Source: Candidatus Zambryskibacteria bacterium CG10_big_fil_rev_8_21_14_0_10_42_12
GTDB lineage: Bacteria > Patescibacteriota > Minisyncoccia > Phycocordibacterales > 1-14-0-10-42-12
Length of the DNA stretch: 41,294 nt
Direction of reading: 5' to 3'
Assembly (NCBI GenBank): GCA_002787695.1
Contig: PCXL01000011.1
Coordinates: forward strand, 202,250 to 243,543
In this document: piece by piece, positions 1 through 41,294 of the stretch
Layout: each line of letters opens with the position of its first letter
Position numbering within the stretch: position 1 is the first letter of the stretch
Made by a program: the position numbers and the translations under genes
The notes under the pieces: model-generated
Databases searched by the model: none
What the model saw: only the letters and a program-made list of their open reading frames with translations
What the model was told of the DNA's origin: nothing

Positions 1-2
1 TT

Positions 3-942
3 CTCGATGGCGATCTGCGTGTTGTTGCGACGAGTCGTTCTTTTTGTGATGCGTTCGGTCTTGATCATGATAGTACCTATGATCGTTTGTTTTATGAACT
101 GGGTAATCAAGAATGGAATATCCCTTCTTTACGAATTTTACTTGAAGAAGTTATTCCAAAACATACGGTTTCACGGATATGAAGTAACTGCTGATTTTAC
201 GTTACTCGGCAAACGTACTATGAGTATAAATGCACAAGAAGTGATCTATAAAAACGGCAGAAGAAAAATGCTTCTCTCTATTTTTGACATAACTAATCAA
301 CGAGACTTAGAATCTGAAAAAGAAAACCTCGTACAGCAAAAAGACTTACTATTAAAGGAAATGCGTCATCGAATCGCAAATAGTTTGCAGTTGATTGCAA
401 GCATTCTATTGATTAAGGCTGATATTGTTAAATCCAAAGAAACAAAAGCTCATCTCGAAGATGTTCACGAGAGGATTATGTCAGTTGCAACAGTGCAGAG
501 ACAGCTTAATGCTGGCGGGTTGGGTGAACAAGTATTGATCGGTCCCTATTTAAGAAGTTTATGTAAAAGCCTTGCACGATCTATGATTGGGAATCGTAAA
601 CCTATCACCCTTTCAGTCAAAGCAAAGAAAGCAATTGTGTCGCCCGAAGCCGCCATTAGTCTCGGTCTCATTACTGCAGAACTTGTCATCAATTCTATTA
701 AACATGCATTTCCTGCCAATAAGACAGGTAAGGTGCTCGTTACCTATGAAGTTACAAATTCAGGATGGGTATTGTGTGTCACGGACAATGGTGTCGGACG
801 TAAACAATATTCAGAACAAGAGCGTAGTGGATTGGGTACCAGTATTGTAAAAGCTTTGGCGAATCAATTAAGTGCGTATATCAAAACAGAAAGTAGTTCA
901 AGGGGCACCTCAGTATCATTTATACACGCAGAGAATGGGTAG
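3..942 (+). CDS. PAS + HisKA_2/HWE-type sensor histidine kinase, 5' truncated by window edge and apparently frameshifted near 157-179
   Basis: MRHRIANSLQLIASIL (H-box) and ATPase motifs in frame 1 (ORF 7..942). Frame 3 from nt 3 encodes LDGDLRVVATSRSFCDAFGLDHDSTYDRLFYELGNQEWNIPSLRILLEEVIPKHTVSR, a typical PAS segment; frame 1 then continues FHGYEVTADFTLLGKRTMSINAQ. Confidence 0.8.
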   Translation, partial: SMAICVLLRRVVLFVMRSVLIMIVPMIVCFMNWVIKNGISLLYEFYLKKLFQNIRFHGYEVTADFTLLGKRTMSINAQEVIYKNGRRKMLLSIFDITNQRDLESEKENLVQQKDLLLKEMRHRIANSLQLIASILLIKADIVKSKETKAHLEDVHERIMSVATVQRQLNAGGLGEQVLIGPYLRSLCKSLARSMIGNRKPITLSVKAKKAIVSPEAAISLGLITAELVINSIKHAFPANKTGKVLVTYEVTNSGWVLCVTDNGVGRKQYSEQERSGLGTSIVKALANQLSAYIKTESSSRGTSVSFIHAENG

Positions 943-1009
943 GTTTCACGATACCCTTATTTTTATACGTAAATATGCTATGTAACCTTCAGAAAAAAGA
1001 GGTATAAAA

Positions 1010-1270
1010 GTGAAAGCGCCGGGGTTCATCCGGCGCTTCGGAAAAAGGTCCGCTTGCGCTATTGACCTTGGAGCCATTTGGGTGCAAGGTCGAAGACGTT
1101 TTGCTGTCTCGTAGTCCTCGCCGTCACTCGTAAAATTTCACGACAGAGGAGATTCGCCCGCGACTCAAGATTTTTTCGTCAAAAAATTTTGGTCTGGGCA
1201 CCGGCTCACTCCTGAATTGTGCTCAATTCAGCCTTTGGTCGTTCCGCCGTTCGAATCTCCTAGTGCCCTA
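1010..1270 (-). ncRNA. Unassigned structured RNA candidate downstream of tRNA-Ala, ending in a terminator-like hairpin
   Basis: GC-rich relative to flanks; hairpins CTGAATTG/CAATTCAG, GACCTTG/CAAGGTC, ATTTTTT/AAAAAAT; terminal AAGCGCCGG/CCGGCGCTT (1014-1038) followed on the minus strand by a T-rich run. No known family recognised. Confidence 0.35.
1014..1038 (-). terminator. Intrinsic terminator-like hairpin
   Basis: aagcgccgg-ggttcat-ccggcgctt, followed on minus strand by TTTCACTTTTATACC. Confidence 0.5.
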
Positions 1271-1317
1271 CAAAAATATAATTGCTCCACGTATTCGCAT
1301 GGAGCTCATTATTTTTG

Positions 1318-1390
1318 TGGACCCTAGGAGATTCGAACTCCTGACCTCCTCATTGCAAATGAGGCGCTCTACCAACTAAGCTAAGGGCCC
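1318..1390 (-). tRNA. tRNA-Ala (anticodon TGC)
   Basis: Reverse complement GGGCCCTTAGCTTAGTTGGTAGAGCGCCTCATTTGCAATGAGGAGGTCAGGAGTTCGAATCTCCTAGGGTCCA folds as a cloverleaf; acceptor contains G3:U70; discriminator A73; no encoded CCA. Confidence 0.96.
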
Positions 1391-1407
1391 GTTAGAAACT
1401 GGCACAT

Positions 1408-1436
1408 AGTATACATATATTGTCTATTTCTGACAA
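1408..1436 (-). promoter_or_regulatory. Sigma70-like promoter for tRNA-Ala
   Basis: Minus strand TTGTCA-N17-TATACT 18 nt upstream of the tRNA 5' end. Confidence 0.65.
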
Positions 1437-1507
1437 TAAACAATTCTGTATATTATCACCACCAAACATTCCATAAAAAATTCATGCGTCTGTAGTATCA
1501 TAAAGAT

Positions 1508-2407
1508 ATGAAATTGCCTTTCTCTCCAGGTATCTTTTACATTAGTCTGGTTGCGGTCATTGCTGCATTCGGCATGGTGATTGTGAAGTATGAATCAGAT
1601 AAACAAGAGATTGTCTCTATCATTCAAGACCTGGTTGTGGCTCAACAAGAAAATCTTGCATCTACACAGCAGGAACTCGAAGATTTGCGTGCAGAAAGTA
1701 CAGAGCTGGCACTCCTCAAGGAAACAGAGATTCAAGAACAAAATGAACGTCTACAAGACCTTTCAAGTCGTTTAGCAACACTGCAAACAACACCTAAGAC
1801 AAATAGCACGACGGATATTGTAAATTCTTGGAATAGTGCAGTGTATAGAGTGGTATGTCGTTACACAACCTCACGAGGCACTGCATTTACGCAAACAGGA
1901 TCTGGACTCGGGTTTAATTTGAGCGACAGCGCTATTTTTATGACAAACAAGCATGTGCTTACCCCTGAAGATCCGGGAATTTTGGACAAATGTACCGTGA
2001 GTCAAAACGGAGTAGACCTTTTTGCACTTGATCTGCAAAAAACACGTGTAGATGTGTCTCTTGATTTTGCGTATAACACATTTTCTGGACCACAAAATGT
2101 ATTTAAAAAGAAACTCGTAAACGAACATATTTGTCGAAGCTCGTCGGTGTCGCAAGGAGAGTCTATTGTCATCCTTGGATATCCGATCACGGGTGTCAAA
2201 AATAGCGCCACTGTAACAGAGGGAATTATTGCCGGCTTTGAGGATGATTACTATGTGACATCTGCCAAAATCGAGCAAGGTAATTCTGGTGGTGCAGCAG
2301 TACTCACGTCCCAATCGTGTCTCTTGGGGCTCCCAACGTTTGCACAGGTGGGAAAGGTGGAATCTCTTGCGCGTATTTTGAAGCTTGAAAAGTTGATTGA
2401 CTTATAA
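1508..2407 (+). CDS. Membrane-anchored coiled-coil trypsin-like serine protease
   Basis: N-terminal TM, coiled coil, MTNKHVL (His) and QGNSGGAAV (Ser) motifs. Confidence 0.8.
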   Translation: MKLPFSPGIFYISLVAVIAAFGMVIVKYESDKQEIVSIIQDLVVAQQENLASTQQELEDLRAESTELALLKETEIQEQNERLQDLSSRLATLQTTPKTNSTTDIVNSWNSAVYRVVCRYTTSRGTAFTQTGSGLGFNLSDSAIFMTNKHVLTPEDPGILDKCTVSQNGVDLFALDLQKTRVDVSLDFAYNTFSGPQNVFKKKLVNEHICRSSSVSQGESIVILGYPITGVKNSATVTEGIIAGFEDDYYVTSAKIEQGNSGGAAVLTSQSCLLGLPTFAQVGKVESLARILKLEKLIDL

Positions 2408-2438
2408 AGAGATTCTTGTAAGAACCGCTGCTCTCCAA

Positions 2439-2471
2439 TAGTCGTCCTAGTCTGACCGAGGCGACTTTTTT
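2439..2471 (+). terminator. Intrinsic terminator
   Basis: AGTCGTCCT...AGGCGACT stem followed by TTTTTT. Confidence 0.6.
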
Positions 2472-2478
2472 ATCCACT

Positions 2479-2507
2479 TTGACTCTATATATGAAGCGCG
2501 ATATGAT
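2479..2507 (+). promoter_or_regulatory. Promoter of ATP synthase operon
   Basis: TTGACT-N17-TATGAT just upstream of the atpI-like ORF. Confidence 0.65.
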
Positions 2508-2521
2508 ACCCATCTTTGTGT

Positions 2522-2830
2522 ATGGAAATGAACACTGAAAAAACACCTGATATACAACCTTTGATTAAGAAGCGTGACGCGCTCCGTCACCGCATGTTTC
2601 TCCTAATACTTGAAATCGCTCTGTGGTTTGGTATCCCAGCCTTTGGTGCATTTTTCTTGGGAAATTACATAGATGACATATATGGCACAGGGCACAGATA
2701 CCTGCTCATCTTTTTGATAATTGCATTTGTACTCTCGTGGGTTGCTATTATCTGGCGGACAAAAACTTTGTCTAAAAAGCTCGCGGAAGCAGAGAAAGAA
2801 GTGAGAGAGTTTAAAGAAAGCCAAAAATAA
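2522..2830 (+). CDS. AtpI/AtpZ-like F1F0 ATP synthase accessory membrane protein
   Basis: Two-TM protein at the head of the atp operon (ORF track starts at TTG 2516). Confidence 0.6.
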   Translation: MEMNTEKTPDIQPLIKKRDALRHRMFLLILEIALWFGIPAFGAFFLGNYIDDIYGTGHRYLLIFLIIAFVLSWVAIIWRTKTLSKKLAEAEKEVREFKESQK

Positions 2831-2831
2831 T

Positions 2832-3632
2832 ATGGGATTTTTACAAATAGGAGGAGACATACCAAAAGTTGAGCCAGACATCATATTTACTGTCTTTAGC
2901 TTTCCTATATCAAATACATTTCTAGGGATTACACTAGTTTTGCTTATGGTACTCAGTTTTTCTTATTTTGTGGTACGTAAGTTTTCTATTACACCGAGAA
3001 ATCATACTCAAACGGTTGTGGAGATGGTGTATGTTGGTATGGAAGATTTACTCGAACAGGTGGCAGGGAGACGCGACGTAGCAGTATTTCTCGCTCCTGT
3101 AATTCTTGGTATGTTTGTTTTTATAGGTGTTGCTAACCTGCTCTCTCTGATTCCAATTTTCAATACAGTCACCTATGACGGTGTCGCAATATTTCGAACG
3201 CCGACGGCAGACTTCAATACTACATTTGCCATGGCGCTTGTGATGATTCTCTTTATTCAGATGCAATCTATCGTTAAGGGTGGTTTCTTCCAGTACCTCG
3301 GTAAGTTCTTTCAATTCCATGAAGTTTACAAAGGATTTAAAAAAAGTATGGGAGATGGGTTTATGGCGATCATCAACTTTCTCATTGGTCTTTTGGATAT
3401 TATTTCAGAAGGTGCACGAGTAGTATCGCTTTCTTTGCGTCTCTTTGGTAACATATATGCCGGCGAAGTTTTGGTGGTTATTCTCCTTGGCGCTTTCGCC
3501 TACGCACTCCCATCTGTCTGGATATCTCTTTCAATCCTCTTTGGAGTGGTGCAAGCAGTAGTGTTCGGTGCATTGTCAGCGGCATACTATTCTATCTCTA
3601 TGCCACCCCCCGATGGGGAAGCAGCGAGTTAG
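2832..3632 (+). CDS. atpB: F0F1 ATP synthase subunit a
   Basis: SLSLRLFGNIYAGE motif with essential Arg. Confidence 0.95.
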   Translation: MGFLQIGGDIPKVEPDIIFTVFSFPISNTFLGITLVLLMVLSFSYFVVRKFSITPRNHTQTVVEMVYVGMEDLLEQVAGRRDVAVFLAPVILGMFVFIGVANLLSLIPIFNTVTYDGVAIFRTPTADFNTTFAMALVMILFIQMQSIVKGGFFQYLGKFFQFHEVYKGFKKSMGDGFMAIINFLIGLLDIISEGARVVSLSLRLFGNIYAGEVLVVILLGAFAYALPSVWISLSILFGVVQAVVFGALSAAYYSISMPPPDGEAAS

Positions 3633-3680
3633 TTTTATTATTGATTATTAATTTAAGTTATTTATATGGAAGGTGAAATC

Positions 3681-3899
3681 ATGAATAATGTAGAGGCAGC
3701 ACGACTCATTGCAAAGGGTCTCACGTCTCTTTCTATGTTCGGTTCAGGTATTGGTGAAGGTTATTTGATCGGTAAGGCGCTCGAAGCTATTGGACGCAAT
3801 CCAGATCAGACCGGCTCAATCTTCTCAAAGATGATTATTGGTGTGGCTATGGCGGAATCGACAGCCATCTACGCTTTGGTCATGTTCTTCATTATCTAG
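3681..3899 (+). CDS. atpE: F0F1 ATP synthase subunit c
   Basis: MNNVEAARLIAKG...GIGEGYLIGKALEAIGRNPD...MAESTAIYALV; start 3681 preceded by GGAAGGTGA (ORF track start 3666). Confidence 0.93.
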   Translation: MNNVEAARLIAKGLTSLSMFGSGIGEGYLIGKALEAIGRNPDQTGSIFSKMIIGVAMAESTAIYALVMFFII

Positions 3900-4020
3900 G
3901 ACGAGAAAATATTCTGTTTGCGGCGTTGCCGATTCCGCCTGCTTCTGCAATGTAGAAAGGACTACATTTTAGTCGCAGTGCTCATCGGCGCCTTGCATCC
4001 AAAGCATTTTCTCGCCCTAG
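3896..4020 (+). repeat. 125-nt imperfect inverted repeat / giant hairpin between atpE and atpF
   Basis: CTAGGaCGAGAAAAT ... ATTTTCTCGcCCTAG ends plus apical AATGTAG-AAAGGA-CTACATT. Confidence 0.85.
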
Positions 4021-4051
4021 ACTAGAGTTGTTTAATTTTAGGTAACACAAT

Positions 4052-4555
4052 ATGCAAATTTTAGAAATTCTTGGAAAAATTGGTTTCGATTGGAAACTCG
4101 CGCTTGCGAACCTCATCAACATTGGGATTATTTTCCTCGTGCTCTATAAATTTGCATTTAAACCAATTAAGCAAAAAATAGTGGAGCGAGAAGCTGCCAT
4201 TAAAAAAGGTTTGAATGAAGCACATAAGGCAGAGATTGCACGTCAAGAAGCAGAAGATGAAAAGGATGAAGTGCTTGCGCAGGCAAAGCGAGACGCAGTG
4301 CTTATGCTCGAAGAGGCAGAGAAGCAGAGAAAGAACATTTTAAAAGATGCAGAAACAAAGGCTCTCAAAGAACGAGAGAATATCCTTCATAAGGCACAAC
4401 TGGAAATTGAAGGAAAACAAGCAGAAATGGAGCGTGTTCTTAGTGAAAAGTCTGCAGAACTTATTTCACGTGGCGTGAGCGCTATGCTCCAAGAGGAAAT
4501 GACACCAGAGATAAACGACCGCATCATTAAAAAAATGACGAGCCATGGCAAATAG
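4052..4555 (+). CDS. atpF: F0F1 ATP synthase subunit b
   Basis: N-terminal TM then long charged helix; operon position. Confidence 0.92.
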   Translation: MQILEILGKIGFDWKLALANLINIGIIFLVLYKFAFKPIKQKIVEREAAIKKGLNEAHKAEIARQEAEDEKDEVLAQAKRDAVLMLEEAEKQRKNILKDAETKALKERENILHKAQLEIEGKQAEMERVLSEKSAELISRGVSAMLQEEMTPEINDRIIKKMTSHGK

Positions 4556-4934
4556 TCTAAAGGCAAAAGATCTAGCACGTCTCGTGCTACACAAAGTGCA
4601 GAGTGGTGAAGATCCAAAAGAAGTACTTGTACACATGGAATCTTATCTGGAGAAAGTGAATCGATCTGATCTGTATCTGCTCGTGCTCAGATACACAAAA
4701 ATACTCTATGAGCAGAATGTGTCACGACATTCTGCAGAAATAACATCATCACACGATATAAAATCCGGTACGGTAAATGAAATTGTAGAAAAACTTACGG
4801 ATGAAAAAGTTGTTCACAGAGAAACGGTAGATAAGGAAATGATTGGGGGATTCGAAGCTATATATAAAGACAGAAAAATCGGTATTAATCTCGCAAAAAA
4901 TATAGAAGCGTTTAAAAAGCATTTAACAAAATAA
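4545..4934 (+). CDS. atpH: F0F1 ATP synthase subunit delta (short, 129 aa)
   Basis: C-terminal GGFEAIYKDRKIGINLAKNIEAFKKHL matches the delta end; position between b and alpha; overlaps atpF by 11 nt. Confidence 0.85.
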   Translation: MANSLKAKDLARLVLHKVQSGEDPKEVLVHMESYLEKVNRSDLYLLVLRYTKILYEQNVSRHSAEITSSHDIKSGTVNEIVEKLTDEKVVHRETVDKEMIGGFEAIYKDRKIGINLAKNIEAFKKHLTK

Positions 4935-4944
4935 TTTATAAGGT

Positions 4945-6435
4945 ATGTCCTCAAAGCAATTCATAGAACAACTCGAAAAGAAAATAGATTCATTCTCTCG
5001 TAAAGAAACTGATGCAGAAATCGGACGCGTGGTTGATGCGGGAGATGGTATTGCACATGTCTCTGGTCTTTCGGGAGTCGAAAGTATGGAAATGCTTGAG
5101 TTTTCTGGAGGTGTATCTGGAATTGCGTTTAACCTAGAGGCAGACTCAGTTGGTGCGGTTATTTTAGGAGAATTTGCACATATTACAGAAGGAACAACGG
5201 TTACTCGAACCAAAAAGATTCTTTCAGTACCAGTGGGTAAAGCGCTTGTGGGACGTATTGTAAATCCACTCTGTGAACCGATAGACGGTAAAGGATTAAT
5301 CGATACAGCAGAACACGGACGTATTGAAAAGAAAGCACCAGGCGTGATGAGTCGTGAACCGGTTAATCAGCCGCTCCAAACTGGTATTAAGGCAATTGAC
5401 GTGCTTGTGCCGGTGGGACGAGGACAGCGAGAACTTATTATCGGGGACAGACAAACCGGAAAAACCACAGTAGCGATTGACACAATTTTGAATCAAAAGG
5501 GGCGAGGAGTTAAATGTATCTATGTAGCAATTGGTCAGAAAAAATCAAACGTAGCTCGTATTGCGAAGCGCCTCGAAGATGCGGGAGCTATGGAATACAC
5601 CACCATTGTGGCATCGGGAGCGTCTGAGAGTGCGGCGCTTACATACCTTGCGCCATATACAGGGGCAACTATTGCTGAATATTTTATGGACAAGGGCGAA
5701 GACACGCTCGTAGTCTATGATGATCTTTCAAAACATGCAGTTGCATATCGAGAAATTTCTTTGCTTCTTCGCAGACCTCCAGGACGTGAAGCATATCCAG
5801 GAGATGTGTTTTATATTCATTCACGCCTGTTGGAGCGTGCATGTCGCCGCAATGTTGAGCACGGAGGAGGTTCTATGACAGCACTGCCTATCATTGAAAC
5901 GCAGGCAGGAGATGTCTCTGCGTATATTCCAACAAACGTCATTTCTATTACAGACGGACAGATTTTCTTGGAATCGAACCTTTTCTTTAAAGGCATTCGT
6001 CCAGCTATCAACGTGGGACTCTCTGTATCTCGTGTGGGAGGCTCAGCACAGCTCAAGAGTATGAAAAAAGCAGCAGGACGGGTGAAGCTTGACCTTGCGC
6101 AGTTCCGAGAACTTGAGTCATTCTCACAGTTTGCGGGAGACTTGGACAAAGAGACCAAAGCACGCCTTGATCGCGGAGCACGACTCGTAGAAGCGTTGAA
6201 GCAGGGACAAAACGCACCGATCGATACGCCACTCCAGATTATCTGGATGTATGCAGTGTCAAATGGATTGTTTGATGATGCGGATATTGTCGACATGACA
6301 GCTATAGAGAAAAGCTTGTACACGTATCTCGAATCAAATCAAAAAGAATTGCTAAAGGAACTTTTGAACACATGGAGCGAAGAGGTGGAAGGAAAAATAA
6401 AAGAAGCAGTGGCTAAATTTAAGATACAAATGTAA
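4945..6435 (+). CDS. atpA: F0F1 ATP synthase subunit alpha
   Basis: GDRQTGKT P-loop; full length. Confidence 0.98.
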
Positions 6436-6438
6436 ATA

Positions 6439-6543
6439 TACTAATATACGAATAATACAAATCTACAAATGACTACAAATAATTCCACTGTATTTCTGAT
6501 TCGTAGCCATTCGTTATCATTCGTACCATTTGTAGATTAGTAT
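6439..6543. repeat. Short-word palindromic spacer (TACAAAT / ATTCGTA words)
   Basis: atactaat...ctacaaatgactacaaat ... attcgtagccattcgttatcattcgtaccatttgtagattagtat. Confidence 0.7.
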
Positions 6544-6552
6544 AATGAAATT

Positions 6553-7455
6553 ATGTCGAGTTCTAAAGTTATCAAGGGAAAAATAAAAACAGTCGGAAGC
6601 ATTAAGAAAATGACGCGTGCCATGGAAATGATCGCGCGTACCAAGATGAAGAAAAACATTGATAATGCGCTCTCTGCCAGGCCTTATGCTGTGTATGCAC
6701 GTGAACTCTTGGTAAATTTGACTCGTAAAGAAAGAATCTCTCACGAACTTTTGAATATGGGCAAAGGAGAAAAAAACCTCGTGGTGCTCGTCGCATCAGA
6801 CCGCGGACTTTGTGGTGGGTACAATACAAATATACTTCGTAAGTATCATTCAGTATTGAACGAAGGAAATCATACAGATTTGATTGTTATCGGTCGTCGT
6901 GCGGAAAATATGGCTCGAAAAACAGGAAAAAAAGTTTTGTATGCCGTGACACCACTCGGAGACAGTATTACGACAGATATTGCAGATCAAATTAGCACAA
7001 AAGTTACCGAGGCTTTTTTGTCGGGAGAATATAAAAAAGTAGTTGCTATCTATACGAACTTTATTTCATCACTCAAACAGGTGACAACAGTAAAAACTAT
7101 TTTACCTATTAGTGCTGAAACTTTGGAGGAAACTATCGTGCGGGCGGGAGACGAAGATGGTGGAATCAATATAGCTGAGACTACAAGAAACCTCTCACTC
7201 TATACGCTCGAGCCAAATGCAGAAGAAGTCTTAGGAGCATTTGTGCCACATTTAGTCACGACAGAGATTCTCCAAGTGCTTTTAGAAGCAAAAGCGAGTG
7301 AGGAAAGTATGCGTATGTTTGCCATGAAGAATGCAACTGATTCGGCAGGGAAGTTACAAGATAAACTGACGATATCTTTTAACAAGGCGCGTCAGGCAGG
7401 TATTACGAGAGAAATTGCAGAGATTTCGTCGGGAGCGGACGCGCTGCAAATGTAA
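6553..7455 (+). CDS. atpG: F0F1 ATP synthase subunit gamma
   Basis: IKKMTRAMEMIARTKMKK; SDRGLCGGYN; C-terminal ARQAGITREIAEISSGADAL. Confidence 0.97.
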   Translation: MSSSKVIKGKIKTVGSIKKMTRAMEMIARTKMKKNIDNALSARPYAVYARELLVNLTRKERISHELLNMGKGEKNLVVLVASDRGLCGGYNTNILRKYHSVLNEGNHTDLIVIGRRAENMARKTGKKVLYAVTPLGDSITTDIADQISTKVTEAFLSGEYKKVVAIYTNFISSLKQVTTVKTILPISAETLEETIVRAGDEDGGINIAETTRNLSLYTLEPNAEEVLGAFVPHLVTTEILQVLLEAKASEESMRMFAMKNATDSAGKLQDKLTISFNKARQAGITREIAEISSGADALQM

Positions 7456-7555
7456 AGTGTAAAAATCAAAATGCAAAATGACAAATTGAAATTTAAAGAT
7501 ATAATGCATCGGCATCAATTTTGATTTTTGATATTTACATTTTGAATTATAATAA
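7443..7555. repeat. AT-rich palindromic spacer (AAAATCAAAATGC words) reaching into the atpG 3' end
   Basis: CAAATGTAAAGTGTAAAAATCAAAATG versus reverse complement of 3' arm CAAAATGTAAATATCAAAAATCAAAATT. Confidence 0.65.
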
Positions 7556-7564
7556 GCAACTTAG

Positions 7565-8962
<1,398 letters not shown>

Positions 8963-8987
8963 ATTGAAAGAGTAAAATAGCGAAAGG

Positions 8988-9001
8988 GCAGCCGAAGCTG
9001 C
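8988..9001. terminator. Short GC hairpin, probable bidirectional terminator
   Basis: Minus strand GCAGC-TTCG-GCTGC with UUCG tetraloop, between atpD (+) and the minus-strand ORF ending at 9022. Confidence 0.5.
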
Positions 9002-9021
9002 TGCCATTCGAAACAAACTCG

Positions 9022-9180
9022 TTACCCAATGAGGTAAATCATACCCCCAGCTAGAACCACTGCACCTCCGCAAATGAGCAATTCTCTCTTTTTTGGGTTG
9101 GTTGCAAATAGTATTCCGATCAGCATCAGTCCCACGCCTAGCATGACTGCTATACCTGCACAGATCACTTTGATCGTCAT
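9022..9180 (-). CDS. 52-aa two-TM small membrane protein
   Basis: MTIKVICAGIAVMLGVGLMLIGILFATNPKKRELLICGGAVVLAGGMIYLIG; SD GGAGG-N5-ATG; TTGACA on minus strand upstream. Confidence 0.7.
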   Translation of the reverse strand: MTIKVICAGIAVMLGVGLMLIGILFATNPKKRELLICGGAVVLAGGMIYLIG

Positions 9181-9218
9181 TGTGGCCTCCAAGTTAATAA
9201 AATTATAAATAATTTTAT

Positions 9219-9497
9219 ATGTCAAATAATCAAAACATAAACACAAAAATCATAACTCCTACAGGTGTGGTATTTAGTGGTGATACAGAAAGTATTAATA
9301 TTATGACAAGTGCCGGAGAAATTACTATCCTTCCAAACCATGCGCCTCTGATTTCAAAAATAGATGGTGGTCATGCAAAACTTCGTACTGAAGATGGTGA
9401 GCAGATCTACGCTATAGGTGAAGGCGTCTTAGAAATCCGCCAAAATAGTGAAGTGATCATTCTTGTATCAAATGCAGAAACCGCTACGAGTGCTTAA
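9219..9497 (+). CDS. atpC: F0F1 ATP synthase subunit epsilon, beta-sandwich domain only
   Basis: KIITPTGVVFSGDTESINIMTSAGEITILPNHAPLIS; 92 aa, lacks the C-terminal helical domain. Confidence 0.9.
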   Translation: MSNNQNINTKIITPTGVVFSGDTESINIMTSAGEITILPNHAPLISKIDGGHAKLRTEDGEQIYAIGEGVLEIRQNSEVIILVSNAETATSA

Positions 9498-9507
9498 TCG
9501 TAGCGGT
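9480..9507. terminator. Perfect 10-bp inverted repeat at atpC stop / convergent junction
   Basis: ACCGCTACGA-gtgcttaa-TCGTAGCGGT. Confidence 0.6.
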
Positions 9508-9523
9508 GGCACATACCACAAAT

Positions 9524-9658
9524 TTATTGCGGTGTCGTATATGCAAGGATCACAAGCAGGGCTGCGATAATAGCCAACCCTGTTTGCATCTGACGTATGT
9601 CTCGAGCAAACATGAGCCACCCGCATATTACTGCGAGTATATACAAAAAAATTTGCAT
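9524..9658 (-). CDS. 44-aa two-TM small membrane protein
   Basis: MQIFLYILAVICGWLMFARDIRQMQTGLAIIAALLVILAYTTPQ; SD AAGGAGG 3 nt before ATG; upstream promoter. Confidence 0.7.
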   Translation of the reverse strand: MQIFLYILAVICGWLMFARDIRQMQTGLAIIAALLVILAYTTPQ

Positions 9659-9680
9659 GAGCCTCCTTGTACGGTGACTG

Positions 9681-9708
9681 AGTATAATATAAATTTTATA
9701 TTTGTCAA
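9681..9708 (-). promoter_or_regulatory. Sigma70-like promoter for the 44-aa minus-strand ORF
   Basis: Minus strand TTGACA-N16-TATACT. Confidence 0.65.
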
Positions 9709-9720
9709 TTCTGACACACA

Positions 9721-9754
9721 AACATTCTCACATTCTTGAGAATGTCAGCATGTT
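9721..9754. promoter_or_regulatory. 34-bp dyad operator candidate upstream of zwf
   Basis: AACATtctcACATTCTTGAGAATGTcagcATGTT, same-centre inner and outer dyads; 28/34 match to 39166-39199. Confidence 0.7.
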
Positions 9755-9782
9755 CCATGGGTTTGGTATACTAGAGCTTCTC

Positions 9783-11075
9783 ATGAAAAACGATAAGAAG
9801 AACATTTTTATTCTATTTGGTGCGACAGGGGATTTGGCGAGAGAAAAGATTCTGCCTGCCCTATTTTCTATATGCACAAAAAAAATCATTGAGAACCTAA
9901 CCATTATTGCTGTCTCACGGAGAAATTGGACCAGTAGCGACTATCGTGATTTTGTTCTCAAAGAAGCGAAGCTTCCAATTTTACAGAGGGCACAACGTAC
10001 CGTAAAAGATCAAAAAAATCTTGATGATTTTCTATCATCAATAATGTATGTTGCCGGAGATATTCAACAGGGTGTGTATGTATATCAAACAATTAAAGAT
10101 TATATAAACACTCAGAAGACAAAAAGGGTTGTTGCATATTTCTCCGTTGCACCACATTTTTTTCAAGCTATGGTGACCGATGGAGCCAAAGCGGGACTTT
10201 GGGGAGAACATCAGAAGGTCAGAGTTCTCCTCGAAAAACCTTATGCAGACAACGAACGATCGTTTAGTGCACTTATAAAAACAATCAACGATACGATCGG
10301 GAAACATGCACTTCTTGTAGACCATTATCTTGGTAAAGACGTAATGCAAGCAATACAGAAAATTCGCGTACCCAATAAAGCACTAGAGACAAAAATTAAA
10401 AGTAAACTTAAGCATATAGTCATTCGACTCTTTGAAAATAATGTTGCTGATCGTCGTGGAGAGTTTTATGACAAACTCGGAGCGTTTATAGATGTCGGTG
10501 CAAACCACGAGTTGCAGATGCTTGCATCTCTCGTTGCGCCTCTTAGAGGACCAAAAATTCAAAGCGAAAAATTGTTTGCATCATTGTCTGTTAATAAACA
10601 GCATGTTGTCCCCATGCAATACCAGGGGTACCAGAAAACAGATCAAGTTCATAAAGATTCAAAAACTGAAACTGCATTTGAGATCACGCTCTCATCCACG
10701 TTGTCTTATTTGAAAGACGTGCCAATTATTCTTGCGGGCGGAAAGGGCTTCAGTTCGTATCAGAGTGATATGGTCGCTGTCTTTGAAGATGGTTCCCATA
10801 TCACTGTTACATTAAAACCACGAGAAGGTATACATGCAACGTACCCAAAAATAATTGAAAACTACCCAAAGCCACAGGAGGCATATGAAACTATCGTCGA
10901 GCAGGCATTTCAAGAAAAAACATCTATATTTGTCACACCAGAAGAGGCCAAACATGAGTGGCGCATTATTACAGATGTTAAGAAAGCGTTTGCTCAAAAA
11001 AATATTGAAACATATAACAAAGGCGCGCAAGTACCCGAATATGATACAACAAACCCTATATGGGATATGTTGTAA
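9783..11075 (+). CDS. zwf: Glucose-6-phosphate 1-dehydrogenase
   Basis: FILFGATGDLAREKILPALF; LLEKPYA; LVDHYLGKDVMQAI. Confidence 0.9.
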   Translation: MKNDKKNIFILFGATGDLAREKILPALFSICTKKIIENLTIIAVSRRNWTSSDYRDFVLKEAKLPILQRAQRTVKDQKNLDDFLSSIMYVAGDIQQGVYVYQTIKDYINTQKTKRVVAYFSVAPHFFQAMVTDGAKAGLWGEHQKVRVLLEKPYADNERSFSALIKTINDTIGKHALLVDHYLGKDVMQAIQKIRVPNKALETKIKSKLKHIVIRLFENNVADRRGEFYDKLGAFIDVGANHELQMLASLVAPLRGPKIQSEKLFASLSVNKQHVVPMQYQGYQKTDQVHKDSKTETAFEITLSSTLSYLKDVPIILAGGKGFSSYQSDMVAVFEDGSHITVTLKPREGIHATYPKIIENYPKPQEAYETIVEQAFQEKTSIFVTPEEAKHEWRIITDVKKAFAQKNIETYNKGAQVPEYDTTNPIWDML

Positions 11076-11764
11076 TGCAAAGCGAACATCCGCTCGAAAC
11101 GGCCGGCAGATCTCTGATGAACCTGTTATATAAGGCGCACAATAGAGATGTTTTATTGTTATTTTCAGGTGGTTCTGCAGCAAATGTACTCAATCATATT
11201 GATATTCCGAACCCACAACAAACCACTATATCGCTTGTCGATGAAAGGTTTACGATTGATCCTAAGCACCAAAATATTACGTTAATTGAAGAGCATGATT
11301 CAATCCGGAGTGTGCTTGATCAAGGATTAAAATTTCAGCCTGTTTTACATAACAACTTGTCATTCGAAGAGACTGTTCTCTATCAGGAATCTTTCTTGAG
11401 AAATTGGAGAAGAAAAAATCCGTATGGCGCAATTTTTGCTGTACTTGGCGTGGGGGCTGACGCGCATACTGCCGGCATGTTCCCATATCCGGAAAACGAG
11501 CCTGAATTCCATGCGCTTTTTGAAAATGGGGCATGGGTACGTGGGTATGACGTAGGAAACAAAAGTGAAAACCCTTTGCGAATTACCGTTACAAAAACTT
11601 TTCTCCAGGAACAAGTTGATGTAGCTGTTGTATATATAACTGGTGAAGAAAAAAGAGATGCACTCATGCATCTCCTATTACCATTTGGATATACCCACAA
11701 AACACCGATACGATTATTTCGTAACATGAAGAGAATATTTTTATACACTGATATAAAACTGTAA
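11075..11764 (+). CDS. pgl: 6-phosphogluconolactonase
   Basis: LFSGGSAANVL, SLVDERF, GVGADAHTAGMFP; TAATG overlap with zwf. Confidence 0.88.
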   Translation: MQSEHPLETAGRSLMNLLYKAHNRDVLLLFSGGSAANVLNHIDIPNPQQTTISLVDERFTIDPKHQNITLIEEHDSIRSVLDQGLKFQPVLHNNLSFEETVLYQESFLRNWRRKNPYGAIFAVLGVGADAHTAGMFPYPENEPEFHALFENGAWVRGYDVGNKSENPLRITVTKTFLQEQVDVAVVYITGEEKRDALMHLLLPFGYTHKTPIRLFRNMKRIFLYTDIKL

Positions 11765-11810
11765 TTGACAACTTTGACCAAATATATATCCTGATCAATA
11801 GGAGAAAACG

Positions 11811-12056
11811 ATGAGTTCTAAAAAGAAGCAACGCAGAAGAGAGGTGCATGAAGAGAAAAGACGAGCAGAAAAAGAAGCAGAGCTTTATGCTCAAGAACAA
11901 CGAGAAGCGCGAAAGTCTGTGCCAACAAAACCTTATGCGCAACCTCCACAAGGGGCGCGAGTGAGTGGTGCACGCGCTAGTTCATTGTCTTCTGTAGCAC
12001 CGTCAGCCCCACAATTTAAACCATCTGAGGACCAACGGCCTAGTCGCAAATCATAA
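11811..12056 (+). CDS. Hypothetical 81-aa highly charged, low-complexity protein
   Basis: AGGAGA SD upstream of ATG; KKKQRRREVHEEKRRAEKEAEL. Confidence 0.6.
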   Translation: MSSKKKQRRREVHEEKRRAEKEAELYAQEQREARKSVPTKPYAQPPQGARVSGARASSLSSVAPSAPQFKPSEDQRPSRKS

Positions 12057-12076
12057 ATGATTGTATGCGACTAGGC
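12038..12076 (+). terminator. Hairpin containing the 3' end of the 81-aa ORF
   Basis: GCCTAGTCGCA...TGCGACTAGGC (11 bp) with inner AATCAT/ATGATT, followed by TTATAATTTTA. Confidence 0.65.
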
Positions 12077-12109
12077 TTATAATTTTATAGTTTGCTATAG
12101 TGAATATGC

Positions 12110-12685
12110 TTGCGTGGTAAGAAAAAGAAACTCCCCTCGTCTATGTATATGGATCAATACAAGCAGTATAAACACGATTTTTTAAGTGCATACGATGAAT
12201 ATGCTGACCCCATATTTCGCTTTTGTTATTATCGTGTTTCAGACCGTGACGTAGCTCATGATCTTGTGCAAGAAGTGTTTATGCGCACGTGGAAATATGG
12301 AATACAGGGAAATGAAATAAAAGATATTCGTGCATTTTTATACCAAACTGCTCGCAATCTAATCATTGATTATTACCGCAAAGCGAAAGTAGATTCTTTG
12401 GATCAACTTTCTGATGACGGTATGCAATTTGATGATTCTGCTTTTATTGATCCGCAAGATATTGTAATAGACGCGACGTATACCCTCGAAAAGGTCAAAC
12501 GTGTCATCATGGATCTTAAGGATATTCATAAAGAAGTTATTATTTTGAGATACATTGAAGGGTATGGTCCAAAAGATATTGCACACATGCTTAATCAAAC
12601 TGAAAATGTTATCTCGGTGAGACTACATAGAGGAATGCAGGAATTGAAAGAGAAGTTAGACCACATACAAAACCATGACAAATAA
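12110..12685 (+). CDS. ECF-like RNA polymerase sigma factor
   Basis: DPIFRFCYYRVSDRDVAHDLVQEVFMRTW region 2; VIILRYIEGYGPKDIAHML region 4. Confidence 0.88.
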   Translation: MRGKKKKLPSSMYMDQYKQYKHDFLSAYDEYADPIFRFCYYRVSDRDVAHDLVQEVFMRTWKYGIQGNEIKDIRAFLYQTARNLIIDYYRKAKVDSLDQLSDDGMQFDDSAFIDPQDIVIDATYTLEKVKRVIMDLKDIHKEVIILRYIEGYGPKDIAHMLNQTENVISVRLHRGMQELKEKLDHIQNHDK

Positions 12686-13847
12686 CGCAAAACATACATT
12701 GCATATGTTACAGGATGAAGCACTTTCCGCTGACAAAAAAGCAGCTATCAGAGCCTCTCTTGAACGTGTGTCCTCTCAGTATCCCCTTGTTGCATCAAAG
12801 CAGGGATTACTTTCTAATTTTTCAGTAATTGTATTCATGAGAAAACATACTACTCCAATGATTGCAGGTCTGTTAATAATAGCTTTTGGTGCAACAACTA
12901 CAGCTGCAGAAGGAGCGTTGCCAGGAGACTTTTTATATCCAATAAAAGTAAACGTGAATGAAAGTATTGGCGATGCCCTAGCGGTGACAAGCAGGTCGCA
13001 GGCTGAGTGGGATGTTCGTGTAGCAGAACGTCGCATAGAAGAAGCGGTTACACTAGCTGCACAAGGTGCATTGACGTTAGAGATTCAAGAGGAAATCAAA
13101 GAACAGTTTGAAAAGCATGTTAAGAAAGCCGACGCACTCTTCATTCGAATAGCTGATGATGGTGATGTCGATGATGTGATTCGAGGTCGCACAGACGTTG
13201 AAGCAAAGTTGAAAGCGCATTCAGAGTTACTCATTGAAGCATCGCAAATTGTTGATAAAACTGATAGTGATATTTCAGAGATACTTAATTCTGTGGGGTC
13301 TCAGGTAACCACGGCAATAGAAGCTCGAGAAAAAGCAGAGTCAAAAATATTAACACAGAAAAAAGATGTCATAAAGGAATCGGTCGAAGAAAAAATGAGA
13401 CTTGCTGAGAAAAAAATAAAATCAGCCCAAAAGATAATTGATAAAAAAATAGATGGTGACAATGGTGACGATTATGTAAAAGTGTCTGAAAAATTTCAAT
13501 CTGCTCAAAATTATTTTGAGTTAGGCAAGGAAGCATTTGATAATGAGGATTATGATGTGGCATTTTCTGAGTTACAGAAAGCAATCAGTACAGCCCAGGA
13601 AGCAGAAACGTATACAAGTGGTCTTGAGGTTATCAATTTGAATAAAAAATTACCGAGAAATAAAGCCGAATATGATGAGCGACAAGATCAAACTAAAACT
13701 GATAAAAAAGATACTTCTCAAAATGAAGTGCATGAAGATGAAAAGTCAGATTCTGCATCAACAACCATACCTCTTATAGATAGTGATTCAGCGATTGATG
13801 ATGAGCATGAAGAAGATAATCGGGAGAATTCACAGAGTGACGAATAA
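12675..13847 (+). CDS. Membrane protein with DUF5667-like domain and acidic C-terminus; putative sigma-factor partner
   Basis: TTTAAEGALPGDFLYPIKVNVNESI after one TM; overlaps the sigma gene. Confidence 0.7.
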   Translation: MTNNAKHTLHMLQDEALSADKKAAIRASLERVSSQYPLVASKQGLLSNFSVIVFMRKHTTPMIAGLLIIAFGATTTAAEGALPGDFLYPIKVNVNESIGDALAVTSRSQAEWDVRVAERRIEEAVTLAAQGALTLEIQEEIKEQFEKHVKKADALFIRIADDGDVDDVIRGRTDVEAKLKAHSELLIEASQIVDKTDSDISEILNSVGSQVTTAIEAREKAESKILTQKKDVIKESVEEKMRLAEKKIKSAQKIIDKKIDGDNGDDYVKVSEKFQSAQNYFELGKEAFDNEDYDVAFSELQKAISTAQEAETYTSGLEVINLNKKLPRNKAEYDERQDQTKTDKKDTSQNEVHEDEKSDSASTTIPLIDSDSAIDDEHEEDNRENSQSDE

Positions 13848-13895
13848 TATTCTTTATTAACAGGCGCCGAAGGCGAGTCTGTTTATAATGTATGA

Positions 13896-14438
13896 ATGAA
13901 AAACTACATTGAGGAATCGCCTGTTTCCAAATTTTTATTTGCCAATACAAAAATGGCAGTCGTGTGGCTCATTATTCGCGTATATGTTGGGTGGGCATGG
14001 TTTCAAGCCGGACTCCATAAAGTAGGAACACCGGCTTGGACCGGGGAAGATGCGGGCACCGCTCTTACTGGATTTGTAAATGGCGCATTGGCTAAAACCG
14101 CAGGTGACCATCCAGATGTAACAGGCTGGTATGCATGGTTTTTAGAAAATTGCGTACTACCATATGCAGATACGTGGGCGCATGTAATTGCGTGGGGTGA
14201 GGTTTTAGTCGGTATAGCACTTATTGTAGGTCTCTTTACGGGTATCGCAGCGTTTTTTGGAACTTTTATGAACATGAGCTTTATGCTTGCCGGCACAATA
14301 TCGATCAATCCGATACTCTTTGCACTTGGCACAGGATTAGTGCTTGCGTGGCGAGTAGCTGGATATGTAGGATTAGATCGTGTGGTGTTACCACATTTAG
14401 GCACTCCATGGAGTCCTGGCAATTTGTTTAAGAAATAG
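13896..14438 (+). CDS. DoxX/DoxD-like membrane protein
   Basis: RVYVGWAWFQAGLHKVGTPAW; GEVLVGIALIVGLFTGIAA. Confidence 0.8.
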   Translation: MKNYIEESPVSKFLFANTKMAVVWLIIRVYVGWAWFQAGLHKVGTPAWTGEDAGTALTGFVNGALAKTAGDHPDVTGWYAWFLENCVLPYADTWAHVIAWGEVLVGIALIVGLFTGIAAFFGTFMNMSFMLAGTISINPILFALGTGLVLAWRVAGYVGLDRVVLPHLGTPWSPGNLFKK

Positions 14439-14531
14439 TTGTCGTGTTACAATCCTTGCATTAATGCAATAAAAGCGGTTATTGGTCGGCAGTGTATTTT
14501 CTACAACCTACCACCTAAAACCTAACTAAAC

Positions 14532-14762
14532 ATGGGAATTAAAGATTTTTTTGTGCGCAAAATGATGGAGCGAAAGCTCAAGGATGTACCGAAAGAACAG
14601 CAGGAGCAGATCATGAGTATTATTGACAAGAATCCTGATTTATTTAAAAAAATTGGAGAAGAGATTGAGGCCAAGATAAAAGCTGGCAAACCAGAACTCT
14701 ACGCCACGATGGATGTCATGAAAAAATATCAGTCTGAACTACAAAAACTCTCACAACATTAG
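14532..14762 (+). CDS. Hypothetical 76-aa protein
   Basis: Open frame in tight spacing with neighbours. Confidence 0.55.
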   Translation: MGIKDFFVRKMMERKLKDVPKEQQEQIMSIIDKNPDLFKKIGEEIEAKIKAGKPELYATMDVMKKYQSELQKLSQH

Positions 14763-14765
14763 AGT

Positions 14766-15362
14766 ATGTTTTTTACACCAAAAAAGAAAAAAATTTTTGT
14801 GTTACTTGCTCATCCTGATAAAGACAGTTTCAACTGCACATTGGCAGATGAATATGGACGAGGGGCGGAAGAAGCAGGGCATGATGTTCGTCGTATGAAT
14901 TTGGGTGACATGAAATTTGATCCTATTCTGCACAAAGGATATCGGGAAATTCAAGAACTCGAGCCTGATCTGGTTACATTCCAAGAGAATGTAAAATGGT
15001 GTGAACATTTTGTTATATTTTATCCTTCATGGTGGTCGACTATGCCGGCTCTACTTAAAGGACTTATTGATCGAAGCTGGTTGCCAGGCTTTGCATACCA
15101 ATTTACTCATGGAGGCAATATGTGGAAAAAGTTGCTTAAGGGTAGAAGCGCTACGATGTTTGTTACCTCCGATACGATGCCTCTAATTCAAAGAATTATT
15201 TTTGGTGATACCACTAATGAGTTGAAACGTGGCATTTTATGGTTTGCAGGATTTTCTCCTGTGCATGTTCGTAAAATTGGGTATTTAAAGCATTTTGGTT
15301 CTACCGGCAGACGTGAACGCATCAAGCGAAGCGTGTATTCGTACGGAAAAAAAGCAAAGTAA
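14766..15362 (+). CDS. NAD(P)H dehydrogenase (quinone)/flavodoxin-fold oxidoreductase
   Basis: VLLAHPDKDSFNCTLADEYGRGAEEAGHDVRRMNL; FYPSWWSTMPALLKGLIDR. Confidence 0.9.
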   Translation: MFFTPKKKKIFVLLAHPDKDSFNCTLADEYGRGAEEAGHDVRRMNLGDMKFDPILHKGYREIQELEPDLVTFQENVKWCEHFVIFYPSWWSTMPALLKGLIDRSWLPGFAYQFTHGGNMWKKLLKGRSATMFVTSDTMPLIQRIIFGDTTNELKRGILWFAGFSPVHVRKIGYLKHFGSTGRRERIKRSVYSYGKKAK

Positions 15363-15371
15363 CTTTGAAGG

Positions 15372-15407
15372 GGACGCAACGTAGGGCATTTGCAGTCCGG
15401 CTTTTTT
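15372..15407 (+). terminator. Intrinsic terminator
   Basis: GGACGCAA...TTGCaGTCC followed by GGCTTTTTT. Confidence 0.65.
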
Positions 15408-15427
15408 GTTGATAATATATATTGGTT

Positions 15428-15547
15428 GAGTGACTCGGCCCACTCACACGGGGTGGTCTCGGTAGACTACTGCAAGTGTCGCGCGGAGCTACTCGTGACC
15501 ACCCCGATCGCCCATTTCACATGTTGGAATGGGTTTCTTTTATTCTT
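15428..15547 (+). ncRNA. Small structured RNA candidate upstream of ychF
   Basis: TGAGTG/CACTCA hairpin; CGGGGTGGTC (15449-15458) pairs with GACCACCCCG (15497-15506); terminator CCCATT/AATGGG + TTTCTTTTATTCTTTT. Confidence 0.45.
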
Positions 15548-15574
15548 TTAGTTTTCGTGTAGTATTCATTCATT

Positions 15575-15628
15575 ATGAATCTAAAAATTGGTATCGTCGG
15601 ACTTCCAAACGTCGGCCCAAAGCACTAA
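15575..15628 (+). pseudogene. 5' remnant of a second ychF copy ([17 protein letters not shown])
   Basis: First 14 codons identical in protein to ychF at 15688 but with several synonymous nucleotide differences. Confidence 0.85.
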
Positions 15629-15687
15629 AGGATATAAGTGCTGGGCGAGTAGCGGTTATATAACGGTATGGTATTATCGCATGTACT

Positions 15688-16785
15688 ATGAACTTGAAAA
15701 TTGGTATCGTGGGTCTACCGAACGTCGGTAAATCAACACTTTTTAATGCGCTGACAAAGAAAGCTGTTCCAGCCGAAAACTATCCTTTTTGTACGATTGA
15801 TCCGTCTGTTGGCATTGTGCCCGTACCAGATGAACGCCTTGATAAGCTTTCGATATTTAGTCAATCAGTAAAGAAAATACCTGCAGTCGTAGAGTTTGTT
15901 GATATTGCGGGGCTTGTAAAGGGCGCAGCCGAAGGAGAAGGCTTAGGGAACAAATTTCTTTCACACATTCGTGAAGTTGATGCGATAGCGCAAGTCGTAC
16001 GTATTTTTGAAGACGACAAAATCATTCATGTGCACGGTGCTATTGATCCACTCTCTGATATTGAAACAATCAATGCAGAATTGATTCTTGCTGATTTAGA
16101 AACCGTAACAAAACGCCTCGGAAACTTGGTACGCGATGTCAAAAAGGGAGACAAAGAAGCGATGAAGGAGCATGAACTACTGGAACGGGTTAAAAGTGTG
16201 CTCGAATCGGGAGAATTGGCTCTGGTGACCACGATGTCAGAAGACGAAAGTTTGTTGCTCAAATCTATTCACTTACTCACACACAAACCCATGATGTTTG
16301 TGTTTAATAAGAAAGGCGGAGGTAAAAATTTAGACGAATTGAGAGATAAACGTTGGGAAGATCTAAACAATTACGTAAAAGAACGTACAGCTGTTTCGGT
16401 TGTGGTAGATGCCGGGATTGAGCATGAGTTGAAAGATTTTGAGGGGGAGGAAAAAGAAACATTCCGTAAAGAACTTGGTGGGGAACATGATGGAGTGAAT
16501 GATTTGATTAAGGCCGGGTATGAACTTTTGGGTCTTGAGACTTATTTCACGACAGGAGAAGACGAAACGCGAGCATGGACAATTGCCAAGGGTTCAACGG
16601 CGCCAGAGGCAGGAACAGCAATCCATACGGATTTCAAAGACAAATTTATCCGTGCCGAAATAATCAAAAGTAATGATCTGCTTGAGGTCGGAAGTTACGC
16701 CAAGGCGCGCGAAAAAGGATTGCTCCGCACAGAAGGAAAAGAATACATTGTGCAGGATGGGGATGTCATAGAATTCAAAATATAA
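15688..16785 (+). CDS. ychF: Redox-regulated ATPase / Obg-family GTPase YchF
   Basis: [25 protein letters not shown]; full length. Confidence 0.97.
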
Positions 16786-16812
16786 TAACTTTTATATTTT
16801 GAATTCTATGAC
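16765..16812. repeat. Perfect 21-bp inverted repeat overlapping the ychF stop codon
   Basis: GTCATAGAATTCAAAATATAA-taactt-TTATATTTTGAATTCTATGAC. Confidence 0.95.
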
Positions 16813-16887
16813 TACTTAGATCCTACTTGGAAACCGGGTCTCCAAGTAAGGAATATATCTTGAATTTAAAATTCAGTAAATAAAATA

Positions 16888-16985
16888 GGCCGCGACGGTA
16901 CATACAGTCACCCGTCCGGCCCCGGAGGTTCAGAAGATCCGTTCCAGCGCTGGTTTGAGGGGATAGAACCTCCTACCCCTACTCA
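16888..16985. ncRNA. Multi-hairpin structured RNA candidate between ychF and a DUF5671-like gene
   Basis: GGCCGcGACGG/CCGTCCGGCC; GGAGGTTC/GAACCTCC enclosing ATCC/GGAT and CCAGCGCTGG. Confidence 0.45.
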
Positions 16986-17068
16986 TTGTTGGATCTTATA
17001 TATTATACCATTTATACAATAAGTAAGCTATAATACAAACAACAACTTTATTATCTAATCAATAGTTT

Positions 17069-17980
17069 ATGTCTAACGATCATTCAGGAGCAAAAGACTT
17101 CTTTCTTCATTTAGGGCTCATAGTTTCTCTTTATACGAGTGTAATTGCGCTCGTAAATCTCTTATTCCGTATTATTAACATTAAATTTCCTCAGCTCGAT
17201 TATTCGTATTATTACAGCGTAGGTTCACCGGTGAGTATGCCTGTCGCAACTCTTATTGTGTTTTTCCCTCTCTTTCTCTATTTTTCACATTTGGTGTACA
17301 GAAGTTATGAACAGAGTGCGGAAAAAAAAGAACTCAAGGTGCGTAAATGGCTTCTCTACATCACACTCTTTATCGCAGGGGTCGTATTTGCGGGCGACTT
17401 GGTAACAGTGATCTACTATTTCCTCGATGGACGTGAACTTGCGCTGGGATTTTTACTTAAAGCACTTACCATCTTTTTGGTAGCAGGACTTGTGTTTTTC
17501 TACTATTTAAAAGATATGAAAGATACACTCTGTGATAAGGCAAGGAGGAATTGGGCGATCACAGCAACAATAATGGTGCTAGTTGCAATCGTGCTTGGGT
17601 TTATCGCACTTGGTTCACCACGTACACAGCGAATGATCCGAGAAGATGGTCAAACAGTACAGACTCTGCAGTCTATTGATTCAGATATTCGTTACTATGT
17701 ACAAAATACAGGCATGCTACCCGCTGGTCTAGATGATCTGTATCAATCTGTATATACATATGGCAATCCAAACACATATACAAATGAAGGACTTTCATAT
17801 CGCGTAGTCGATGCTGACTCATTTGAACTCTGTGCAACATTCAACCTGCCTTCACAAGGGATTTCATCATCTACCTATGAAGATCCGTGGTTCCACAGCG
17901 AAGGTACTTCATGTTTTACGCGCAATGTTACAGATACGCCGCTTAAACCTCGTGCGGTTGTTGAGCCGACATCTTTCTAG
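17069..17980 (+). CDS. DUF5671-like multi-TM membrane protein
   Basis: AKDFFLHLGLIVSLYTSVIALVNLLFRIINIKFPQ. Confidence 0.7.
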   Translation: MSNDHSGAKDFFLHLGLIVSLYTSVIALVNLLFRIINIKFPQLDYSYYYSVGSPVSMPVATLIVFFPLFLYFSHLVYRSYEQSAEKKELKVRKWLLYITLFIAGVVFAGDLVTVIYYFLDGRELALGFLLKALTIFLVAGLVFFYYLKDMKDTLCDKARRNWAITATIMVLVAIVLGFIALGSPRTQRMIREDGQTVQTLQSIDSDIRYYVQNTGMLPAGLDDLYQSVYTYGNPNTYTNEGLSYRVVDADSFELCATFNLPSQGISSSTYEDPWFHSEGTSCFTRNVTDTPLKPRAVVEPTSF

Positions 17981-17994
17981 TAAAGTAGCTTTGT

Positions 17995-20829
17995 ATGGAA
18001 GGCTACAATCATAAAGAAATTGAAAAGAAATGGCAGGAAAAGTGGGAAGCTGATAATCTCTATAAAACAGAAGATCAGGCTAAAACCGCAGACGGTTCTC
18101 CTAAGGAAAATTTCTACACACTTGTAGAATTCCCATATCCATCAGGAAATCTCCATGTTGGTCACTGGTATGCATTTGCGGTACCAGATATATTTGCTCG
18201 ATTCAGGCGAATGCGAGGTTATAACGTGCTCTATCCGATCGGCTTTGACTCATTTGGGCTACCTGCTGAAAATGCGGCGATAAAACGTGGGCTTGATCCA
18301 AAAGAATGGACGTATAGCAATATTGACTATATGTCAGGACAACTGAAGAGCATGGGTAACATGTTCGACTGGTCACGCAAAGTTGTGACGAGTGACCCAG
18401 AATATTACAAATGGACCCAGTGGCTCTTTATAGAGCTTTTCAAGAAAGGTCTCGTCTATAAAAAGAAAGGTTTGGTCAATTGGTGTCCTTCTTGTCAGAC
18501 AGTTCTTGCTAATGAACAAGTGTTGACCCATTCGACGGACTCAGAGCAAGTGGCAACATGTGAACGATGTGGCACAGAAGTCACCAAAAAAGATCTTGAA
18601 CAATGGTATTTCAAAATAACAGATTATGCAGAAAGACTATTGAAAGATCTCGATGGTCTCGATTGGCCAGAACCTATTAAGGAAAGTCAACGAAATTGGA
18701 TAGGGAAAAGTGAAGGAGCTGAATTTAGCTTTCAGCTGTCAGGTGTCAGCTTTCAGGAAAATCAATCATCGGCCCTGAGCTATGTAATGGGAGTAGATGA
18801 TATAACTTCCGATTTAAAAAAAATTGGGGTAGAGATTTTTGAAAAAACTCCAAGCGGGGATTATAAAGTTACAGTTCCTAAAAATAAGCTTAGGGATTTT
18901 GAAGGGCTGATTTCTGAAAAATTAAAACCTGGTTTTTGGAATGAATATATTGCCGATGAGACAGTTTTTATTTTCAAAGATCAAACAGGGGAAATAAAAC
19001 GCTTTATATGGGACGAGGCTAACGAAGCGGAATTACTACAGCTTTGCAATGAGTATGCAAAAGCAAATTTCTCAAGTATTAGAGGCATGCTTGAGGGAAA
19101 TGAATGGTATCGTGAAAAGCTGGAAGCTCACAGCCGACAGCTAGAAGCTGTGCGAGTCTTTACTACGCGTGCGGACACATTGTTTGGTGTGACATATATT
19201 GTATTAGCTCCTGAACATGAATTGGTACAGTCATTAGTCAATAGTCAAAAGCCAATAGTAGAGAATGCGGAAGAAGTTAAAAAATACGTTGAAGAGGCAA
19301 AGAAAAAAACTGAGATTGAGCGAACTGATGCTAAGAAAGAAAAAACTGGGGTTGAACTACAAGGCATTAAAGCAATACATCCTGCAACAGGTGAGGAAGT
19401 ACCTGTGTGGGTTGCAGATTATGTACTCGCGCAATATGGTACGGGCGCAGTTATGGCAGTTCCCGCGCATGATGAAAGAGATTTTCAGTTTGCCAAAACA
19501 TATAATTTAGCGATTACAGATGTAATTGCAGATCGTGAAGAAGGGCGCGCTTTAACAGAATATGGCACAGTGATTAATTCACATGAATTTGATGGTCTAA
19601 CATCTGAAGAAGCAAAGGAAAAAATTACAGAAAAATACGGAACTAAAAAGATAACCTACAAACTCCGAGATTGGCTTCTTTCGCGACAACGCTACTGGGG
19701 CTGTCCGATTCCAATTGTCTATGATCCAGAGGGTAAACCACATCCAGTTCCGGAAGAGCATTTACCATGGGTATTACCAACAGACAATATTGACTATACC
19801 CCCAAAGGCACTTCGCCTCTTGGTTCATCAAAGGAGCTTGTTGAACGAACGGAAAAAATTTTTGGTAAAGGTTGGCGTCCCGAAATCGACACAATGGATA
19901 CCTTTGTAGATTCCTCATGGTATTTCTTGAGATATACAGATCCTCATAATGATCAATCTTTTGCAGATAAAAATATGCAGAAGAGTTGGATGCCTGTTAA
20001 ACGATATTCTGGTGGTGCAGAACACACGACGATGCATCTTCTCTATTCACGTTTTTTCCATAAAGCACTCTACGATCTAGGTTTGGTGAATGAAAGTGAG
20101 CCATTCAAGAATCGTATGAACCGTGGGCTTATCTTGGGACCAGATGGTCAAAAAATGAGCAAGTCAAAAGGCAATGTTGTTGATCCTGGTCCGCATGTCG
20201 AGCGTGTTGGTGCGGATACGGTTAAAACATACTTGGCCTTTATAGGACCTTACAATGAAGTAGGGCAGTACCCATGGGATCTTGGTGGTATTGCAGGTGT
20301 ACGCAGGTTTTTGGAGAGGGTATGGAAGTTGCAAGAAATAGTTACAACTGATGAGGATTCAAAAGAGATACACATTTTGCTAAACCAGACAATCAAAAAA
20401 GTTACTGAAGATATCGAAAGCTACAAATTTAACACGGGTATTAGTCAGATGATGATTCTGGTAAATGAAGTAGAGAAAGTAAAAAAAATATCCAAACATA
20501 CATATAAAACATTGTTACAGCTCCTTGCACCTTTTGCTCCACATCTGACTGAAGAGCTCTGGGAGAAGATGGGACACAAGAACTCTATTCATATTGAATC
20601 ATGGCCTCAATATGATTCCTCTAAACTTATTGGAGATGAAGTCACATATGCGATACAAATCAACGGCAAGCTTCGTGGTGAACTACGAGTGGCGCGTGAC
20701 ACAGAAGAGTCAGACGTGGTTACGATGGCACAGGATATCCAGGGTATAAAGGAAAGAATAAGAGACAAACAGGTGCTGAAAACGGTCTTCGTAAAAGGGC
20801 GATTAGTAAACTTTGTTATCGAAATATAA
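17995..20829 (+). CDS. leuS: Leucyl-tRNA synthetase with extra ~141-codon insert
   Basis: YPSGNLHVGHWYAF (HIGH), GQKMSKSKGNVVDP (KMSKS), FTTRADTLFG editing domain. Confidence 0.97.
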   Translation: MEGYNHKEIEKKWQEKWEADNLYKTEDQAKTADGSPKENFYTLVEFPYPSGNLHVGHWYAFAVPDIFARFRRMRGYNVLYPIGFDSFGLPAENAAIKRGLDPKEWTYSNIDYMSGQLKSMGNMFDWSRKVVTSDPEYYKWTQWLFIELFKKGLVYKKKGLVNWCPSCQTVLANEQVLTHSTDSEQVATCERCGTEVTKKDLEQWYFKITDYAERLLKDLDGLDWPEPIKESQRNWIGKSEGAEFSFQLSGVSFQENQSSALSYVMGVDDITSDLKKIGVEIFEKTPSGDYKVTVPKNKLRDFEGLISEKLKPGFWNEYIADETVFIFKDQTGEIKRFIWDEANEAELLQLCNEYAKANFSSIRGMLEGNEWYREKLEAHSRQLEAVRVFTTRADTLFGVTYIVLAPEHELVQSLVNSQKPIVENAEEVKKYVEEAKKKTEIERTDAKKEKTGVELQGIKAIHPATGEEVPVWVADYVLAQYGTGAVMAVPAHDERDFQFAKTYNLAITDVIADREEGRALTEYGTVINSHEFDGLTSEEAKEKITEKYGTKKITYKLRDWLLSRQRYWGCPIPIVYDPEGKPHPVPEEHLPWVLPTDNIDYTPKGTSPLGSSKELVERTEKIFGKGWRPEIDTMDTFVDSSWYFLRYTDPHNDQSFADKNMQKSWMPVKRYSGGAEHTTMHLLYSRFFHKALYDLGLVNESEPFKNRMNRGLILGPDGQKMSKSKGNVVDPGPHVERVGADTVKTYLAFIGPYNEVGQYPWDLGGIAGVRRFLERVWKLQEIVTTDEDSKEIHILLNQTIKKVTEDIESYKFNTGISQMMILVNEVEKVKKISKHTYKTLLQLLAPFAPHLTEELWEKMGHKNSIHIESWPQYDSSKLIGDEVTYAIQINGKLRGELRVARDTEESDVVTMAQDIQGIKERIRDKQVLKTVFVKGRLVNFVIEI
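18727..19149 (+). other. In-frame insert in leuS bounded by ~30-nt imperfect inverted repeats
   Basis: agctttcagctgtcaggtgtcagctttcag (18727-18756) versus reverse complement of 19120-19149 agcttctagctgtcggctgtgagcttccag; 423 nt. Confidence 0.8.
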
Positions 20830-20834
20830 CAATT

Positions 20835-20864
20835 TTGACAAAAATAACAAATGTATGGTATTGT
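20835..20864 (+). promoter_or_regulatory. Sigma70-like promoter
   Basis: TTGACA-N18-TATTGT upstream of 20900 ORF. Confidence 0.55.
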
Positions 20865-20899
20865 ATTTTCTGTCAAGAATTAATGTGTTATAAAAAATC

Positions 20900-21943
20900 A
20901 TGCCTAAGAAAAAGACAATCATCACATTTAAACCGAAACAAGTTGTAAAACGACTCTTTGCCGCGTTGCCTGACCGTGCTCGGGACGTTGTTACCGGTAG
21001 ATTTGGTCTAGGAACAACTACTACAAGAATGACTCTTGAAAAGATTGGTGAAAAGTACGGAATTACCCGTGAACGTGTTAGACAGATTGAAAACTACTCA
21101 ATTACCAATATTCGTAAGTCAGATGCATATAAGAAGGAGGCTACTGTTTTTGAAGAAATGGCGAAAATCATTGAAGATTTGGGCACAATGATTACTGAGG
21201 ACGAGCTCTTGAAACACATGTCTGATGATAAATCTATTCAAAATCATATTCACTTTCTCCTTGTGGTAGGGGACGCATTTACAAAAGAAAAAGAAAACGA
21301 ACAGTTTCATCATCGATGGTATGTTGATAAAAAACTTGCCAAATCTATTGAAGATGCACTGAAAAAAGTATACGAAACAATACCCGATGATGCGCTTATT
21401 CCTGAATCAGAGATGATCGAATCTTTCTTGCAGCATATTGAAAATATTTCTGATACATATCGCAATGAAGAAATTTTGAAACGATGGCTCACCGTTTCAA
21501 AGCGTATTGGTAAAAACCCATTGGGTGAGTGGGGCAAAAGTGATTCATCAAACATCAAAGTAAAGGGTATGCGCGACTACGCCTTTCTTGTTATTCGTCG
21601 TCACGGATCTCCTGTTCATTTCCGCGAAGTGGCAAAACTCATTGAGCAATATTTCAATAAAAAAGCGCACGTTGCGACAACTCATAACGAACTTATCAAA
21701 GATCCACGTTTCGTACTTGTTGGACGTGGTCTCTACGCACTCAAAGAATGGGGTTATAACTCCGGTCCAGTTCGAGATGTGATCAAGGAAATTCTTGAAA
21801 AAGAAGGACCTCTCACTCGTGAAGAAATAATGGAAAAAGTTTTGAAGGAGCGATACGTCAAGGAGAATACTATTCTCGTAAATCTACAAAATTCGGACTA
21901 TTTCAAAAAGGATAAAAACGGACGATACTCAGTAGTCAAGTAA
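20900..21943 (+). CDS. Sigma-70 region 4-like HTH fused to HARE-HTH domain
   Basis: RARDVVTGRFGLG...MTLEKIGEKYGITRERVRQIENYSITNIRKS; C-terminal MRDYAFLVIRRHGSPVHFREVAKLIEQYFNKKAHVATTHNELIKDPRFVLVGRGLYALKEWGY. Confidence 0.85.
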   Translation: MPKKKTIITFKPKQVVKRLFAALPDRARDVVTGRFGLGTTTTRMTLEKIGEKYGITRERVRQIENYSITNIRKSDAYKKEATVFEEMAKIIEDLGTMITEDELLKHMSDDKSIQNHIHFLLVVGDAFTKEKENEQFHHRWYVDKKLAKSIEDALKKVYETIPDDALIPESEMIESFLQHIENISDTYRNEEILKRWLTVSKRIGKNPLGEWGKSDSSNIKVKGMRDYAFLVIRRHGSPVHFREVAKLIEQYFNKKAHVATTHNELIKDPRFVLVGRGLYALKEWGYNSGPVRDVIKEILEKEGPLTREEIMEKVLKERYVKENTILVNLQNSDYFKKDKNGRYSVVK

Positions 21944-21970
21944 TACTCACTCTTCACATAGCCCCCTTTC

Positions 21971-23221
21971 ATGCACTTTGCTATGATTAGGGTTATGTTT
22001 GATGCGTTTTTAGAACCGCTTCGCATATATTTATTGCCGACATTAACAGTCGTCTTTTCTTTTTGGTACATATGGCTCCCCGCAATGTTCATTATGGGAT
22101 TCTGGCATATATGGGTAAATTTTAAACGGCGTGAGTTTCACTTTAACCAAGGGTTTGTGTTACTTGAGATGCGACTACCTAAAGATATCAGCAAATCACC
22201 GGCAGCAATGGAAGCAGTATTAAACCATTTTTATCAAACAGCTGGAGAAGCCACGTTCATTGATCGTTATATAAATGGTAAGACACGTGCATGGTTTTCA
22301 CTTGAGCTCGTATCAATTGAAGGACAGGTACGTTTCTTTATTTGGAGTAGAAAAAATTTACGCAATCTTATCGAAGCGCAACTATATGCCCAATATCCAT
22401 CTATTGAAATCCATGAGGTGCCTGATTATGCACTACCAGTCGTTTCGGATCCTAGTACAAACACAATGTGGGGTTGTGAATTTGATCTCACAAAACCAGA
22501 TGCATATCCTATCAAGACATACATAGATTATGGTTTAGACAGAGATCCTGATGAGGAATTTAAGATCGATCCGTTAGCGTCTCTTACAGAATATCTTGGC
22601 TCTATTGGGAGAGGTGAACAAATTTGGATACAGATTATTATTCGTGCGCATAAAAAAGAACGTAAAAAGGCAGGTACCTGGTTTGGTACTGTTGACTGGA
22701 CTGATGATGCAAAAAAAGAAATTGAGAAACTACGTAAACAATCCATAATTGATTCAGAAGGAGAAAAATCTAGAGTGAGTGTACTTACTGAGGGTACCAA
22801 AGATACCATTGCTGCCATTGAACGTAGTATCGGTAAAACACCATTTGATTGTGGGATTCGCGGTATATATATTGCAGACAAGGATGTGTTCAATCCTATT
22901 AATATTACGGGCTTAACCGGTGCATTTAAATCATTTAGTTCGCAGGATCATAACGGTTTTAAGCCAGCACGTGGCCTTACTGGTTTTGATTATCCGTGGC
23001 AAGACTACGCTGATATACGTAAAAATAAGAAAAAGGCAGATTTACTCGATGCATACAAGAGACGATCGTATTTCCATCTACCTGCTGCGAGTCCTTCTTT
23101 TGTGTTAACAAACGAAGAAGTAGCCACCTTATATCATTTTCCAGGACAATCTGTCGCAACACCAACATTTACTCGTATCCCGTCTCGCAAAGCAGAAGCA
23201 CCTTCAAACTTGCCGATCTAA
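21971..23221 (+). CDS. Conserved-looking membrane-anchored hypothetical protein
   Basis: N-terminal TM helices and large cytoplasmic domain; no confident family. Confidence 0.6.
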   Translation: MHFAMIRVMFDAFLEPLRIYLLPTLTVVFSFWYIWLPAMFIMGFWHIWVNFKRREFHFNQGFVLLEMRLPKDISKSPAAMEAVLNHFYQTAGEATFIDRYINGKTRAWFSLELVSIEGQVRFFIWSRKNLRNLIEAQLYAQYPSIEIHEVPDYALPVVSDPSTNTMWGCEFDLTKPDAYPIKTYIDYGLDRDPDEEFKIDPLASLTEYLGSIGRGEQIWIQIIIRAHKKERKKAGTWFGTVDWTDDAKKEIEKLRKQSIIDSEGEKSRVSVLTEGTKDTIAAIERSIGKTPFDCGIRGIYIADKDVFNPINITGLTGAFKSFSSQDHNGFKPARGLTGFDYPWQDYADIRKNKKKADLLDAYKRRSYFHLPAASPSFVLTNEEVATLYHFPGQSVATPTFTRIPSRKAEAPSNLPI

Positions 23222-23222
23222 T

Positions 23223-24269
23223 ATGCATCGTATTCGTCGATTTATTCACAAATTACAAAAGAAACTCGATGCGTGGTTAACAGAAGAGCGACGCGAGTAT
23301 ATTTTGATCCACAAATATCACCCGCGTGCGACACTCTTGTTTGCTGTCGTTGCCATCATTATCAGTTCAGGTGTTTTCATCTATGGTACATGGCTCCGTC
23401 CGCCACGCAGTTTTCCTCTCCATTCATTTATAACAATTAAAGAGGGAGGTACGTTGAGGGAGGCGGCTCAACAGCTTCGTGATCAAGGTGTTATTCGGTC
23501 AGCACGACTATTTACATATGCTGCTAAAATATCTGGGAGAGAACAGAGTGTGATTGCGGGTGAATATTTTCTAAGGGATCCTGAAAACTCACTCTCTTTG
23601 ATGTGGAGAATCGCTACCGGAGACTACGGTATTGAGCCTGAAAAGCTAGTTATACCAGAGGGGTCAGATGTATACGATATTGCTGAACAACTTGCTGAAA
23701 CATACCAAACATTTGATCCAATTGATTTTCTATCAATCGCGCAACCATACGAAGGTTATCTCTTTCCTGATACCTATTATGTATACCCCAATCTAACTGC
23801 CGAGGAAGCCTTGAATCTCTTTAGATCAAATTTTGAGAAACAGATCTTTGACATTGCTGATGAGATCGAAGAATTTGGAAAACCGCTTGATGAAGTGTTA
23901 ATTGTTGCCTCAATAGTTGAGCGTGAAGCAAATAAAAAAGCAGATCGAGAAACTATTGCTGGTATTATATGGAGACGTTTAGAAATTGGTATGCCACTCC
24001 AGGTTGATGTTACATTTCGATATATCAATGGAAAACATACATATAATCTTACTCGGGCTGACCTTCTTGAAGACAATCCTTATAACACGTACGTAAACAA
24101 GGGGCTTCCACCGACACCTATCGCAAATCCTTCGCTTGAATCAATCTTAGCAACCGTGAATCCGCGAGAGACTAACTACCTATTCTTTTTAGCGGATCGT
24201 CGATATAGAACATATTTCTCCGAAACATACGAAGAACATTTGCGCAAAAAAAGATTGTACGTCGATTAA
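23223..24269 (+). CDS. mltG: Endolytic transglycosylase MltG (YceG-like)
   Basis: YEGYLFPDTYYV; ASIVEREANKKADRETIAGIIWRRLEIGMPLQVDVTFRY; NTYVNKGLPPTPIANPS. Confidence 0.95.
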   Translation: MHRIRRFIHKLQKKLDAWLTEERREYILIHKYHPRATLLFAVVAIIISSGVFIYGTWLRPPRSFPLHSFITIKEGGTLREAAQQLRDQGVIRSARLFTYAAKISGREQSVIAGEYFLRDPENSLSLMWRIATGDYGIEPEKLVIPEGSDVYDIAEQLAETYQTFDPIDFLSIAQPYEGYLFPDTYYVYPNLTAEEALNLFRSNFEKQIFDIADEIEEFGKPLDEVLIVASIVEREANKKADRETIAGIIWRRLEIGMPLQVDVTFRYINGKHTYNLTRADLLEDNPYNTYVNKGLPPTPIANPSLESILATVNPRETNYLFFLADRRYRTYFSETYEEHLRKKRLYVD

Positions 24270-24277
24270 ACTACGGT

Positions 24278-25393
24278 ATGGATCTTGCGTCTATTTATGT
24301 TATGTTAAGGCGCGTGAAAAAAGTCGGTAACAATGTATTTGTGGGAGTATCAGGAGGAGTAGATAGCTCTGTTTCTTTGGCATTGCTCAAAGAGCAGGGG
24401 TATAACGTGACCGGCGTTTTTATTAAAGTTTGGTATCCAGATTGGTTAGGAGAAGGATGTGATTGGCGTAGTGAAAGGCGAGATGCCATGCGTGTTTGTG
24501 CAACAGTTGGTGTGCCGTTTTTAACACTTGATCTTGAAGATGTATATAAAAAAGAGGTCGTAGACTATTTGATTGAAACATATAAAAATGGTGAGACTCC
24601 TAATCCAGACGTAATGTGTAATCGCTATGTAAAATTTGGATCATTTTGGGATTTTGCTCAAAAGCATGGGGCCGACTACATTGCTACTGGGCATTATGCA
24701 CAAAGGAAAATTGAAAATGGAAAATGGAAAATGGAAAATTCAGTCGATACAGACAAGGATCAGACATACTTTTTGTGGACGTTAACACCTGAAGATTTGG
24801 AACATGTATTGTTTCCAATAGGTCATCTGACAAAACCGGAAGTGAGAAAACTGGCAGAGAAATTTGAACTACCTACATCAGCCAAAAAAGATAGTCAGGG
24901 TCTCTGTTTCCTTGGCGATGTGACCATTCGTGACCTACTCTCACACTATGTAGAGACAAAAAAGGGAAGTGTACTTACTGAAAATGGAGAAATAATTGGA
25001 GAACATGACGGAGCATTTTTTTACACAATTGGTCAGAGACACGGCTTTACGCTCCAAAACAAGGAGACATATAGTATTCCACACTACATAATCGCAAAGG
25101 ATATAGACAAGAATACAATTACCGTATCAACCAAGAATCGTATTGAGCAACCTATTAAAAATATCTCACTCACACATGTGAATTGGTTGTCTGATACTCA
25201 TAAAACTAACTGTTTAGTAAAGATAAGGCACCGCGGTAAACTACTTGAATGTAGTGTCTTAATTGATGGAAAAAGAGGAACTGTTTCATTTATTGATGAT
25301 ATAAGTCGAGAATTTCCAGCGATAGGCCAGTCTGTTGTGTTTTATAAGGATGGTATGTGTTTAGGTGGAGGTATTATCGAATCTATTCAATAG
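24278..25393 (+). CDS. mnmA: tRNA-specific 2-thiouridylase MnmA (start may be 24302)
   Basis: FVGVSGGVDSSVSLALLKEQGYNVTGVFIKVW; NPDVMCNRYVKFG; YIATGHYA; DSQGLCFLG. Confidence 0.95.
   Translation: MDLASIYVMLRRVKKVGNNVFVGVSGGVDSSVSLALLKEQGYNVTGVFIKVWYPDWLGEGCDWRSERRDAMRVCATVGVPFLTLDLEDVYKKEVVDYLIETYKNGETPNPDVMCNRYVKFGSFWDFAQKHGADYIATGHYAQRKIENGKWKMENSVDTDKDQTYFLWTLTPEDLEHVLFPIGHLTKPEVRKLAEKFELPTSAKKDSQGLCFLGDVTIRDLLSHYVETKKGSVLTENGEIIGEHDGAFFYTIGQRHGFTLQNKETYSIPHYIIAKDIDKNTITVSTKNRIEQPIKNISLTHVNWLSDTHKTNCLVKIRHRGKLLECSVLIDGKRGTVSFIDDISREFPAIGQSVVFYKDGMCLGGGIIESIQ
24706..24741 (+). repeat. Coding tandem microrepeat (GAAAATG) in mnmA
   Basis: ggaaaattgaaaatggaaaatggaaaatggaaaatt. Confidence 0.9.
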
Positions 25394-25440
25394 GCGAGTA
25401 ATCCAGAGGTGTTTTTTTACAATCTTGTTACTATAGATGC

Positions 25441-26271
25441 ATGCAGCATATAGAAGTGATAAAGAACGATGGGACGGTAGAAGTTTTTGATCCGATGAAA
25501 CTTGAAAAATCTCTTCGTCGTTCTGGTGCAGATAAACAAATATCAGAAGAGATTGTAGATCGTATTCAGAACAGTTTAAAGCCTCACACAAAAACAAAAG
25601 AGATTTACCAAAATGCATTTCAGATGCTTCGAGAAAAATCGCACACAGCAGCAATGCGTTACTCTCTTAAAAAAGCAATTATGGATTTGGGACCAACGGG
25701 GTTTCCGTTTGAAAATTTACTTGCAGCACTTTTTGAGAGACAAGGCTACAAAACAAAAGTAGGAGAAATTGTTCAAGGAAAATGTGCAGCACATGAGGTA
25801 GATGTAATTGCATGGAACGATACAGAACTTATTATGGTTGAAGCTAAATTCCATAATATGCTTGGTACTAAATCAGACCTGAAAGATGCATTGTATGTAA
25901 AAGCGCGTTTTGATGATATACGAGGGCAAGAATATTCGTTTGGAGGAAAGAAACAAACTTTAACTGAAGGGTGGCTCTTAACAAACACAAAGTTTAGCTA
26001 TACAGCGATCGAATACGCACAGTGCGGTGGCCATATGCGCTTGGTTGGTTGGAGCTATCCGGAAAAAGGCAACCTCCAAGACATGATTGAAGGCGCTAGT
26101 TTACATCCTATTACATGTCTCACCACACTTAATCGCTCTGAGGAAAAATTATTGATGGATAAAGGGCATATTTTGTGCCAAGCGGTAACTGAGCAGGCTT
26201 TAATTAATGTGGGTATACGCAACAAACAAAAGGTGGGGCGCATCCTTAATGAAGTGAAGAGATTGTGTTAG
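25441..26271 (+). CDS. ATP-cone domain fused to PD-(D/E)XK (Mrr-like) nuclease
   Basis: VIKNDGTVEVFDPMKLEKSLRRSGAD (ATP-cone); FENLLAALFERQGY...HEVDVIAWNDTELIMVEAKFH (nuclease core). Confidence 0.82.
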   Translation: MQHIEVIKNDGTVEVFDPMKLEKSLRRSGADKQISEEIVDRIQNSLKPHTKTKEIYQNAFQMLREKSHTAAMRYSLKKAIMDLGPTGFPFENLLAALFERQGYKTKVGEIVQGKCAAHEVDVIAWNDTELIMVEAKFHNMLGTKSDLKDALYVKARFDDIRGQEYSFGGKKQTLTEGWLLTNTKFSYTAIEYAQCGGHMRLVGWSYPEKGNLQDMIEGASLHPITCLTTLNRSEEKLLMDKGHILCQAVTEQALINVGIRNKQKVGRILNEVKRLC

Positions 26272-26283
26272 AATAGTAAAAAT

Positions 26284-26763
26284 ATGGAAATAGCAGAAAG
26301 TCTCATACCATATACCAGCATGATACTTGCCCTCGTACTCGGTATGCTCCTTGGTATTGAACGTACATTTGCAGGTAAGACAGCGGGACTTCGAACCTAT
26401 GGACTGGTTTCAATGGGGTCGGCATTATTTATTGTGGTAACGAATATTGTTCTTGAGGATTTTATCGGGCTTACAAGCTTTGATCCGACACGAGTTGCAG
26501 CAGGTATTATTACTGGAATTGGTTTTATCGGTGCAGGACTTATTTTGTTTCGAGAGCATAAATTGCGTGGACTCACGACTGCAGCGGGACTATGGGTCGC
26601 ATGTGGTATTGGTATTGCGTGCGGATTTGGTCTCTATATGATTGCGACATTTGCTACATTTCTTACACTATTTGCCTTTACAGCATTATGGTTTGTTGAA
26701 GATAGAGTACGACACCTCAAGCAAAAATCTAATTTGGCACATGGATCAGAAGACATCCAATAA
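26284..26763 (+). CDS. MgtC/SapB family membrane protein
   Basis: LGMLLGIERTFAGKTAGLRTYGLVSMGSALF; GIGFIGAGLI; LRGLTTAAGLW. Confidence 0.92.
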   Translation: MEIAESLIPYTSMILALVLGMLLGIERTFAGKTAGLRTYGLVSMGSALFIVVTNIVLEDFIGLTSFDPTRVAAGIITGIGFIGAGLILFREHKLRGLTTAAGLWVACGIGIACGFGLYMIATFATFLTLFAFTALWFVEDRVRHLKQKSNLAHGSEDIQ

Positions 26764-27016
26764 AATTTCCTTCACAGATCGCGTCTATGCCGTTGTAAAG
26801 CATATACAGAAAGGTCAAACACGTACATACAAAGAGGTGGCGGAACAGGCCGGAAGTCCTCGTGCATATCGAGCAGTTGGCAGTATTTTGAGTAAAAATT
26901 TTGATCCTCACATCCCATGTCATCGAGTTATTAAGGGTAATGGTGCTATAGGTAACTACAACCGTGGCGGTAAGAAAGCGAAGGAGAGAATTTTAAAACA
27001 AGAAGGTGCATTATAA
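26741..27016 (+). CDS. Minimal O6-alkylguanine-DNA alkyltransferase (MGMT C-terminal domain only)
   Basis: VVKHIQKGQTRTYKEVAEQAGSPRAYRAVGSIL; IPCHRVIKGNGAIGNYNRG; 91 aa; overlaps the mgtC-like gene. Confidence 0.88.
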   Translation: MDQKTSNKISFTDRVYAVVKHIQKGQTRTYKEVAEQAGSPRAYRAVGSILSKNFDPHIPCHRVIKGNGAIGNYNRGGKKAKERILKQEGAL

Positions 27017-27021
27017 ACATA

Positions 27022-27654
27022 ATGGAAGAAGATTTTGCAAGCAAAAAGAAACTTATTGATCGACTAGAGCATAGTAGTGGTGTTTTAAAAAATCCGCGTA
27101 TCAAAGAAGCGTTTGAAACCGTAGATCGTGCAGATTTCGTCTTTGGTGACTATAAAATCGAGGCATATGAAGATTATGCGCTTCCCATGACAGAAGGCTC
27201 GACAATCTCACAGCCAACAATAGTTGCATTTATGCTTGAGCTTCTTGATCTTCAATCCGGAGAGTCGGTACTTGAGGTTGGATCGGGGAGCGGGTTTGTA
27301 CTTGCACTCATGTCATATATCGTTGGTGAAGCAGGAAATGTATACGGCACTGAAATAAATACAGAATTACTTTTATTCTCAGATAGAAATATTCAAAAAT
27401 ACCCAGAACTTTCCAAAAGAATACACAATATGCCTGCAACGGGGGAGTTGGGACTCATAGAAGATGCGCCGTATGACAAAATACTTGTCTCCGCAGATCT
27501 TCCAGAAATTCCATCTGAACTTGTGGGGCAACTTACTGATGGTGGTATTTTAGTGTGTCCCGTAAAAGGAGAAATGCTGCGAATTCAAAAGAAGGATGAT
27601 TCGTACGAGGTACTACAATCATTTCCAGGGTTTTCTTTTGTACCAGTTGTATAA
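27022..27654 (+). CDS. pcm: Protein-L-isoaspartate O-methyltransferase-like
   Basis: MTEGSTISQPTIVAFMLELL; SVLEVGSGSGFVLALMSYIVG. Confidence 0.9.
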   Translation: MEEDFASKKKLIDRLEHSSGVLKNPRIKEAFETVDRADFVFGDYKIEAYEDYALPMTEGSTISQPTIVAFMLELLDLQSGESVLEVGSGSGFVLALMSYIVGEAGNVYGTEINTELLLFSDRNIQKYPELSKRIHNMPATGELGLIEDAPYDKILVSADLPEIPSELVGQLTDGGILVCPVKGEMLRIQKKDDSYEVLQSFPGFSFVPVV

Positions 27655-27663
27655 AATATAGGT

Positions 27664-28257
27664 ATGTCAAAAACAGACCTTATGCGACAGATTCGAGATG
27701 AGGTTCTAAATTTGAGGGAATCATCTCTCTATACGTATCGGACACAAAATAAATATTTTCCTGTTATTGGAGATGGGGATCATGATGCAGAGATCATATT
27801 TATCGGTGAGGCACCAGGTAAAAATGAGGCAATGACCGGTAAACCGTTTTGTGGTGCATCTGGCAGGATTTTAGACGAGTTACTTCAAAGTATTAATCTT
27901 GATCGTAAAACAGTATATGTGACAAATATAGTTAAAGACCGTCCGCCAGAAAATCGCGATCCTACACCACAAGAAATAGAACTGTATGCACCATTTTTAG
28001 ATCGCCAAATAGAAATAATTAAACCAAAGGTAATAGCGACACTTGGTCGTTTCTCCATGCAATACATTATGAAGCGATATGGCTTGGATTTTGAACTAGA
28101 TGCGATTTCAAAAATTCACGGGAAAGAGTTTCGAACAAAGACAGATATAGGAGAATTTACTGTTATTCCACTCTACCATCCGGCAGTAGCCGTGTATAAT
28201 GGAAATACAAAGGACGAACTTAAGAAAGATTTTACTACCCTAAAGAAATACGTATAA
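27664..28257 (+). CDS. Family 4-like uracil-DNA glycosylase lacking Fe-S cysteines
   Basis: IFIGEAPGKNEAMTGKPFCGASGRILDELL; VTNIVKDRPPENRDPTPQEIELYAPFLDRQIEIIKPKVIATLG. Confidence 0.88.
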   Translation: MSKTDLMRQIRDEVLNLRESSLYTYRTQNKYFPVIGDGDHDAEIIFIGEAPGKNEAMTGKPFCGASGRILDELLQSINLDRKTVYVTNIVKDRPPENRDPTPQEIELYAPFLDRQIEIIKPKVIATLGRFSMQYIMKRYGLDFELDAISKIHGKEFRTKTDIGEFTVIPLYHPAVAVYNGNTKDELKKDFTTLKKYV

Positions 28258-28511
28258 TGCTTACCATTCTTGAAAACCCGAATTTAATTCTCAGTATTGC
28301 CTCTCTCTCAGAAGTTATTGGTGCAATACTCATCGCTTTTGTGGTTTACAGCGTTCATCAACATATTGTCAAAGAGCGGAAGATAGACGAGGACGTATTA
28401 ACCTCTATGAAAACAGAAAGGGTATATATGGTGGCCGGTATTCTTCTCATCATTTTTTCATTTATATTGGAAGTTTGGACTCGACTTGTCCTTGGTGGAG
28501 CTGTGGTGTAG
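28257..28511 (+). CDS. Small two-TM hypothetical membrane protein
   Basis: Hydrophobic segments; start overlaps the UDG stop. Confidence 0.55.
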   Translation: MLTILENPNLILSIASLSEVIGAILIAFVVYSVHQHIVKERKIDEDVLTSMKTERVYMVAGILLIIFSFILEVWTRLVLGGAVV

Positions 28512-28521
28512 GCTCTGTATC

Positions 28522-30303
28522 ATGGCAAAAACAACACCAAAGAAATTATCTTATAAAACAGAGTGGGATCTCTCACTTTTTTATACATCTGCAAAAGATC
28601 CACAGATTGCAAAAGACCTGGAAAAAGCACAGCGAGACATTATGGCTTTTGCAAAAAAATATAAAAATAAAGATTTTACAAAAGATACCAAGTCATTACT
28701 ATCCGCCCTACAAGATCATGAAAAACTCGAAGAACAAAACGAACTAAGTAAAATCGCGCGCTATTTTGGTTTTCGTAGGGAATTGAATGCAAAAGATGTA
28801 GAAGCGGAAGCGCGTCTCAATGAACTATCACAAATTGGGGCAAAGCTTTCTAATGAGGTTGTCTTTTTTACATTAAAACTAGGGAAAATATCAAAAGCAG
28901 AACAAGAAAAATATCTACGTGACCCGAAACTAAAAAAATACCACTACTCATTGAAGACTCTTTTTGATAATGCAAATTTTCTTCTCACAGAACCTGAAGA
29001 AAAAATTATGACGGTAAAGTACCTTACATCTCGCGGTATGTGGACATCCGGATTTGAACGTCTCCTTAATAAACAGACTGTAAAACATAAAGGAAAAGAA
29101 ATTCCGCTCCCTGAAGCTTCCGGGAAAATGCCGACACTTCCTACAAAAGAAAGACGGGAATTGTATAGAAAAATGGCCGACGTACTATATTCTGTTGCCG
29201 ATTTTGCCGAAAGTGAAATGAATGCGGTTGTTACAGATAAAAAAATTAATGATGAACTTCGTGGTTATAAACTTCCTTATGAAGCAACAGTGAGGGGCTA
29301 CGAAAATGATCTTAGAACCGTGGAAACCCTTCGAAAAGCCGTACAGAAATTCAATAAAACGAGTCACAAATTCTTTAATATAAAAGCAAAGTTACTGAAT
29401 GAAAAGAAATTGATATACGGAGATCGTGCCGCTCGTGTAGGTAAAGTATCTAAAAAGGTTGAATTTAGCGACGCTGTTAAAATTGTTCAAGAAGAATTCA
29501 AGAAGACCCACCCAAGGTTTGAAGAAATCTTTATGAACATGCTTACAAATGGTCAACTTGATGTGTATTCAAAAGAAGGAAAGTCTGGGGGCGCATTTTG
29601 TGCATGGACGCACGGTTTACCAACATTTGTCATGCTCAACCATACTGACGACATTAATTCATTGAGTACTCTAGCCCATGAAATGGGGCATGCTTTGCAC
29701 GCAGAGTATTCAAAGGGACAAGGTGTTTTATACGAAGATTGTTCAACAGCATCAGCAGAAGTAGCAAGCACGTTTTTTGAAGCGCTCGTTTTTGATTCCA
29801 TCCTTGAAAAAGCGACGGATAAAGAAAAAATTATTCTTCTCCATGATAAATTACAAGACGATATTCAAACAATTTTTCGACAGATGGCCTGTTTTGAATT
29901 TGAAGTAGAGCTCCATAACACCATTCGTGAAAAAGGCTTCTTACCAAAAGAGGATATTGCACGCCTCATGAACAAACACATGAAAGCGTATCTTGGTCCC
30001 GTGTTTGATTTGGAAGACAAAGATGGATTTTTCTTCGTCTCATGGCCACATATTCGCAATTTCTTCTATGTATATTCGTATGCATTTGGACAAATTGTCT
30101 CAGCCGCGATGTATGCAAAATATAAAGAAGATCCGGCATTTATCGGTAAAGTGATCGAATTCTTATCTGCTGGTGGATCAGACTCACCAGAAAATATCTT
30201 CAAATCAATCGGTATTGATGTGACAAAGCTCGATTTTTTCGAAACAGGTCTCAAGCAGATAGAAAAACAAGTAAAAGAACTAGAGAAACTCACGAACAAA
30301 TAG
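28522..30303 (+). CDS. pepF: M3 family oligoendopeptidase F
   Basis: LAHEMGHALHAEYSK zinc motif; full-length M3 architecture. Confidence 0.92.
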   Translation: MAKTTPKKLSYKTEWDLSLFYTSAKDPQIAKDLEKAQRDIMAFAKKYKNKDFTKDTKSLLSALQDHEKLEEQNELSKIARYFGFRRELNAKDVEAEARLNELSQIGAKLSNEVVFFTLKLGKISKAEQEKYLRDPKLKKYHYSLKTLFDNANFLLTEPEEKIMTVKYLTSRGMWTSGFERLLNKQTVKHKGKEIPLPEASGKMPTLPTKERRELYRKMADVLYSVADFAESEMNAVVTDKKINDELRGYKLPYEATVRGYENDLRTVETLRKAVQKFNKTSHKFFNIKAKLLNEKKLIYGDRAARVGKVSKKVEFSDAVKIVQEEFKKTHPRFEEIFMNMLTNGQLDVYSKEGKSGGAFCAWTHGLPTFVMLNHTDDINSLSTLAHEMGHALHAEYSKGQGVLYEDCSTASAEVASTFFEALVFDSILEKATDKEKIILLHDKLQDDIQTIFRQMACFEFEVELHNTIREKGFLPKEDIARLMNKHMKAYLGPVFDLEDKDGFFFVSWPHIRNFFYVYSYAFGQIVSAAMYAKYKEDPAFIGKVIEFLSAGGSDSPENIFKSIGIDVTKLDFFETGLKQIEKQVKELEKLTNK

Positions 30304-30304
30304 T

Positions 30305-31522
30305 ATGTCATTTACACCGTCACAAAAAACGCTTGAACGATATGCGGATGTGCTTGTTAATTTTGCCATAGGACACGGCAAAGGTATTAAAAAGGGTGAC
30401 GTCGTACGCGTTGTTGCAAACGAAGCAACAAAACCACTCTACAAAGAAATTAGAAAAGCTATTTTAAAAGCGGGGGGCCACATTATTCCATTTTATCAAC
30501 CTGATGATACGAAAGAATCAAACTTTTCAGAAGATTTTTTTACCCTTGCAAGCGAAGACCAGCTATCATTTTTTCCAAAAACATACATGAAAGGGCTTGT
30601 AGATCAGGTAGATCACAGTATTACCGTGTGGGGAGATACATATCCTGAAGCACTTAAAAAAGCAGATCCTAAAAAACTTCTCATGCATGAAAAGGCGAGG
30701 AAACACGTATACGAATGGTTTTTCGATAAAGAAAACAAGGGAAAATATAGCTGGACCGGCGCACTTTATGGTACCGAAGCTATGGCAAAGGAGGCAGGAC
30801 TCGATCTTACAGAATATTGGAGCCAGATCATTAAAGCCTGTTTTCTCGATGAAACAAATCCTGTAGCAAAGTGGAAACAGGTTGACCAAGAAATTAAGAG
30901 TACGGCTAAAAAATTAGACAAACTAAATATTCAAAAAGTTCACCTAGAAGGACCTGATATGTCACTCGACATCACCATTGGCGATAAGCGAAAATGGGTA
31001 TCTGGTGGAGGTGCTAATATTCCAAGTTTTGAAATTTTTACCTCTCCTGATTGGCGTGGCACAAATGGACGGATCAAGTTTAACCAGCCGCTGTACAGAT
31101 ACGGCAACCTAATCAAAGGCATTGAACTTGAATTCAGAGACGGCATAGTGGTGAAATCAAAAGCAAAGAAAAACGAAAAACTGCTTAAAGAAATGATCGC
31201 AACAGAAGGAGCAAACAAAGTCGGTGAATTTTCACTCACCGATACGCGTTTTTCTCGCATCACAAAATTTATGGCAGAAACACTCTATGACGAGAATATG
31301 GGTGGACCACATGGCAACACCCATATCGCACTCGGCAGTTCATATCACGAAACATACACGGGAGACAGGGTCAAAATGAAGCAGAAAGATTGGCAGAAAC
31401 TTGGCTTCAACGATTCTTCTGTGCATACAGATATCATTTCAACTACTCCGAGAACGGTTACGGCAACACTCAAAAATGGTACAGAAAAAGTGATTTATAA
31501 AGATGGCATGTTTACTGTATAG
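30305..31522 (+). CDS. M29 aminopeptidase
   Basis: YADVLVNFAIGHGKGIKKGDVVRV; GGPHGNTHIALGSSYHETYTG. Confidence 0.9.
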   Translation: MSFTPSQKTLERYADVLVNFAIGHGKGIKKGDVVRVVANEATKPLYKEIRKAILKAGGHIIPFYQPDDTKESNFSEDFFTLASEDQLSFFPKTYMKGLVDQVDHSITVWGDTYPEALKKADPKKLLMHEKARKHVYEWFFDKENKGKYSWTGALYGTEAMAKEAGLDLTEYWSQIIKACFLDETNPVAKWKQVDQEIKSTAKKLDKLNIQKVHLEGPDMSLDITIGDKRKWVSGGGANIPSFEIFTSPDWRGTNGRIKFNQPLYRYGNLIKGIELEFRDGIVVKSKAKKNEKLLKEMIATEGANKVGEFSLTDTRFSRITKFMAETLYDENMGGPHGNTHIALGSSYHETYTGDRVKMKQKDWQKLGFNDSSVHTDIISTTPRTVTATLKNGTEKVIYKDGMFTV

Positions 31523-31559
31523 TTTTGCTTTTTAGCCATTTTCTCGTACAATCACACTT

Positions 31560-33338
31560 ATGAAATCTGATGAGATCCGAAAAAAATTCTTAGCGTTTTT
31601 TGAGAAAAGGGGGCACTCTATAATCCCATCAGCACCTTTAGTACCCGAAAATGATCCTACCGTTCTTTTTAATACTGCGGGTATGCAACCACTGGTTCCA
31701 TATCTCATGGGCGAACCACATCCAGCGGGGAAACGTATCGCTGACGTTCAAAAATGCGTCAGAACCGGCGACATTGATGAGATTGGTGACAACACTCACC
31801 TGACTTTTTTTGAAATGCTTGGCAATTGGTCTTTAGGAGATTATTTCAAAGAAGATGCAATAAAATGGAGCTATGAACTTCTTACATCAAAAGAAGAGGG
31901 TTTTGGTTTAGATCCTAATCGTCTATACGTAACAGTATTTGCCGGAGACGAGAACGTACTACGAGATGAAGAATCTGCGCGAATTTGGGAATCTGTTGGT
32001 ATGCCAAAGCATAGAATCTATTTCAAAGGAGCAGATGCGAACTGGTGGCCAGCTGTAAAAGGAAAAGATACGTGGACTGGTCCTACAGGACCTTGTTCAG
32101 AAATGTTTTATGACCTCACAGAAGAAGGGTTGGGTGATTTAACTCCCGAAGAATACAACAAAGCTGATGATGAGCAGAAAATTGTTGAGATTTGGAATGA
32201 TGTGTTCATGGCATATGAAAAACGAGATGGAAAAATTGTAGGAGAGCTACAATATAAAAATGTAGATACAGGTGCAGGACTAGAACGTCTTGCAGCAGTT
32301 CTTCAAAACAAAAAGTCTGTTTTTGATACTGATTTATTTGAACCAATACTTGCTGTTATTCCACAAGGAGATGAGAGATCTCGACGTATTGTAGCCGATC
32401 ATATCCGTGCTGCAGTTTTTCTCATTGCAGATGGTGTCACTCCTGCTAATACAGACAGAGGGTATATCTTGCGTCGACTACTTCGCCGTTTAATCCTTAA
32501 ATATCCGAATCGCGCATTAGATGCAGAAGGTATATCTGTGCTGGTTGATACTGTTGTAAATAAGTATGGTGCATTTTATAACAATCTCATTACACAAAAA
32601 ACTTTTATTAAACAGGTAATGGAAGATGAGAATGACAAGTTTAAAAAATCCTTAACACAAGGACTCAAACAATTTGAAAAGCTGGCAGAAGGAAATATCA
32701 ACATTTCAGGCAAAGATGCATTTATCCTATTTTCTACATACGGTTTCCCTATAGAAGTCACAGAGGAAATGGCAGTAGAAAAAGGAATGACGGTAGATAA
32801 GACAGGTTTTGAAGAAGAGATGAAGAAGCATCAAGACCTATCACGCGAAGGAGCACAGGGGAAGTTTAAAGGAGGATTGGGAGATACGAGTGAAATGTCG
32901 GTCAAGTATCACACGGCAACACACCTGCTTCATCAAGCACTCCACGAAGTGCTGGGAGACCATGTGGAACAAAAGGGGAGCAACATCACGCCGGAGCGTC
33001 TCAGGTTTGACTTCTCACATCCTGAAAAAATGACAGATGAACAGAAGAAACAAGTGGAGAATATTGTAAACCAGAAAATTGCAGAGGATTTACCGGTACA
33101 TAAAATAATTTTACCAAAAGACGAAGCGCTTAAAATTGGCGCGCATCACTTCTTTGGAGACAAATATGGAGATGAGGTAAGCGTGTACTATATCGGTGAC
33201 TCTTTAGAAAACGCATATTCAAAAGAATTTTGTGGTGGACCACATGTTGAGCGAACAGGAGTTCTCGGTCACTTCACCATTACAAAAGAAGAATCCGTCG
33301 CACAAGGTGTACGACGCATTAAGGCTATTCTTGAGTAA
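31560..33338 (+). CDS. alaS: Alanyl-tRNA synthetase lacking C-Ala domain
   Basis: IRKKFLAFFEKRGHSIIPSAPLVPENDPTVLFNTAGMQPLVPYL; HTATHLLHQAL; CGGPHVERTG; ends at residue 592. Confidence 0.96.
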   Translation: MKSDEIRKKFLAFFEKRGHSIIPSAPLVPENDPTVLFNTAGMQPLVPYLMGEPHPAGKRIADVQKCVRTGDIDEIGDNTHLTFFEMLGNWSLGDYFKEDAIKWSYELLTSKEEGFGLDPNRLYVTVFAGDENVLRDEESARIWESVGMPKHRIYFKGADANWWPAVKGKDTWTGPTGPCSEMFYDLTEEGLGDLTPEEYNKADDEQKIVEIWNDVFMAYEKRDGKIVGELQYKNVDTGAGLERLAAVLQNKKSVFDTDLFEPILAVIPQGDERSRRIVADHIRAAVFLIADGVTPANTDRGYILRRLLRRLILKYPNRALDAEGISVLVDTVVNKYGAFYNNLITQKTFIKQVMEDENDKFKKSLTQGLKQFEKLAEGNINISGKDAFILFSTYGFPIEVTEEMAVEKGMTVDKTGFEEEMKKHQDLSREGAQGKFKGGLGDTSEMSVKYHTATHLLHQALHEVLGDHVEQKGSNITPERLRFDFSHPEKMTDEQKKQVENIVNQKIAEDLPVHKIILPKDEALKIGAHHFFGDKYGDEVSVYYIGDSLENAYSKEFCGGPHVERTGVLGHFTITKEESVAQGVRRIKAILE

Positions 33339-33466
33339 TTAGCTTATCTTAATAGTGGATTTGTACTAATTTTCCATTTTGCTTTTTACATTTTAAATCT
33401 TCTTTGTCCCCAAAAAGATCTTGTGTTTACGTACGTAAATGACTATCATAAAATAAGTATATGGTC

Positions 33467-33577
33467 CCGTTAGAAGCCGCGATCGCGTACATAATCCTAA
33501 TACTTATGGTCGACACACATCATTTAGCAACTAAAATTTCAAGCAGAAAGCGAGTGATCGCGATCTGCTTCTAACGG
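33467..33577 (+). promoter_or_regulatory. 5' UTR inverted repeat abutting a start codon
   Basis: CCGTTAGAAGC (33467-33477) / GCTTCTAACGG (33567-33577), with inner palindromes CGCGATCGCG and GATCGCGATC; ATG at 33579. Confidence 0.6.
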
Positions 33578-33578
33578 A

Positions 33579-34841
33579 ATGGCTAAAAACGTAATGCAAG
33601 ACGTTATTCCAAAGGATAAACGCTCTATCAGGAATATCCCTATTCCTGGCAGTAAAAGACCAAAGATTTCTAAACCTCATGATGATGAGCCAGATGAACC
33701 TGTAACCGTAAGTAGAAGTCGCAAAATACCACCCCCACGGCAAACTAAAAGCAAGAAGGTCTTTGTCTTAGGCTTTATTCTCATTCTTATCCTCGCCATA
33801 GGGGGGATTATGACCGTGTTTGGAAAAACAACTCTCGTTATTACTCCTAAAAAGGCGGAGGCAAGCGTGAACACTGAAATAACCGCGTCTTCAGACAACA
33901 GTACACCTGTATTATTTCAAATGGTAGAACTTGAAGATACGCTCACAAAACAAGTGCCGGCAACTGACGAAGCGTATGTAGAGGAACAAGCTCGCGGAAC
34001 CGTTGTCGTTTATAACAATTTTGACGAAGATGATCAGCGCCTCATCACAAATACTCGATTTGAATCACCAGATGGCAAGATATATCGCATCAGAGAATCT
34101 ATTGTAGTACCAGGAAAGCAAGGAAATACACCTGGAAGTGTTGAAGTAATCGTGTATGCCGATGAGCCTGGAGAGGATTACAACATCAGTAACGCCACAT
34201 TCACTATCCCAGGTTTTAAAGGTGACCCTCGCTATGACGCATTTTATGCAGAAACAAAAACATCTATTAGTGGTGGCTTTATAGGTCAAAGAAAACAAAT
34301 TGCCGAAGGAGTACTCAATGATGCACATCAAGAACTTGATACGACACTCCGTGCAAACTTATTGGGTGCGATACAGGCACAAGTACCGAAAGATCTCGTT
34401 GTCCTTGAAGAGCTCGTGACCATAACGTATGAAGATGCTCCTCAGAAAGACAATGGTGATATGACTACAATCGGCAGAATTGGCCATATCAAGGCACCAC
34501 TTATTCAAAACAAAGCTTTAGCTAAAGAGATCGCTCGTGCACACAATGTTCCAACTGACATCGAACTTTCGATTCCATCATTTGAAGGCGTCACTGTAGA
34601 TTATGTAGATAGCGATGCTTCTGATGGACAGATCACCTTCAGTATTGCTGGACCCGTAAAGTTTGTGGCTGTACTAGATGAAGGCAAGATCAGAAGCGCT
34701 CTTGGCGGAAAACAAAAATCAGATCTCGCCAATACACTCGCCGGCATTCCAGCTATCGCTTCAGCAGAAGCATCTATTAGTCCGTTCTGGATCAGCTCAT
34801 TCCCTGAGGACGGGTCTAAAATTAACATTGTTATACGATAG
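33579..34841 (+). CDS. Single-pass membrane-anchored extracytoplasmic protein (baseplate J-like character, low certainty)
   Basis: Basic N-terminus, one TM (VFVLGFILILILAIGGIMTVF), beta-rich exterior. Confidence 0.6.
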   Translation: MAKNVMQDVIPKDKRSIRNIPIPGSKRPKISKPHDDEPDEPVTVSRSRKIPPPRQTKSKKVFVLGFILILILAIGGIMTVFGKTTLVITPKKAEASVNTEITASSDNSTPVLFQMVELEDTLTKQVPATDEAYVEEQARGTVVVYNNFDEDDQRLITNTRFESPDGKIYRIRESIVVPGKQGNTPGSVEVIVYADEPGEDYNISNATFTIPGFKGDPRYDAFYAETKTSISGGFIGQRKQIAEGVLNDAHQELDTTLRANLLGAIQAQVPKDLVVLEELVTITYEDAPQKDNGDMTTIGRIGHIKAPLIQNKALAKEIARAHNVPTDIELSIPSFEGVTVDYVDSDASDGQITFSIAGPVKFVAVLDEGKIRSALGGKQKSDLANTLAGIPAIASAEASISPFWISSFPEDGSKINIVIR

Positions 34842-34916
34842 GTTAGCCACAGAAACGCCTATTGACCAAATTAAGCCCTTTTGATAACATAACGCGCAAT
34901 CCACAAAGAAAAGGTA

Positions 34917-35129
34917 ATGCAAAATAATGAAAATACATTTTCAGGAACTGTGGTTGAAACCCTTCCCAACGCAATGTTCAGAGTTATGCCTGACGAAAAT
35001 GGTGAAGAGGTAATTGCATACCTATCTGGCAGGATGAAGCATAATCGTATCCGTGTACTTCTTGGCGACAAGGTGCTCATGGAACGGGATCCATATGGGG
35101 GCAAACCTCGTATTAGCCGCAGACTGTAA
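34917..35129 (+). CDS. infA: Translation initiation factor IF-1
   Basis: [51 protein letters not shown]. Confidence 0.95.
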
Positions 35130-35209
35130 TCTTTTGGTTGTAAAAAAACTAAGAGTATTGTAGTCTTATGCCGATCGGATGTGCTTAAGGGCGTCCCTTT
35201 TTTATTGTC

Positions 35210-35326
35210 ATGAAAGTTAAAGCATCAGTAAAAAAAATGTGTACACACTGTCAAACAGTTAGACGTAAGGGCTACCTGTATGTCATTTGTAGTGCAAACC
35301 CACGTCATAAGCAGCGCCAAGGCTAA
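35210..35326 (+). CDS. rpmJ: Ribosomal protein L36 (not in supplied ORF track)
   Basis: [38 protein letters not shown]. Confidence 0.97.
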
Positions 35327-35338
35327 TTTATATACACC

Positions 35339-35719
35339 ATGCGTATACTCGGTATTACTATTCCAGAAGAAAAAAGACTTGAAATCGGACTAACCGTTAT
35401 ATTCGGAATTGGACGTGCACGTGCACATAAGATCTTAAAAGATGCCGACGTAGATTTCGGCGCAAAGCCAAAAGACGTATCAGTTGATGACGAAAACAAT
35501 ATCCGTTCACTCGTTGAAAAATATCGTCTTGAAGGAGATCTACGCCGAGAAGTTTCTGGAAATATCAAACGCCTCAAAGATATCAAGGCATATCGTGGAA
35601 CTCGTCATGCCAAAGGGCTCCCATCTCGAGGACAACGAACAAAGACAAACACTCGTACAAAGCGCGGCAACATAAGAAAGACTATGGGTACTGGACGACG
35701 TAAGGTAGAGAAGACATAA
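35339..35719 (+). CDS. rpsM: Ribosomal protein S13
   Basis: GIGRARAHKIL; GLPSRGQRTKTNTRT. Confidence 0.98.
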   Translation: MRILGITIPEEKRLEIGLTVIFGIGRARAHKILKDADVDFGAKPKDVSVDDENNIRSLVEKYRLEGDLRREVSGNIKRLKDIKAYRGTRHAKGLPSRGQRTKTNTRTKRGNIRKTMGTGRRKVEKT

Positions 35720-35728
35720 AATAATTCT

Positions 35729-36154
35729 ATGGGAAAGAAACGTATCATTACACAACAAGGAACCGACGCTGAAATTTTGAAGCAGCAGGCGTATGTGTCA
35801 AAGAAAAAAGTTGACTCTGGTATTTTCATCGTAGAAGCGACATACAACAATACAAAGGCCGTATTTACAGATACAAAGGGTAATACGCTTGCTTGGGCAA
35901 CGAGTGGATCACTCGGATTCAAGGGTGCAAAGAAAGGAACTCCTTTTGCTGCTGCTAAAGTAGGCGAAACCGTAGCACTTAAGGCTGCTGCCATGGGTAC
36001 AAAGGATGTAGCAATTGTTGTTCGTGGCGTAGGATCCGGTCGAGAATCTGCCATTCGAAGCTTTGCCTCTAAAGGTTTTAATGTTGTATCCCTTAAGGAT
36101 ATGACTCCTGTGCCACACAATGGCGTTAAGGCAAAGAAGCCACGTCGTGTATAA
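35729..36154 (+). CDS. rpsK: Ribosomal protein S11
   Basis: IFIVEATYNNTKAVFTDTKGN; DMTPVPHNGVKAKKPRRV. Confidence 0.98.
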   Translation: MGKKRIITQQGTDAEILKQQAYVSKKKVDSGIFIVEATYNNTKAVFTDTKGNTLAWATSGSLGFKGAKKGTPFAAAKVGETVALKAAAMGTKDVAIVVRGVGSGRESAIRSFASKGFNVVSLKDMTPVPHNGVKAKKPRRV

Positions 36155-36191
36155 ATTTTCAATCTTCAATTTCTAATTTTTACTTATTATC

Positions 36192-36803
36192 ATGCGTACC
36201 GGACCAAAATATAAAATAGCTCGTCGCGTTGGTGCACCTGTTTTTGAGAAAACACAAACTCAAAAATTTGCACTGTCTGAACAGCGAAAAACAAAAACTC
36301 GAAAGCGAGGTCGCGCAAAATCAGACTTCGGTTTGCAACTTAATGAGAAGCAGAAGGCACGATATGTCTACGGACTTTCAGAAAAACAGTTTAGAAATTA
36401 CGTTCTTGAAGCAATCGATCAAAAGAAAGTGCCGGCCACACAATATCTCTATAGCAAACTCGAGCGCCGTATCGATAACATCGTATATCGTGCTGGACTT
36501 GCATCTACCCGCCGTTTTGCACGCCAAATGGTATCTCATGGACACATCATGGTAAACGGACGCAGAATCACTATTCCTTCACATATTCTAACCAAGGGCG
36601 ACGCATTCTCTGTAAGAGCAGGTTCCCAAACAAGTAAATTGTTTACAAATCTAGCAGAAGAATCGGCGGGACGCACAATGCCAAACTGGATGACGTTTGA
36701 TATTGCAAAATTTGAAGGTGGAGTTAAAGAGGAGCCACAACTCACTGAATCACAGGATCTTCTCTTCAATCTTAATACGATTATCGAATTCTACAGTAAA
36801 TAA
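36192..36803 (+). CDS. rpsD: Ribosomal protein S4
   Basis: [35 protein letters not shown]. Confidence 0.98.
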
Positions 36804-36839
36804 TCCTTTGTTTTAAGCCGTATGTTGTTACCAAAACCA

Positions 36840-36868
36840 TTGCAATTTATTAGAAAGTAATGTAAAAT
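36840..36868 (+). promoter_or_regulatory. Putative promoter of rpoA
   Basis: TTGCAA-N17-TAAAAT. Confidence 0.5.
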
Positions 36869-36899
36869 AGCCCTCTGTTGCTAGTTATATAAAGCGCTT

Positions 36900-37871
36900 A
36901 TGTCAACTCACTCAATAATTCTTCCGTCAAAACCTCGTATCGTGGATGAAAAAGATTTCCATGGTGTATATGAAATTGATGGTCTATACCCAGGGTATGG
37001 ACACACTCTCGGTAATAGTCTCCGTCGTATTATTCTTTCATCACTCCCAGGTAACGCAATTACACGCGTAAAGATCTCCGGAGTTGCACACGAGTTTTCT
37101 ACTATGGATGGTGTCGAGGAAGATGTCATCACGATTTTACTTAACCTTAAGCGAGTGCGCATTCAGATGCACACAGATGAACCACAAACACTTACGCTCA
37201 AAAAGAAGGGTGATGGTGTCGTGACTGCAAAAGACATTGACGTACCAGGTCAGGTAGAAATCATGAACCCTGAACAGATTATTTGTCACTTGTCTAACAA
37301 AAATAGTGAGATCGAGATTGAAATGACTGTAGAACGAGGACTTGGTTTTGTTGCACGAGATCAGCGAGAGAAAGAGAAAGTAAACATTGGCGAGATCGCA
37401 CTTGATGCAAACTTCTCACCAATTCGACGTGCAACATATGAAGTTGAAAATATGCGCGTTGCAGACCGAACAGACTTTAACCGACTTCGACTCACACTCG
37501 AAACAGACGGTACGGTTACTCCTCGTGAGGCGCTTGAAAAATCAATTGAAATCATGATCCGTCAACTTTCCGCAATCATTGGTTTTGAAAGTGACAAGAT
37601 TATTGCCGAGAGCACAAAGTCTCCTGAAGTTTCAACAGAGACAGACAATGGTGAAGAAGAGCCAGATACAGAGGCGCTTAAAACACGCATCGAATTTCTA
37701 TCTCTTTCATCACGAACAGCTAACGCACTCCAGAATGCAAACATTCGCACTGTAGGCGGCCTTGCACGTAAGAAAGAGAAAGATCTACTATCAATTGATG
37801 GTCTTGGAGAAAAAGGTATCCAAGAAATCAAAGATGCGCTAGAATCTCTCGGAATCACTTTGAAGGAATAG
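36900..37871 (+). CDS. rpoA: RNA polymerase subunit alpha
   Basis: GYGHTLGNSLRRIILSSLPG; C-terminal HhH domain. Confidence 0.98.
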   Translation: MSTHSIILPSKPRIVDEKDFHGVYEIDGLYPGYGHTLGNSLRRIILSSLPGNAITRVKISGVAHEFSTMDGVEEDVITILLNLKRVRIQMHTDEPQTLTLKKKGDGVVTAKDIDVPGQVEIMNPEQIICHLSNKNSEIEIEMTVERGLGFVARDQREKEKVNIGEIALDANFSPIRRATYEVENMRVADRTDFNRLRLTLETDGTVTPREALEKSIEIMIRQLSAIIGFESDKIIAESTKSPEVSTETDNGEEEPDTEALKTRIEFLSLSSRTANALQNANIRTVGGLARKKEKDLLSIDGLGEKGIQEIKDALESLGITLKE

Positions 37872-37889
37872 GAGTAATTATATTTTATT

Positions 37890-38237
37890 ATGAGACACGG
37901 GAACGCAAATAGAAAATTCGGACGACCAGCACGACAGAGAAAGGCACTCTTGCGATCTTTGGCGCGTTCTTTAGTGATTCATGAACGAATTGAAACTACT
38001 GAAGCGAAAGCGAAAGAAGTTCGTCCTTATGTTGAAAAGCTTGTCACAAAAGGAAAAAAGGGTACACTAGCAAACACTCGCATACTTATTGCCGAAATCG
38101 GAGAACGTGCAGCAAAGAAAACAGTTGAAAAACTTGGAGAACGATACGAAAAACGAGCGGGCGGATACACACGTATTGTAAAACTACCTCGACGAATGAG
38201 TGACGGTAGTCCCATGGCTATAATTGAACTTGTATAA
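37890..38237 (+). CDS. rplQ: Ribosomal protein L17
   Basis: MRHGNANRKFGRPARQRKALLRSLARSLVIHERIETTEAKAKE. Confidence 0.98.
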   Translation: MRHGNANRKFGRPARQRKALLRSLARSLVIHERIETTEAKAKEVRPYVEKLVTKGKKGTLANTRILIAEIGERAAKKTVEKLGERYEKRAGGYTRIVKLPRRMSDGSPMAIIELV

Positions 38238-38241
38238 AGAT

Positions 38242-38586
38242 ATGAAGTACACCATAGACGCAACAGGAAAAAAACTAGGACGAGTAGCTACTGAAGCAGC
38301 AACTTTGCTTATGGGTAAAAATACACCTACATACGCTCGACACGAAGAAAGTGGCAATACAGTTGAAATCGTAAACGCAGGCGGCCTTTCTATTACACCA
38401 AAGAAGATGACGGACACAACATACACTCGCTACTCTGGATATCCAGGAGGTCTCAAGATTTCACGTATGGAACAAGTAGTAGAAAAGAAAGGCAAGAGTG
38501 AGCTAGTTCGTATAGCTGTAAAAGGCATGTTACCGAAGAACAAGCTTCAGGCTCGCATGATGAAAAACTTAACAATTTCTGAATAG
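38242..38586 (+). CDS. rplM: Ribosomal protein L13 (short)
   Basis: IDATGKKLGRVATEAATLLMGK; AVKGMLPKNKL. Confidence 0.95.
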   Translation: MKYTIDATGKKLGRVATEAATLLMGKNTPTYARHEESGNTVEIVNAGGLSITPKKMTDTTYTRYSGYPGGLKISRMEQVVEKKGKSELVRIAVKGMLPKNKLQARMMKNLTISE

Positions 38587-38590
38587 TATT

Positions 38591-38998
38591 ATGGCAGTAG
38601 AGAAAAACGAAAAATACATAGGGGCAACAGGACGACGTAAAACATCTACGGCTCGTGTACGTATTACACCTGCAAAATCAGCAAGTGTAACCGTGAACGA
38701 ACGAGACTATACCGTGTATTTTCCAACACAGGAACTTCGCGCGGTTGTCATGGATGCATTTAATACAGAAGGAGTCGCTGAAAAGTTTGCCGTTACTGTT
38801 AAAGTTGTTGGTGGTGGTATTCACTCACAAGCAGAAGCGGTACGACATGGTATTGCACGTGCGCTCGTGAAAAAAGACGAAATACTCCGAAAACCACTCA
38901 AAAAAGAAGGGTACCTTAAACGAGATCCTCGAACTAAGGAACGACGCAAGTTCGGTCTCAAAAAAGCTCGCAAGGCCCCACAATGGAGTAAGCGCTAG
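38591..38998 (+). CDS. rpsI: Ribosomal protein S9
   Basis: GATGRRKTSTARVRI; RKFGLKKARKAPQWSKR*. Confidence 0.98.
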   Translation: MAVEKNEKYIGATGRRKTSTARVRITPAKSASVTVNERDYTVYFPTQELRAVVMDAFNTEGVAEKFAVTVKVVGGGIHSQAEAVRHGIARALVKKDEILRKPLKKEGYLKRDPRTKERRKFGLKKARKAPQWSKR

Positions 38999-39057
38999 CA
39001 CCACGACATTGTGGTCAGAAAGGGATCGGGGAAACTGGGTGTTTCTCCGTGGAGGAA

Positions 39058-39088
39058 GGATTGGGAAAACCGTGGGTTTCCCAGATCC
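39058..39088. repeat. Hairpin in relic region downstream of rpsI
   Basis: GGAT-TGGGAAA...TTTCCCA-g-ATCC. Confidence 0.7.
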
Positions 39089-39092
39089 ACAG

Positions 39093-39107
39093 ATGGAGTA
39101 AGCGCTA
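39093..39107 (+). repeat. Direct repeat of the rpsI 3' end
   Basis: atggagtaagcgcta identical to 38983-38997. Confidence 0.85.
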
Positions 39108-39112
39108 ATCCA

Positions 39113-39136
39113 AGACAGCTCGAACGAGCTGTTTTT
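39113..39136 (+). terminator. Intrinsic terminator
   Basis: ACAGCTC-gaac-GAGCTGT followed by TTTT. Confidence 0.8.
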
Positions 39137-39138
39137 GG

Positions 39139-39168
39139 TTGACAAAGAAACGGTAACCGTCTTACAAT
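39139..39168 (+). promoter_or_regulatory. Promoter of HTH-grpE-dnaK
   Basis: TTGACA-N18-TACAAT. Confidence 0.75.
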
Positions 39169-39199
39169 ATTCCTACATTCTTGAGAATACCAGAATGTT
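39166..39199. promoter_or_regulatory. 34-bp dyad operator candidate overlapping the -10 of HTH-grpE-dnaK
   Basis: AATATtcctACATTCTTGAGAATACcagaATGTT; 28/34 match to 9721-9754. Confidence 0.75.
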
Positions 39200-39212
39200 T
39201 TGATATAAACAT

Positions 39213-39494
39213 ATGGGTCAATTAAGAAAAATTAGTCCACAGATGCTTGAGGTTCGCTTCAAAGGCATCGCCAATCATAGAAGGATTCAGATTCTGATTT
39301 TTATTGCAGAACATGATGGTGCAACACTCGAGAGTATAGTTTCTGAACTCGCATGTAACCTAAAGACAATTGCGGAACACACCAAGCGTCTCTCTGATGC
39401 ACAACTAATAGAAAAACAGCCCCAAGGGAGACACGTGATGCACTATCTATCACCTTCAGGAAGAATTTTATACAGATTTATTAGAAACTTTTAA
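39213..39494 (+). CDS. ArsR-like winged-HTH transcriptional regulator
   Basis: HRRIQILIFIAEHDGATLESIVSELACNLKTIAEHTKRLSDAQLIEKQPQGRHVMHYLSP. Confidence 0.85.
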   Translation: MGQLRKISPQMLEVRFKGIANHRRIQILIFIAEHDGATLESIVSELACNLKTIAEHTKRLSDAQLIEKQPQGRHVMHYLSPSGRILYRFIRNF

Positions 39495-39504
39495 TACAAA
39501 GTAT

Positions 39505-40053
39505 ATGAATGATGAACAACATGATGAAGTAATATACGACGATGAAAATCCTGAGATGGATGCCAAAGGATCAGTCAAAAAACTTCGTGAGAAATTAAAA
39601 GTGTCTGAAGAAAAAGCGCAGGAATATCTGACAGGATGGCAGAAGGCGAAAGCCGATCTTGTAAACCTGCGTAAAGAGGATGAGAAGCGAATGACTGATC
39701 GTCTCAAATTTGCAGAACAGACCCTTATCCTCGACCTTCTTCCTGTAATAGACAGCTTTGATATGGCGTTCGCCAACAAAAAAGCCTGGGAAGAACTACC
39801 GAAAGAATGGCGTACAGGAGTAGAGTATATTCACGCAAACCTTATGAGTACGCTCGAAAAATACGGTGCAAAGACTATTAATCCAATCAATGAACCATTT
39901 AATCCTGAATATCACGAAGCGATTGGGGCAATAGAGACAGATAAAGAGTCAGATGATCACAAGGTACTCGAGGTCATACAAAAAGGATTCAAAATGCATG
40001 ACAAAGTTATACGGACAGCAAAAGTAAAAGTGGGTGAATACAAAAGGAATTAA
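39505..40053 (+). CDS. grpE: GrpE nucleotide exchange factor
   Basis: C-terminal NPEYHEAIG...KVLEVIQKGFKMHDKVIRTAKVKVGEY. Confidence 0.95.
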   Translation: MNDEQHDEVIYDDENPEMDAKGSVKKLREKLKVSEEKAQEYLTGWQKAKADLVNLRKEDEKRMTDRLKFAEQTLILDLLPVIDSFDMAFANKKAWEELPKEWRTGVEYIHANLMSTLEKYGAKTINPINEPFNPEYHEAIGAIETDKESDDHKVLEVIQKGFKMHDKVIRTAKVKVGEYKRN

Positions 40054-40145
40054 TTATGGAAAAAAGGAAAAATGGAAAGATTGATACAATGCACATTTAT
40101 TAAACTTCAAAACTTATTAACTTATAACTTTTAAACAAAATTACT

Positions 40146-41294
40146 ATGGGAAAAATAATTGGAATCGATCTAGGAACAACAAACTCAGCAGTAGCCGTCA
40201 TGGAAGGTGGAGAACCTCGCGTACTTGAAAATGCAGAAGGTAATCGAACAACACCTTCTATTGTTGCACTTTCAAAAACAGGTGAACGCCTCGCAGGACT
40301 CCTCGCAAAACGACAAGCAGTGACAAATCCAACAAACACAGTCTTTCAAATCAAGCGATTTATCGGACATACATTTGATGAAGAAGCGGTACAGAAAGAT
40401 AAAAATGCTGTACCTTACGAAGTTAAAAAAGGGGCTGACGGTGGTGTACTCGTAAAAATGGGTGAAAAAGATTATCGACCAGAAGAAATCTCAGCAATGT
40501 TTCTTCAAAAACTCAAAGCAGATGCAGAAGCAAAACTTGGTGAACCAGTTACAGAAGCGATTATCACTGTACCCGCATACTTTAATGATGCACAACGAAA
40601 AGCTACAAAGGATGCAGGTAAAATTGCTGGTCTTGAAGTAAAGCGCATCATCAACGAACCAACAGCTGCAGCACTTGCATATGGTTTCAATAAGAAAAAA
40701 GACGAGCAAATCGCAGTCTTTGACTTCGGCGGCGGAACATTCGATATCTCTATTCTTGAAGTGGGGGATGACGTTGTTGAAGTAAAATCAACAGATGGAG
40801 ACAGTCACCTCGGCGGTAAAGACATTGACCAAAAGATTATCAGCTATCTCGCAGATGAATTTCTAAAATCAGACGGTATCGATCTTCGTAAGGATCCTTT
40901 GGCTCTCCAACGTCTTGATGAGGCCGCTGAGAAGGCCAAAATTGAGCTTTCAAGCGCTTCGGAGACGGAAATCAACATTCCCTTCATTACATCAGGAGCA
41001 GAGGGTCCAAAACACCTTTTAATCAAACTCTCACGTGCAAAACTAGAAGAACTCGCCGATGAATTTATCAAACGATCAATAGATATTACCAAGCGAGCTA
41101 TCGAAGCATCGCCATTCAAAGTAGAAGATATTGACGAAGTGATTCTGGTGGGAGGACAGACACGCATGCCGAAAATTATCGAAGAAGTTAAAAAATTCTT
41201 TGGTAAAGAACCAAACAAATCTATTAACCCAGACGAAGTGGTTGCACTCGGCGCAGCAATCCAAGGAGGTATTATTTCGGGTGATGTGAAGGAT
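40146..41294 (+). CDS. dnaK: Chaperone DnaK, truncated by window end (not in ORF track)
   Basis: [55 protein letters not shown]. Confidence 0.97.

Follow-up and report, generated by a model that had tools for sequence, protein, structure and literature searches.

A predicted ArsR-fold autorepressor and its four-box palindrome ahead of grpE-dnaK in a Zambryskibacteria genome, with relatives across the Patescibacteria

The stretch of DNA analyzed here (the window; 41,294 nucleotides) carries two copies of a four-box palindrome, one at the promoter of an HTH-grpE-dnaK operon and one upstream of zwf. We consider it probable, from sequence comparisons and a fold model, that the first gene of the chaperone operon encodes an ArsR-fold autorepressor that acts on the four boxes at its own promoter. 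The balance tips slightly toward zwf being a second target of the same protein. The features on which these proposals rest are as follows:

9524 to 9658, minus strand: 44-residue hydrophobic open reading frame, divergent from zwf, read from the sequence; strong ribosome site AAGGAGG
9721 to 9754, no strand assigned: four-box palindrome upstream of zwf (putative operator 2); outermost right box degenerate (AGCAT)
9764 to 9772, plus strand: extended -10 TGGTATACT in front of zwf, roughly 12 bp past operator 2
9783 to 11075, plus strand: zwf, glucose-6-phosphate dehydrogenase (PF00479/PF02781)
11060 to 11764, plus strand: pgl-like gene, 6-phosphogluconolactonase (PF01182)
39139 to 39144, plus strand: -35 TTGACA of the HTH-grpE-dnaK promoter, read from the sequence (TTGACT-N18-TATAAT in the sister genome)
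39163 to 39168, plus strand: -10 TACAAT of the same promoter, 18 bp past the -35 and overlapped by operator 1
39166 to 39199, no strand assigned: four-box palindrome (putative operator 1), ATTCC-TAC-ATTCT-TG-AGAAT-ACC-AGAAT plus flanks; matches the generic pattern without mismatch and is kept in the sister genome
39213 to 39494, plus strand: ArsR-fold winged HTH gene, 93 aa, proposed cognate repressor (open reading frame and fold model)
39505 to 40053, plus strand: grpE (PF01025, E=3e-43)
40146 to 41294, plus strand: dnaK (PF00012, E=1e-169), continuing beyond the end of the window

Direct comparison of the two copies yielded identity at 28 of 34 positions and 6 differences, as reported in a preliminary description of this DNA. 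Such a pair is not expected by chance: the 34-base consensus, allowing up to 3 mismatches, was found at 2 places in the window and at none in 100 dinucleotide shuffles. That description had resolved each copy into an inner and an outer dyad. Their common centre holds, but the motif is described best by four boxes, ATTCY-n3-ATTCT-nn-AGAAT-n3-RGAAT, in which ATTCY recurs with an 8-bp period around a single centre and each arm is of the type 2 x AACATTCY. When the whole 675-kb genome was scanned with the generic pattern ATTC-N4-ATTCT-NN-AGAAT-N4-GAAT at 1 mismatch or fewer, these two copies alone were recovered, both directly at promoters; a third, weak place (C21:40694) appeared at 3 mismatches.

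The TTGACA-N18-TACAAT promoter noted previously is present, and operator 1 covers the last three bases of its -10 together with the expected transcription start. TATAAA at 39204-39209 was weighed as a leaderless promoter, a homologous -10 lying 4 bp past the palindrome in some relatives, and rejected here, as the ATG is too near. In the sister genome (G001, 59% complete), where the HTH-grpE-dnaK order is kept, the segment from the -10 through operator 1 to the ATG aligns without gaps and the spacer upstream is unalignable.

The description of the first gene as ArsR-like and followed by grpE and dnaK agrees with the fold model and the Pfam matches. The HTH protein itself falls under all Pfam thresholds, with MarR as its top match (E=2e-4). 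Its AlphaFold (AF2) model has a pLDDT of 90, and the top PDB matches of this model are HlyU, CzrA, CadC, and ArsR (TM about 0.8), indicating that the modeled protein is ArsR/SmtB-like in fold. The recognition helix reads NLKTIAEH, and the sole cysteine, Cys48, lies just ahead of it. The resemblance to the ArsR/SmtB autorepressors extends from the winged helix of about 95 residues to the placement of the palindrome, repressor-fashion, over the gene's own promoter. Unlike those proteins, the HTH protein lacks the metal-site cysteine pair (no CxC motif, only one Cys) and scores below the Pfam thresholds of known HTH families. The metal-site motif is also absent from many ArsR-fold proteins. Further differences are a 34-bp site of four boxes in place of a shorter dyad and, in relatives, an HTH gene that often has a site on either side.

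Homologs of the HTH protein were identified in 20 of 60 sampled relatives and, in GTDB, among Portnoybacteria, Sungbacteria, Giovannonibacteria, and other Parcubacteria. Most of these genes are preceded by a near-perfect palindrome of 26-36 bp built on the same plan. Among 58 distinct homologs, 45 have a palindrome upstream, 33 have one at the 3' end, and 28 have both; in the closest homologs the stop codon lies inside the 3' palindrome, giving C-termini of KTF* or KTFQHS*. The 3' palindrome is absent in the genome studied here, where grpE begins 10 bp after the HTH gene. A viral origin was rejected, as IMG/VR yielded neither relatives of the HTH protein nor the exact four-box palindrome, and we found no earlier description of the palindrome/HTH pair in the open-access literature.

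Across 248 genomes of the order, the palindrome (1 mismatch or fewer) was detected in 62, compared with a single genome for a reversed-pattern control, and the HTH protein in 67. Both were present in 48 genomes, the palindrome only in 14, the HTH protein only in 19, and neither in 167 (Fisher p=3e-23, a value that treats the genomes as independent and is uncorrected for phylogenetic relatedness). The relatives are mostly metagenome assemblies, and the 14 palindrome-bearing genomes in which no HTH protein was detected (G043, G115, and others) may have lost the partner, lack the relevant contigs, or encode a diverged protein.

The inner half-site tracks the residues that open the recognition helix among the 58 distinct homologs. 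Helices of the form N[FILV]KT pair with ATTCT/AGAAT, NEKTxGEH with AAACT/AGTTT, GYMNASDH with ATTTT/AAAAT, and SFKATS with an ATTCG-type half-site; for the first two groups the counts, made by eye, are 26/0 against 0/8 (Fisher p about 5e-8). The NLKTIAEH helix encoded in the window belongs to the ATTCT class, and its site is likewise ATTCT. Of the signs that the HTH protein would bind the palindrome, this covariation is the strongest. Because palindromes flank HTH genes and the half-site changes with the recognition helix, the HTH protein appears to be the cognate binder, and the four-box palindrome very probably serves the adjacent HTH protein as its operator. Given this pairing, and given that only the region from site to start is kept in the sister genome, autorepression is likely and control of zwf plausible.

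From the motif, its co-occurrence with and flanking of HTH genes, the covariation, and the conserved footprint, we infer binding and repression of the following kind. The HTH protein, as a dimer or a pair of dimers, would occupy the four ATTCY boxes. When bound at 39166-39199, it would block the -10 and start region and so repress its own HTH-grpE-dnaK operon. When bound at 9721-9754, upstream of the extended -10 of zwf, it would most likely repress zwf-pgl and possibly the divergent small open reading frame as well. Counting against this scheme, four boxes spanning 34 bp exceed the reach of one classical ArsR dimer; counting against the pairing are the 14 genomes with a palindrome and no detected HTH protein, together with one genome (G027) in which the dispersed copies are mostly centred differently from those flanking the HTH gene.

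At the zwf locus, the extended -10 (TATACT as its -10) is present with operator 2 upstream, as first noted. Operator 2 lies in the common spacer between the promoter of zwf and that of the divergent 44-residue reading frame (TTGACA at 9708-9703, N16, TATACT at 9686-9681); that frame is a possible second target of the operator. Counting against zwf control are the degenerate outer box of operator 2 and the lack of a conserved counterpart. A Zwf match was found in 25 of 60 relatives. The sister genome (59% complete) yields only a C-terminal Zwf fragment, and the other zwf loci that were fetched have no palindrome within 3 mismatches, only scattered places at 4-5 mismatches. An ECF-type sigma factor gene (Sigma70_r2, r4_2) lies shortly past zwf-pgl (12110-12685, plus strand).

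The main competing explanation is that the palindrome is a dispersed, mobile repeat akin to REPs or Rickettsia palindromic elements (RPEs), that the zwf copy, and perhaps both, are non-regulatory insertions, and that the HTH protein partners the repeat and does not regulate host genes. Its support comes from relatives, in which the palindrome does look like a dispersed repeat of REP/RPE type: a genome can hold up to 19 copies, and copy numbers are patchy inside one genus (13 versus 0; 4 versus 0). The preliminary description treated the operator as novel to its locus, whereas the palindrome belongs to a family found across the phylum. Of 153 other phylum genomes that were sampled, 12 carry it, most of these lying outside the order. 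One genome outside the order has three palindromes in 410 bp (G287:C2:75075-75484).

REPs are palindromes of 20-40 bp that occupy tandem and convergent spacers, flank a dedicated gene, and occur as genome-specific variants (PMC3733652, PMC3116915); the palindrome resembles them in each of these respects. The intergenic copies in relatives, tallied outside HTH genes with genes from a simple gene caller, likewise shun divergent spacers (45 tandem, 12 convergent, and 3 divergent, against spacers numbering 126, 31, and 31; p=0.03 by count and 2e-4 by spacer bases), a bias like that of REPs (PMC3733652); the genome studied here has just two copies. Unlike REPs, which are usually highly abundant, the palindrome has 1-19 copies, and its partner gene encodes a winged HTH rather than a tyrosine transposase. 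No GTAG tag is conserved among the compared copies. A RAYT-REP explanation was rejected: Y1 transposase genes are common (22 of 28 genomes tested), yet the palindrome directly flanks no RAYT gene at the 19 loci inspected. Eighteen of these loci lack it altogether, and at the remaining one it brackets an HTH gene some 1.2 kb distant. Two Y1/RAYT-like transposase genes occur in the genome studied here (G000:C15:49142-49438 and G000:C9:46400-46657), one of them near a different, strong GC-rich palindrome (L144, around 79).

RPEs are known as palindromic copies in frame inside unrelated genes (PMC10969869). Comparable copies were found, all in relatives, within TsaD, UvrC, Tgt, two NifS, and DusB-like genes, in variable loops and often reading [YH]SNIL[KQT]N. 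The palindrome differs from RPEs and intragenic MITEs in its length (34-36 bp versus about 150 bp), its mainly intergenic location, and its association with a DNA-binding gene. The coding copies occupy extra or variable segments and replace variable loop sequence rather than forming clean insertions; loop lengths vary, which blurs the comparison with empty sites, and an alignment of UvrC to the PDB stopped short of the palindrome region. Since many copies in relatives are convergent-intergenic or lie in coding DNA, a given copy is not necessarily an operator.

The arms covary within genomes at positions 7-10 and 15-19, reaching past the motif, and therefore palindromy itself is maintained or regenerated, either because a hairpin is selected for or through quasi-palindrome correction. 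In one copy (L079, G019:C1, around 3068), the arms run on into more ATTCT boxes, one every 8 bp (ATTCTACTATTCTACTATTCTAGTATTCT...), which suggests that arms may grow by 8-bp units. Two families share a palindrome between the same convergent genes, hpf and fmt by resemblance (L080, G019:C6, and L074, G042:C10), which could be inherited or mark a preferred site. Copies at four other loci (L070, L075, L083, L096) adjoin the same genes (murF-like and PIF1-like helicase) in different families, although the side of the gene on which the copy lies, upstream or downstream, differs between genomes.

Several observations weigh against a mobile repeat as the explanation for the copies in the window: the genome has only two, both at promoters; the copy at the HTH promoter is kept in the sister genome though its spacer diverged; RAYT loci are not directly flanked; intragenic copies exchange loop sequence; and such a repeat is without a known mobility mechanism. 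We regard this explanation as unlikely, though the strongest of the competitors.

The preliminary description had gone further than autorepression and proposed a dedicated heat or oxidative-stress repressor, distinct from HrcA and HspR, that ties chaperone synthesis to NADPH supply. As in the HrcA-CIRCE and HspR-HAIR systems, a predicted autoregulated repressor gene heads a grpE-dnaK operon, with another protein and another operator. The absence of those operators noted by eye is borne out in the window, which has no match to CIRCE (TTAGCACTC-N9-GAGTGCTAA) within 3 mismatches and no exact match to HAIR (CTTGAGT-N7-ACTCAAG). HrcA was found in none of 16 genomes (this one and 15 relatives; controls scored in 7 of 14). 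This absence, the gene order, the restriction of sites to two, one of them at zwf, and the position of Cys48 all speak for a stress role. However, Cys48 is not conserved across the HTH family, and genes beside copies in relatives (cell wall, aminoacyl-tRNA synthetase, and repair genes, by sequence resemblance) look unrelated to stress. The HTH-grpE-dnaK linkage is confined to the genus among the fetched loci bearing a site or an HTH gene, with no grpE or dnaK seen near any other, and other fetched zwf loci have no comparable site. Outside the genus, the conservation that the preliminary description asked for ahead of grpE/dnaK or zwf orthologs is lacking, and relatives have many copies in unrelated spacers and some within coding DNA. 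Autorepression stands as likely, nothing found indicates a stress input, and a coupling of chaperones to NADPH supply is improbable.

Least probable of all is a role of the palindromes at transcript level, as intrinsic terminators or RNA hairpins: they are near-perfect inverted repeats with covarying arms and are often placed after genes, but T-runs after the stem are not enriched (10.8% against 8.9% in the control), for which reason the terminator reading was rejected. In addition, the four conserved boxes and helix/half-site covariation indicate protein recognition, and copy 1 precedes the first gene of its operon.

Returning to the predicted autorepressor, the HTH/palindrome pair may derive from a larger family within the Patescibacteria, whose HTH genes are typically bracketed by cognate palindromes, with further copies scattered in the manner of REPs or RPEs; from this we infer a history of capture in which, in this genus, the unit came to be placed ahead of grpE-dnaK. 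More tentatively, and at somewhat less than even chances, the dispersed palindromes may be organized Patescibacteria-wide around a small ArsR-fold protein rather than a transposase. HTH genes would then be commonly bracketed, the 3' copy often supplying the stop codon, protein and palindrome would co-diversify, copies would spread to spacers and coding loops, and this genus would have recruited the unit as a switch for its chaperone operon.

Very little work has addressed how Patescibacteria regulate transcription, and HrcA appears to be missing from the 16 genomes tested. A regulator and operator that form a self-contained pair, with a helix-to-site code that can be read, offer a testable handle on gene control in these organisms. 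If the dispersed copies are mobile, they would represent a palindromic repeat family partnered by a DNA-binding protein and would illustrate a route from repeat to operator.
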